Origin: Theristus sp. LFF4_11
Lineage: Eukaryota > Nematoda > Chromadorea > Monhysterida > Xyalidae
Assembly (NCBI GenBank): GCA_030248135.1
Contig: JASANC010004297.1
Coordinates: 1-64,000 of the forward strand
Length of the DNA stretch: 64,000 nucleotides
Reading direction: 5' to 3'
Program-made: the position numbers and the translations under genes
The notes under the pieces: generated by a model
Database searches by the model: none
The model's input: the letters and a program-made list of their open reading frames with translations, nothing else
Told to the model about the DNA's origin: nothing
In this document: piece by piece, positions 1-64,000 of the stretch
Position numbering within the stretch: position 1 is the first letter of the stretch
How the letters are laid out: each line of letters opens with the position of its first letter

Positions 1-3
1 GTA

Positions 4-279
4 CAGTGACACCCCCCAGGCGTGGGCCATGCGGGGGGTGCACTATTGTAGAAAATTTTCTGCAAAAAAGCACCCCCACCCCACCCATGTAGATTTTTTC
101 GCTTAAATTTTGAAGGAAAAAACGCTAAATTTTGCTGCAAAACTTTGAAATTACAATGAAGAATGTAAGTTTGTTTATCATATATTTAGCTTATATTATG
201 GACTTTAAAGACAAAAAAATCATGATTTTGGGTCACAGATTTTTGGGTGGTCCGAGAAAATTTTTGGGGGGTGTCACTG
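4..279. mobile_element. MITE with CAGTGACACC inverted ends
   Basis: The first bases, CAGTGACACCCCCC, return as the reverse complement at about 266-279 (GGGGGGTGTCACTG). This makes a 276-bp element with short terminal inverted repeats and an AT-rich centre lacking an ORF. A TA precedes the left end. The right end is followed by TTA, so the TA duplication expected of a Tc1/mariner-type element is only approximate. The window starts at the element, so its left flank cannot be checked. Confidence 0.5.
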
Positions 280-299
280 TTACTTAGGTCCATCTAGGG

Positions 300-690
300 T
301 GTCAGGTTTTCGGGGGGTGGGGGTCGCGTGACCCCCCCCCACCCCCCCACGCGGAGGTCTCGGGTGCTCTGGGGGGGTGTACCCCCCCCACCCCCCCTCG
401 TCTTCGGTACTGGTTTTTATGTCTTTTATTGCGATTATAAATTATCATCATCAGACTTTCAAAAAGGGTCTAAAGCTCTGGGGTGTGGAAAGGAGCCGCC
501 AGAGAAGAGTGTTTAGCACCGTGTCAGTGGCAAGCGCCACCACCATCCTTTCACAAACGTTGATCAGATGATCGTTGTTTGTTGCTGGAAAGATGCAATC
601 TGAAGCAATCACACCAATTTAGCGCTGCTCACGGTCGCACTCTCGTGAACAGTTTTTGTCCACCTTCACGTCCGTGGTCGTCCTTGTCGC
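300..690. other. Gene-free stretch, G/C-homopolymer rich
   Basis: Between 300 and 410 the sequence is a run of short poly-C and poly-G tracts. The rest shows no coding exon, RNA gene or terminal repeat that I can support. Confidence 0.4.
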
Positions 691-757
691 GTCCGTGGCG
701 TAGCGGTAGAACTTCGGCCTACAGTTCTGTAGGTACCGGGTTCGAACCTCGCTGTAG
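691..757 (+). repeat. tRNA-like sequence (SINE head or tRNA pseudogene)
   Basis: An A-box-like TGGCGTAGCGGTAGA is followed about 35 bp later by a B-box-like GGGTTCGAACCTC. These are the internal RNA polymerase III promoter elements of a tRNA gene. The T arm is plausible, but the 5' bases GTCCGTG find no complementary 3' acceptor strand. A functional tRNA is therefore unlikely and a tRNA-derived SINE or pseudogene is more likely. No second copy was seen in the window. Confidence 0.45.
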
Positions 758-977
758 ACAAGACATACTCGTGGAAAATTAGGGTGACCAACGAACATCT
801 AATGGTCTATTCCCTCCTGAGCCGAGGGTAAATTTGGGCTCGGGGCACTATTGCCCGTCTCCGCCGGAGTTTGGTACCTTCGGATTTCCGGAACCGGTGC
901 GCGGATAAATATATAAATTAAAAAAAAATTCACAGAAAAGGCACGCACTGCCTATTCAGAAGGTGCATGACACCCTC

Positions 978-1125
978 GTCCCTCGTGGCCTGGTGGTAGT
1001 GTGTTAGACTACAGTGTGTGCGTTCGGGGGATCGAGCCCCGCCGAGGGATGTATACGCACTTACTGACAAAGAAAGCTCGATGGACGTCCTACTTGACGG
1101 CGTTCTGTACGCTTTTCGCCTTAAA
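978..1125 (+). mobile_element. tRNA-derived SINE, copy 1
   Basis: The head is tRNA-like: TCCCTCG at the 5' side pairs with CGAGGGA after a T arm built on CGGGG-GATCGAG-CCCCG. The A box is TGGCCTGGTGGTAGTG. A body follows with the shared words ACTTACTGACAAAGAAA, CTCGATGG and GACGGCGTTCTGTACGC. The same body and head recur at 37007-37152 and, reversed, at 53509-53652, which defines a dispersed SINE family. The anticodon arm folds poorly, so this is not a working tRNA gene. Confidence 0.7.
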
Positions 1126-1551
1126 CTAACAACACCAACAAGTCGTTGCTTGATGAGATTATCTAACTCCACGCCCATGCAGTAATGAGCGGGGCAGGGT
1201 TTCGGGGGTTCTGGGCCTTACCAGGAACAGGCGGGACGGAGCCGCGGAACAGGCAAACCACCCCCTCCCTAAGTTTATCGGCATACCCAAAATTTGGTCG
1301 AACCTCTAAAACCCCCCTAACTGTACCGGCATACCCTATGATTCTCAAATTATGTTAGCGGCATACCCCTTTTGCAGCAATTTTCTACTTTACCAGGAAC
1401 AGGCCAGAGAAAGGCTCCCGTGCACCTTTGTCTATGACATCAATCACCAAAAGCTGTTTTTTTCAAATACTTTGTAAACGTTTTACTAAAAAACTCCATA
1501 ACCCACTGGTGCACTTCAAGCAAGCGCCCCGCAACCAAGCCACTCGTTCAG

Positions 1552-4500
1552 GCGACACCGTGCACGTCGCGTTCAACAGTTCGCATCGTGACTCACTGGC
1601 TGCTGGTCTCGTGTCTGCAGTGCGTGAGCGGAGCGTCGACGTCACCGTGGAGCGCTCGGTGCAGCCCGACCAATGGCAAAAGGACAGTCGCACGTTTGCG
1701 CTCGTGCAGTCCGTGAACGACGTCACACATCGACGCTTGACCAGGTTGCATCGGCTTTCTAGTTGAACATGCGAACAAACGCCCTAATTCCGCCTGTCTA
1801 GATGCGGTTTTGCAAGTGGTTTCCTCCGCAAAAAAAGAAAAATTGGGGGTTTGAAACAGAGGTGACATGTCTGTCTTTGGGTTTACTCTCCGTCACCGCC
1901 TCCGCCACCCAGCCCGCTCGCACTCAACACGATACGATCTTCAAAATTCTTTGACTCTGTTCCACTGCCGTTCTATTTCTGTCTTAACTGTTTTCCCTTT
2001 GAATTTTATTTTATTTTTAATATTCCAGATGTCTTGACCGACTGTCCACAGCGACGCAGAATTTCCCAGGCAGTCAGCTGCTTCGCAGTCTTTTTCACGA
2101 GCAAGCCTTTCCATCTACTTCCACAGAAGTACCGTTGAATAGTCGGTGTTTATCAGATTTAATTTTGCTTTTTCATTTTTTCAAGTTTTTTTATTCTGAA
2201 AAACGTACAAACGTATGTTGTTACTGGCAGGAACTCGCAGGCTCACCAAACCACACTGCCATACTACGTGCTAGCACAACCTCAGAGAAGAGAACGGTTT
2301 GACAAGGAGGACAATTCATGTTTTTGCAGAATATTTCGACGCGACTCTGAATGATTCGCAGAAAGCAGCGGTGCAACTTTGTGTCAACCGTCAACAATTG
2401 CTCAGCGTTGTGCACGGCCCACCGGGCACCGGCAAAACGCGAACCGTGGCGGAGATTATTCGGCATTGTGTTGCTGCTGGTGAAAAGGTGCTGGCGCCAG
2501 CAGTTCGGTGTTTCCTGTTTACTTTTGTACCTACCCAGTCACAGTCATGATTGTTTTCGAGTGCTCTGTTGAAAGCGCGTTCCAGCGAGCACACGTCAAC
2601 GTGCAGACAAAACAGATGTGAACACAAATGCCGCCATGCTAAAACGCGTTCGGTAGGTCATGTCAGAATACGTGTTTCAACATAGTAAGTATCATTCAAC
2701 ATTCATTTGTCATTCACGTGTCTACGCCCACTAGAGTGATGACCCCCATAAGAGCAGCCGAGACATGTGGTGAGTGTGTGCACAGAGCGGGAGCGTGTTG
2801 TGCTGTGTGACGCAGGTGCTCGTGTGCGCACCCTCCAACGTCGCCGTCGACAACGTCATTGAGCGACTCGTCTCGCTGTCCGCCAACGAGCAGCCGCCGA
2901 GCGCACGTGCACCCCGAAATGCGGCGTTACGCCCGCGAATCGTGCGAATCGGCCATCCGGCTCGAAGTCACCCGGCCATTCGCGCGTACACGCTCGACGC
3001 GCAACTGGACAATCACGAGCAGTCGCCGTTGATCGAGGACGTTCGTCGTGAAATGGTGTGCTGCATGCAGCGTGTGCGACACTCTGCTGAGTGATACAGC
3101 AATGGGTGGCATTCACAACAAAGCTGCATCACCAGAACACTGTGAACGCAGTGTGCGGCTTGATTCACGGTTCCATGATTTTCAGGACGCGCCAAAAATG
3201 CGCGGTACGGAGCGCAAAGAGCTGCGCGACGAGCTGCACGACCGCGAGCGGAGAGCGATCTTGGACGTGCTCGGCTCCGTTCGCAACTTTCGCTCGGCTT
3301 TTTTTGCGATGTTCTTTGATCGCTTCAGTTTTAATGATCGGTATAATTTCATTTTTTCTCAACCTGCACAGGCGGACGTTGTGTGCGCAACGTTGACGTC
3401 GGCTTCAACGGACGATTATCCGATGAAGGTGCTGAGCGAGAGAGGCTTCGATGTTGTCGTTATTGACGAGTGCGCTCAGGTGAAAGTATCGCCGTTTGGT
3501 TGTTTTTGGAAAAAAAATATTCATTCGCCAAAAATAACACCCAGAAACAGTTCCGCTTTTCCTTTTGGTCCATTATTCGCATGCGGCCGTGACTGATTTT
3601 AGAGCGCTTGCTGGAATTGCGCAACACCACTGTGTGGCGGAGCGGATTGAATTGTTTTTTAGACGCACAGAAATAACGTGCGAGACACTGCGAAAGCACT
3701 CGTGACAACGCGAGCACGTTTGACTGAATGAGCCTGCTTCAGGCAACCGAAGTGGCGTGTTGGCTGGCACTGTTGCAAGGCAGACGGTGTGTGCTCGCTG
3801 GCGACCACTGTCAACTGCCGCCGACCGTGATTTCGCAAATGTTAGTGCTTGCGCTCATCATGAAACGACCAAACTGAACGAACAGGCCAATGCGATTCAC
3901 AAAGCACAACCGATGCGGGAAACTTGTCCTTGGAAAACAATTCGATAAGAGAAGCAAACATGCCCGAAAGGAAAACACACGTCCGAAAGGACATGGTTTC
4001 ATAGGGGGTGGACATCAGGAGTCAGGACGTGAAGAAAGTCACATATTTAGTGCCGCCCGTGATGGTTTGTTGCGCACATTGATGCACCGAATTGAGGCCG
4101 AGTTCAAAAGCGAGCTACCGTTCATACGACGCCTGTTAACGGTGCAATATCGAATGCACGCCGACATCATGCACTGGTCTTCTGAGGCGTTCTATGAGTC
4201 GCAACTGTCGGCGCATGATTCGGTGAAATCGCACACGTTGGCGTTAGTGCTTGAGTTGTTTGGTGGTTGCTTAGTTTCTGTTGCAACCGTTTGTTGTCTT
4301 TCTAGATTTGCAATCTGTTCCGAGAAACGCTTGTTATTTATGATAGGGCTGTTTGAAAAAGGAAAGTTATCATGCACACTGTGACCTAGAGTTGAGGACA
4401 GTTACGTCATGTGTAACCGTCCATAATGATTTCCGTTGTTTTTGTGTTTCAAAGCAGCGTCTTAGAGCAGTAATCCAATTGTTAAGTCACTTGATGAAAT

Positions 4501-7500
4501 TGTTATCTTTCCTGAGTGAAGAAACTCAAATGCAATAATTGTTTTGTTGTTTTTCTGTGCATGTCAATTTCATTCGCAGTGACATTCGAGAGCGGGGTGC
4601 ATTCGAGTGCGATGCCGACGGCGACACGGCAGCGGTCGTGCACGCTCCGTTGTGCTTGATCGACACGGACGCGTGTGGCGAGCAAATGCACGAACTCGTT
4701 GGCGACTGCGACGACTCGAAGGCTAACATTGGTCGGAAATCTCGCATAAAGTCTGCAGTCTGCTGAACACATCACTCTGTGACGGTCGCAAACAAACGTT
4801 ATTGTGACGGAGTGTAATGTTTACAGACGAAAACAACTTTGCCGGATCAATCTTGTCGCGTGGATCGCGTTTTGTTTTGTAGAATCTGGGAATTGTCCTG
4901 TCATTATTTTGTTGTCTTTCACCTAAGGCGAGCTGAAGCTCGTGTTTCTGCACGTAAAACTGTTGGTGGAAGCGGGTATTCGACCGTCGCAGATTGCCGT
5001 CATTTCGCCGTACAACTTTCAGGTGCGCTTGCTTTGTTTAGTTGAATGAAAGTTCAGTTTGTTTTGTGTCTCGGCTGTTTTTTGCCACGTTTTCCGATTT
5101 ATTTTTGGCCTATAAAATGAATGGCTTTCACAATACGTTCCAAGAAGAGATGTGTGTTTCCCATGACATCCATCGGAAATGCGGCGTCGACTCATTCTGA
5201 ATAACCGGAAACAGCTGTCGAAGAGATTCATTTTTTTTCATCTGCATTTGTCAGTGCACATTTTCAACCGCGTTTTGCGATCATGAGCATTTACAACAAC
5301 TAGCACGCGTGTGTGCCAATACACTGCGCACGTGCCAAGTGTGCCAGCTGTGTGCCGTTGCTTTGGTTGATGTACTGGAACACGTTGCAGGTGCAATTGA
5401 TTCGAACGCACGTTTCTGCGATTTATCCATCGTTAGTCGTACGCAGCATTGACGGTTTCCAAGGACAAGAAGCGGAAGCTGTCATTTTATCGTTGACACG
5501 ATCGAATCAAGAGCGTAAGTAGACTATTTATCATGTTCAAGTATTACAACCAGCTGCTGGACATAGCTGAGTAGTCTCAATAATTGTTCCTAGTTCGTGT
5601 CCGCCGGGTTTGACGTTTTTGTTTGTGCTGGGTTGAAGCGAGAAAGTGAAATGAAATCAGGTTTTGTAGACCCCGTCGATTGTTGTGAATGATGCAGTAC
5701 ATAGGGCTATCAACGGGAAGAAAAGTCTTTTTTTCTCAAAAAAAAACGGTTTTTCCCGAGTGTTTGTGTGTGCTGTAAAAAGCACGTGAAACACGCGTCA
5801 AGTGTACGGTCTTCAAACAAGTTTGTTACCCAGCCTATTAGAAAAAAAACATAACGGGGAGTTTCACGCTGATATTCGACACTAAAATACTGGAGGAAAC
5901 CGCATTTAAAGTTTGAGTTGAGCATATGTAGAGAGAAGAGAGACACAAGTCTCGCAGTCGCAAGGTCTCACCTCAGTTGCGGTTGTTCTATGGTCTTTTA
6001 CTAGCTACCCTTTTCCGACTGCTCTCACGAACAGGCCACGTCGGTTTCCTGAGCGACCGCCGTCGCATGAACGTGGCCGTGACACGTGCGCGGCGTCACC
6101 TCTGCTTGATTTGTGACACGGCGACGGTGGCCTGCGAGCCGGCACTGGCCAGTCTGATCCGCTTTGTGCAGCACTGCGAGCGAGCCGTTCTGAAATCGGC
6201 GGCCGAGTATTTCGGTTAGTGGTGTTGTGGTTTTGCATCTTGGTTTTCCTTTTTTGTTCAGCGTGCGTGCGCTTGCTTACTCGTTTGAAAACGTGTGTGT
6301 ATGAGCCAGCTGATTATGCGCCGTTGTACAGTGACAAACGAACGCATTGGCATACGCGCTTTGCAGCCAGATCGTTCTTGTGTTTGCGGATCTGTTTATA
6401 TCCCCGCACAACATTACAACTATCGTTGTATCTAGCTAGCTTTGATAAGCTGCATTGGAGAATTGCGCGTGTTTCAATGTGTTTTGTCACACGGAAACAG
6501 AAAACGATGCAAGACATTTTCAGACCAACTTGATGACGTGCCATTCAACGTTGATATGGCTGTCTCGAAAACAACACACTCGTTAGCCAGTCAGCATTCC
6601 GCGCTTGATTCGGCGCGAAAATCAAATGGCACTGCGGCAAAACAGAAGAACGCTCAACGTTTGAAAAATGAAAAAAGGTGGTGTTGCTGTTCGTTTGTGG
6701 CTTTGCATTTTGCTCTGGTTAGTGGGCGCACTGTACGGTGCCAGTGTACACTTTGTTGTGACACTTTGATGTTGCGCGGTGTGACAGACAAACACACTGG
6801 CGCACGTGACATGGTGGGTGCGTCGCCATGTTGCCATGTCCGGTGGTGCCACTGCAACATTGCCCTCTTCGTACAACCACTCAACTCCTGCGTGAAAATG
6901 TGCGTTGTCATCATGATGTTTCTCTTTCAGTATCAGCGCACTGCCAACAACAGCTAGCAGGCAGCAGACACACGAATCAGACGAGCGCGCGCATTTCGCG
7001 CAATGGACGGCAGGAATGCGCGAGCAACTGTGCGCGTTTGCAAAGTTCGATTGCAACGATGACGACAGCGTGCGTGCGTGGCATCTACCAAGTACGCTGT
7101 CCAACAGCGAACGTCGCGTTTTGCATGAGCTCTGCGAAGAATTGGGTGGTTTGCGGCATGAGAGCGAGGGGATAGCAAGTGGGCGGCACTTGGTCATTCG
7201 AAGAAGCTGCCGTGAACGTCCACAATCGCAATGCGAATCCGCCAACGAAACTCGTCAGCTTCAAAGTCTGTCTGAAAACCAATTCGAAAATGAGACGCTC
7301 TCAGTTCCGATCGGCGAAATTGTTGCCCCTGCTTGTGGAGATGAACAAAACAGCGAAGTAAACTCACCCGAAAAACCTGCGTGCTCGAGTGAAACCGCCA
7401 AGCCGCCAAGAAGCCGAACAGAGGACGCAACGCGAAATGCCGCCAGTTCAGCAGTGCCAAACTCCGACAGAGCCCCGACGAGCGCCGGGAAACAAAGGAA

Positions 7501-8139
7501 TACACGCAGAGCAAAGAAGCCGCAGAAAACTCAGTTGGCGACGACGACAGCGACCGACGACGACGCTCTGTTGGAGCAGGCGGTGCGCTCGGCGACTCGG
7601 TGCTCGCACTCGCTCTGCACTGCTTCAGTGGCCGTGTTGTCGTTGGAATGCCGTCATTGTCGCGCCAGATTCTGCACGAGACACGCGCTTGCTGAGGTGG
7701 GCACACGGACACGAAACACGTATCTGTTCATTCATTCGAAAAACCGGTGTTTAATGATGTGATTAATTGTTTGCAGCAAAAGTAAAAGGCAGTTTTTCCC
7801 TAAACTTTTTTGAACAAACTGTTTTGTACTCTCAAAAAACCAGTGTTTGTTTTGTACTTGATTCCTATGGCCAAAGTTGCGTGTTTTACATTTCCGTGCA
7901 ATTCACTGTTCAACACAAACGAGAGCATTCGCCCAAACACTGTGAAGGTGCACGGCTGTGGTGACGCGGCTCGCCAGTGGGCGCGCGCCGAGTTCCGTAG
8001 TGAAATGCTGCAAGTGCCCGGTGGGCGACGCAACGAGACGCCAAAGACGGTAGAGAAACGGGCGAGCTTGCAGAGGAAGTTGGATGCGAAACTGGCCAAC
8101 ATGGCTGCGCAGAGGACGGCCACGAACAAGAAGAAATGA
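1552..8139 (+). CDS. IGHMBP2: IGHMBP2/SMUBP-2 family DNA/RNA helicase (5' end not found)
   Basis: Superfamily 1B, Upf1-like 5'-3' helicase. The human relative associates with ribosomes and tRNA-related factors. Exons read by eye: 1552-1745 (ends NDVTHRRLTR), 2030-2134, 2330-2487 (Walker A GPPGTGKT), 2816-3055 (APSNVAVDN), 3186-3278, 3372-3479 (Walker B VVVIDECAQ), 3743-3840 (LAGDHCQLPPT), 4051-4242 (TVQYRMH), 4580-4731, 4928-5022 (VISPYN), 5391-5514 (SIDGFQGQEAEAV), 6035-6214 (MNVAVTRARRH), about 6961-7696 (R3H domain, linker, first half of the AN1 finger) and 7948-8139 (finger end and basic coiled tail, stop TGA). Domain order and the C-terminal AN1 finger match IGHMBP2 rather than Upf1 or senataxin. 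Most exons join in phase; the acceptor near 6961-6981 is unsettled. The exon(s) for the first roughly 80 residues, and so the start codon, were not identified. Confidence 0.9.
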
Positions 8140-8522
8140 ACGCACCGCACGATTGATATTGTGACCGCCTGCTCTGAAGACACAGCGCTCTTATGATGGC
8201 ACGGTCATGTTGCACAGTCACACACAAACACACAAAAACACTGACACGCGCGCTCCTGTGATACCGCATCAGTGCGTGTGCTGCATTGTGATTGGGCGAC
8301 ATTGCTGTCCCATAACAGAGTGACCTGTCGTCAGATCAGCACCTTGTTTTTGTGATTCTTCGTTTTGTAGTTTTTGCAGCTTGTTTACTGGTAGCCGTTG
8401 CTCAAATCATTGCTCGCTTTACTAGTTGGTGCCTTTTCTCTCATCGCTATTTCTTTCCGTTGCCCATTTATTATGAATCTGTGATTTTACTGTACTTGTG
8501 CCGTGGAAACGTAATTCCTTGT

Positions 8523-8528
8523 GAATAA
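8523..8528 (+). terminator. Poly(A) signal for the IGHMBP2 gene
   Basis: An AATAAA lies about 385 bp after the helicase stop codon. It is the first canonical hexamer downstream and is followed by T/G-rich sequence. Confidence 0.5.
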
Positions 8529-8529
8529 A

Positions 8530-9170
8530 AGTTCAATTTCGGTCATGTGTGGAAATTTTTCTTCTTGATCTTGTGTCGATTGTGTTTATCAAAATCGCAC
8601 AGCTGGCATTCACTTTGCCGCAGATTACATAGGTTGAATTGAATTTCTGCTTGCTATTTATGGAGATACAAATTTTCAGTCATTTTGAGACATCTACAGT
8701 GTGCAACCCGTGCCTACTGTCTGTAGGTCGAATCGAAATTAGGAAGTCTAGAAATTGACGACAAATGGAATTCGAACCGTGTCATTTGCCGAAACCGGTG
8801 GCCGCCTGGGCACACACGCCCGCATTGAAAGAGTCATGTGGTGTAAGTGTCGGCAAAATGTTTATTAATCGGAAAGTACTTGTCTGGTAGTTTTTCTGAC
8901 GTGTTACCCAGTCGCAAATAAACCCTATTTTTTGGATAGCGCCCCCAATTTGGAACCATATCGATTGCGATTTGTTGCTGCATCGCCAGTTCATGTAAAC
9001 TTGAAACTTTAGCAGCCCAGTTGGTGCCTTCTTTTCTAACAGCCTGTCTGCGTACGTTTTGAGCTGGAAAGTTTTTTGAAAGTGTTCAACTAAACGCCAA
9101 ACAAACCGCGTGCTTTGAGCGTTGTGTAATCTGCGTCGACGCAAACTGCTGGGCGCCATTGCCGTTGGTT
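8530..9170. other. Intergenic stretch before PSMB6
   Basis: No convincing exon was read here. It should hold the promoter and the prosequence exon of the proteasome gene, because the first recognised exon begins exactly at the mature Thr1. I could not identify that exon. Confidence 0.3.
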
Positions 9171-9174
9171 GCAG

Positions 9175-10952
9175 ACGACGCTGATCGCGGTGGAGTACGC
9201 TGACGGCGTGCTGCTGGGCGCCGACAGTCGCACGTCCATGGGCACGTTCGTGTCCGGACGCGTCTCGGACAAACTGACGCCCGTCACCGAGCACGTGTTC
9301 GTCTGTCGCTCCGGCTCCAGCGCCGACACGCAGGCGATCACGGACATCGTCAAGTATCGCGTCGACATTCTGCGGTCGGTACGCTTCGGTCGTGTGATAC
9401 ATGAAAGTTGTGCACAGTTTCACTACTGTTACAATAATAATGATGCCGTGCTGTTGCACAGTCGCAAACAAACATACTCGCACGCTTATCAGGTTTCGTA
9501 TCACAGCGGCGCGCGTGTTAGCGTGTTGTTACTGTGCAACATTACTGTGTGAGGTGGTCCAGACTTTTATCTTTTCATGTATGTAGTTCTGCGACTCGAT
9601 GCACGCGTGGATGGCAGAACAGTTTCGTGGGTGACGCGGGAATTCAAAATCGGCGAAGGTCCCGAGATTCGAGCGGGTCATTTTGCCAGTTTTGGAATTG
9701 CCGCACCAACATGAAACTGCATGAACTTGCAAACGCCTTGAGTCGCAGCAGCAAAACGACAGATATTGCTGTCCTCAAGTGTTTGTGCATTTCTGTTCAG
9801 CTGGCAGGAAGGCCGCATGCCAACGGTGGAGCGCACAGCGCAGTTGTTCCGTCAGTACTGCTACGATTATCGTGACTCGCTTTCGGCCAGTGTGCTCGTG
9901 TGCGGCTGGGACAAGCAGCTTGGTGGACAGGTGTCGTTGTCGGTTGTGGGTCACCTTATGCGGCAAACAAATTTTCGATTTTGAAACGGTGTTACGCCTT
10001 ACGTTGATACGGCAGTTTCGTCGACATAGGACAGATATACCCGTGCTGTGATGCGGTGCTCACGTATTGCGTGGATTTGCCGTAACGTGGTGCACCGCAT
10101 AGGGAAGTGAAGAAAGCGAAGCAACAGCAAGTGCCCTTTTTGACAGTTGCAATGGTCCACCGCCCTTTCCGGTGCAGGTCTACTCGATCCCGATCGGCGG
10201 TTTCGTCAGTCGCCAGCGGTCGGCGGCCTCTGGCAGCGGCTCGTCGTTTGTGCACGGATTCTTGGACAGCCAGTGGAAGCCGAACATGAGCGAGCAAGAG
10301 GCCGAGACATTCGTTTTGAATGGTTCGACTCGAGTCGATTTTTTGAGAAGCTGATAGACGCAGACTGACGGATGCAGCTTTTTTGGAAAGACCAGCATTT
10401 TCTTGCGCACGGTAACGCTCAGAGCGCACAAATCACCGCAAACGAACGCTCGTGTGCGTGCGTGGTAGTGTGTGGTGTGCCAGTGTGTTTGTGTGCGAGT
10501 AAGTTGTGTCCACACAATGCGGTTTCCTTGACACAATTCGAATGCAACATTTGTGTGTGTGTTCAATCTGTTTATGGTGTAGGATTGTACGGAGACCTAC
10601 TGTACTCTCTGTCCATGTGTCCATAATTTTTATATTCGCTTGTCCATTCCATAATTCAGCGTATCGGTTCTCGACGCTGGTTGTGCCGCGCGGTCATGTC
10701 GATCAATAAAAATAGAACAATCGTGCCGGGACCGAGTCCCCTGTCGATACCGTAATCTCTCTGCCACCCCAATCTATTGCAGCGGTCACTCTGGCGATGC
10801 ACCGCGACGGCAGCAGCGGCGGTGTGTGCCGCCTGGGCGCCTTGACCGAGGCAGGCATGAAACGCAAGATTTTCACGTTGGACTCTGTCGAGCATCAACT
10901 GCCGAAATTACTGCTTCCGGAGCCGTACGGAAATGTGCCCGTGGAAGTGTGA
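9175..10952 (+). CDS. PSMB6: 20S proteasome subunit beta type-6 (beta-1, caspase-like)
   Basis: Catalytic beta-1 subunit of the 20S proteasome, an N-terminal threonine hydrolase. Exons: 9175-9374, 9801-9930, 10178-10322 and 10783-10952 (TGA). The first opens with TTLIAVEY, so the mature catalytic Thr1 is the first codon after the splice acceptor. GADSRT supplies the Asp17 motif, SDKLTP the Lys33 motif and HRDGSSGGV the Ser129/Ser169-type loop. All phases agree. The Thr1-to-stop length of about 200 residues is normal for the family. An exon for the cleaved prosequence must lie upstream but was not recognised. The intron at 9375-9800 carries a foldback MITE copy. The motif set fits beta-1 better than beta-2 or beta-5. 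Confidence 0.9.
9586..9748. mobile_element. Foldback MITE, copy 1 (in a PSMB6 intron)
   Basis: The element opens with CTGCGACTCGATGC and closes with CCTTGAGTCGCAG. Inside are an inner inverted pair, TGACGCGGGAATTCAAAAT and TTTTGGAATTGCCGCA. It can fold back over nearly its whole length and encodes nothing. Confidence 0.75.
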
Positions 10953-12338
10953 TTGATGCACGATGGCTGCAGTTGAACTGCAAAGCGTAGACAATCAGCT
11001 GATTGGCTGCTTTTGCATGGGGCTCTCGGATTGGTCCAAGCAGCTCGACGCAGCCAATCAGAAAGCCAGAATGCACTGATTGCATATGCTTCACTGTTTG
11101 ACTGCATGTAGCGTTTTTTCAATTGTGATTTTTCCCATTTCATTCAGTGTGTTTTGTTGAGTTTGTTGTGTTTTGACTTGATTTGTTCAGTGGTCAGCCG
11201 GTGATTTTCGATTGAGTTTTGTGTTTGCCGGTCGTTTTGCTTTGTTCGATAACATGAATATCATGCTGTTTTATTTGTGGGTGGATTATTGTTGTTGATT
11301 TCTCGGTTTTTATGGCTATATGTCTACGACCTGCGTAACCTTGAAATAAAAATATTGTTCTCATGCTGCGGATTACAGTTTTTTTCTACAAGTTTTATTC
11401 GTTCGTTGTCGACCAATCATACCTGCCATCCCATGTAGTAACGTTCATTCAAATTCATGGATTGTGTTCAACAATTGCTAGCTGCATGCGTATTTTCCAT
11501 TGAACTGTAGAAAATTTCGCGAATGGTTGAAAAACGTCCTGGCTCGAAGCCTTTGTACCAAATCCTTTTGTATTAATAGTTAGTTACCCACCACGCAGTC
11601 AATTGGTGACCAAATGTCCATTAACGTTGAACTAGCCCGCGTGTGCAAGTGTGTTTCTGGTCACTGTGCAGTACGTTGTGAGCTTATTGCAGAACTTGTC
11701 TTCAGATGAGAACCGAATTCGAAATTTGCAGTAAATATAAAACTGGCTTTTTTGAAGTTCTTTTCACGCAGCTAAACTTTGCTTCACAATTCAGTGTAAT
11801 TTTAAACGAACTGTCCAATTTGAAATCTCCGCGTTTCACTCATTCGCCACTGTCTATGCTGACAGCGGTAGCGCCTCGTTCCAGTTGGCCGATTTCAGTG
11901 TTACGCAATCTCAGTGCTATTGTTGCATCAGTCTCATTCCAAGTGAGTTTTGGGATTAGTTAGTTGTGTTTGAGTCTGGGTCTTAGGTTTCGTTTTTGTG
12001 TCTTAATTAAACACGACAGTCACTTCAGACGAACACTGCACTATAGCACTTTTGGTTGTTGTGACTGTGCAGTGTGCAGCATATCAGATTGGGTTGATTG
12101 ACTGTTTTTTCTTTGAACCAGTTCTCTGTTCTGTACTTGCTTTTCACAGAGATACAGTCGCACCGGCGAATTGTGCATTCTGGCATGCTGATTGGGATAA
12201 TTGGAACACCCCAATTTGTGGGGTCGGACCAATCAGTGAGCCAGATTGAAAAGCAGCCATTGAACAGATTGCCCATGATTTAGCGTTCGTGCCACATAAT
12301 TTCTGTAAATTCAGATTTTATTTCCTGTTCTTTTGCAG
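10953..12338. other. Intergenic stretch between PSMB6 and HARS
   Basis: An AATAAA near 11344 is the likely PSMB6 poly(A) signal. The rest is T/G-rich with no exon or terminal repeat that I can support. The promoter of the histidyl-tRNA synthetase gene presumably lies towards its right end. Confidence 0.4.
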
Positions 12339-15300
12339 ATGGCCGATGCAAGCAGCGCGCCCATGTCAGCCCCAAGATCGAACGCGTCACCTGGCACCCC
12401 AGATGACCCTGCACCGCAATCCGCCTCCAGCAAACCGAAACTGCCGTTGGTCACTGGCGGTGATGCAACAAATCAAAATCAACCAGATCAGCAGTCACCA
12501 GTTGAAGCTGAGCGAAATCAGATGTTGAAATGTCCCAGAGGTACGGTGAATTCAGTTGAACTTCTCAAGCTCGATCACTGACTTTCTTTTCTCTTCTTCC
12601 TTTTTTTGTTATGCCGAAAAAGCATGTCTACTGTCCACACGAGAGCCAAGTTCTGGAAACTGGATGATGGGAAAAATTGGGAAATAAAACTGTTTCAAAA
12701 CGGAAATAAAACCGTTTTTCCTGACAATATAAAAACCGATTTTTCCCCATCCCTAGTAGTGTTTATGGGCTTGAACGGCTTGCATCACAAGGACAGTGGC
12801 TACGCGATGGTAGGTAAAAACCGTGCAAAACCCACCAGGGTTTCGGTTTTCCAAAATTCGGTGAACGTAGGGACAAAATTTTTGCAGGCACAAGGGACTA
12901 CGGGCCACGTCAGATGGCGATTCGAGAGCAAGTGCTGAACACGGTTGTGGAGTGTTTCAAGCGACATGGGGCGGAAACGATCGACACCCCCGTGTTTGAG
13001 ATCAGGGTATTGTGACCACCAAATGAGAAATCGTGTTTTCTTCAACGTATTTTACTGTTTTCTGCTGCTACGTTCGCTGATCACTGAATGTCGTTTTCGG
13101 TTTTTTTTCAATTTAAAAGCCGCAAATTTAATTTGACAGCGACTGCGTCGTGTGTTTTCATGGCAAGACTGCACTTGTTCCAGGATATCCTGCTCGGGAA
13201 GTATGGCGAAGAAGGCGGCAAGTTGGTGTACGACTTGGACGATCAAGGCGGGGAACTGCTGTCGATGCGCTACGATCTCACGGTTGGAAATGGCATTCGT
13301 TTGCAAATTTTTAAGTCGTAGTGAAAAACAGAAAGACGTTTTTAGTTGGTTCACACACACAGTGTTTTGCGTGCGTGGCTCGAAATTTGTGCGGCTGTGT
13401 GTCTGTGTGTATATTACTGTGCTTTGTGACTACCACAAAAACACGTGCTTGATAAACAACTTCGTTTTAACAACCAAAAAGTCTCAGAATGATGTTTTGT
13501 TTAGTTCAAAAAATCGAAAACCTCTTCGACAACTGCAGGTGCCATTCGCCCGATATCTCGCAATGAACCGCATCACCACCCTGAAACGCTATCACATTGC
13601 CAAAGTGTACCGTCGCGACCAGCCCAGGATGACCAGGGGAAGATATCGAGAGTTCTTGCAATGTGTTCGTCTTTTTGTCGCTTTCTCTGCGTTTCTTACA
13701 GCTTATCCCTCACACAATTGATGGCTTATCATAAATTTCATTCGTACATTTGCATGCCTGCGCGCGCTGGTTGAGTCTAGTTGAAAAGCAGCCCATCGAG
13801 CGATTTTTGCACACCACAAGTAATAACTGAAATATGTAAAAGAGCCAAAAGTCCGCCCGAAAGCCCGTGTTTCGCTATTTTTTCGGTTCTTATTAGGACT
13901 TCGACATTGCTGGCCCGCACGACCCAATGCTACCGGAGACTGAGTGTCTGCGTATCGTCGACGAAATACTCAGCGCGTTGAAACTCGGCGATTTCGTCAT
14001 CAAGGTTGGTGTTTTCTTTTTTCTTTTCCATTGAAGGTTCAAGACCTAAGATGGTCCATGCTTGGGCCTTTGTTGTGTTTGTTGCTTTGTCAGCCTCAAA
14101 TGCCACTCTGTGGGGTCGTCTCGAAACACCTTTGCGTGTGCCAGTGGGTTTGTGCATGTGTTCTACCGTGCTGTGCTGTTGAATGTAAATTTTTCACTAT
14201 TCTACCCAATGCCAAGAACCACCGACCAGGTGAACCACCGCAACCTGCTCGACGGCATGTTCACGACGTGCGGCATTAAAAAGGCGAAATTCAAGGCCGT
14301 CTGCAGCAGCATCGACAAACTCGACAAGCTGCCCTGGGAGGCGGTGCGCGCCGAAATCGTCAACGAGAAAGGGGTCACCGAAGAGAAGGCGGACAAGTTG
14401 GAGCCGATCCTTAGATTAAGAGGTGCGGTTTTTAAACTGTTTCTGGTTTTCTCTAGCTAACCGTCATAGCAGTTGCCTTTACCGATTATTTACCGACAGT
14501 TGCCTCACAGCACAGCTTCCTTCTGGATTATTTGACTGCTTCAGAGGGGAGGTAAATGTCAATTTGAAGTTTTTGTCTGAAAACCCTTTTCTCTTCACCA
14601 CGCGTATTTTCATGGTCAAAAACACTCAGTACACGGTACAACCGGCGCAATGTACAGTGTCCACGCATGTGCCTGTGTGTTTGACAGCCAGCACAACATC
14701 AGGCTGGTTTCACGTGTGTGTGTTTACGGTTTTCAGACGAAGACTTTACCGTGTTTAAACACGGTTTCAAACTGTTGCAAAAGTGTTTGACTGTGTGTTT
14801 TGCAACGCCAGAGCACCAGCCTGGCCTGTGCAACGAGGAGTGCATCGAGCAGCTGCAGCGCGCTGGCGTCGGCAAGGACAAGCAGGCGCGCAAAGCGTTG
14901 GACGAGTTGAAGCTGCTGCTGAAGTACTGCGATCGGGTCGGCTTGAGGGCGCGAATTCGCTTTGAGCCGAGTCTCGCGCGAGGATTGGACTACTACACTG
15001 GTGTGATCTACGAGGCCGTCATTACTGGTCGGTTTGCAAGGTTTAGTCTGAACACCGGGCACTTTCTTCGGCTTTTTTCGTCTCACTGGTCACCCGTGCC
15101 GTGCCTGTGTGTCTGTCTCCGTTTAGTGGCTGTTAGATAATGAATTTGAAAACACACACGCAAAACAAGAATGTGCGGTGCGTTTCAACGTGCACCGTAC
15201 GGTTGTGCTGTTTTTGCGGCTCAATATTGTGGCACTGATAATTTTTATGGAGACTGCATTATGTTTTTATGACAGAGTAATGTTGCTCAAAGTGTGTCCG

Positions 15301-16798
15301 TTTGTGAGGTGACCAGCAGAGTGTGATCAGTGTTCAGCTACCATGTGTTGAGTATGACCACTCGGTGTCGCAACAAAGTTCACGGTCTTCAGAGAAGCAC
15401 CGCCCTGCCCCTGACAATAATAATCGTTGGAGGTCTCTCCAGTGCAATTTGCAGAGTTTGCGAAATCGTCCGAGCTCGTCGACGAGTCTGCCGACGACGC
15501 AGCGAAAGGCGCCGCAGGCTTTGGCGTCGGTTCGGTCGCCGGCGGAGGGCGCTACGACGAACTGGTGGGCATGTTCATGCAGAAGGGACTGAACGTGCCC
15601 TGCGTCGGCGTCTCCATCGGCATTGAACGACTGTTCGCCATCATGGAGATGAAAGCGGATGTACGTGCGCGTCTGGTGGTCGCTGCCGTTGCGTTGATTG
15701 TTTTGAAGATGGTTTTTTGTCTTGTGCACTTCTTGATCAGGTGCACAGTCTCACGAACGCATGCACATGACAACGACACTAACCTGAGTGCTCAGATTGC
15801 TTGTGTCCATTGTCCATGTTGTTTCAATGTTGTAAGTTTTTTGCAGCTCGAAAAGAAAGTGGTGCGCACTCGTGCCACCGACATTTACGTCGCATCGGCG
15901 CACAAGAAACTGACGGACGCCCGTCTGGACCTGGCCAACCTGCTCTGGAATGCCGGCTTCAGGGTCAGTTCGTGCTGATTCTTATGGACTGATTGAATTG
16001 TTCGTATTCAAGAGCGCGCAGATTTGTGGTATTCTGGTGTTCACGTCTTAAGCTGAAGACCAGTCATGCACACACAGTCGATTTTGCGACTCGCTTCATA
16101 ATCGCATGTCGTGCGCGAGACACTGCAACAACATAAAGATCGAATATTTTAAAGAAAAAACAGTGCTACGCGGTCAATGATGTTGCTCTATGCACAGGCG
16201 GAAATGCCGTACAAGCTGAATCCGCGTCTGCTCGATCAGCTGCAGTATTGCGAGTCTGAGAACATTCCGATCGCGTTGATTCTCGGCGACGACGAACTGC
16301 AACGAGGCGTCATCAAGGTGCGCAGAAATGTTCATTCAGTTGACTTTTCAATGCTCTCGTTTTCCACTGGTGCGTAATTTGCAAAATCACTTAAAGTACG
16401 GTGTGACCGATTGAACATGGCAGCTCTTTTCAGAGTGCAAGACATTTTAATGAAAAAAATACGTTCAAAAACCTTGAATTATCTGTCACGAAATTTTGAA
16501 TTACAGTCAGAAAACGAATGCGTATGGTTGAAATCGACCCCATTTTTGATTTTTGGCTAAATATGGCAATCCGATAACGTTTTTTTGTTAAAAAATACAA
16601 AAAAGTGACAGGTTTAAATGAACACGTGTGAATGAAATCTCGATTAGAAACGTTCAGCTTTGTCTGCAGGTGCGCAACGTGCAGACTCGCGTCGAACAGG
16701 ACGTAGCCCGTGATGAGCTGCTGGAATCTTTGCGGCAGAAACTGGCGACATTTGAAATGAACGGAGAATGGTGTGCGGCAGTGGGCAGTTCGGTTTAG
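12339..16798 (+). CDS. HARS1: Histidyl-tRNA synthetase
   Basis: Class II synthetase that charges tRNA-His, cytosolic and possibly mitochondrial. Eleven exons join in phase: 12339-12540, 12888-13006, 13184-13282, 13538-13664, 13897-14004, 14230-14422, 14812-15027, 15443-15660, 15847-15963, 16198-16317, 16670-16798 (TAG). Exon 2 has [10 protein letters not shown] and [13 protein letters not shown] (motif 1 region). Exons 3-4 give [15 protein letters not shown] and [16 protein letters not shown] (motif 2). Exon 7 has the HisRS signature [13 protein letters not shown], exon 8 [12 protein letters not shown] and motif 3 (SIGIERLF). Exons 9-11 form the anticodon-binding domain. The first exon encodes a Ser/Pro/Gln-rich N-terminus from ATG 12339, immediately after a TTTGCAG that could itself be a splice acceptor; no WHEP domain was seen. 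A repeat at about 16404 lies in the last intron. Total length of about 510 residues is normal. Confidence 0.95.
16404..16500. repeat. Dispersed repeat in the last HARS intron
   Basis: The words GACCGATTGAACATGGCAGC and TTTTCAGAGTGCAAG followed by an A-rich stretch are repeated with few changes at about 47829-47925. No ends or coding content could be defined. Confidence 0.55.
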
Positions 16799-17335
16799 GA
16801 GATTATATTTGCCATTGTTTCGTTGAAGCTGTTGTTTGGTGTTCAGCTGTTGTTTTCGATAAGTTACTGTGGTCGACGTTTCAACGCAGTGAGTGATTGT
16901 GATATTTGCAATTACTACAATCGCGTGTGAATGTGAATTTCTTTCCGAGGCTCGTTTATTTTATTGCATGCACTGAAACCGGCTGCTCATATCTGTGTTT
17001 TTCCTTCTGATCAGATCTGTCACTTTTTTGAAGTTTGCATAAAAACACCGCTCTTACGGTGGAACTGTTAACAAGCAACGTCGGACGAGTAACAGCAACA
17101 AATAAACGCTAAACCATGGAACGACGAATGTGAAAAACAAAAACAATGAAATGAAACTTCTCCGAAAATATGCGTTGTATCACGTGCAAGTCTAACCACC
17201 AGAACGTGTGAGATGAAACACTGTAACACCCTCGTTGTGTTACTTTGTTGGATAATGTGTGACTGCACGTGACATCCCAAGAAAACAAAATAGGGTCTTC
17301 AAGAAAAGCACGTTTGTTCAGGCAAAAAACGAATT
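16799..17335. other. Gap between convergent HARS and F-box genes
   Basis: Candidate poly(A) signals include AATAAA near 17100. No exon or repeat was recognised. Confidence 0.35.
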
Positions 17336-20300
17336 TCAGAATTGACTAAACTGCACACGAAACGTGTTGCCGTGCAACTTCGACTGAAACTCGACCAGCA
17401 ACGTGTTGCGACTCCGGCGCGTGATCGTGCCACTCATGTGTTCATGAGTTGGCTGGTGGCCGAAATAGGCCATCAACGATGCATCCACATGCGCTTCAAA
17501 ATTGTCTGAAAAATCCATTTTTTTTAATTGGTTGCTCTCGCCACAGATGTAATGTCCTATTATAACCTCACGCCTACCCGTGCTACCGTAGTCTGTGCTG
17601 CTGATGTGGCGCATGGTCGAGTGCGTGTGAATGCCTAAGCTACTTTCTTGGCATTGGGTCAACTACTTTCTTTTCATTGGTTATCGTTGCGTATAAAGGC
17701 ATTGTTTTCGTTGTTATCTGGGCCACTCTGTTGTTTTACTTTGCCGTGCTGGTTTTATCCTCTCTTCTGAACTAATCGAATAACTGTTCTGTAAAGGAGT
17801 TGGCCAACGTCGAATAAACGAGAAAAGAGAAAGAATTGCGGATTGAAGTTGAGCAACACAAACACAACGCACTCACGCATATTGCAACAGAACCCTAATT
17901 AATTAACTTGCCAATTTCCTTTAACTCAGTCTCGACGACAGCAGATCCGAGCGTGCAGATCGCCACATCGGCGCTCGAGGCCGGGGACTCGGAGCGTGGA
18001 GGTCAACCGTCCTTAGTGCAACAAACCGTTACACCAGGGGAGCACACTTCAGTGGAGGTCCCGCCGATCGAACGCCGGCTGCAAAGGATAAAGGAGCGAG
18101 TCGAGACTCTTGGAGCATCCGTCGAGTGGAGCGTCTGTGCAGTTGAGCTCTTGCGCCGCCCGAATGGTCATGGAGGACCGCGGTTAGCTTGGTGCTCCTG
18201 TGATCAACTTCTGAACAATCGAAGCATCGGGATTGGAGCGTCAGTCGAAAAAGGAAAAAGGAGCGAGTCGAGACCTTGGAGCATCCGTCGAGAGGAGCGA
18301 TTCTACAGTTTGGAATTCCAGCGCTGCTCGAATGGTCATGGAGGACCGCAGCTAGAGTGGAGCGGAGTTTCAATTCATCTGTGTTCTTCCGGCGCTGCTC
18401 GAGGTCATGGAGGACCGCAGCTAAAGTGGAGTTGGACGCCTTATCGAAGTGAAAGAATTGTGAGTTGGGTGCAGTGAGTCTTTGGATTTCTCGGCGGTAT
18501 TTTCACTTTAGCGCTTTCGCTTGGAGCTGTTTTTAATCGAGATTTGTTTGTTTTGTTTGTGCCGAGAATCCAAGTGAACACCCAACCACACGATTGTGAG
18601 CGACGAGTGTCAGCAGTTTGAGTGCCCGTCCTGTTTGGAGCCCCTGTGCAGTTGGAGCTCCTGTGCAGATTGTGCGTCGTCGTTGAGGTTGTGGAGGAGC
18701 GAGGTTGGTGACGGGTGGTGTGAGTTTTCGGACTTTTCTCGGCTACAGGGTGAATCACGTTCGAGCGACGATCAATCCAATTTTTTCTTATTCGTTTTTG
18801 CTTCTTTTTGGTTTTTGTTTTGCCGAGAGTCCGAACACACACACCCGACAGCTGCTATTCGACACACGTACGATCGAAGCGTCAAAGGATCGTGTGATCT
18901 GTTTGTGTTCGACGAAACAACAGCCGCAGTGATCGAAACAGCAGCCTCAGTGAACGAAACAACACCAACCGATCGAAGCAACAGTTGATTTTGGAAACAT
19001 CGAAACAACAGCAGTCGATCGAAGCTTCTGTGATTGTGGAACGATCGATACAACATCAGATCGATCAAAGCGTCGGGACTTCAAGGATCGAATCGACTTC
19101 TGTTCGATCGAAGCTACAATCGGTCTGCGGATCAACAGTGATCGATACAACGTCGATTTGATCGAAGTGTTCGAGTGGAGTGTGTCGCTGCTGTGAAAGT
19201 TGCTGTTCGATTGGATTGTGTTGCTGCAAACGGCTGTTGAGTGTGATCGATTGGAGCGAACAACCGACGATGGGCACAGGCAAGAGAGGGAAACGAGTGA
19301 TGCGACGACGACACGGGGCAGTAATAGAGATGCCATGGAGGGCACATGTCGATCAAAGGATACCGATGCGACAACAACATCAGTCAATGGTGGACCGATA
19401 TGATGTGACCAGCTATCATGTGAATGTCGCCGATCCTCAGACCAGTTGCACAGAAGCCATGGAGGGCACGAGTGCAGGGACTAGTTGTTCGGAGGGACGA
19501 TGGCAGCAGTGCAGTGAGCCGGATAATCAACCGACGTTGTGGGACAATGAAAGTGCAGTGCATTTTCTTAGCCGAGTAACAACTGCGATGCTGGATGGGA
19601 CAGGCTTGGGCGCGGAGATCGTAACATGCATGATCGAGGGACTGCAACAATGGATGCAACAACGTGTTCTGAGGGAGTGCGCGCAGCTTTCCATGGAGGA
19701 AGTCGTTCAAAAGATCCAACAAATGCAGGACGAAGGGAGACGAGACGCTGGTTGTAGCTCATGGAGGAGCGATGCACCGGACGACCCAGGATGTGAGATG
19801 CACACTGCGATGGCAAACGATGACAAGTTGGTGTGCGTAGAAGGAGTCTGGTGTCAAGCGTCCGTCGAGAAGCGAAGAGGTGACAATTACATAACATCAT
19901 GGTGCCTGCAGGAGATCGAAAACCGAATTGGAAGGAAGTTGCATCGGGTCATGGTTGTGGAGAACATCGACGGTGAACGATGCACTGTGATGCGCACACT
20001 TGTTCGAATGCGTCATGGAACGAATGAAGTTGCAGTCCGACTGACGATTGATGATACCTCGGACAACTACGAGATCATCATGGCTGGGGAAGATCACAAG
20101 CTGTTTGCGGTGCCGCGCAAGGAGGGAGAGATGGACGAAAGACCAAAGCGACCAAGGAAAACGGGAAACGAAATGCCGGAAGAACAAAAGAGAAGGTACC
20201 CGTTGCCGAAGTACGCTGCAAAGAGCGAGTCCAAATTGAAAGGCAGGCCTGGCAGAGCGACTGTGAAAGGCAAAGTGACCGTAAAGCCTGGTGAAACAAC

Positions 20301-23300
20301 AACAGCAAAGGTGAAAGTAACACCAGATGAGAACGGACATCACAAGCCACAACAACAAACATCGGTTGCGAGTCACGCGTTCATGTTGCTGCCATCTGAT
20401 AACAACGAGCTGCTGAGCACCTGTTTGGTCGAGTTGTCGGACGAGAACGAAGGACTGGTGCTGTTGACGAATCCGACGAACTGCATGGTGCACTGCGACG
20501 ATGGAATGGAGATCGGCGAAGTGAAGTTGACTCGAATTGTGCCGGATCCACTGAAGCGACAAGAGATGGTGATACCGAAGGAAGCGAAGTTGCCGGACGA
20601 GTGGAACACGGAGGCATGGTGCGTTGCTTGTGGTGACGAGTCGCACAACAAGGATCAGTGCACCGCATATGCTGTCTGGTGGAATCGCAACCTGAATGAA
20701 GACACAGTGATGGAAAGATCTGATGCTGTCGCCATGGTATGTAATCTGCAAGTTGCGAGGCAAGCTGAGATGGAAGGCCGAGTGAGAACGAACGACAAAG
20801 AATGCCAGTACTGCAGATTGCCGGGCTACAACAAACAGCTGTGTACCAACTTGTGTCACCTGATGCCGAAGTTGTTGGATGCTGGTTCGGACGGAGGCAA
20901 TGGAGTGCCGAAGCTGTCGATCGAGGAAAGGAAAGCGAAGTTGGAAAGATGGCTGAATGGAGCGACGGTTGCAGACAAGCTGACAAATCAACAACGCATG
21001 GAGGCGGTGCAGCTATGTCGTGACAATCATGCCGTGTTTCAACTGATGGAAGAGGACAACAGCTGTTGCACAAATGGTCTTCAGTTCAAGAGGGATGCAA
21101 GAGACGCCGAGTCGATGCGACCGAATGGAGGAAACGCAACAGAGTCGAAGAAGATCCTGGAGAAGCAGCTGGAAGTGGTGCTGCAGAAGGATACTGTTGA
21201 AGAGTCGAAGTCGTCGTGGAGGAACCCGTTGGTGATGGTGCGAAGGGACCATGGTGACTTAGACGTTTGCGTGGACTACAGGTCGCTGAACAAAAAGACC
21301 AGCTTCTGCAACAAGGAATCGCTCCCATCGGAATGGATTTTGGAGGAAGTGGCGAGCAAAATGGGAAAATTCCTGTCAGTGATCACGGTCAAGGATGCGT
21401 TCTCAGCCATCAAGATTGAAGATCAACATCGACATGCGACAGCGTTCGATACACCGAATGGCATCGAGTTCCAGCATGGACGACTGAAGTGGACGTTGCA
21501 GAACAGCGAGGAAGCAGTGGCGCGGTTGATGGAGCATGTGGTGAATGGAGTGAACGACGATGCGATGATTGACGTCGACCGGATCATCGTTTCGACGAGC
21601 ACGTTCGAGCGACACAAAGAAGTGCTGCAAAAAGTGTTTGGCCGAATGAAGGACGTTGGACTGTTCGTGGATACGAAGAAGTGTCAGCTGTTCAAGGATG
21701 AAGTTCGAATGGATGGATATCTGGTGAATCAGAAAGGCATGTTCACGGATCCGGAAACGGTGCGACAGATTCAGGATTGGCCGACACCTGCGAAAAAGGA
21801 GGAGTTGATCGCGTTCGTCGCGCAGTGCTCGGTTTACTGCCATGTGATTCCAGACTACGCCGAAATAGTGAAGCCGCTGTTCGACAAGACGCAGAGCGAC
21901 GGAAACTTCGAATGGAAAGACGAAGAGCAAGAAGCGTTCGTGGATCTGAAAGGAACGGTGAATTCGGTCAATCATTGTGGTACGCTGGACAGAATGGAGC
22001 CGTGTTTGATTCGAGCGTTCGTGCACGACAACGATGTATCCGTCAGACTGGAACAATTCAACGGAAATGGACTGGATCTGATATCAGCTCGCTCGCGACA
22101 ATTGACGAAAAGGGAAACGCAGCTAGATCAATGGGAAAAGAAATGCATTGCTGTACGATGGGGCATGGAGGCCTGGAGCAGCGTGCTAAAAGACATGGAG
22201 GTCATCCTAGTGATGGGTGAAGAACATCTAAAGGAAGTGATGGCGCAGAAGCTGCTCGGCATTGCGAACACTAGGGACTGGCTGTCGTATTTGGCGAGGC
22301 TGGGACCAAGAGTGGCGCTTGTGGAGGAACAAGATCTGGGTTACCGATTGCCGATGCCAGTGGAGCACCAACAGATCAGGCTAGCGTGTCGCGATTCGCA
22401 ACGATTGGAACAAGTGCTCGACTACTTGGAGGAATGGGCGAAGGACGATTTGAGGTCGAGTAACTTAAAGATCGTGGACAACTTGAGTTGGCGAGTGACG
22501 ATTGAGGATCCAGCGCAGCATGACGAATTGCAGTTTGATGCAGCGTTGAATGGTTACAGCACGGAGAAGTGGGCGGACGAGTACGGCTGCTATCCATCGA
22601 TCGGATTTGAAGGAACAAAAGATGGCGACGACAACTTCAGTGTCAGAGCGGCGGTTGGCTTGGTGACGACGACGGAGATGACGGACATGGATGCGAAGGC
22701 ACAGGACGACGAGAAGCAAATGCAGTTGGATGAGCAACACGCTAGGAGAAGTCAGAAAATGCGAAGTCTGCGCAATCTGAAAAGATGGTTGCAGACAGGA
22801 GGAACGAAAGATCGAACGAATGCAGATGGACTTCGTTGGCGACGTGGCTTTGACAACTGCTTTGTAAAGGATGGACTGCTGTACTACTGGACGCCGAATG
22901 AAGATCGACATCGGATGCTGTTGACGCGAAATGCTGGAATGAGTCTGCTGTGGCAATGTAAAGATCGAGAGGAAAGACATCGAGTGCTACGATCGTTTTG
23001 GTGGTTTGGTGTGGAACAGGACGCTATCGATTGGAGCCAGATGGACGATTGGAACAGTGGAACAGTCCAGCAGAAGTCTGAACCATCTGAATGTGCGTTG
23101 CAGAGGTACAGTAGAGAAAGGAGATCTGTGTCCGACGTCGCAACTGCCAACGCAGGATATGGAGATCCGTGGTCATCATCGTTGCCGAGGAGGCCGAATT
23201 TCGACGACGTGCCACCGCAAAATGGATTGTGTTCTGACGGTGACATTGACAACAGCGAAAACGGACGGACAAAGTGGACAAGATCGAATCGCAGTGACGA

Positions 23301-26300
23301 AGGAACACGACGGGCTGCAGACGGTGGATGCTTGGCGAGATGGCAGCGGAGAAAAAGGATGGAGTGTTGCTGTTCGCGTTCGATTGTTGGTGGTTCTGCG
23401 AAGTGCATGGAGGCACGGTGCGGTTGTCGAGATTGATTGGAAATGCGAGGAAGGATCTGTTGGCGGAAACTAACAAGAGTGGCGTAACATTGTTTGTTTG
23501 AACCTGGCACCTGGAGGAACCAAACGATAACGATCGTCAACAGTTTGATTGTTTTGCTTCGTTTCAACAGTTCTACAGTTTGGATAGCAACAGTGCAATA
23601 GAGCTACAGCGCATCAAAGCAACAGTACAACAAAGCAACAATACAACAGAAGTTTTGCAGTTCAACAGTTTTGTTTCATCGATCGATCCAACAGTTTCAT
23701 CGGCACCAACAGTTTGATTTTTGGCGATTTGTTTGCTGCTTGATACGAAATAACGGTTAAAACAACAGCTTCAACGCATCATTTCACGACAAATGGATTC
23801 ATCTTGGCTTCAACATTTTGCCCTTGTGACACGCCAGTTGCTATGGAGAGCTTCTGGGCACGACGATCAAGTAATGTGAAATTGCCTTGGATGCAGTGGG
23901 AGCGAAAACGAAGCGACTGCGTCACTGTGATGATGTGTTGCTTTGATTCGATTCCGTTGGATTGTGGACGTTTGGAAATGTCTTCGAAGGGAGAAGTTGT
24001 CAGCAATAAAAGATCGACGATGTCAGCAAATCTTCATCTCATCCAATATATTGCGCTGGACTTCAATTGGTTTCAACAGTTCTTCTATTTGATGTACGGC
24101 TGCAACAGAGTTTCATTTGTTTCCTTCTGTTCAGGATTGGATTCACTGGATAACTGAATCATTCTGAAAGAAACAAATTGAAATAATCCGAAATGGACCA
24201 AGCGAAAAGCGCCGACGACTTTAATTCGGATAAGAAGACCAACGGCGCAGCTGGAGCAAAGAAGGACGATCCGACGGCAGTTGCTGAGTCACCAAAAGAG
24301 AGCGAAGTAGTCGGATGGGCAAATTGTCGACTGCGTGAACGCGTCGATGAAGAGCTTGAAAAGCGATCGCTCCCGGATGTCGATGGTTAGTGTGTTCCAG
24401 TGCAGTTCTGGATTGGATTGGAGCAGCGGCGTTTTCTGTTGGACAAATGATTGAGTGTGTAGCAGACTGGCCATCTGTGATGCGACTCAACATTGGATAA
24501 TGTCACGTGGTGCTGTGTTCGTCGGTCCGATGGAGTTGTTGCTGTGAAATGGACACGAATAATTTGTTGACGGGAGATGGAGTACTCCACTCAGTGTATG
24601 AAACCTGAGTTTGCGCAAATCAGGACCCGCAATTGACGTCTGGAAGACCCGGGGGGGGTTTTTTTTAACCCCCACATTTGTTGAATCTCCGCAACAAACA
24701 GAAAAAACATCGTGTCGAAGAAGCTGAGACAGAAATTGTTTCAGTGAACGGCGACAGCGCGAATACTGACAAAAAGCAGCGCGCAAACGTGACGATGGAG
24801 CAAATGGGAGACGCTGTTGCGACGCCGCTGGAAGCTGCACTGACTGCTGGACATCCGTCGTGTGACTTGCCGCTGTCGGACAATTCGAATGGAGTGAGTG
24901 AGAGCGCTTGGCCATGGAGGGCAGCCGACTTCAAAGGAGCGTTATTTCGAATGTTTGATGTTTGGATTCGTTTTTTTTCGATCTACAAAGCAGCAGTTGC
25001 AAGCTGCATTGATTGTGATGTCAAGGGTCGACATCATTTGGAGGGAAGGTGGAGGCTATGCAACTGCAGCCGTAAAGCCGACAACAGTTAAGGGTACAAC
25101 AGTAAAAGATGTAACAGCAACGGCGTAACGTAAAGGATTGGAGCTGACTGACTGACGACTTCGGAGGGATCGAAAAGAGGGTTGTCGTATTGTTGCAGGA
25201 AAACGCAGTCGAGAAGGGGAATGCCGCACTGCAAACGGATCGATCGATTGACGCTGAGATAAAAGAAGCAGCTGATTCAAAGCCCATGGAGGGGTTGACA
25301 GCGACTGGAATGATGGTGGCTGTTGACGACTCGAACAGATGGAAAAGAGCGTGTGGTGTGTGCAAGCATCGTGGGCATCACGAGTTACGTTGTCGCATGC
25401 AGGAACTCAAGCGCATGGAGGCGTTGTTCTTGCCGGAGCAGTATCGAGTGGCGATGGGAACGTATTGGTGCGCTCTTCCGCATGCTGACGATGATCGAAT
25501 GCACGACAAGATCTTCTACGCGCACGGAGTCATTGGAGCGTTTGGAAATGTGCCGATCGAGACGTTGCCGACTGGTAACGAAAGCGAATGGGCGATTACG
25601 ACGAACAAGCATGGAGAGTGGCTGAAGTTCCCAGATCCGATGTACCCGGTCGATGAGGACAATCGCAGCAAGACGCATGGTTTCTTGGTGATGCGCGCGG
25701 AAACGACTATTCTACCAGGTGGTCGATTGACGGTGGGACAGACGCAAGCAGAAGTGATCTTGCCGCAATACCGTTGGAAGAACATGTCAACTCTGTCAGT
25801 CACGCAAGAGATGCGAGATGCGGTGAACAGTGCTACGGCATACGCAGGAGTTGGTCCGTTGCGAGTGGACGCGCTGAAACACTATCAGCCTGAGCTTGTG
25901 ATTCAGCATGAACCGCAAGGATTCGATGTGTTCAAGTGGTGCCGTTGGCATTTGCGAGTCCATCTGCAAAACTGTGAGCCGTCGGAGTGCGACACGTTCC
26001 TGTGGGATCAAGAGTATTTCGGTGCGTATCGCGATCGTTCAACGCGTCTGTCAATTCCTGTGATGAATAGAGCTGGAGAAGCGTTCGTTCCGCGTTTGGA
26101 TGGAGACTGGGTGTTTTGTCGGCAGATGAACTGGTGGATTCAAGATTTGCATAACAGTCTGTGGCATTACATCAAGCAGTGTGAAGCGTCGAAGCGTGGC
26201 GAGGCTGAAAGACCACCGGAGGGAGACCCGGCGGATGTGTTGCGTGCCCAAATGCGACCGGTGCGATCGCCGTATCAGTCGAGTCGTCTGGAGCAGTATC

Positions 26301-29300
26301 TGTCTGCATATTCGGCTATATTGCGCCCGGGACTTTATCGCAGTACGACGATGGTTGCTGATGGATCGGGAGCTACGAATGGATCGGTGCAACAGGAGGC
26401 CATAGATGGATCTGTGCGACAGAAGGTCATGGAGGACCATTCGAGTTCGAGTGGAGGATTGCGAGAGCGCATGGAGGCGCAAGGGCTGTGTGTGACGTGT
26501 TGTCGACCGCGTCATGGACCCCAGCGATGCCCGTTGCCAGGAGAAGAAGAAGCGTTGGAGCGACAACTGGAGGAAGCTTGGGATGCTGCTACACCGCCAC
26601 CAGGATTGCGAGGACGTGAGAAAGCGGCGGCCCTGGAACGAAAACGCGAGTTGCAATTGGCAGCGTTGGAGCGTTATCGAGAGGGATGGCGACAGCTGCA
26701 CACGTCAACGTACGATTTCTATCTGGGCGATGTTCGAGAGGAATTGGCTGCGGCAGCGCGTCGAGAGACGAATCGTTCACGTGTCCGAGGCGAACACAAT
26801 CGCGGAGGCAAGCAGTAGTGATGGTTGTGATTGGTTTGGCTCAGGGGCAGAAGTCTAGTTTACTTGTTTTCTGCAGTTTGTTTAGCTTGGCAAAAATTTG
26901 GTTTCGTTTGGTTTCCTTTTGGATTTTTCGTTTGGAACTCCGAGCCAATAGAAATTCAGGATAGTTTTGTTTGTTTGGGTTTTTCCAGTTTGTTCAGTTT
27001 GGTGCTGAGAGGTGTCCAGGATAATTTGTGTACTGTTTTATTTTTAGAGTGGGCCCAGATTGTCAGTTTTGTTGTTTTCCAAGTTGTCAAGTTGTCATTT
27101 ATTTTGTGCTTTTTGAGTAACCCACTACGAGTGCTGTTTTATTGAAAATTGGATGTTTAAAAGTTGCCTAGAAGTTGTTCTCTGTTTTGCTTTTATTTCG
27201 GGTTTTCTGATTCATTCAAGTTCGCCGAAAAAAAAGGTGTGTTTTGTTTCGTCTAACGTTTAAAGAAGACTTTTGGTTTTGTAGTGGCCATTTTTGAAGT
27301 TTTGCTTTGTATGTTTGGTTTCTGCTGCTAACCGTCCTAAAGTATTTGTTCATTGTCGTTGTCTAGTACCGTTTTTTAAAGTAGGAGGGGGATAATTTGT
27401 GCTTTGAATTTTGTTCGTTTTGTTTTGTCTTTATTTTTGGTGGTTTCCTGGTGCAGGTCGTTCGTCGAGCGCCGGAGACAAGTTTGTGGAAGTTTAGTGT
27501 TTTGTTTGTTTTCCAAGTTTTGAATTTGTCATCAAAAGCCCCAGGTGCAGGCGTTTGTAGTAACAGGGTCTCTTCTTTTCGGCAGGGGCTGTAATTCAGT
27601 AAAAGTACAAATTGGTGATTTTGGTGTTTAAGGAAAGTCGAAGAAGTTTCATTTTTTGTGATTTATTTCTTTTTGAAAAGTTCAGGAGTAATAGTTAGTA
27701 GAATCTGTTTTGTCAGTTTACTAATGGTGCTTGTTTTGTGATTTGTACTTTGTAAGTTGAATAAGTTTGTACTTTGTAATTCGAATGTAAAGTGTTTTTG
27801 TAATTGTTTTGTTGTGTAGTTGCAAGTGTTGACTAAGTAGAGACGCGTTTGCAGGTCGGAGGCGATGTGCAGTTCCGCCGCATGGTGTCGGGGGGCATAG
27901 GTCGTCGTGAGGGCACTCCGAATAGGAGGGGGATACTGTAATGTCCTATTATAACCTCACGCCTACCCGTGCTACCGTAGTCTGTGCTGCTGATGTGGCG
28001 CATGGTCGAGTGCGTGTGAATGCCTAAGCTACTTTCTTGGCATTGGGTCAACTACTTTCTTTTCATTGGTTATTGTTGCGTATAAAGGCATTGTTTTCGT
28101 TGTTATCTGGGCCACTCTGTTGTTTTACTTTGCCGTGCTGGTTTTATCCTCTCTTCTGAACTAATCGAATAACTGTTCTGTAAAGGAGTTGGCCAACGTC
28201 GAATAAACGAGAAAAGAGAAAGAATTGCGGATTGAAGTTGAGCAACACAAACACAACGCACTCACGCATATTGCAACAGAACCCTAATTAATTAACTTGC
28301 CAATTTCCTTTAACTCAGTCTCGACGACAGCAGATCCGAGCGTGCAGATCGCCACATCGGCGCTCGAGGCCGGGGACTCGGAGCGTGGAGGTCAACCGTC
28401 CTTAGTGCAACAAACCGTTACACCAGGGGAGCACACTTCACAGATTCTAGAAACTACGACGTTTAAGCGAATCCTTAAACTGCGAAGTTTAAAGCTACAT
28501 CAATTCACCACTGAATCGTCCAAAACCACAACGGGGTGGCTGCCTTTCGGCGACCGTTTGCCCCTCTCGAGGTCAGGGCTTACCCCCAATGGCCAAGTAA
28601 CCATCAGAATTTTGCGACCGCTTGCACGAATTTCTAGAACCGGTGGGCGAAGATGCTTCAACAAAGAACAGAGTAGTTTTACACAAACAATAAAATGACT
28701 AATACAAAAAAAACAACGAACACTGCGGCACCAGCAGCCGTGCGATGTCGATGGGCGGTTTCGGTTCGGCCGAATTACCCGCAAGCGAACAGCGATCGCG
28801 CGTGTCGAACAGAGCGACCAGTTGCATCCAGTCGCAAACCGTTGGACTCGCCAGTGACGAATCGCGAGGGGACAGATCAAACGTCGACACGTGCAGTCGA
28901 CGCAGCCGGGGACAGTCGCGCGCGAACGAATGCAACAGCCAGCGGGCGTCGAACAGCCTGCATAAATCGAGAGAAACGCTAGCAAGCAGTCCGTCGTGTC
29001 CGTGCACACAACGCCGTACGATGTGTGCGACACACCGTTTATGACGCACGTCACGATGCGGTTTCTTTGACACGAGACCACAAGCAAACGTACACGAAAT
29101 CATGTGCTTGTGGTGTGATTGAAATATCCACTGTGTCCAATGTCCAAATGTCCAATGTCCACTGTCCACAATGTCCATTTCTCCATTATTCGCCACTGGT
29201 TTTCCCCAGCGGCCTTTCACCAAAAAACCCTGATAGTAAGTACTGACGGCCACTTTGCTTTAGCAAGGGCAACACTTTGCTCGCACCTTGTATAATGGTG

Positions 29301-32300
29301 GGAGAACTCCATTGAAAACAATGAAAAATACGAATGTTATCTCAGCGTGTAACATCAGTGTATTTTTACGACGTACTCCGTTGACTGTTCTATGGCAATG
29401 GTTTGGTTCTATGGCAAGGGAAGTTCGCGTTCTTTTGAGAATCTTGGTTCAAAACGGCTTTCAAAAACCGTCGTTATCCAAAACCTTTCACAGGTTGCTC
29501 CATCGCCATCATGAACTCCTGCATCACTTTGAAATATATACAATCAAGCATTTTGTGACTTTGCATAAAAGAATATTTGACTATCATTAATTTGCTAATT
29601 TTGGCTGGTGCCATTTATCATTTTAAAAACGTGGACAACAAGGATTGATCGATATTGTATTGTTGTGTTCATTTTATTTTCATTGACTAAGCCCACTACT
29701 CAAGCTTTTATGACTCAACTGGTTCAAGAGGGGCACATCACTGATGAGGCCACCCCTCTTCTGCACATGATGTTGGCCAGGCCGAAATGCAGAGAACCAC
29801 CATACAAATTGGTTGATTTTTTAGAAGGATTGTTTTGACGCCACGTGGTGCGCACGCCACAACACTCGTTTTGGACGCAATGCGCACTGAATAGTGGCAA
29901 CTGCCACTGCACCACTGTAAACCGCACCGTCGAACTGACACGTATGCTTCGGACTGACACGCACACACGGACAGTTCACTCTCACTTCGGATCTTCAGTC
30001 GTCAGACCTCGGTCGAACAGAAAAGCAATTCCACAAAACAACCGAATATTGATCGGCAGACGAACAAACACGCACGCACCGGTCACTCGTTGCAAACGGA
30101 ATGGGAATGTCGAGTTCAAGTTGTTCCAGTAGTGCGAATTCATTGCTGTCCGGAAATTGCGTGTAAAAGAGCATTGAGCTGCCCTGTACATGTTCGTAAT
30201 CAGCAGACGTCAGCAAGCGTAGCTTGGTAAGACGACCGATTTGGAGGACCTAAGCAACAGAACAAAAACAAGAAAAAAAACGAAATTTGCAGAAAAAGCT
30301 GATTTCAAAAATGTTGTTGTGGATTCCGACAAAAAAATGAATATTGCCGACAAACAAAGTGACAACCTTCAGATGGAATGAAGGCGCGTCTTTATCTGCA
30401 GCTTTGGTCAACCGTGGCAGACTGCGTAACGCCACGATGACATTGATCGGCCAATGGTTATGGTGTATCTGACCAAATTAATCATTCTGTGGTTCAAAAG
30501 TACGCGTTTACGGTCTTTTGTTTTGGCCCCGAGACTCAATGCGCGCATCGATAGGTAAGCAGCTCCATGCATGACGCGGGTATTCAAAACTGGCAAAGTG
30601 ATCCGATTCCACAAAATAGGGCCGAGTCACTCAGGCGACTTTGAATTGTCACATAAAGAATGAAACTATACAGTTTCCTTTCTACGTCTGCACACGCACT
30701 GAGTCGCAGAACCTAAAAAAATGATAATACATGGTACAGAGCGTTTCGGGGCCGCGAATTTGCGCACATGCCAAAAAACTGGGTGTGCGAAATCGCGACC
30801 GAATCTTCATGAGGTCCTCAGTGCGACAAACACCAGGCGAACTTGCACAAAAAACAATGCCAACCAGCGAGCCTTGACAGCTTGACACGACAGACTTGAC
30901 AGTTTGACCACGACTGTTACCGCTTCGAAACCAATTCGCGCACGACAGCCAGTCAAATCAGACGCGGTGAGACAAGTATAAGACGCAGTCAACCAGACCT
31001 GCCACATGTCATTGCAGACAGACCTGATGTGCGTGCTATCAAAAGAGTTGCCTTTGGAGATGTCAAAGTGCGTCTGATTCGACCCGGTCTAGTTGTGAGC
31101 GTGTCTGGTCTGATTTCTGGTGCCAACACCAACCAACCCATACCGGCACGATCGTGTCCAGTCGAAGTGTGGTCAGCCGTCGATGACGGTCGCACAGCAT
31201 CCGCTGCAGCATATTCGAAATGCGGCCGTTTTTCTCGTCGTTCAATCGAGTGCAGTTCAGTTCGACCAGATTCTCGGTGGCTGCCAACGCGGCCGTGACG
31301 CCGTGGGCGAGCTTGTTCGGCGCGTGCACGTTCTGCTGATTGATCGTGACACGCACGACCTCGGACAGCCGACCGTAGAACGACAACAGCTCGGCGAACG
31401 CCTGCTCGGCGTGCGACTCTGCGCGCTCGACCGTTGTTTGGGGCGTTTTTTTGTGAGAAGTTACGCTTCTGGCGAGCACGTATTTTGCGCTCTTTTTCAG
31501 AAAGTTGATTTTTTTGTTTACGAGAATGGCACACCACACATCACCGATTAGGACACCCCTATTCTGCATCTGATATTGGCCAGGCCGAAATCTTTGCAAA
31601 GAACGTTTTTTTATCATTTGGTTGATTTCGCAACGTCTGCGGATGTTTCTGATTTCGATTTTCGGTTGCCGGAATGCGTGCGGGGTGACAACGCGAGGTG
31701 TCTGGATATTGTGAGTTCACTCACTCGAATACGACGGTCCAAAATTGTGCGTCGACTCGCCGCTGTGGAACGCATGAAAATTCAAATTGACAGCAGCGAA
31801 TGAACGCACGCACTGACGGGAGCACAGCAGGGAGCACACCGTGCGACACGCCTGCCGCCGGAGCCAGTCGGCGCCGCTGCAGTGGCAAGCAGAACGGAAA
31901 TTGGTCGCAACAAAGGCAGAGTCGCTGTCGACGTTTCCATTTTGCTGGTATTTTTTTCGTTCTACGACACTCACACCGTATAGAAAGAAAATCAGTTTTT
32001 TTTTTGTTTTTTGACGCAACAATTCCCCAAATGACCTCAGTCACCACTTCACTTCAGCTATTTTGAATTGTCAAGCATGAACCACGCTGATGTGATGGTG
32101 TTGTTTGTGGACATTCAGAAGGCAACATCCACAAACTCTACAACAATTTTAAAAAGCCCCAAAAAACGCACCCGATGTTTATCGTGAGTTCGCGCACTCC
32201 GGCGCGCAACAGGCGCAACATTTTTCTGGCGGCCTCTGCAAACTGTGCGTCTGCCGACGAGTCGCAACGTCGCCGCTTTTTCCGTTTTCCCGTAGACGTG

Positions 32301-33631
32301 CAGTCAACCTGCGAAGAATAGCGACTGTGCAACACCGTGCATTACCGAAGAACTTGCACCAAACACCTACAACTGCACCAGTTGTTTTCGAATCGTTTCA
32401 AAGCTTTTCGCCAATCAAATATTGCAAACATAACTCTTCAAAAACAGCATGTTTTGGAATCAACTGTGCACAAAGTCAATCGGCACACAAGAACAGCGTG
32501 AGAGCTGATGGAATGGCAACGCCCAACAGCCAGGCGCTCACCGCTTCACCAGTGCGTTTCAACGTCGGTCTGCAATCACCGTTCACCGTTTCACCGCCTC
32601 TACTCAGTCTGCAGTTGCGTTTTGGTTGGCGACCTGCCGCCGATGACGTCACGTGACCACCATTACTGCCAGTTGTCGCTTTCGTTCCGTCACGCCGTTT
32701 GCCGTCGTCCCGTTTGTCCTTTTTCGACTGCCAAACCTTCAGTTTGATTCGTTTGCGCGGGAACGCGTCCGGGTTTTCGAGAAGACGCGCGATCGTCTCT
32801 TCGGCAGACGGCAGTCGAACCGGAAACTCCAGGCGAAACTCGGCCGCAGTGCCGGCGGCATCGTGCTGGTTTGTTCGTCGCGTCAAAATTGGCAGCGGCA
32901 CTTTGGCGTGTCGAATGTTGTGCTCGCTGAACGTCAGTGGTTGCGGCCATTTCTGTCGGTGGAATGTTGCGCGTTCAGCCGGTTGTGGCAGTTTTACACA
33001 CCGAGTTTGAATGAACAATTCAGTTGTTATTGTTCCACAAAGGCAGTCATGGGCTGGGGCGGATGGATGCAGAACTCCAGGCAACAAAGTTTGCATGCGG
33101 ATATTTACAAGAGCCGTCACAGAGTGAAGCGTTGTGATCCACGCAAACACACTGGCATACATTGAACAAGCACTTGGTTCGTGCGTGACAGCGTACCACC
33201 GTGGTTGTGGATGAAACGGCACTTTCGGAAAAACACCGACATCTCGAACAACTGAACGCACTCCCTAAATTGCTGAAGTTGTTCAGGCAACGTGCGCAAG
33301 CTTGGTTTTGGTTGTTTCCAACTTTCATGTTCTGCTGCACCAAAACTGCTCAAGACACCTGCACTGTGCTGACTTGAAGGGTCCTTACACCTCGCGTTGT
33401 GTGTGTTCATTGCTTGCCAACCTGCACGCATTCGGCGCGATACGTCCTCAGCTGGATCGCAAGTGACCGTGTGCGCGTCCACGCGGCCGCATCGTGCAGC
33501 GAATCGGCCCACTCGCGACTGACGTACGAAAGTCGACGTTTATCGTCCAGGTCTTGCACGTACGCAGCGAGATGCGCGAGCTGCACACGCGGACGCACCA
33601 GTGGCATTCCGTTGGAAACGCTTTGTTGCAT
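17336..33631 (-). CDS. Probable F-box/leucine-rich-repeat protein, last intron holding an LTR element
   Basis: A minus-strand series of exon-like segments. ATG 33631 starts an F-box-like stretch (LAAYVQDLDDKRRLSYVSRE followed by W), ending near 33480. Next come about 33000-32650 (TAAEFRLEFPVRLPSAEETI), 32310-32178, 31440-31144 (ATENLVELNCTRLNDE), 30470-30367 (ALRSLPRLTKAADKD), 30251-30084 (LQIGRLTKLRLLTSADYEH) and 29040-28730 (FARDCPRLRRLHVSTFDLS). The last exon is about 17506-17336, ending in FRVQFSQF and a stop. Leucine-rich segments after an F-box suggest an SCF ubiquitin-ligase substrate receptor. The joins are inferred and not all phases were proved, so this could be two genes. A 10.9 kb retrotransposon separates the last two segments. 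Confidence 0.45.
17548..18051 (+). repeat. 5' LTR of the retrotransposon
   Basis: Begins TGTAATGTCC and ends GCACACTTCA, so it has TG...CA ends and is 504 bp. It is matched along its whole length by 27937-28440. The one difference I found is C versus T in TTATCGTTGCG (near 17687) against TTATTGTTGCG. CAGA precedes it at 17544-17547 and follows the other LTR at 28441-28444, giving a 4-bp target duplication. Promoter candidates are the GCGTATAAAGGC box near 17691 and AATAAA near 17814. Confidence 0.97.
18053..18070 (+). promoter_or_regulatory. Candidate primer-binding site
   Basis: One base after the 5' LTR lies TGGAGGTCCCGCCGA. A PBS begins TGG, the complement of the tRNA CCA end. The next bases match, with one mismatch as I recall the sequence, the 3' end of a glutamine tRNA whose acceptor strand starts GGTCCCA. 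The tRNA identity is inference. Confidence 0.5.
18080..18420 (+). repeat. Imperfect tandem repeats in the leader
   Basis: A unit of about 165 bp occurs twice and partly a third time. Shared words are GGAGCGAGTCGAGA, TTGGAGCATCCGTCGAG and GGTCATGGAGGACCGC, the last being a hairpin. Copies start near 18087 and 18254; a partial copy ends at 18430. The region is upstream of the first long ORF in untranslated leader. Confidence 0.7.
18480..19269 (+). other. Retrotransposon leader, no ORF assigned
   Basis: Between the tandem repeats and the first ATG of the long ORF. It is rich in GATCGA words (for example near 18872, 19017 and 19105) and lacks ATGGAG hairpins. No functional call beyond leader can be made. 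Confidence 0.4.
19270..23436 (+). CDS. Retrotransposon ORF1: pol-like polyprotein with altered active sites
   Basis: 1388 codons from ATG 19270; the frame is open from further upstream without an ATG. In order, by eye: about residues 190-280 resemble a retropepsin fold but the DTGA position reads EKRR; 340-430 resemble the Ty3 protease-RT linker; 451-464 form a CCHC knuckle (CVACGDESHNKDQC); 513-526 a degenerate one with Tyr for His (CQYCRLPGYNKQLC). RT spans about 640-900 with VDYRSLNKKT, KCQLFKDEVRMDGYLV and DWPTPAKKEEL. RT motif A reads LSVITVKDAF, lacking the Asp, and motif C reads IDVDRIIV where YxDD is expected. RNase H follows with its first Asp replaced. DGLLYYW near 1203 marks the integrase N-terminal region, whose HHCC is not evident. 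A capsid-type Gag was not recognised. The enzyme is probably inactive; a structural role is possible. Confidence 0.85.
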   Translation: MGTGKRGKRVMRRRHGAVIEMPWRAHVDQRIPMRQQHQSMVDRYDVTSYHVNVADPQTSCTEAMEGTSAGTSCSEGRWQQCSEPDNQPTLWDNESAVHFLSRVTTAMLDGTGLGAEIVTCMIEGLQQWMQQRVLRECAQLSMEEVVQKIQQMQDEGRRDAGCSSWRSDAPDDPGCEMHTAMANDDKLVCVEGVWCQASVEKRRGDNYITSWCLQEIENRIGRKLHRVMVVENIDGERCTVMRTLVRMRHGTNEVAVRLTIDDTSDNYEIIMAGEDHKLFAVPRKEGEMDERPKRPRKTGNEMPEEQKRRYPLPKYAAKSESKLKGRPGRATVKGKVTVKPGETTTAKVKVTPDENGHHKPQQQTSVASHAFMLLPSDNNELLSTCLVELSDENEGLVLLTNPTNCMVHCDDGMEIGEVKLTRIVPDPLKRQEMVIPKEAKLPDEWNTEAWCVACGDESHNKDQCTAYAVWWNRNLNEDTVMERSDAVAMVCNLQVARQAEMEGRVRTNDKECQYCRLPGYNKQLCTNLCHLMPKLLDAGSDGGNGVPKLSIEERKAKLERWLNGATVADKLTNQQRMEAVQLCRDNHAVFQLMEEDNSCCTNGLQFKRDARDAESMRPNGGNATESKKILEKQLEVVLQKDTVEESKSSWRNPLVMVRRDHGDLDVCVDYRSLNKKTSFCNKESLPSEWILEEVASKMGKFLSVITVKDAFSAIKIEDQHRHATAFDTPNGIEFQHGRLKWTLQNSEEAVARLMEHVVNGVNDDAMIDVDRIIVSTSTFERHKEVLQKVFGRMKDVGLFVDTKKCQLFKDEVRMDGYLVNQKGMFTDPETVRQIQDWPTPAKKEELIAFVAQCSVYCHVIPDYAEIVKPLFDKTQSDGNFEWKDEEQEAFVDLKGTVNSVNHCGTLDRMEPCLIRAFVHDNDVSVRLEQFNGNGLDLISARSRQLTKRETQLDQWEKKCIAVRWGMEAWSSVLKDMEVILVMGEEHLKEVMAQKLLGIANTRDWLSYLARLGPRVALVEEQDLGYRLPMPVEHQQIRLACRDSQRLEQVLDYLEEWAKDDLRSSNLKIVDNLSWRVTIEDPAQHDELQFDAALNGYSTEKWADEYGCYPSIGFEGTKDGDDNFSVRAAVGLVTTTEMTDMDAKAQDDEKQMQLDEQHARRSQKMRSLRNLKRWLQTGGTKDRTNADGLRWRRGFDNCFVKDGLLYYWTPNEDRHRMLLTRNAGMSLLWQCKDREERHRVLRSFWWFGVEQDAIDWSQMDDWNSGTVQQKSEPSECALQRYSRERRSVSDVATANAGYGDPWSSSLPRRPNFDDVPPQNGLCSDGDIDNSENGRTKWTRSNRSDEGTRRAADGGCLARWQRRKRMECCCSRSIVGGSAKCMEARCGCRD
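23437..24192 (+). other. Inter-ORF stretch of the retrotransposon
   Basis: CAACAGTTT-type words recur. One ATGGAG hairpin lies at 23840. A 117-codon open frame at 23804-24157 has no recognisable content and I do not call it a gene. Confidence 0.4.
24193..24387 (+). CDS. Retrotransposon short ORF, hydrophilic
   Basis: ATG at 24193 opens 64 codons rich in Lys, Asp, Glu and Ala, with ERVDEELEKRSLPDVDG near the end. It closes in GATGGTTAGTGTG, where GTTAGT is the same donor used by host introns at 3841 and 6215. It may therefore be a first exon spliced to a later ORF, but the phase to the 25200 acceptor does not fit the simplest join. No homology recognised. Confidence 0.4.
24678..25091 (+). CDS. 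Retrotransposon short ORF, function unknown
   Basis: An open frame of 138 codons whose first codon is not ATG. An AACAAACAG at about 24700 could act as a splice acceptor. Composition is acidic and Ala-rich (for example VEEAETEIVSVNGD). It contains the ATGGAG hairpin at 24911, here read as PWR. Nothing was recognised and it may not be translated. Confidence 0.3.
   Translation: MLNLRNKQKKHRVEEAETEIVSVNGDSANTDKKQRANVTMEQMGDAVATPLEAALTAGHPSCDLPLSDNSNGVSESAWPWRAADFKGALFRMFDVWIRFFSIYKAAVASCIDCDVKGRHHLEGRWRLCNCSRKADNS
25190..26818 (+). CDS. Retrotransposon ORF2: protein with two CCHC zinc knuckles
   Basis: Open for 542 codons to TAG 26816-26818. The frame begins at a TTG and a TTGTTGCAG acceptor-like sequence; the first ATG is 25286, which would give about 510 residues. 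Two perfect CX2CX4HX4C knuckles flank the protein: CGVCKHRGHHELRC near residues 60-73 of the open frame and CVTCCRPRHGPQRC near 437-450. Between them is a Trp/Tyr-rich, probably folded region. The C-terminus is Glu/Arg-rich and helical (EEALERQLEEAWD). No transmembrane segment or signal peptide, so it is not envelope-like. CCHC knuckles are normally the nucleocapsid part of Gag, upstream of pol; here the best ones are downstream. It could be a displaced Gag/nucleocapsid or a captured host RNA-binding protein. Confidence 0.7.
   Translation: MLQENAVEKGNAALQTDRSIDAEIKEAADSKPMEGLTATGMMVAVDDSNRWKRACGVCKHRGHHELRCRMQELKRMEALFLPEQYRVAMGTYWCALPHADDDRMHDKIFYAHGVIGAFGNVPIETLPTGNESEWAITTNKHGEWLKFPDPMYPVDEDNRSKTHGFLVMRAETTILPGGRLTVGQTQAEVILPQYRWKNMSTLSVTQEMRDAVNSATAYAGVGPLRVDALKHYQPELVIQHEPQGFDVFKWCRWHLRVHLQNCEPSECDTFLWDQEYFGAYRDRSTRLSIPVMNRAGEAFVPRLDGDWVFCRQMNWWIQDLHNSLWHYIKQCEASKRGEAERPPEGDPADVLRAQMRPVRSPYQSSRLEQYLSAYSAILRPGLYRSTTMVADGSGATNGSVQQEAIDGSVRQKVMEDHSSSSGGLRERMEAQGLCVTCCRPRHGPQRCPLPGEEEALERQLEEAWDAATPPPGLRGREKAAALERKRELQLAALERYREGWRQLHTSTYDFYLGDVREELAAAARRETNRSRVRGEHNRGGKQ
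26819..27922 (+). other. T/G-rich 3' untranslated region of the retrotransposon
   Basis: Strongly T-rich on the sense strand (TTTTGTTTG words), with no ORF of note. It has no ATGGAG hairpin, in contrast to the 8.3 kb before it. Confidence 0.5.
27380..27394 (+). promoter_or_regulatory. Second polypurine-tract-like sequence
   Basis: TAGGAGGGGGATA at 27382-27394 exactly repeats the tract next to the 3' LTR, 541 bp further upstream. It could be an internal primer site or a relic of an earlier LTR junction. Confidence 0.5.
27923..27936 (+). promoter_or_regulatory. Polypurine tract
   Basis: TAGGAGGGGGATA directly precedes the TG of the 3' LTR, which is where plus-strand priming occurs in LTR elements. 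Confidence 0.8.
27937..28440 (+). repeat. 3' LTR of the retrotransposon
   Basis: 504 bp, TG...CA, identical to the 5' LTR except for the one base noted there. It is followed by the CAGA target duplication at 28441-28444. Confidence 0.97.
29707..29838 (+). repeat. Coding-like module, copy 1
   Basis: The open frame reads [18 protein letters not shown] followed by a CREPPYKLVDFL tail and a stop. Very similar nucleotide and peptide sequence recurs at about 31522-31640 and 42325-42432, with stop codons in at least one copy. The helical, hydrophobic spacing faintly recalls death-fold (CARD/DED) domains, but this is not established. Read as fragments of a dispersed repeat or pseudogene. Confidence 0.5.
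30524..30713. mobile_element. Foldback MITE, copy 2
   Basis: From CCGAGACTCAATGCGCGCAT to CGCACTGAGTCGCAGAACC, with ATGACGCGGGTATTCAAAA and TTTGAATTGTCACAT as the inner pair. It sits in an intron of the F-box-like gene. Confidence 0.8.
31522..31640 (+). repeat. Coding-like module, copy 2 (decayed)
   Basis: CACATCACCGATTAGGACACC corresponds to the copy-1 sequence but contains a TAG. CTGATATTGGCCAGGCCGAAA continues the match. It is part of the repeat described at 29707. Confidence 0.5.
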
Positions 33632-34732
33632 GGTTTTCTGGTGTGGTGAACGTCAGCATTTCTTACTCAGCGTCATAAGCGCGTGCGGCCGTGTGATGTA
33701 AACGTGGTGACACGTGTTGGGTCACCCCAGATCAATCTGCAACACCCTGCGCCGTGTTCACAGCAATCTGCAGCACATTATTGGAGCCGCACGGTGTTGC
33801 TCCACCCACACCAACGCACAAGTTTCATCTAACCTCCCAATGCATGATAAAGTAACGGGTACCGTGATTAAGTATCAGAAATGCTAGTAGCCTCCCTAAA
33901 TGGTCACGTGAACAAGCAACAATAACCAGAAATGCCAAAGGGAAGTGTGGCCGAAAACGGACAGAGCAAAATCACCAAAACGAGAAAACGCACCGCGAAG
34001 CTTTTTCGTTCACTGCACTAAGATCGGATTGACAGAAACCAAATTTGAAAAATAAATCAGCACAACACAAACAATGTTTAGCCAGGTATTTTTTTTCATA
34101 ACTGACATTCAGCAGACTTGTGTAACACATTGCCAACAATGTATTCACTAGAACAAATAAACATGACAAACACACAAAAAATAACAGATACAGACACAAA
34201 CAAGTGAAACTTGAAAGAGCTCAATAGCGAGTCAACCGTTGTAACTTTTCTTCAAAAAACGAATCACGCATTCCGAATACACAGATACTTGGAGCCTGCA
34301 CGCTGATTGGCTGCAGAACATTGGCGGCGACACAAGAAGCCCCATTTAATAGCACCCAATCATCAACGGACCTGATATCATCTTTTTTGATTCTGCAACT
34401 GAGCGCACTTGCGCACACAGGAGATCAGATTCTTGTTTGACGCGGCAGTTCAAAATTTCCTTGGCCAATTTTAAAATACGACAGGGCCATTCACATAATT
34501 TTGTGCCGCGTCAAGCATGTGAGTATTTTCCTATCTAAGCGTGCAAATGCACGGAGTCGTAGAATCAAAAAAAGATGACCGCCATTTGCGTGCTAAACAC
34601 GGCTTCTTGCAACTCCGATCTCGTTTCTTTCCGTCTTCTGCTCTGAATTCTGCAAAAACAGCGGCAGGTTTCAACGAACGTAGATGTAGAAGATCTGTTT
34701 CGGCCACCGACGCCCAGACAGCGCAGCACGCG
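33632..34732. other. Gene-free stretch between two minus-strand genes
   Basis: It should contain the promoter of the F-box-like gene and the 3' end of the coiled-coil gene. Apart from a foldback MITE copy, nothing was recognised. Confidence 0.4.
34426..34566. mobile_element. Foldback MITE, copy 3 (left end eroded)
   Basis: TTTGACGCGGCAGTTCAAAATTT and AATTTTGTGCCGCGTCAAGC are the inner inverted pair. The right end GCACGGAGTCGTAGAATC is kept; the left end is only GATTC. Confidence 0.65.
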
Positions 34733-37700
34733 TCATGCTAAATCGTCATCATCGACCAAGTCCAACTCGTCCGCCTGCTCCATCTCGTAGTCACTGCCAG
34801 CGAGCAGCTGCTGCAGCGTCTCCGAGTCACAGCCGTCCTCGTCACTGTCAGTGTCCTCACAATCAAACCACTCGTCGCCCGCCAACGCTCGAGCGCCCTC
34901 CGGACACTGCTCGGCCAACTCGGCAAACGTTCGCCGTTCATCGCGGTTCATCGGTTGCAACTCAACGGCGTTCACTGATTGGGTAGTCAGTGATTGGCTG
35001 TTCAGGGCTGGTTGAGACGACACTGATTGGCTGTTCGAGCTGTGCCGATGATCCGACTGTTTCGCTGATTGGTTCGCGAACTGAACGCTTCGACCGTCTC
35101 TCAAGCGAGCTCGATAGTGCGCTTGCAAGTCGGCCAACAACGGCGCGCGTTTCATCTTCGAGTCGAATCGCAAGTTGCGCTGGTCGTCGGTCAGCTGTGC
35201 GAGCATTTCAGCGGCCGCGTCCGCTTGAACGCCGACGTCCTTGATTGATGGTCGTTGCGGCATCGCCGTCAGACACAACTGCGAGTTGATCAGCGACATC
35301 GGCGTTGTCGTTGGCACGGCGAATGGTGCGCTCGGCGAAGTGTCTGTCTCCATCGCGCCCTTGTCGCTCTTGTTGTGATTGGTGTAACTGGCATCTGAGA
35401 AATGTGCAACAATATCATAGTTGCTTTTTGGAGGGGTGGGGGGCAGGGGTGCTCTTTTTAATCGATCTTTACCTGCGAGGTTTTTGGCTCAGCTACTAAT
35501 GTCTTTTCTTTTAAGACCTGCGACTCAATGCGGTTGTGGATGTGAAAAGAAACTAGTTTCAATCTTTGTTTGGTAATTCAGAATAGCCTAAGTGACCCGG
35601 TCTTATTTAGGGGACTCGGATCCCTTTGCCAATTTTGAATTCCCGCGTCGTGTTTGAAACTGCTCACCCATCTATGCGCGCATTGAGATGCGGGACCAAA
35701 ATAAAAGATATTACTTACCAGTTTTTTAGTCAGCTAATATCTTTTTATAGATTCTGCGACTCAATGTGTGTGGTGCAGACGTGAACAACCATTTAGTTCT
35801 GAGCAACTTATGTTATGACTAGCTGTTGAAACTTCTGGGTGGATCGTTGAAGGGCTAACTTGCTGGACGGTGGGCAAATAATTCAGTGACCGTTTTATAA
35901 CAACAAGCCGATAACAGACAGTCTAATGAAAAGCGGAACAGATAACGAAGGCTGTTCCGCTTTTCACGAGAACCTGTCCGTGACGATCAGGGATCTCTGC
36001 GACCCAGATCTAAAAAAGCGAGACTAAAAAAACCACACCAACCGCGGCTGTGATCGCTGGTCGCCGCGTTGCATTTCGCCGAACGTCCATAGAAGGCTCG
36101 TTTCGATGGGAATGTTTGCGTCGCACTGAGCGGGGTCGTCGCGGTCGTGGTGACGTTGTTGCAGTGCTGGTGACGGGGCGAACGGCGTGGTGCGACGACG
36201 ACGGGCGTCATCGGCGAGGTCGCTGCCGATTTAGTGGTGCACGTCTGCCGACGCGACACGGACGGCGGCGCCGCGAACGGACTGGCGTTGCTCGACCGGA
36301 ACGCGTCCGAGATTCGCTCCTGCTCCTGAGATGTGCGAAAAGTGAGCGTGCACAAACTCGAGTTCAGTGGTGCTGGTTGCTGCTGCTGCGAAAAACACGA
36401 ACGCAAGTGGTGCACAAACGACGTGCGAAACTGAATTGACCAATTGGCTTAAGCTTCAGTGCGAAGGTGAACTATGGGTGACCGACAAATAGCTAGCACG
36501 TGACTTTATTATTGGTAATGAACCAATCATTGATTTGAACTGGGTTTCTTTGAACCTTGAGCGGCATTCATGAAGCAATGTTTGGTGACACGACACATGT
36601 GTTAAAGCATAGCGACGCGAACACGGTCACAAAGTACTGCTTCATGAACGCCTCTTAACACAACCGGAGGCGTAAGTAGTGAACGTACGACGCATTGCGA
36701 GCAGTTGTGGTGGCGACCGACAACGCCACGTTACAGCACACGCGTCTGCGAAGCGTTCACACGTGATTCACCTGAAACCTGAGCGCATCGGTGTGCTGCC
36801 TCCTGAGCGTGTCCACCTGGTCGCGGTGTCGTTTGTTGGCGCGTTCCATCTCCAGCTGCACCTGCTGCAACTGCAACTCCAGCCGCTGCCGATGCCGTGC
36901 CTCTGCGTCCGCACGCCGGCGTACCGTCAGTGTTTCGCCGTGCTTTGCGTTCAGTTGCTCTTTGAAGGCGGCCAGCTGCGCAACAATGAAACGCTCGTTC
37001 AGTCACTCTTGTGGCCTGGCAGTGCCTTTGAGACTCTCGTCTGTGCGTTCAGGGGCTCCCCAGCCCCGCCGAGGGGTGTTTCGGCACTTAATGACCGAGA
37101 AAACTCGATGGGTCCTCTATTCGACGGCGTTCTGGTACGCTTCTCTGGGTTAAGGCGCGTTTAGCAATTAGATTTTCGTGCGTACGCACGGAGACAGAAC
37201 TTAAAAAATGGCTACGCGAATTAGAATTTCGTACGCATGACTGTCGTTCGCACGTAACGACTGTTTTGCGCACATGATTTAGAACGTTGTCCGTGCGCAC
37301 GCAAAAAACCTTGTGCCCACGCGAATTAGAATTTCGTGCGTGTGACTTACGTGTATCCGACACGACTGTTTTGCGCACGGGATTTAGAACGACTGTTTGT
37401 CCGTGCGTAAAAAGACAAATGCGCACGCGAATTAGAATTTCTTGCGCACGACTGTCCGACGACTTTTTGCTGCTGGCAGCAAAAAGTCGTTCGACGGATG
37501 TGCGGAAAAGTTCATATTTTCCAGTGTCTGTTAATTTTAAGTTGAAAATCAAGGTATTTTAGATGTTGCGGCAAGGGGAAAAATGCTCAGTTTTATTTGG
37601 TGGGTCTACTTGCCTGTTTTGAAAAGAAAGAAAACTGAAATCTACTGGAAACTGTTGTTTTTCGTTGTTTGTTTGTTTGTTCGTTTGTTTGTTTGTTTGT

Positions 37701-39503
37701 TTGTTTGTTTGTTTGTTTGTTTGTTTGTTTGTTTGTTTGTTTTTGTTTGTTTGTTTGTTTGTTTGTTTGTTTGTTTGTTTGTTTGTTTGTTTGTTTGTTT
37801 GTTTGTTTGTTTGTTTGCTTGCTGGTTTCGGAGAAGGGGGCTGCTGGCTCCAAAAAAGCAAAACAGCTTCGATCAGCTTCTCTGTCACCTGCGCTTCGTC
37901 GAGCGAACTGATCGGCGTCGGCGGAGATTTTGGGTCAGCATTTTCCATTTTTGAAAGATCCAAATCAAAATTTGTTCAAATTCAGTTTGTATATACCAAA
38001 ACTGAAAGAATTTAGATTTTTACATGCGCTTCTTGAGAACACATGTGATAAAAATGCGACGACAAACTGAATGCAAAATGGGGAAGAGGGTAGGGGAAGG
38101 GGAGGGAATGCAAGGGAGATGACCACTAAAAAATAAAATTTGTCAATTCCCGTTTTCAAATTTGCTAGGGCAGACATTTGCATTTTTGTCCGCAACAGAA
38201 CGGACTATTTTTGGTCACGGCATTTAGAACGACAGTCGTATGACGGATGCTACACGTTTTCTAATTCCCGTACGCAAGCTTGTCCGTCCGCACGTTCGGA
38301 CATACCACACAACTTTTTGCCCACGCGAATTAGTTTTCCGTATGTATGCACGACACTTCAGTCGTTCTAAATGCGGTGCGCAGTTTTCAGTTTTGTCGTG
38401 TGGCGTAAACGAAACGACTGTTTTGCGCCCCGCATTTAGAACGACGTGCGTTCCGTGCGTACGTAAGAAAAACTAATTGCTAAACGCGCCTTTAGCAGCC
38501 CTGGCTAAAAACCTTGCCTGACGTTTTCATTCGTTCGCTATTCGCGAGGCAGCATCTATCGAAAAAAAGCAACGTTTCACACTCGAGCTGAACTGTCACA
38601 AACTGAGACTGAATGATGCACCGGCACACACCTGCTTCTCGAGTTGTTCGCACTTTTGCTCGTTCGGATCGCGCAGTGCGTGTCGCGTTCGATTGTTGCT
38701 CAACAGCAACGCGCCCGCTGTCTCGCTCGTCAACAGTTCGTGCTGTCGTCGCAGACGCTCCGCATTCGCGCTGCTCGTTGGGATCGACGCGAAATCCGGC
38801 GCAAACTTTGCGCCCGGCTTTGCCTCGAGCGGCATCGGGCGCACGATCGATCCTGGCAGATGGAAACCAGCGTTTTTGTTCTCGAAAGTTTGGTTCGAAA
38901 AGTCAAGCGTCAAGTGGATCCTGCACGAATATCGGGACTTTACTCATTTTTGTTCGGCATGATTTCTGGCTCAACTGATCTGAATTTTTCCTTTTTGTCA
39001 GCTGGGGTGTTTGTTTCTGTGTACTGGTTTCAGTTTCACTTGTGTCAAAGTGTCCCGCTTCGACCGCGGCGCGGACCCGGTTATCAACAACCCAACTGGA
39101 ACTTCGTTCGGCCCACTCTATGAACACCAATTCTTTTACAAAATATAGCTATAGCTATGTTTAGGTCCAGCAATACACCATTTGAAGTCTGTCTGACCGC
39201 ACGCAGCGCTGAAACGCGCACGCATATACGCACAGCGACTGTGGGGCTGTGGCTGACCAACCAAATCGGTTGGTTGAGACTATTTTTCCGCAGCGGCGAA
39301 AATACAGAACAACACCAAAGAGATTCGGACAAAGAAAACAAATGGCAACGACAACGCCGCAGGCACTGACTGGGCGGCTCAACGGCCGCGTGCACCGGCG
39401 GCACCTGCGACATCGCGTGCTCCAGCCAATCATCGTCCTCGCCGCACATGGCCGCTGCCGCTGCCCGCTCGTTGTGACGCGCACGTTTCACGCTCGGCTC
39501 CAT
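34733..39503 (-). CDS. Coiled-coil protein with acidic C-terminus, function unknown
   Basis: Exons on the minus strand: 39503-39367 (ATG 39503, MEPSVKRARHNER, then GEDDDWLEHAMSQVPP), about 38930-38632 (FHLPGSIVRPMPLEAKPG, ending in a helical Glu/Lys/Gln stretch), 36976-36772 (basic coiled coil, LQLQQVQLEMERANKRH), 36328-36044 (Ser/Thr/Pro-rich) and 35394-34733. The last ends in the very acidic ELDLVDDDDLA, then TGA. Donors and acceptors are good where read (for example GAGAAGCAG/GT at 38632 and TTTCAG/GTGAAT at 36772). About 530 residues. An acidic N-terminal motif followed by a coiled coil recalls ATRIP-type checkpoint proteins, but this is only a guess. A SINE with a DNA transposon inside it occupies the intron at 36977-38631. 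Confidence 0.5.
35513..35692. mobile_element. Foldback MITE, copy 4
   Basis: From CCTGCGACTCAATGCGG to ATGCGCGCATTGAGATGCGGG, with CCAATTTTGAATTCCCGCGT as one inner arm. A further isolated arm, ATTCTGCGACTCAATGTG, lies at about 35753-35771. Confidence 0.75.
37153..38491. mobile_element. Harbinger-like non-autonomous DNA transposon (TTA duplication)
   Basis: Ends are AGGCGCGTTTAGCAATTAG and its reverse complement CTAATTGCTAAACGCGCCT. TTA lies on both sides (37150-37152, 38492-38494). The 3-bp TWA duplication is typical of PIF/Harbinger. Subterminal regions carry many degenerate copies of ACGCGAATTAGAATTTC, GATTTAGAACGAC and TGCGCAC in both orientations. No transposase was seen. The centre holds a (GTTT)n microsatellite. 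Confidence 0.75.
37663..37818 (+). repeat. (GTTT)n microsatellite
   Basis: About 150 bp of GTTT units interrupted at 37681 (TTCG) and 37741 (TTTTT). Because the unit is 4 bp, every frame is open; the long QTNK and FVCL open frames here are artefacts. Confidence 0.95.
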
Positions 39504-40748
39504 CGGCGCATCACGTTCGTGGCGTCACGGAACGGCTGCAGCACTCGCCTGTTCGATTTCACGCATAAAAACACAAGATCGCACATCTTTGTCAGTCAAC
39601 TGAAATTGCTGCGGTGAACGGTGTTTGTTTGCCAAATTCGTAATGGCGGTTCCTAGTGCTCCGATACTGAGCATGCAAACCGCATGTGCCGTAAGAAACA
39701 AACATTCGAACAATGTTTGACGATCGGATCACGCACACCAATGTTTCTGTCGAAAGGATTGAAAAGCCCATAATTCGACTGATCAATACAACTACTACTT
39801 TATTCAGACACCGACAACATTTTATTTCGGTCAATTACTGGCAATAATATCAGTACAACAAAGGTGGCAAAAAATACCATCACAGATTGAGTCGAAAAAA
39901 AAAGGTAAAAGGCACACGAAGCTCCATTTTGATCATTGCACAAGCATAATCGCTTATTTTGATTGACAATAATGAAAAGCAACCAGCAAATCAAATTGCC
40001 ACACAGACAGACTGCAGGAACCGAGAAACAAGACAAAACAGAAAAAGTTTAAACGCATGGTCCGAAAACATCTGCTGTAATGTGTGGAATGTATTTGCAA
40101 AAATACTGCCAAAAGTGACGAATCAGTGGGAAATAAAAGCTGACACACTGAACAACCCTGGAGTGACGACCACAACTTAAATAAAGAGCCGTGTTTGCCT
40201 GACCGCCGTCCACAATTCGTTGTCACCAACAAACTGGCACACCTACGTATGTTACTGATTAGTCGGCCGGTGGCATGACGTATCGTGCCAGTGCGTTTGC
40301 TTGCAACACAAAGTGCACAGACAGACAGACTTGAGGCGAGGCTGTCTGTCGGTTTGAAACGAAACAGACGACAAAATGCACATGATAAAGCTACAAGTTC
40401 CACGAAAACGAAGCACACACCTAGGCTTCACACAGTTTCATAATCAGAAATCCAATGTATAAAAAATCTATAGCAGGTGAGAACAGCAAAATAGCAGTAA
40501 AGCAAGCCAGAATATACAACTGAGACAATGAAGCAAGAGGTGCGCGAAAAAACAATCGAAAACAGGAAAAACAACGGTCGTAGTCAACCCCGGAAATTCA
40601 TTGGCAAGAACATAAATACGCAACTTTCAAAAAACATATAATGAGCTAACCGATAATGGTTTTCAAAAACTCACCCCCCCCCCCTCCCCCCATCAAGCGG
40701 TGCCTGTACCATTATTAATAGGACACCGTTTTTTTCAAACCACCAAGT
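39504..40748. other. Gene-free stretch between the coiled-coil gene and UXS1
   Basis: It should hold the coiled-coil gene's promoter. Open frames of 70-150 codons on the minus strand lack recognisable content. A short C-homopolymer lies at 40674-40690. Confidence 0.4.
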
Positions 40749-43700
40749 TTACATTCCAGTCTGCGAATCAGCCTCAAAATGTTCAATGGGCCTATGATCG
40801 TATTGTTCGTTGCCCATTCCTTCCAGTAATCGATTGGTTTCCAGCTCCTTTCGGAAATAATCAATAGTCTTCTTAAGTCCGTCTACCATTGTGACCTGTG
40901 GTGGCAAAAAGTTACACATAGTCTCACTTATGATCTCCTTTGTTTTGTAAATGATTTTGTAAAGTCCTAGTCTGAACACAGTACACTCTGTTATGAATGA
41001 TGCACAGTTATTATTTTTTAATTTGGTTCCGAGACTCAATGCGCCCATAGATTAGTAATAAGTTTGATGCATGACGCGGAAATTCACAACCGGTGCAATG
41101 ACCCGTGTCCCTGTCCCTGAGACACCATTGAGTCACCCACCAGGGCCATTTTGAACTGCCGCATCAAGCATGAAGCTGATGTCCTTTTGACGTCTGCAAA
41201 CGCAATGAATAATACACGCACACAGACACACCGCACACGCACAAACACCTGATATTACGTTTGTGGTTGGTTGGTGAACGTTTGTGTGCGTGTATGTTGG
41301 TCACACCGTGCAACATACACTGTGCTTCACAACAGAGCGCACTCACTCTCTGCCGTTCTAATGAGCACTTGATCTCCACTAGAATAGAAAGTCCTGAAAA
41401 CGATCAAGCACTTGGTTAAAAAGCCTTTAAATCAGTGCAGGCCACATTCTGGAATGAATGAAATCGCCGCTCAAACAAGCACCTTCGGTTTCCAGCCTAA
41501 CAACTCTGCTGCCTTCGTGATGTCGGGTCGACGTTTCTGTGGGTCGTCAATCGCTTTCGCGACGTGCACAATTTCACTCGTGGTGCCGTCTGCAACGATT
41601 GTCCTTGCAAATTCTTTTGGATGCAAAATGACATGAACAAGCGCCGATGCCAAAAGCTGTGGTGGGCACACGGAGCAGTCCGGCGTCTACCGTATCCAAA
41701 TACGATCTCGCGCCAATAACCGCGATCGTCAAAAAAAGAATCGTTGGAAAGAAAGAACATGCGCAAAATCGGAACGGGGTTGTTGCAAATGTTGAAATAA
41801 TTTTCTTTAACGATTACGGATGAAAAAACCGGTAAACGGTTTTTTTCACGGTTTTAAAACTGTTTTTTCAGAACTTTATCTCGAAAATGGTTTTGCTTCA
41901 TGAATGGCGCTTGTCGCAGCGGTGCGGTTGACGGCGCTTCACTTTCTGACTCACGCCGAAGCGCAGCAGCGCGTGAATCACTGGCACACGGGGTCTCTCT
42001 GGACCGCAAGACACACCCCAGCCACTGAACGCACCCACTAAGTTGCGTATGATCTCAGCGAACTCGCGAATGGTGTGCTCCTCTGGGTTGCCGAGGTTGA
42101 CGGGCGTCGTCACGTTGCTGGCCATCAACGCCGTCAAGCCGTCCACCAAGTCTGAGACGTACTGGAACGAACGCGTTTGCTCACCGGTGCCGTAGATCTG
42201 CAGCCATAAACAACTGTCGTTGGTTCGGCAGGTGCAGCTCAAAAAGGTCGATAATAAGGTTGGATTGATTCATTTATTCAGTTTGTTGATTGTATTTCTG
42301 CGAATAAGCTTTCACACATGATTTTTACTCAAGTGATTCAAGACGGGCACATCACTGATGAAGGCACCCCTCTTCTGCATATGATGTTGGCCAGGCCGAA
42401 ATGTAGAGAACCATCGCACTTGGTTAATTAACTAGAAACCAAACATAAACCACAACATCTGCGTCCACAAAAACGACTTGTGAAGTTGCGATAAATCCAA
42501 GTGATATTTCATATCAAAAATCGATCCTTGAGTTTTCATTGATTACAAAACAAGAACAAGTCACTGCGGCAAGTGTACGTGCAGCCGAATCGCAACAACA
42601 GGCCAACCGTCATATTCTGGTTCTGCAGCGCTTGCAATATGAAATTGCTGACGACGCGCCCATCGTTCATGTGCATCCGTGGGCCGAACGTGTTGAAGAT
42701 GCGCGCCATTCGAATGTCCACCTGTTCCTGGAGAGAAATCCAATTGAGAGTCGCACGAAATATGTCGGCTACGGCCTTTCTCGAAACGCTCTCAGCGTTC
42801 ATTCCATACAAGCCCCTACACCAAGCCACTACAGTTCAGGTTTCTGAACCAGTTGGCATGAGCGCTAACGGTTAATACAGCACAGAGGTCGCTGAAGTCG
42901 TATTCATGTCCATTCGCACACTTGCACGACTGAACATCGGGCACCACAGAGCACGGATCAGCACGATCTTACTGCGACAGACTCATCCAGCTCCGAAAGT
43001 CGTTCGTTAAACAGTCACGAACGATAATGTCAGCAAAATCGCATTGAGACCGAATGCGATTGATATTGCGCACGCTTTCGATCGATTCAGCTTCTTCTCG
43101 GCCACGCCACTATTCGATGATGACGAGACAGACCTGTTTGTGATAGGCGACAAAGAGCGACTCGGCGGCGCGCTTGCCCTCGTCGTAGCACGACCGTGGC
43201 CCGACCGAGTTCACGTTGCCCCAGTAGGACTCCGGCTGCGGGTGCACCTCCGGGTCGCCGTACACCTCGGACGTGGAGGCGAGCAGGATCGTCGCCTTGG
43301 TGCGTCGCGCGAGCCCGAGCATGTTCATGGCGCCGACCAGGTTGGTCTTCAGCGTCTTCACCGGGTTGTACATGTAGTGCGGCGGCGACGCCGGCGACGC
43401 CAGGTGGTAGATCTGATCGACTGCAAATCGGCAATTGTCAGCCTGACAAGCATCGGTATATTGATTGTGCACACTGAGAGTGAGCACGGATGGACTGGCA
43501 CTGGGTACATTGAGGGTGAGACAAGTGGATGGAGGGGAAGGTGTGCTCCGTGGGAAACCGTTGCTGAGTGTTGATCGCACTTGTGCAACCCCGTCAGGTG
43601 CGTTCTCTGGCATGGGCATCCGACTTCTTGGCCGCTGCGCTAAATACACATCGCAGTTGTGTTCAGATACGCAGCTGGCATCTCTACGATGGATCGTCAC

Positions 43701-44061
43701 CATACAACAATAACAATGCCAGTATCACGTTTTCCCGCGTTGTAAACTTTCGGCGCGTGAGCATTGAGCAGTGAGCGGAATAAACGGAAAACAAAACAGC
43801 ACAGCACTGTTTACCTTCGATGAAGAACGGATTCACGATATCATGGTGGACGAGCTCGAAGTGCGGATGGCCGAGCCAATGTTGAATGTTGCGCTTGCGG
43901 CCAGTGAAATGATTGTCGAGCGCAATCACCTCGTGGCCCTGCTTCATCAAACAATCGACCAGATGCGACCCGACGAAGCCGGCGCCGCCAGTGATCAGAA
44001 TGCGCTTGCGGTCGCGATAGTTCAAATATTTCACGGTCGGGAACTGCCGTCGCTCCATCGT
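40749..44061 (-). CDS. UXS1: UDP-glucuronate decarboxylase (UDP-xylose synthase)
   Basis: NAD-dependent short-chain dehydrogenase-like enzyme that converts UDP-glucuronate to UDP-xylose for proteoglycan synthesis, in the Golgi/ER lumen in animals. Exons: 44061-43815 ([12 protein letters not shown], the GxxGxxG nucleotide loop), 43420-43134 ([25 protein letters not shown], and YDEGKR, the YxxxK catalytic pair), 42727-42608 ([20 protein letters not shown]), 42197-42035 ([22 protein letters not shown]), 41589-41483 ([10 protein letters not shown]) and 40895-40749 ([10 protein letters not shown], stop TAA). Phases agree. ATG 44061 is the minimal start; the frame stays open to ATG 44184, and the usual N-terminal membrane anchor was not found, so an upstream exon may be missing. 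Family identity is certain. Confidence 0.92.
41026..41213. mobile_element. Foldback MITE, copy 5 (in a UXS1 intron)
   Basis: From GGTTCCGAGACTCAATGCGC to CGTCTGCAAACGCAATGA, with ATGACGCGGAAATTCACAA and TTTTGAACTGCCGCATCAAG as inner arms. Confidence 0.8.
42325..42432 (+). repeat. Coding-like module, copy 3
   Basis: The peptide [18 protein letters not shown] is again preceded by a QVIQDG/QLVQEG-type segment, and the frame stops at TTAATTAA. It lies antisense within a UXS1 intron. See the copy at 29707. Confidence 0.5.
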
Positions 44062-44515
44062 CGTCGTCGTCGCACGGACGCTGAAAGTGCACGCGAACGA
44101 AACCTGACTGCGAGTTTGTGTGAAGTGCCAGTTCTTTCGCCAATTGTTTTGATAGCGAAAACCCAATGTTTCTGCATGTGTCATGTCGATGCGGCTATGT
44201 GTTGTTGTGTTTTTGTTATGAAAAACCTAGGTTTTTTGCCTTGACAGCATGTTGGTGCTAAGGCTAAGCACTTTGATTGCATTCAGCCAGCTGTTCTTCA
44301 GATTGTGCGTGATTTGGTCAAATTCACTAGCACAATTTCTGACGCAAAGTGTGCGGCGAATCAATCAATGCAACAAAATCAAAATATTGCCACGTTTTAC
44401 AAACGACAACCGCCTAATCGAACAAAACGTCACCAATAGCAGCTTATTGCGTAGTACCGAATCAGCGTCACCAAGCACACATTTGAATGGAGAACTCGCG
44501 CGTCTCTGGCAAACG

Positions 44516-45431
44516 TCACCTCTGTTGCGGCTGGTTTTTTAGCAACGTCTCAAGCTTGTCCTGCAGCTCTTGCACTTGACGTTGCAGCTCAGCTACAGTT
44601 GCTTCCATTGGCACTTTTGATAACGTTTGACTGTCTCTGCAAACAAAATTATTGATACTAATTTTTTATTAGTTTTTGAGTCATGGTTATTGCTCAATTT
44701 GAGCTTGCAAAACTAACTCGAACTCTCGAACCATATTGTTTGAACTCAAAACAAAACGAAACGAAGTCTATCAGATAAAAACTAATTGATTATTTTTTGC
44801 ATTCGTGTGGTGGACCGTGGAACAAAGAACCAGCGGCCTTTTATGTTGTTTTACCACCACAAAACTTTATTAAAAAAAATTAATTGAAATTAAAAATAAA
44901 AAAAAAACACTTACTCGGCAACAGAAGCACGGCGACTTTCTCGGTTATGCTCATGAGCCGACGCCGCAGACTGAGTTGCTTCTGCTGTGTCCGACTCACT
45001 CAACCTCGGCTCGTCATTGTCGGCTGTTTTTCCGGACGAATTTTGTCGTATCATTTCGCTTTTTTTCGATCCGCCTTCTTCGTTAAATATGCTGTTCTGT
45101 TTCGGTTGTTTGTCCGTTTGTGGTCGCTCTGAATAACGATATTTTTAGGGGTTTGAGAATGTGGTATGGTAGGCAAACCGCCAGTGAAAAACGGTCAAAG
45201 CTATGAGCGTCACTACCAACTGCTGATTATACGTTTACATTTTTTTCTGGAGTTTCTCTGTCCATTATGTAGAAAGAAGAAACGCGTGTGAGACATGAAC
45301 CGGAAACGAAACAGCAAACTTACCTGAACGTTCGTTCAGTTCCACGGCAGACGGTTTGTCGACTTTTGCTTTGTTGGCTGGGTTTTGCTGCTTTGTTTTG
45401 CCACCGTTTGATTCAACAGAAACCCAGGAAA
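44516..45431 (-). CDS. Small disordered protein with C-terminal coiled coil, unknown
   Basis: Three exons join in phase: about 45431-45324 (WVSVESNGGKTKQQNPANKA), 45128-44915 (SEMIRQNSSGKTADNDEPRL) and 44636-44516, which ends in the heptad-like VAELQRQVQELQDKLETLL and a TGA at 44516. The body is rich in Ser, Lys, Asn and Gln and looks disordered. At least one 5' exon with the start codon is missing. Just upstream of UXS1 on the same strand, it could alternatively be part of a longer gene. No family recognised. Confidence 0.5.
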
Positions 45432-45439
45432 CTAAAAAA

Positions 45440-46320
45440 ACGGCTCCAGTCAGCTTAACGCATCAATCTGCGCCAGAGAATTCAAATCTTGCATCTTTAA
45501 GGCAACACCAGTTAAGTCCCCGAAGACAACGACAACAAGCACTTGAAGGACTTCACTTCCGTTTCCAGAATTTATAAAAGGATACGAAAGTTGTGTGCAA
45601 ACACCGGAAACTGCAAATGCTCCACAATGAGAAACGAAAGTCACATGGCCATGCCCACCCCCCCAATTATTGCAGCAATCTATCTGGAAAATTTGCTTCA
45701 GCTATTTGTGGATTTATTCAAACGTGTCCGGACTAAAAAGACGTCCTTTGCTTTAAAAACGCCCGTTTGTCAAAGTACGGGCACTAAAATCTCAGTCTGG
45801 TGTGACTGATTCGACATTCACCATTTGTTTACGGGAAGGAATCGGCTAAACGGAAAGTCTGGTTTTTTTGGTTTGCTGTGAACGGCAAGCGCATGTTTGG
45901 AGGCACATGACGTCATTTCAGTGGGACACGTTTAAAAAATGAGTCATATCTATATCAACCCCGGCTTGGAACCACTATGAACACGAGCACAAAAAGAAAA
46001 CAAACGCTGCAGAAAACAGCCAAAGACGCACATATCATCAACAGGACGCACAACGTCAAGACCCAGTAGACGGCAAATTTCATCACGCGCACCTTGTTCA
46101 TCAATGAAAAAACCGACCGCCGACGTTGACGTCTCTCGTCTCCTTCTGGCTGGTTCCGTTCCGTACCGTCCGGAGCGGACGCGGACAGTTGCTTATTTAT
46201 GCTGAGCTGAATGCTGAATTTGCATCATCATCGTTGTTGTCGCTGGCTATTAATAGCTGCCGCATGTGTGTACGTGCCAGACCCAGACCGATGCACGGCA
46301 CGCACAAAGGGCTTGATTGA
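45440..46320. other. Gene-free stretch
   Basis: No exon could be supported. The 5' end of the small coiled-coil gene should lie here. Confidence 0.35.
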
Positions 46321-46328
46321 GAGGGAAA

Positions 46329-46556
46329 CGTAATGCATCATTATTAAAACAGCTGCATCTGCAGTTCCGGTGCTCCTCCTCCATAACACAGGAAAGAAAA
46401 AATGCAAAAACTAAATTGATCATTTTCACCTTATCAAAAAGGCTTGGCTTAGGCTCAGGATCAGGTAGGTTTAGGATTAGGAACCTACAACGACTCATTA
46501 CAAGCAACCTCAGATCAAAAATCAAAAAAATCACTTTTAAGAATGTATACAAATCA
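46329..46556 (+). mobile_element. 224-bp dispersed element with telomere-like repeats, copy A
   Basis: Runs from CGTAATGCATCATTATTAAA through CAGCTGCATCTGCAG to GTATACAAATC. Near the middle is GGCTTAGGCTCAGGATCAGG, a decayed TTAGGN tract. AGAGGGAAA precedes the left end and follows the right end, a 9-bp target duplication. There are no inverted ends and no ORF. Confidence 0.8.
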
Positions 46557-46611
46557 GAGGGAAAAAGAAAATCCGGCCGGATTCAAAAAAATTGTTCCAC
46601 AACATCACAAC

Positions 46612-46790
46612 TAGAGGTGGAATTTTCAGAAAAATATAATTTCGCAAAAAAATTCTAGAATTTTTTCCAGAAAAATTTCGGTATTTTTTCCAATTTTTCA
46701 CGAGACCAAAAATGTCCAAATGAGCATTTTCCATAAAAACAAATGATGCGGGAGGTATTTTAATGTTGCTGAAAATTAGCGACGTTTGAA
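46612..46790. repeat. Dispersed AT-rich repeat (copy 1)
   Basis: GGTGGAATTTTCAGAAAAAT through CATTTTCCATAAAAACAAAT to GATGC and TTTGAAC is matched loosely at about 52655-52818 (GATGGAAATTTTCCGAAAAA, CATTTTCCATAAAAGCAAT, ACATTTGAAC). The ends are not defined. Confidence 0.5.
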
Positions 46791-47830
46791 CTAGGATAGC
46801 CTAGGGTTCATATTTATGTTGACACACTAAACTAGGGTAGCAGCCGCAGCCTATGGTTCATATAAAACTGTTGATACAGTCGAACTCACTAAAATGTGGA
46901 ATCAGCTGATTGGTCGACCGAGCGGAGGCTGCTCACACTCCGCACCGTTCTTTTTTCGTGGATTTGGATTTTATTGAAACGTGTTTCTTTTGAATGAGTG
47001 TGAATTTCCAGCACCCTTTCCATGCTAAAAATAAACTCAAAGGGTTGGAGAACTGCGAAATTCAATTTTTTTATTCAACAGCTCAAAATGCATTTTTTTA
47101 CTGACGACGACGACGACGACGTCGTCGCTTAATTTTTACGTGTGAACTGAAAGACAAAAGCCTGAAATGAGTGCGCTGTGTAGCCAGCTGAAGGGGGTTT
47201 CATTCCTAGCTGACCGATCGACATGCGTCCGCAATTTAAAAAAAATGCGTTCCGACTTCGCGGACGACGACGACACGACGACGACTTTGCTTTCATTTTT
47301 CATTTTCACCGTTTTCAAGTTGTTTTTGGTAAGCTGCTGTGTTCATTTACTTGGTGCACGCAGCAAACCATGCACAGCGCACTCCTTTCAGGCTTTTATT
47401 TTTCAGTCCACACGCAAAAATTAAGCGACGACGACGTCGTCGTCATTAAACAAAAAATACATTTTGAGTTGAGCTGTGGCATAAAAAATTTCTAAATTTC
47501 GCGGTCTCTAACCTTTGAGTTTATTTTTAGCACAAAAAGGGTGCTGGAAATTCATAAAAACACGTTTCAATAAAATCCAAATCCACGAAAAAAGAACGGT
47601 GCGGAGTGTGAGCAGCCTCCGCTCGGTCGACCAATCAGCTGATTCCACATTTTAGTGAGTTCGACTGTACACTAAACTAGGATAGCCTGTGGTTCATATT
47701 TATGTTGATACACTAAACTAGGATATTGTATAATATCATTCAAATTCAAAATCGTTGATACTAAAATATTTTTGCTACACTATTATTTTTTCAAAGATAC
47801 ACTAAAATAGGATAGTTTATTTACGGAATG
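46786..47830. repeat. Tandem repeats with the word ACACTAAACTAGGATAG
   Basis: ACTAGGATAGCCTAGGGTTC, CACTAAACTAGGGTAGC, CACTAAACTAGGATAGCCTG and GATACACTAAACTAGGATA recur on both sides of the mariner-type insertion at 46877-47667. The array predates the insertion. Confidence 0.7.
46877..47667. mobile_element. Mariner-type element with long inverted repeats
   Basis: The 791-bp element begins CAGTCGAACTCACTAAAATG and ends with its exact reverse complement. Arms of about 290 bp match closely, including GACGACGACGTCGTCG-type palindromes at about 47103-47128 and 47427-47444. TA flanks each end (46875-46876, 47668-47669), the Tc1/mariner duplication. The uninterrupted target GTTGATACACTAAACTAGG is seen in the neighbouring tandem repeat near 47712. 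About 200 bp of spacer encode no transposase. Confidence 0.88.
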
Positions 47831-47925
47831 ACCGATTAAACATGGCAGCTTTTTTCAGGGTGCAAGGAGCGCGCGAAATTTGAATGAAAGAAAAAAAACG
47901 TTCAGAAACCAAATTGTATGCCAAA
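47829..47925. repeat. Dispersed repeat, second copy
   Basis: Matches the HARS intron repeat at 16404 (GACCGATTAAACATGGCAGC, then TTTTTTCAGGGTGCAAG). Confidence 0.55.
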
Positions 47926-47929
47926 TTTG

Positions 47930-49383
47930 ACGCGTTTTTTTAGACTTATGGATTCTTCGTGCTATTCTGTTCACTCTTGCTCCCTTGAACACATGATTAG
48001 GAGTTATGTTGGCATTTTTGAAAAAGACAACTCCTAGTCTGCGACTGATCCCGCCTTGACGGGCTGCCTTATTTATTCGGCCATACTGTAGTTTATTTCC
48101 AATTCAGTTATTTTTTCAATGGCTACATGGCGTGGCCTGCATTCGGTGGCAAATTCATGTGAAACGGAAAACGGACTGCTTCAAATTATTGTGTTAAAGA
48201 CGCGTCTTTTGCCAATTGTCGTGATACAGTATGAATATTAAAATTTAACATACATCTAAGTTGGATCCTGGTTTATCTTTTACTTCAAAATTCTAGGATT
48301 GTCACGTGATGCCTGCTTTCTGTGCAGGCCACTGCTTTCTGTGGAAGGTCTGTACTCTGTCCTGCACATAGATCATGCATCAAACGATCACCACCACCAA
48401 CCAATCAGCTGATAGCGCATAATTTGGAGTTCTACCGTAATGTTTCAGTGTTTCAGTCAGATAGTTTTTATCCAGATAGTTTTTTAGAGTTTTCAACTAC
48501 GGTCTATTTTTTTTGCTCCATATGCCACATGTGGGCATGCGCAAACGCGTCATGGGTGTCCAACACTGCTGAATCCAACAACTTTACTGAGGTCAGCTGC
48601 TAAACAATTAAACACTGATAAACTTCCAGTCACTAGCTCTTTGAATTTTTGGAAACTTCTTTGTGCGTTTTGGTGAAATCTCAGAATAGTGCACAGTGGT
48701 ATGTTTTGGTGAAACCTAAAAAATGCAATGTGGATGCTTGACCTGTGGGTTTAAACGAAGTTGGCTACGCACTGATTTGATCTAGCCAGTTAGTGAGCTC
48801 GTTTGTTTCAATTATTGATTCCCATAATGAATTTTCCGTGAAAAAAATCATGGTTTTGAAGAATCGTGTAAAAATGTTTTAGCATCCTCAACAAATACCA
48901 TGTGGCTATTGTTATTGGAAATGAACAAATAAAAGTTGGATTGCTGAACTCAAATTTGCAGAATTTGCAAAGTTTCAAGCAACACAGCACCAGTGTTAGT
49001 TTGACAATTTTTAAACTATTACGCATCATCGTATTTTTTCTGAATTTTAGAAGAACTTGCGCAACGAAGTTTGTTTTTTGTTAAACAAACCGCAGCAAGC
49101 ACACGCCTGAACTGTAGTAACTTTAAAAACACCGCCACGCGTTTCTGTGAGCGTGACAATAATAACAGTAAAAAGTTTATCTTTCATTTATCTTTTTTAA
49201 TTCCTTTTTCGTTTGATTTGGTGAATGGTGATATTACTGCAACAGATTGACTGCACTGTGGTAGAATGTGAACATGTGAGGCCAGGAATTTCAGTAAAAA
49301 TGTTTACTTTAATGGGATAAAACGAGCTGTTTGGACAATGAACAATGCAGTAATCAGCATGTTTCAGTGATTATTTCGTTCAA
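47930..49383. other. Gene-free stretch before the DEG/ENaC gene
   Basis: AT-rich, no supported exon. It presumably contains the channel gene's promoter. Confidence 0.4.
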
Positions 49384-52300
49384 ATGGACTGTGAGCAGAA
49401 CAGTCGAGCGTTCTACGACTACGAGACCGAGTTATTCTCGTCCGTGACCACGTACCATGGCATCAGTCGCATCTACAACGCGAAGCACTGGCCGGCAAAG
49501 TGGTTCTGGACGGTTGTCGTTGCTGCCGCGTTCTGCATGTTCTTACTGTCGGTTGGTTTTGTCGGCTTGCCTCGAATGTTGTTTTTTTAGTTGCATTCAT
49601 GATTTCAAGTCGGAAATCGCATGGCCATGCAGCGCTGAAATTCATTGTTCATGAACGCAAAAATGTGCATCACCGCTGCCGCTGTGCTATTCGCGTGAAT
49701 GATTTGTGAGGGTGAGACGATTAGGCATAAAAGTAAGAGGAGAGTAGCGTCAAAGCCAGGGAGATTTTCAAACAAAACACTATGAAAGGATAACTAGCGA
49801 TACTTCGGTTTTTTCTAGGCAAAGCAAACGTTGCTAACGTTGCAACAGCATCCGCTTCAAACAAGCGTCTCAATTGCGATTCCGACCCGACAGCTGGTGT
49901 TTCCGATGGTGACGTTGTGCAACACAAATCCGATCATGAAATCAAAACTCAGAACACTCTGTGAGAAACTGATTTTTTCGTAAAAGTTTTTTATCAGGAT
50001 CTGTTTTTCTGTACAAGACAGCAGAGACGAGCTGTAAATGTTTGCATGTAAAGTGTATACACACAGTAAGTTACTATACCAAGTTGTGTGTCATTCCAAA
50101 CAGCGCAACACCTCTGTTCTTTGTAATTCCTCCTGTAGCCAGTTGGCTATAAGATCATAGGATGAAAATCTTGTCGAGCACTGCTCGCTGTTCGAAGAAA
50201 CACCTTTCAAAATAATTGCAATTCCTAGCGTTCATTGCAGACCCAAAAATGAACAGCACAGTGGTGCAGTACACGAGCATGATCAATCTGCAGCCGGCGA
50301 CGTTTCTGTCGAATCGACTACGATCGAAAGTTAATGCCACGATACTCGCACGGATGGACGCCGAGTTTCACGACTACGTACGAACGGTGGAAGACGGCCG
50401 CTTTGATGTGGCGCAGTTTCTGGACGACACGAGGTGGCTGTGGTTTGGTGCTCTCCAAACGGTGTATTCTGAGTTCATTCTGCGGCAATCAGCCAGTAAA
50501 ATTCAAGCCATCAATTTACGTGCATCACATCGCATCGCATGTATTGACCGTCGTAGATACCATTGCGACATCGTAGATTACGACATGATCAAACAGAAAA
50601 CATATGCATCCTGCACTGCATCTTTAAAAAAATGACTGAAACTGACTGACGGTTTTTTTCAAAGATGCAGCGCAGTTTTAAATGCAGTGCAGTTTGCAGT
50701 GCAAAAGGTTTTGTGTGATGAGGTTTCTGAACTGAACAAAAAGTTTTTGTTGAAAAACACTACATTACATTGTTATGGTCAATGGGTCCATGTTCAAGAC
50801 GTTGGTCGCGCAATATGCACCCACTTGATGTCACAAACTTTTTCTGCCTTTTTGATCTGATACCGGTTAATGTCTTTTCCAAATAAAATCTTTTGTTCTT
50901 AAAAAAAGAATGTAGCCAGAGAATCTGAATTCGCTGACGAACTGGGAAAAACATAGAGAAAGGGCAAACACCAGTACTGTATTTGTAAATGTTTTTTCCA
51001 TAGTTTCTCCTGCACTGATCTCGTGCTCGAGTGCGTGTTTGGCGGTCAAGCGTTGACGGTTGACAAATGTTGTGCTGGCGCGCAGTCAATTTTGACGGAT
51101 TTTGGCGTGTGCGTTCGCATCGATGTCACCAACTGGACAGCGTTGTACACATCGGAGAATGAAGGCAAAACTCTACAGGTCAGACAGAGAGAGAGAGAGA
51201 GAGAGAGAGCGACTAAAATTTTCCGATGAGTAAAGAAAAGTTTGAATTTTACCCGCTGAATGGCTGATGTAAGTACTTATTACACACCATTGAACTCACG
51301 TGTTGGTAAAATAGTAAAAAATTGCTTGCGAAATTAGTGGGGGAACTAATAGTAGAGTTAGTTAGCAGTAACGTTCGCTAGATGTATCGCGTGTCCGCGT
51401 ATGAGCGTTTGATTGCGTCGTTGCTGAGGAATCGGCTAAAAAAGGTCACGTTTCCAGGGTACCAGAGGGGGCCATGGTCAGACGATCATGGGCAGTGCAC
51501 TAGAAGGACTCTCGCTAACGATCAATCTGCACAGCCACAATGAAACTGACGGTATGAAGACTGCATGACTTTCAATTGTTTGCTAGTTAGAAGTTTCTGC
51601 TTTCCTACTGCATCAAAGACTTCTAGTTCGAGTTCTAACATGTCAACTTTCTTGTCAGTTTTTTTTTCAAATGAGAAAATTTAAAAAAAATTCAGTTTTT
51701 TCGTCACCAGAAAATGTTGTACGAAGCACTGAAGACACTGGACTAAAATTTCAAATCACACATGAAATGGAGAAATCGGACGAAATTCTTGGCAATGGAG
51801 GAGCAGTGGTTGCACCCGGCCACAAGGCGTATCTCGCCGTCACACAACGTCAGGTTATATTCATTCAGTTTCACACAGGATATGTTTCACTAAAGCGACA
51901 CAAAATTCAGGTTCAACTGCTTGACCACGCAAACTGGGGCAACTGCAGCACCGGCTGGCAGCACCAACAACAGCAACTGGGTGCAAAAGGACCGCTGTTA
52001 GTTGTTAAATCTGAAGCACGGATGTGTGATCAAAGACGTCGTTTACATGAAGCTGATTGGCCGACCTTACCCATGCGATGACGTACCCAAGACGTCGCGT
52101 TTGATGATGATTTGTTTGTGTTTGTTTGCATGATGCAGCCAATCATAAAGTTTGGCCATGGCCACAGAGTAACCCGGCGCAATCACCGGAACCACCGAGC
52201 ACTAATCCAATGAGCTTATTGCTTTCCTCTGCTTGTGTTACTTGGAACAAGCATTCTATGCTTTTAGAAAGAACACCTGGCAATTGTACATGCCGGATTC

Positions 52301-54336
52301 GAAGTATTCCAATGCAAATTGCAATACGAATTGCCTGCTGAATTTGTACGACCAAGAATGTCAATGTATTCCATTGCACTTCGGGGACTACAACGCAAGT
52401 AGGTTGTTGCTCGCAAAATTTTAGTATTTCAATTCGTTTTGTTTTGTTTCAATGTTTTTTTGTGAATATGTTTCAGTCTAATGAAACGAAATATATCACA
52501 TTCGCAACGCTTTTCTGTGCTTCATTTCCACCTTTATTTTCACAGCGGCACATGCCAGTTGTACGCCGGTGCAACTGTACAAATGTATGACGTCCACCAT
52601 GTCGGCGTCGTTTGGAACTTGTGCGTGTATGACTTTGAAAATTGTGGCTCTTCTTAGAGATGGAAATTTTCCGAAAAATATATGAGAAAAATTTTCGGAA
52701 ATTTTTCCGGAAAAATTTTGTAGGTTTTTTCAACTTATCCGGCAACTAAAAAATAACCATTTTCCATAAAAGCAATTGATGCAGGATGCAATGTTGCTCA
52801 AAGTGAGCAACATTTGAACCAAAAATCGAAGATGCAACCGACAATGCGGCGGACTGGTTTTGTCCTTTTTCGGCGTATTATCTTCAGCGTTCATAAAATC
52901 ACGGAATTTTATTTTGAACCGAAAGGAAAATTTCTTGAAAATGCCACCGCTAGTTCTTCTGAATATAGTCGACGAAAGTTTGGAATATCAAAACTCAAAA
53001 CAGTCTTGCGTTTTGAGGATTGGCCTTGAACAGTCTTTGAGTGTATCTTCAGAAATAAATAAACTGTACTCTGCAAAGGCTGAACATGGACTGGATTAGT
53101 GGAATAAATGGCCCTTCTTGATTTACTTGGCTTTTTCTTTTCTGAAAGGTCTTTACAGTTTTTGAGCGATTTTTTTTTAATTCTAGACCTGCTAAAGAAG
53201 TACTGGTTCGACTACTGCAGTTGCGGTGTGGAGTGTGACCACGTCGAGTACAGCACCGAACTTTCGTACACGCAGTTGGACACGAGCAGCCCCAGCCAGG
53301 CACTGCCAAAAACGGCAATCGCAAACTCACTCGCTGTTCAGTTCGCTGTGGACGCTGAGACAGCCAGGTAAGTTGACATCCAAAGAAACTTGAGCTGAGA
53401 TAAAATTCAACGTAGTACGCCTCTGCAGCTGGCTTTTAGCGTCTGATTTTTTAATTAAGGTCTGGTTTTTGTTGCTGTTGGTTGTTGTTGGTGGTTTTAG
53501 GCGATATTTTTAGCCAGGGCTAACCCAGAAAAGCGTACAGAACGCCATTGAGCAGGGCGCCCATCGAGTTTTCTCTGTCATTAAGTGCCAACACACCCCT
53601 CGGCGGGGCCGAACGCACAGACAAGCGCTACTACCAGGCCACGAGGCCAAGGGTAACATGCCTGTGCGACACTTGCCGGAAAGCGGTGCGCGCACGTTTG
53701 ACAGAGATTTGACAACAATTTTAATTTATGTGATGCCTTCCAGAAAGGATTTCGTCCAATTGAACGTGTTCATGAAACATTCTTACTACGAACTGCATCA
53801 GCAACAGAAGGCCGTCTCACAAATCAGCACACTCGGTCTGTTTACATCATTTTTTACAATTGTTGTTCCCTGTCATCATATTGTACTTAGTTCAAAAATC
53901 GCAAACAACATTTGCCTGGAATCGCAGAGAGCTTCTGTGGTTGCGTGCACTAAACGTTACTGCTTGCCTTTTTACAAGTCTGCGTTCTTTTTTTCCTTGT
54001 TTTTCTGTGCTTACAACAGTAACGGGATCAACCTACTTAGCTGTAAAGCTCATTCTGAAAAGCGGCCACACCACACACATGTGCACAGGCACGATCGGCG
54101 GCATGATGGGCTTGTGCATGGGCATGAGTTTCGTGACCCTGATGGAGATCGCAGTGTTCACGGCAAAGTCAATTTGGGGCATGATATGCGCGGTCGGGCA
54201 CAATGGCGCACGCACCAGGGCACGCTACCCATTGGTGAACAGGCGCAAGGCCAGCGCGCAAAACGACCAATCAGCGTTTGGCAAGTTCATGCGAAGATTG
54301 ACGGTCACAACTGACTCCGAGCGGGCGTTGGCGTGA
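49384..54336 (+). CDS. DEG/ENaC-family amiloride-sensitive sodium channel subunit
   Basis: Plasma-membrane cation channel subunit of the degenerin/ENaC/ASIC family. Exons: 49384-49549, 49819-49960, 50241-50433, 51004-51178, 51458-51551, 51711-51853, 51911-51980, about 52269-52401, 52546-52620, 53187-53367, 53744-53835, 54089-54336 (TGA). Exon 1 has the gating motif HGISRIYNAKHWP and TM1 (VVVAAAFCMFLLS). Exon 2 has FPMVTLCNTNPI, the FPAVTICN box. Exons 4-10 supply the Cys-rich extracellular domain (KCCAGAQSILTDFGVC, NCNTNCLLNLYDQECQC, CTPVQLYKC, DYCSCGVECD). Exon 12 has IGGMMGLCMGMSFVTLMEI, the pre-TM2/TM2 pore with GMS at the G/SxS selectivity position. About 570 residues, the usual size. The start of exon 8 is uncertain. 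Which sub-branch it belongs to cannot be told by eye. Confidence 0.92.
51183..51210 (+). repeat. (AG)n microsatellite
   Basis: About fourteen AG units directly after the exon-4 donor of the channel gene. Confidence 0.9.
53509..53652 (-). mobile_element. tRNA-derived SINE, copy 3
   Basis: Read on the minus strand it starts CCTCGTGGCCTGGTAGTAGC, passes GGCCCCGCCGAGGGGTGTG, CACTTAATGACAGAGAAAAC and GGCGTTCTGTACGCTTTTC, and ends GGGTTAGCCCTGGCTAAAAA. It lies in a channel-gene intron, antisense, and gives the empty site for the Harbinger-like insertion in copy 2. Confidence 0.8.
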
Positions 54337-56189
54337 TTTTGCAAGTCCTAGTCTAAAGCAACAATACACTCAGTTATAACGCAGTAAGGTTGAAATGGTG
54401 CGCGCAGTCGCAAACACACCGGCACACACACACACACACTCGCGCTGCAGCACGGTGTGTGCTCACGTGTTTGTTTGTGACTTGTGCAACGTTCAGGGCA
54501 AAATCGGTAGATCGGGTCTTTAAACGAACAAAAGCCAAACAACAGTGAAACCTGCAGTCTGGGACGGTTTAGACGTTCTCTTACATCTTGGTGTTCTATT
54601 TTCTATTTTTTTGGCATAAAAACTACTTTGAACATCACCAAAAGATCGTTTATTTGATTTTTTCACATAGGATACTTTGACAGTTCTGATTCAGGTTATT
54701 CCAGTATTTATGGCAACTTGAAATATGAAGTAAAAGTAACACATTATACAATGTACAAAGAAGTACACTGAAAAACAGGGAAATACAACCATCAGAAACG
54801 CAAAACAGTATTTTTGGCTCGAGCTATGTAGTCATTACACATAAAAGGAGCAGTTAAATAAGTTTTAAAGAATGACCCTGTGAACTCTGGTACAGTCTGT
54901 TCAATAGAACGCGGCAGGCTATCAAAACCAAGAATGATCTTAAAATTCAAACTCGCGCGCAAACACACACTTGTTGACGGGTCTGACTTTTTGCACACTG
55001 ACAGCCACACAAACAATTTGCCCGACAGACCACAAGACCAACGTTAGAAAAACGCGAGATTTTGAACAGATACTATTCAATTTTGAGCGTCTGACACGTC
55101 CCCATTGTGCAGCCTTCATAAAAGCTGGGTCAAAAAGCAAAAAAATATGAAAGCGGTCACAAAAAATGAAAGGGTTATCGCCGTAATATGAAAAAACCTT
55201 CATTTAAAAAAATAAATAAATGAAAGGCGAACAGGCATGCACTTTCCAATCGTGCACTGCTGTGAGTTTGCACACTTGCGCACATAAACACACAGGCGTA
55301 TACGGTACCAGTGTGTTTGTGTATGTGTGTGCGCAACATCATAAGAAGACATAACAATATCGATCTTTAGAACTCGATTGAAAAAGATTTTTTGAAACAG
55401 ACTTTCAAAAAGATCTGTTTATGACTCAAGACTGCAAAAAATAATGACTCACAAAAACACATTGGCATTCCGTTGCAAAGGAAAAATATTAATTCAGTTT
55501 TTTTAAATACCGGTGCGAAAATAACCCAAAAGCTGGAATCGACTGCAAACATGAACGAAAATAAAACTGGCTAAAATAATACACACGCTCATAAAACTGA
55601 ACTGCATATTCTAATGAACACTCAAAATCAAAAATCCAAACAAACACGTACACCGAAGACCTTTGTAAACTGCATAAACTCGGTTAGTGTGCTAAAATAA
55701 AACAATAAAGTGAAAAAATGAAAACTATGCAATAGTTTCCTAAAATTTCATTTGTGCCTAAAAATTTGTTTTCAAATTCAACCCACAGTATGTTGTCCTA
55801 GTGAACAAGTAATAATTTAAAAAAATAAAAAGTACCGTCTTTTTATGGCATAACTCTTTTGGACGGAGTACAACGTTCAAGCATTTTCAAAACCTACTTC
55901 CAATGGCTGCATTTAACATGAATTTTGTTTGAAAACCCATTCGAACACACACAGTCACTCAAGTGTCGACTCAACAAGCAGCAAGCTTCGAAGATGTCAA
56001 AATGGATGACTCTGATTATAATGTGAGAGCAATTCGAAAAAACAAAACAGACAACAAAATTGAACAGCACACACGGTTTGGCGCAAAAACCGGCACTAAA
56101 ACACACCAGCTACATACATATATGATCAAGCTGCTTCACTTGAACGTGCGAGGTCCCCCACTAAAAACTTACACCCGTTTATTATCTTT
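54337..56189. other. Gene-poor AT-rich stretch
   Basis: AATAAA hexamers occur (for example near 55700), but no exon, RNA or terminal repeat was recognised. Confidence 0.4.
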
Positions 56190-56372
56190 TCTGTTGGTTC
56201 CGAGATTCAATGCGCCCACCGAAAGGGAAACACTTTCCTGCATGACGCGAGAATACAAAATTGATAGTGATCCGACTCCTTAAATAGGGTCGCGTGACTT
56301 CGACTATTTTGAATTGCCCCATAAAGATTGAAACTAGTTTCTCTTTTACGTCTGCAAACGCATTGAGTCGCA
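56190..56372. mobile_element. Foldback MITE, copy 6
   Basis: From TGGTTCCGAGATTCAATGCG to CGCATTGAGTCGCAAACC, with ATGACGCGAGAATACAAAAT and TTTTGAATTGCCCCAT as inner arms. It lies about 90 bp beyond the elongase stop codon. Confidence 0.8.
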
Positions 56373-56463
56373 AACCTACAAAAATGACAACAACAATGCA
56401 ACGCACACTGCTCAGCACACTGCAGCCCCGCACGTTGCACCCAACGCCCGTTGTGTTCCAGCG

Positions 56464-59400
56464 TCACCCGATCATGTCCACGAGCGGCTCCATGTCGCCG
56501 AGGTAGTTGCGTTTCTTCTCGGGGCGTTTGTGGTTGATGAAGCTGCGCTTCTTGACGGCGTTGCGCTTGTCGTCCTCCTGGCGGTATTTCGCCTCGTGCA
56601 CGTGCGTCCGCCGAAAGTAACGCCAGTAGAAGGCGGTCGTGACGGCGTACAACACGAGCGAGCCGACGATCACCGGCCAATTCGCAGAGTCGCACTGCTC
56701 GACCGGACTCGACTTGACGGCCGCCACGGCCACCAGAATCAACTGGCACACGGCGAAACGCAACAGTTGCACGATCGCCAACAGACGCTCCACGCGACGA
56801 CTCAGTGGCCACTCGGAGAACACCGCCGCACTGTGCCTGCAACGACGGTGACGCTGCTGTGCGTTGTGATGGCATTCACTGCTCAAGCTGACGTGAATGC
56901 AGCCAATCAGCGTGCCAGCAACACATTACACGGCTTGAGTTAATGCGTTGCAATTCGACTGTGAAGAGCTGTCTTGTTGGGTCTTGTCAATTCGGGCGTG
57001 AAATTTAGGAATGAATTTTGAGCGTGTAGCCTGTGTTCTTGCATGGTGCGTTTATTTGCGCCATACTTTTGAGACACTTGTTTTTTGTGGTCTCCAATCG
57101 GCCAGTCCAACTACATCGCAGTGCCCTTGTTCCGATCTATTACAGAAACGCGAGCACAAATGAGGAACCTGATCGAAAACGTTTCTCGATTGCACTCACC
57201 AATACATCGCCGTATGAACGATCATTTTCAACATCAACGCCCAACGCAAAAAGGCGAAATTCTCTGGATACACGAAGAACCAGTACAGGGTGGTGGCGGT
57301 GTGATAGAACCGATGCAGCTTGGTGACGCGACGTTTCTAAACAAGTTTAGAAATGCGACTGGCTGCGCTTTGCGAAGAAAATCTTAAGCCCAACACTTAA
57401 ACCGCTTTATTAAACTCTGCACCGCAAGCGGGGCAACAAGCACCCGTCATTTTAGACCATAGGTGGCACGGAAAATTCCCGGACAATTTTCCCGTTCAAA
57501 ATAAATTTCAGTTATTTTAGCAAACCTTTTTACTAAATATCAGAGTTTTACAACCTTGCTTTCCAAAAATTGAAAACAAATTTCCGGAATTTTTGTTTGC
57601 AAACTTCTTTATTTCGAAAAAATTCCATTTCTCATTTAGACGTATAAACTGTGATGATGCCTTGGATTTCACCAAGTTTCCACTTGATCTCACCTGCAGG
57701 ACCATGATCACGGAGCTGATCATCTCCCACAAGTTCAGGTAGGCGCACAGCCAGACCCAGTAGCCGCTGGTGCCATCAAAGTAGCCACCGGACTCGCACA
57801 TTGACCCTAAAATCAGGCCAGTCCACAGTCACATCACCAATGCGAATGCGGATATAAAACTAAAAAGTACGCCTGATATTGGCTTTTATGGCAGATTCAC
57901 ACACCAGAAAAAATTACAGTCTCCATTGACGCACATTTGTGTTCATTCCAAACATTGGTCACTCACACGAACAATGAAAAACCAATAAACATGATAGACG
58001 CACGCACCACTAAGCTTCAGCTTCTTCAGAGCCCAAACGAATTCCGACATCAGTCTCACAGCAGCGAACGCGTGCACTGCGCCCATCAACAGCGCCCAAT
58101 AGCGGTACAAACGGTCCAAGTTGTACGCGGGCCTGCAGAATCGGGCGATAATTTCGGCCGTCATCAGAGACGTCCAGTGACAGAATGGAAACTGTACACT
58201 TCTGCGGTAAGGGCGAAGTTCAGAGGAGTCAGGACAGGAGCAACAGGGGGGACTAGCTCAGAAAAAACATCGGCTTCCAAAACTGTCCTGTCCACCACTC
58301 ACGGCTTGCCTACTCATGGTGTCTTACACTTCTCTGGTATCATGTAGGGTTAGGGGGAAAAAAAATCCGGATTTTTTTTTTAAATTAAAAAAAAAATTTT
58401 TTTTTTTTAAAAATTTTTTTTTACAAGTTAGGTTCGTTCGAAGCGTCTCGTCGAGCTGAGTTCATCTAGACTATTTTCAGAACGATCCGGGAAACTATAA
58501 GAGCGAAAATCGTGTTTTATTGAAATTATGTCCATTTCATAGAGGGAAAGTTGCATTTTCAACAGTAAAACAGGGCAATTTTTCACGTGTACTTGAATAT
58601 TGAACCGTTCTTAGTGGTTCCTCTTTAGAAAATTACCAAAATTTGACTGTGTTCAAAAATTCCTGTTTGCTGTAGCTAAGTCGGCAACCCCTGTCGACCC
58701 GGTCGCCCCCCCCCCCAAGACACTTACTTTCAGGTTCAACCAGCTATGCTATCTGCCACATGGCGAGAGCCCACTCTTCAAATCATCGTATCGAAAACAT
58801 GTACCATGATTTCGCGATCACGTTGCGGGCAACTGACAGACGCAAGTTTAACACGTTAGTTTAGCTCAGCACGCAAGTTTTAACATGTGGCCATGTTATC
58901 GGGTATCTGAAAAACGGTCGTGTGATGTGGTATTAACCAACATCTCCGCTCAAATTGTTTAACAATATATCGCACAACTCCATTGTAGACCTATAACATA
59001 CGCCAATCAACAAGATATCATGTTCATCTCATGGCCTACCGACTGAAAAACATGTTCTAAGTTGCAAGAAAACGATTTCTGAAACGATATTTCAATTCAG
59101 TTAAGTCATTTCAACGCTAAAAATTGACTCTAGAAGTCATCCAAATCGAAAAACATGGAGTACGTCGGTCAAAATGACCAAATAATGACATTTACCTAAG
59201 CACACAAAGAAGTTGGGAAGAAAATTTGGTTTGAACTTTCAAAAAATTATGCCATAAATCGAATTTTCAGAGCAAAGTAGAAGAAAAAATTTTCAAATTT
59301 TTTTTTTAAGTTTGAAAAAAAAAATCCAAATTTTTTTTTTAAAAAAAACGAAAAAAAAAATAAAAAAAAAATTTTTTTTCAAAGCCCCTAACCCTAGTAT

Positions 59401-59837
59401 CATGCCGTGCACTGCGATTTGTATACATACTTAAAAGTGATTTTTTTGATTTCTGATCAGAGGTTGCTTGCAATGAGTCGTTGTAGGTTCCTAATCCTAA
59501 ACCTAATCCTAATCCTAAGCCAAGCCTTTTTGATAAGGTGAAAATGATCAATTTAGTTTTTGCATTTTTTTCTTTCCTGTGTTTTGGAGGAGGAGCACCG
59601 GAACTGCAGATGCAGCTGTTTTAATAATGATGCATTACGGTGCACTGCAGAATAAAACTGACTGACAGACACCACCGACCTGTCCACCATGTACCACTTC
59701 TTCAGCGCGTGCAACACCATCCAGTACAACAGGCACAACGCGCAGACCAGCGCGCGCACTTCGTACGTGTTCACCTGACTCTGCCCGTCGTCGTAGTAGA
59801 ATTTTCGCGTGAAAAGCAGCTGCCGGAATGTGGCCAT
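56464..59837 (-). CDS. ELO-family very-long-chain fatty-acid elongase, altered histidine box
   Basis: ER membrane protein of the ELO family (3-ketoacyl-CoA synthase step). Exons: 59837 to about 59668 (ATG in CACCATGG; VCALCLLYWMVLHALKKWYM), about 58193-57969 (NLDRLYRYWALLMG), 57806-57694 (YWVWLCAYLNLWEMISSVIM, the KxxEL/DT region), 57336-57200 (the box LHRFYHTATTLYWF, then LKMIVHTAMYW) and 56836-56464 (RLLAIVQLLRFAVCQLIL, CDSANWPVIVG, a basic KKRSFINHKRPEKKRN tail, TGA). The last three join exactly in phase; the exon 1-2 and 2-3 junctions have alternatives. The aligned HxxHH box is H-R-F-Y-H, so the middle histidine is Tyr. KxxEL reads NLWEM. About 300 residues, normal size. Membership is sound; activity is doubtful. 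Confidence 0.85.
57970..57990 (-). other. Donor region of elongase exon 2
   Basis: GTTCGTGTGAGT offers two overlapping donors. C/GTGTGA at 57969 keeps the downstream frame (giving R-S-M-C-E-S); GTTCGT/GTGAGT does not with the acceptor read at 57806. Confidence 0.4.
58345..59396. mobile_element. hAT-like non-autonomous DNA transposon
   Basis: Ends are TAGGGTTAGGGG and CCCCTAACCCTA. GTATCATG flanks both sides (58337-58344, 59397-59404), a perfect 8-bp duplication as made by hAT-superfamily transposases. Long A and T homopolymer runs lie just inside each end. No transposase ORF. It sits in the first intron of the elongase gene. Confidence 0.85.
59416..59641 (-). mobile_element. 224-bp dispersed element with telomere-like repeats, copy B
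   Basis: Reverse complement of copy A. The tract CCTAATCCTAAACCTAATCC is the telomere-like part. GCAGTGCAC in element orientation precedes and follows it, a 9-bp target duplication. It abuts the hAT-like element's duplication to within 12 bp. Confidence 0.82.
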
Positions 59838-60597
59838 GGTGTTTTGTTTGGGGTCTTTATGATTTCCCCAACTGTATTTTTCGGACGATATTATTCAGCT
59901 TGTCAAAAACCTTTTTTTTGCCACAGCAGAGCTATCGAGGCACGCGCCACCGAATCGCGGCTGCGAAATTGTCTCGGTCCTGTTTAAGACGTTCGTGATT
60001 GCATGTCTGAAAAACATGTATAAAATCAATCAATCAATCAATCAATCCAACAGCGGCGCAAATATCGATTGAATCGGAATGCGGAAATGTTTAGTTTAGC
60101 CAAGTTTTGCGACATGTATAAACTTTATTCCAAAAGTTGCTCTTCAAGTCAAGCTTAAAAACAATTGGTGAAACGGTCGAAAAGGTCGATTTTGGTTAGG
60201 GAGGGGTCAGGTCAGCCGTAACCCTAAGCCAAGCCTTTTTAGAAGTGCGGTGGGTGAGTGAGCAAATAGGTGCACGTGGTGACCACACGAATTGTTGAAC
60301 ATAGACCAAATTAAAAAAAAATATCTGATAAAAAAGATGCCGATTAAAAAAATTCAAATAATTTTCCTCTGCTCTGAAAACCTCATTTTTGGTGCAATTT
60401 TTGGCAGTAGCGAAAATGGGACCTCGGGTGAGGGGGGGGGGGGGCTGTTTGCCTACTTTGTTTGGTTGCGGTTTCGTGTTTGTGTGGAACATCGTTCAGA
60501 ATTAACATGGTGTAACTGCGAAAAAGTCACCCAATCACATTTACCCTGATGCGTGATTTTCACGTGCACACACGCGCGTCGTCACCGCTGTCCGTCG
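59838..60597. other. Gene-free stretch upstream of the elongase
   Basis: Contains (ATCA)n-like AATCAATCAATCAATCA near 60027 and a G-homopolymer at about 60432. CCCTAAGCCAAGCCTTTTT near 60222 matches the middle of the 224-bp family, a decayed fragment. No exon. Confidence 0.45.
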
Positions 60598-60822
60598 TAA
60601 TGCATCATTATTAAAACAGCTGCATCTGCAGTTCCGGTGCTCCTCCTCCATAACACAGGAAAGAAAAAAATGCAAAAACTAAATTGATCATTTTCACCTT
60701 ATCAAAAAGGCTTGGCTTAGGATTAGGATTAGGTTTAGGATTAGGAACCTACAACGACTCATCACAAGCAACCTCAGATCAAAAATCAAAAAAATCACTT
60801 TTAAGAATGTATACAAATCACC
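60598..60822 (+). mobile_element. 224-bp dispersed element with telomere-like repeats, copy C
   Basis: TAATGCATCATTATTAAAAC to GTATACAAATC with GGCTTAGGATTAGGATTAGG inside. ACCGCTGTC lies on both sides (60583-60591, 60820-60828), again 9 bp, although a few extra bases separate the left one from the element. Confidence 0.78.
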
Positions 60823-60829
60823 GCTGTCT

Positions 60830-62660
60830 GACCTTGACAGGGTTGCGCGCTAGTGGATCATGAGCATGAGCATGCCGATGCCGCGTGCGCGTGCGCTTTA
60901 AAAAAGAAGCGCCAGGCCTTGACAGCGCAAACCGAAACACCACAGCGTTTTTAGCAGAATTATTCTGAACGGGTACTCCCAGAATCCAGATACCTCCACT
61001 CCGACAAGCCTGGAAAAGGCTTAAAAAATAGAAGACATGAACAAAAAGGACGTTCATTTTTAAACCTGTTGTTCTTTCCAACTGCTGGTTGGTTATGACA
61101 GCGTGTGTCAGCTGAGGCCCTCTAATTGCAGCCTGAAAAGTTGCGGCCCATTCGATTCCGGCGAAGTTTCTTTAGCACGATAGCAAACCACTATTGTGGT
61201 GACTTGAGGAAAATTCGCCCGCCGGGCAGCACTGTGCAAGCCGCAACTCTTCGGACCGGTATCCTGCGGGCCGCTTATAGTCCAGCAACCGACTTTTTTG
61301 GCGATTATGACAATTAGAGGCGGAGAAGGTCTTGATTCGGTTTGAATTTAAAGTTTCTTGAGTTTTGACAACTTGTCAGTCACTCACCGGAGAAACGAAA
61401 AAACGAAATGTAAAAATTGTCGTAAAATATTATTGATAAAAAAGTTTCATGCATAAAGGACAAAACCATCTATCAGAAATTGAACGTGTGTGCATTGAAA
61501 ATTACAGAACAGGCTCTTGAATACATTTTTTGTGTGGTTTCATTGGCTTTCATTTGCTCGGGAATAAAAAACAACGCGTTTTTTTATCAGCACTGGGCTT
61601 GACGAACATAATGAACATTTGACGTGCTCCATCCGCGTCGAGAGAGACCCAACAAACCGTGTGAGGGTGGTGTTATGGTTGTGGTGACTGATGGCATTCT
61701 ATTTATTTAAAATGGAATTCGAATTTGAGTCCTGTTTTGAATTGGACGGCGTAATTATGATCTAAACCTGACCTGCCATGCCATGACAACGCCAACCTGC
61801 CAACAAGCAGAATTGGAATGTTGTTGTTTTTTGCAGTTTACACTGTCACCTTGTTTATCAAAAAGCCTAAAAAACGCCGAACAAACAGAAAACTGCCAAT
61901 GCAGTTCAAAAACCGTGAGAATGAAAAGTTTTTTGGTCATATATCAAACAATAACAATAATGGAAATTCTTTCACAGTTTATTTGAGATAACTTGCCCAG
62001 TATTTTCGTTCAGTTTTGAAAAAGAAAAAAACACTTTCAAAACTAGCATAAACACTGAACGGAAATATGCTTAAAAATGTTGCATGTTCGCAAAAAAAGA
62101 TTAAGCTAAAACAAAAACAAGCAAAAAATAAATGACATTTTGCTAGAAATTTCAGAACTAAAAGGCGCCCGAAAGGCAGCAAAAATTTTTATAGCTGGGC
62201 GTTGACAAAATGCAATATATCGATTTATCTGTCTGTTCAGAGTGTTTTCGAACATTCTGGATGAATACATGGGGTTTCAACAGCACGAAAAGACTCAGTG
62301 AAGCATTACATGCAGCTCTTGCGTAGAGGTTCATGCTTTTGCTGTCTCCAGGCTCAGTGCATATAACGTCGGTTGTGCTGGTGGGTTCTGCTCTGCTGTT
62401 AGTTCTCCTGGCCCTATATTCACACATTTTATGTTTTGACGGACATGTTTTCGTTTCAGGAGAGACAGTTCCATCTGTGCTTCATGCCTGAAATAAGCCG
62501 AAAATCCTGTCAGAGAAAGTCTATGATTCGTTAAAATTCCAACACAACTCAAAAGGCGAAGCAACTCACGAGAAAACACGCCGTAAAAATTGCCAGTTCA
62601 GTGATGACGTGAATCTACAATGTTTTTCAAATAGTTTTTTTTATTTTAGTTTATTTGTAA
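60830..62660. other. Gene-free stretch
   Basis: A 63-codon frame at 61126-61317 and several others show no recognisable content. No RNA gene or repeat end was identified. Confidence 0.4.
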
Positions 62661-62668
62661 AACTAAAA

Positions 62669-63987
62669 ATGATTCGTTCGGTCGTGTCTGGCATGGTGCA
62701 AAACGCGCTACGCCCCACAGCCAGCGATGTTGGCCAGCGACTGAGGGACGAATTTTGCTCACTTGCACCGGCTGGCCCCGGTAAAACGGATTAATTGATT
62801 ATTTTAAATAAAACGAAACGTTTCACTTTTAAAACCTTTTTGACTTCCGCACTCGTGAACCTAAGCACCTTAAACCGTTCACACAATCATTGACCCCTCC
62901 ATCAAATCACCGGCGTTTGGTTGGTTTACCTTCACAAATACAATCAACTGAAATCCATCATTTTGTCAGACCGAATCGAGGATCATTTTCGATCGCTTGA
63001 GCTCGTCATCATAAACAAAACTAGTCACCCGTTGGAGTTCGGCAATCGATTTTACTTTGACACCGGGAAATTCTTCAGCTTGCCGCCTGATGTGATCAAA
63101 CAACGCGGTATCGGCAGGTACATTCTTGCATTTTTCAAAATCAGATTTTTTTCAGTTTCAAAAATAAAAACACAGAGAATCAAAGCCAATAAAAAGCAGG
63201 ATACTCTGTGTGCTTTTTGAAACTTTGTGGCACTTTCCGTTTACAGATGTATCGTGTGCAATATTGAAGGCACTGTGCTGAACGGTGTTACAGGGGCATT
63301 GCAATTTAAGATTCTGGTCGGTCTTGGTCAGAAATTTATTTTTGTTCGTTTTTTTGCGTTGTATATCTTGGTAAACAGCTTCATTAAAGGCCCATTCATG
63401 CAAGACGTTTATATATCCGGCACGGTTATATGACGTGACGTGACGTGACGTGCCGTAAAAATTTGTGTGCATGAATTGGCCTTAAAAAGTCTGGCGTTTA
63501 GTAACGTTAACATAAATTAACCTCACGTTTTAGGGTACGACGCAATATCTTCACATTGGTTTCTGCAATCCAGCGATTGGTGGTTATAAATTTTTTATCG
63601 GACTTAGCACCGGTACGAATTGCAACTAGTTTGTTTCGCTTTTTTCACCGTTTGCAAGCAAATTTGAGTTGTACACTGGTTGTTCTGTTATGACGTTCGA
63701 AATAAGTACCAGCAGACGTAAACGCGGAAAAGTCGCTTTTATGCGCAGCAAACTGACAACCTAATTGGCTGGTTCAAATCAATTAAAAAAGCCTCCGTGC
63801 CAGACTGAAATTTTTCGCAAGTATTCTAGCAAAATCGCCGAAATACGGCTACGATGAGGCGGTGGAGGCGACGGTGCCCCTCATCTCGCAGCACTACCCA
63901 TTCACGCTGACTGCGAAACTGTCGGATGAAGTTGAACTGGTACAGAAACGCATGGAGTTCACCATTGAACAGAATGCCACCATATGA
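62669..63987 (+). CDS. Small beta-rich protein, possibly actinoporin-like
   Basis: Five exons join in phase: 62669-62780 (ATG after AAAAA), 62970-63118, 63247-63316, 63534-63612 and 63830-63987 (TGA), giving about 188 residues. There is no clear signal peptide; the N-terminus looks helical and amphipathic. Exon 2 reads as alternating beta strands with an N-K-T-S-H-P turn. Exons 3-4 have a GTVLNGVTG turn and a YLHIGF strand. Length, an amphipathic N-terminus and strand spacing resemble the actinoporin / fungal fruit-body lectin fold (membrane-binding beta-sandwich), which has animal homologues that are not venom toxins. This is inference from layout only; conserved aromatic and Arg residues of the membrane-binding face were not verified. 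It may instead be an unrelated beta-sandwich. Confidence 0.55.
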
Positions 63988-64000
63988 TTTCGGCGCAATT

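Follow-up and report, generated by a model that had tools for sequence, protein, structure and literature searches.

The retrotransposon and its open reading frames

The window, meaning the whole 64,000-nucleotide stretch of DNA analysed here, contains a retrotransposon whose two LTRs are 99.8% identical across 504 bases. Its main features are as follows.

17548..18051, plus strand, 5' LTR
19180..23436, plus strand, ORF1, with a gag-like part carrying a CCHC knuckle, an RT-like part without YxDD and an RNase H-like part
25190..26818, plus strand, ORF2 (542 aa), with two CCHC knuckles
27937..28440, plus strand, 3' LTR

In the RT-like part, DVDR occupies the place where YLDD would stand. ORF1 gave no integrase match, and the integrase of a related family (family B, below), used as a tblastn query, found no match in the window copy. 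An autonomous Ty3/Gypsy element was defined by a reverse transcriptase with YxDD together with an integrase, and neither was detected in the window copy. ORF2 had no Pfam match at E 0.1. Structure predictions made without an alignment reached a mean pLDDT of 36 for ORF2 and 40 for part of ORF1 and were set aside, and Rfam at the gathering score returned no match in 17500-28500.

The hairpin array in the window element

A first-pass annotation of this DNA had described 18 hairpins with an ATGGAG loop among "about 31" ATGGAG words. On the sense strand of 18166-26480 we counted 32 words, of which exactly 18 are enclosed by a Watson-Crick stem of at least 3 bp (10 of these are 4 bp). Three hairpins lie in the leader and the other 15 elsewhere in the element.

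18166..18179, plus strand, leader hairpin GGTC-ATGGAG-GACC, Watson-Crick stem
18334..18347, plus strand, leader hairpin GGTC-ATGGAG-GACC, Watson-Crick stem
18403..18416, plus strand, leader hairpin GGTC-ATGGAG-GACC, Watson-Crick stem
19331..19344, plus strand, TGCC stem, inside ORF1
19456..19467, plus strand, GCC stem, inside ORF1 (family D has a TCCC-stem hairpin at the same codon place)
19757..19770, plus strand, GCTC stem, inside ORF1
20896..20909, plus strand, GGCA stem, inside ORF1
20995..21006, plus strand, CGC stem, inside ORF1
22162..22173, plus strand, GGC stem, inside ORF1
22192..22203, plus strand, GAC stem, inside ORF1 (family D has a 5-bp stem at this place)
23155..23168, plus strand, GGAT stem, inside ORF1
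23403..23416, plus strand, GTGC stem, ORF1 end
23840..23851, plus strand, GCT stem, ORF1-ORF2 interval
24911..24922, plus strand, GCC stem, ORF1-ORF2 interval
25283..25294, plus strand, CCC stem, inside ORF2
25412..25423, plus strand, CGC stem, inside ORF2
26425..26438, plus strand, GGTC stem, inside ORF2
26467..26480, plus strand, GCGC stem, inside ORF2 (family C has an AGC-stem hairpin at the same place)

All 12 stem types named in that annotation are present, and GCC has to be added to them. The three leader hairpins that it placed in untranslated sequence were recovered; the frame around them is stop-free and is taken as non-coding. Its statement that the loop is read in all three frames holds for ORF1, but the four hairpins of ORF2 share one frame.

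The claimed excess over shuffled sequence proved real, and stronger than stated. In 100 dinucleotide shuffles of 18050-28073, ATGGAG hairpins averaged 0.11 (maximum 2), and the top 6-mer loop of any kind in any shuffle formed 3 hairpins. A scan of all 6-mers in the element itself gave at most 2 hairpins for every other six-base loop. Loops of 3, 4, 5, 7 and 8 bases yielded no comparable word, the 8-base match CATGGAGG representing the same hairpins as the six-base set. The antisense strand of 18166-26480 contains no ATGGAG word, and outside the element the window holds 10 such words on the plus strand and 19 on the minus strand, none with a 3-bp stem, as had been noticed for the host words. 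Shuffling synonymous codons in the two window ORFs left a mean of 0.43 hairpins (maximum 4) against 9 seen and 0.16 (maximum 2) against 4 seen. For seven ORFs pooled, 38 hairpins were seen against a mean of 2.1 and a maximum of 7, indicating that protein sequence does not drive the array.

Hairpin anatomy and substitution across four families

The pooled sample comprised four copies, one per family (A, B, C and D). Stems of at least 3 bp enclosed 52 of the 105 ATGGAG words, whereas the 18 one-letter variants of the loop had such stems in only 4 of 386 cases. The core motif is CATGGAGG; the next position is paired in 49 of its 52 occurrences (14.9 expected by flank permutation), and the second flanking position is also paired in 49 of 52 (18.2 under permutation). 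Stems were said to differ between copies yet always to be complementary; the second pair is C-G in 18, T-A in 16, G-C in 8, A-T in 7 and other in 3, but the closing pair is constrained, with C-G in 47 of 52. Folding the hairpins with 70-base flanks gave pair probabilities that averaged only 0.52, and 23 of 52 had values of 0.5 or less.

Several elaborations of this motif were rejected. Stemless ATGGAG words gave no signal for offset or larger stems, lower stems spanning a bulge occurred in at most 3 of 52 whatever the bulge geometry, and neither five- nor seven-base loop variants were convincing. The five-base-loop hairpin reported earlier has no clear support, since ATGGA loops had stems in 3 of 58 cases in the window element and 6 of 197 pooled. 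The reported tendency of hairpins to form close pairs was matched by random placement (P=0.21 in the window, 0.51-0.96 in the other families).

Among copies, hairpin loops had 2 changes in 1356 sites and stems 7 in 1354, compared with 101 in 5418 for the flanks (Fisher test, 6e-8 for loops and 1.4e-4 for stems). Stemless ATGGAG words had 12 changes in 1035 sites, also differing from hairpin loops (0.0017). When the counts were permuted within each family, no family was significant alone (0.065-0.41). One stem change in family C was compensated (GCC/GGC to GTC/GAC), whereas two others broke a pair without compensation. Taken together, the unbiased scan of loops, the shuffles of codons, the arrays of the other families, the rates of substitution and the permutation of flanks strongly support the proposal that the hairpins are a structure under selection in which the loop is fixed and the stems covary.

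Distribution of the array and anatomy of the families

Families B, C and D have their own arrays, with about 9-18 hairpins per transcript across the families, at places that are mostly non-homologous between families. Their proteins are 22-46% identical, whereas leader DNA is mostly 87-97% identical. The single ORF of family B (L033) has Pfam matches to RVT_1, RT_RNaseH, Integrase_H2C2 and rve in that order, so it has reverse transcriptase, RNase H and integrase domains in Gypsy order. The tested copies of A, C and D have another motif in place of YxDD and gave no integrase match, so that, among the families seen here, only B has both the RT motif and an integrase. Families A, C and D have the appearance of satellites, and their long gag/RT-like ORF has pN/pS below 1 despite the loss of YxDD and of a detectable integrase.

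The Gag parts of A, B and D carry two knuckle-like motifs (zinc knuckles), while ORF1 of family C had no CCHC match. An ORF2 with two CCHC knuckles, downstream of the RT-like ORF, is common to A, C and D. Three ORF2 proteins searched by tblastn against five B-type pieces gave no match at E 0.01. Searches for homologues of ORF2 and of the family B ORF (residues 40-360) found none at E 0.001; one of the two scored only the 7995 candidates with the most words in common.

In the sequence sampled, the array tracks the element clan formed by these families and not the host. Two distant Gypsy-like stretches lack it, and the locus ends (55,814 strand-bases, called non-element by distance only) contained two ATGGAG words, neither in a hairpin. 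One hairpin 12-mer occurs at 32 places in the genome, near the 26 of a reversed-pattern control. With contigs sorted by hand, 20 of the 32 lie on contigs with clan members, whereas none of the 11 places of a stemless control does, and the remaining 12 are at the control level of 11. For this 12-mer, it is location alone, not total count, that favours a link to the clan.

A possible packaging code and its alternatives

We consider that the hairpins are dispersed recognition signals read by a zinc knuckle of the clan's Gag for packaging, a reading to which we give a probability of about one half. Each transcript would carry about 9-18 such sites, each a short hairpin with an invariant AUGGAG loop, a closing pair that is nearly always C-G and stem letters that are free if paired. 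The most likely reader would be a zinc-knuckle domain in Gag, above all that of family B. Many hairpins on one RNA may allow Gag to assemble cooperatively on the RNAs of the clan and package them, and the satellites (A, C, D and short derivatives resembling B) may retain the array as their pass into particles shared with helper RNAs. The first suggestion, of protein-binding packaging signals read by zinc knuckles, is plausible: in the sequence sampled the array follows the clan and not the host, copies without a detectable integrase keep it, and it accompanies Gag knuckles in A, B and D. Because ORF1 of family C had no CCHC match, the reader there may be its own ORF2 protein, the Gag of another family or a host protein. 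More tentatively, at somewhat less than even odds, the helper-satellite clan may share a single exact hexaloop hairpin that is present about 9-18 times, keeps arising afresh at new places and is read by the Gag knuckle, so that the RNA-particle code stayed frozen while the proteins drifted to 22-46% identity. Two precedents count against packaging: in the portion of PMC7599994 available, replacing the GGAG loop of HIV-1 had no significant packaging effect, and in that of PMC6475782 the dispersed packaging signals of STNV-1 had no discernible significance in vivo. The pair probabilities on folding, the within-family permutations, the two uncompensated stem changes, the near-control genome total of the 12-mer, the failure to find a protein homologue and the missing knuckle in ORF1 of family C also weigh against this reading.

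Alternatively, an element-encoded protein, possibly the double-knuckle ORF2, could read the hairpins for a different step in the life of the RNA, for instance nuclear export, localisation or a switch from translation to packaging. The presence of this ORF after the RT-like ORF in A, C and D is in line with such a role, as is Cer1 of C. elegans, whose element-encoded CERV is required for genomic RNA export (PMC10309623, in part). However, CERV has a possible C4 finger and not CCHC pairs in the same excerpt, and B-type pieces carry the array with no ORF2 match. This last result also weighs against a simple version of the packaging proposal, which names ORF2 among its readers. We regard the alternative as unlikely. 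No likelier is a host RNA-binding protein, LIN28-like or another loop binder, exploited by the clan for stability, localisation or translation. An invariant loop across divergent families is what one common reader would produce, and LIN28 zinc knuckles bind looped GGAG (excerpt of PMC3759924); however, LIN28 sites are GGAGA, while G follows GGAG in 47 of 52 hairpins, and no sign of host use appears in the sampled sequence (0 of 29 non-element words in the window, 0 of 2 at the locus ends) or in the genome places off clan contigs, which are at control level. The two distant Gypsy-like stretches lack the array as well.

A role in single-stranded cDNA, as pause, strand-transfer or recombination sites during reverse transcription, seems improbable. 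Plus-strand DNA could form the identical hairpin, and leader DNA far more conserved than the proteins is consistent with template switching, but a loop-sequence- and strand-specific requirement would in our judgement be unusual, and the arrays span the whole element at positions that mostly differ between families. Chance, composition or coding constraint can practically be dismissed: Met-Glu codons partly explain the frequency of ATGGAG, codon shuffles still yielding 2.5-10.3 words per ORF, yet no shuffle or permutation nears the observed number of stems with the families pooled.

Comparison with known systems

Among the literature matches listed, whose coverage leaves out subscription papers and preprints, no title concerned an ATGGAG or AUGGAG hairpin array in a retroelement. 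It is debated whether genomes are packed by means of numerous dispersed signals, and in the sources consulted those put forward to date are short and degenerate. The motif described here is exact and can be counted; it occurs in four divergent families and is missing from the host sequence sampled, which makes the idea directly testable. If the packaging reading is true, the array would illustrate with unusual clarity how a distributed packaging code works in nature; sequence alone might reveal which elements are packed together, and the clan may serve as a model for the lasting link between satellites and a helper.

Like Ty3/Gypsy elements with non-autonomous partners, the clan combines Gypsy-order domains in family B with satellite-like A, C and D; unlike such partners, these satellites keep a long gag/RT-like ORF and a two-knuckle ORF2. 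SL3 of HIV-1 is likewise closed by a C-G pair. It also presents GGAG in its apical loop, as AUGGAG does here, and zinc knuckles grip its two exposed G bases (PMC7599994, in part). This parallel is partial, because SL3 is a single tetraloop hairpin in the 5' leader, whereas the window element has 18 hexaloop hairpins along its length, three of them in the leader. Cer1 is of Gypsy type and resembles the satellites in layout, with an extra ORF after pol, whose product CERV handles genomic RNA; the part of PMC10309623 consulted mentions no hairpin array. In pre-let-7 and mRNAs, looped GGAG is read by the two CCHC knuckles of LIN28 (PMC3759924, in part). LIN28 is, however, a host regulator whose motif, GGAGA(U), is tied in that excerpt to neither a set hexaloop nor a particular closing pair, and the array does not match it, the C-G closure in 47 of 52 giving GGAGG.

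In design the array resembles the dispersed packaging signals described by Twarock, Stockley and co-workers for MS2, STNV and HBV, multiple stem-loops with one loop motif. In ssRNA viruses, many scattered stem-loops present a common loop recognition motif (PMC6281560, in part). The array, by contrast, lies in an LTR retrotransposon, and binding of its loops by Gag and a role in selective packaging are predicted features. For MS2 the source as excerpted gives a short, degenerate motif that combines a bulged A with (x)xYA in the loop, whereas the array repeats an exact, C-G-closed hexamer.

Hairpin Array in the Window Element

The LTR retrotransposon in the window contains the following features:

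17548-18051: 5' LTR
27937-28440: 3' LTR, with 99.8% identity to the 5' LTR over 504 bases
19180-23436: ORF1, matching Pfam RVT_1 and RNase H-like models
25190-26818: ORF2, with no Pfam match at E 0.1

Because the LTRs are so nearly identical, the element is probably a young insertion. A stop-free frame at 17908-18477 runs from the LTR through the leader repeats, with a GHGGP unit read at every hairpin; single-base shifts between loci suggest that this frame is not coding.

On the sense strand of 18166-26480, 18 of the 32 ATGGAG words formed six-base loops closed by at least three Watson-Crick pairs, which bears out the count in the first-pass annotation, and 10 of these 18 hairpins had 4-pair stems. 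The antisense strand of the same region contained no ATGGAG word. The host words inspected had been described as stemless, and none of the 29 ATGGAG words on either strand of the window outside the element had three pairs (host sequence was sampled from the window and the locus ends). When all loop words of 3-8 bases were scanned, nothing comparable to ATGGAG was detected, the runner-up six-base loop forming two hairpins. Dinucleotide shuffles (n = 100) generated a mean of 0.11 ATGGAG hairpins (maximum 2) against the 18 observed, and the best of all 6-mers reached at most 3. The array is real and apparently under selection; among the matches listed in the literature searched, no earlier description of such an array was found.

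Loop and Stem Pairing across Families

One reference copy was pooled for each of the four related retrotransposon families, which together form the clan (window, A; L033, B; L036, C; L038, D), near-duplicate copies being omitted. Hairpins accounted for 52 of the 105 pooled ATGGAG words and for 4 of 386 words carrying any of the 18 single-letter loop variants, and no offset stems were found around the stemless ATGGAG words. The closing pair was C-G in 47 of the 52 hairpins, and the second pair was C-G in 18, T-A in 16, G-C in 8, A-T in 7, and other in 3. Pairing was then scored in all CATGGAGG words regardless of stem, with permuted flanks as expectation; the test does not select for stems and is therefore not circular. 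The next position paired in 49/52 words (permuted mean 14.9, maximum 27), the position after it in 49/52 (mean 18.2, maximum 31), and both in 47 (mean 5.8, maximum 15), in line with the claim that the stems vary yet remain complementary. In the window, 15/16 words paired at both positions (mean 2.4, maximum 8). After folding with 70-base flanks, the mean pairing probability was 0.52; 387 further six-loop hairpins from these elements averaged 0.16, a difference partly attributable to GC-rich stems (74% versus 48% GC).

The first-pass annotation had reported the loop in all three reading frames; this was true of window ORF1, whereas window ORF2 used a single frame. Its view that protein sequence does not explain the array was upheld by synonymous-codon shuffles (1000 shuffles, seven ORFs, pooled), which yielded a mean of 2.1 hairpins (maximum 7) against 38 observed, and for 4-bp stems a mean of 0.9 (maximum 6) against 24. 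Individual ORFs gave weaker results, such as 3 observed in C2 with a shuffle maximum of 2.

Substitutions among Copies

Copies were compared for A (19 contigs, some leader only), B (8), C (4), and D (3), excluding the reference contigs and alignments below 400 bases or 88% identity. Substitutions occurred at 2/1356 hairpin loop sites, 7/1354 stem sites, 101/5418 flank sites, and 12/1035 sites of stemless ATGGAG words. The loops differed from flanks (P = 6e-8) and from stemless words (P = 0.0017), values that are optimistic because the copies are related; permutations within each family alone were not significant (0.065, 0.089, 0.11, and 0.41). Two locally disrupted copies contained both of the loop changes and three of those in stems. 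Compensation among related copies was seen in part: a GCC/GGC to GTC/GAC change accounted for two of the seven stem changes, whereas the remaining two broke a pair.

Turnover of Hairpin Sites

The 159 Mb genome (3744 contigs) was searched with leader query 18150-18450, giving at least 56 matches; 40 of 74 candidates were scored, and 30 loci were assigned to families from sequence downstream of the leader. Thirteen of the 16 pieces examined carried 7-15 hairpins each, including L031, a piece truncated by the contig end (11 hairpins). The other three (L039, L041, and L043), apparently short or partial elements, had 1, 2, and 4. The minus strands of the 16 pieces held 0-2 ATGGAG words each and no hairpins. 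With three leader hairpins added from the respective contigs, totals were 13 and 15 for B, 16 for C, and 14 for D, with 18 in the window. Short B-like derivatives (L034 and L044-L046) had 7-9 hairpins within about 2.5 kb, L034 having 9 with two leader hairpins included. L034 and L044 contain a 197-codon ORF whose start resembles family B gag, and L045 matches it by tblastn.

Protein identity among the four families was 22-46% in matched parts, leader DNA identity mostly 87-97% (80% for one piece of L030), and outer LTR identity 75-81% where any match exists. Hairpin places were homologous in 2/7 cases between A and D ORF1, in 1/3 between A and C ORF2, and in 0/15 in the remaining seven comparisons. 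Paired substitutions separated two of the three common hairpins (A GCC to D CCC; A CGC to C AGC), and the third had an identical stem, made longer. As similar arrays occupy mostly non-homologous places, these comparisons indicate that the motif and its approximate number are retained while the sites turn over.

The 12-mer GACATGGAGGTC occurred at 32 genome places, a total that is unremarkable because reversed-pattern controls gave 26 (hairpin 12-mer) and 6. What is remarkable is its location: 20 of the 32 places were on clan-bearing contigs (sorted by hand, four of these contigs known from protein matches only), compared with 0 of 11 for the stemless control GTCATGGAGGTC (Fisher P = 0.0003). 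In this genome, 13 kb from two distant Gypsy-like stretches (L057 and L058) contained five ATGGAG words, counting both strands, none of them in such a hairpin.

Proteins of the Clan

Family B encodes a YLDD-bearing RT, RNase H, and integrase in a single ORF. The RT motif is replaced by DVDR in A, EFER in D, and GDHQ in C, stretches of RT are absent from the C and D alignments, and the B integrase part had no match in the A, C, and D pieces (window, L036, and L038). ORF1 copies had pN/pS of 0.20-0.32 (A), 0.50 (C), 0.18 (D), and 0.12 (B), and ORF2 copies 0.00-0.90, with few changes each; one A ORF1 copy and one A ORF2 copy had one stop codon each. ORF1 (19180-23436; L036; L038) stays open with pN/pS below 1 despite the replaced YxDD and no integrase found. 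By sequence, A, C, and D are predicted to be satellites that keep a gag/RT-like protein.

ORF2, with two widely spaced CCHC knuckles, is common to A (25190-26818), C (L036:6544-8295), and D (L038); five B-type pieces yielded no such ORF. Neither the A nor the C protein matched Pfam, and no homologue of the A protein was found. In A, B, and D, the Gag part contains a single CCHC motif and a single C-x2-C-x4-Y-x4-C motif, neither of which is present in C ORF1. At L033 ORF residues 667-737, the second knuckle-like motif reads C-x2-C-x-LPGY-x-K-x-L-C, with Tyr replacing His, and is common to A, B, and D Gag.

Possible Readers of the Hairpins

Identical loops are spread in large number along a transcript, all of them on the sense strand; they were seen in one clan only and persist in copies in which no integrase was detected. 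This pattern points to a common reader that recognizes clan RNA. The reader may be a host LIN28-like protein (PMC3759924), or the hairpins may serve export, as with CERV in Cer1 (PMC10309623). For a common reader, a Gag zinc knuckle would be the most economical candidate, because in HIV-1 the knuckles take hold of G bases exposed in a loop such as GGAG (PMC7599994) and the dispersed-packaging model is founded on scattered loops with a common motif (PMC6281560). By analogy, the Gag knuckle may bind the hairpins and package the RNA through them. According to the same HIV-1 source, packaging was not significantly altered when the GGAG loop was replaced, and the dispersed signals proposed for STNV-1 were without discernible significance in vivo (PMC6475782). 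Ty1 Gag, as described in PMC8396678, binds RNA with low specificity and prefers its own RNA only in competition.
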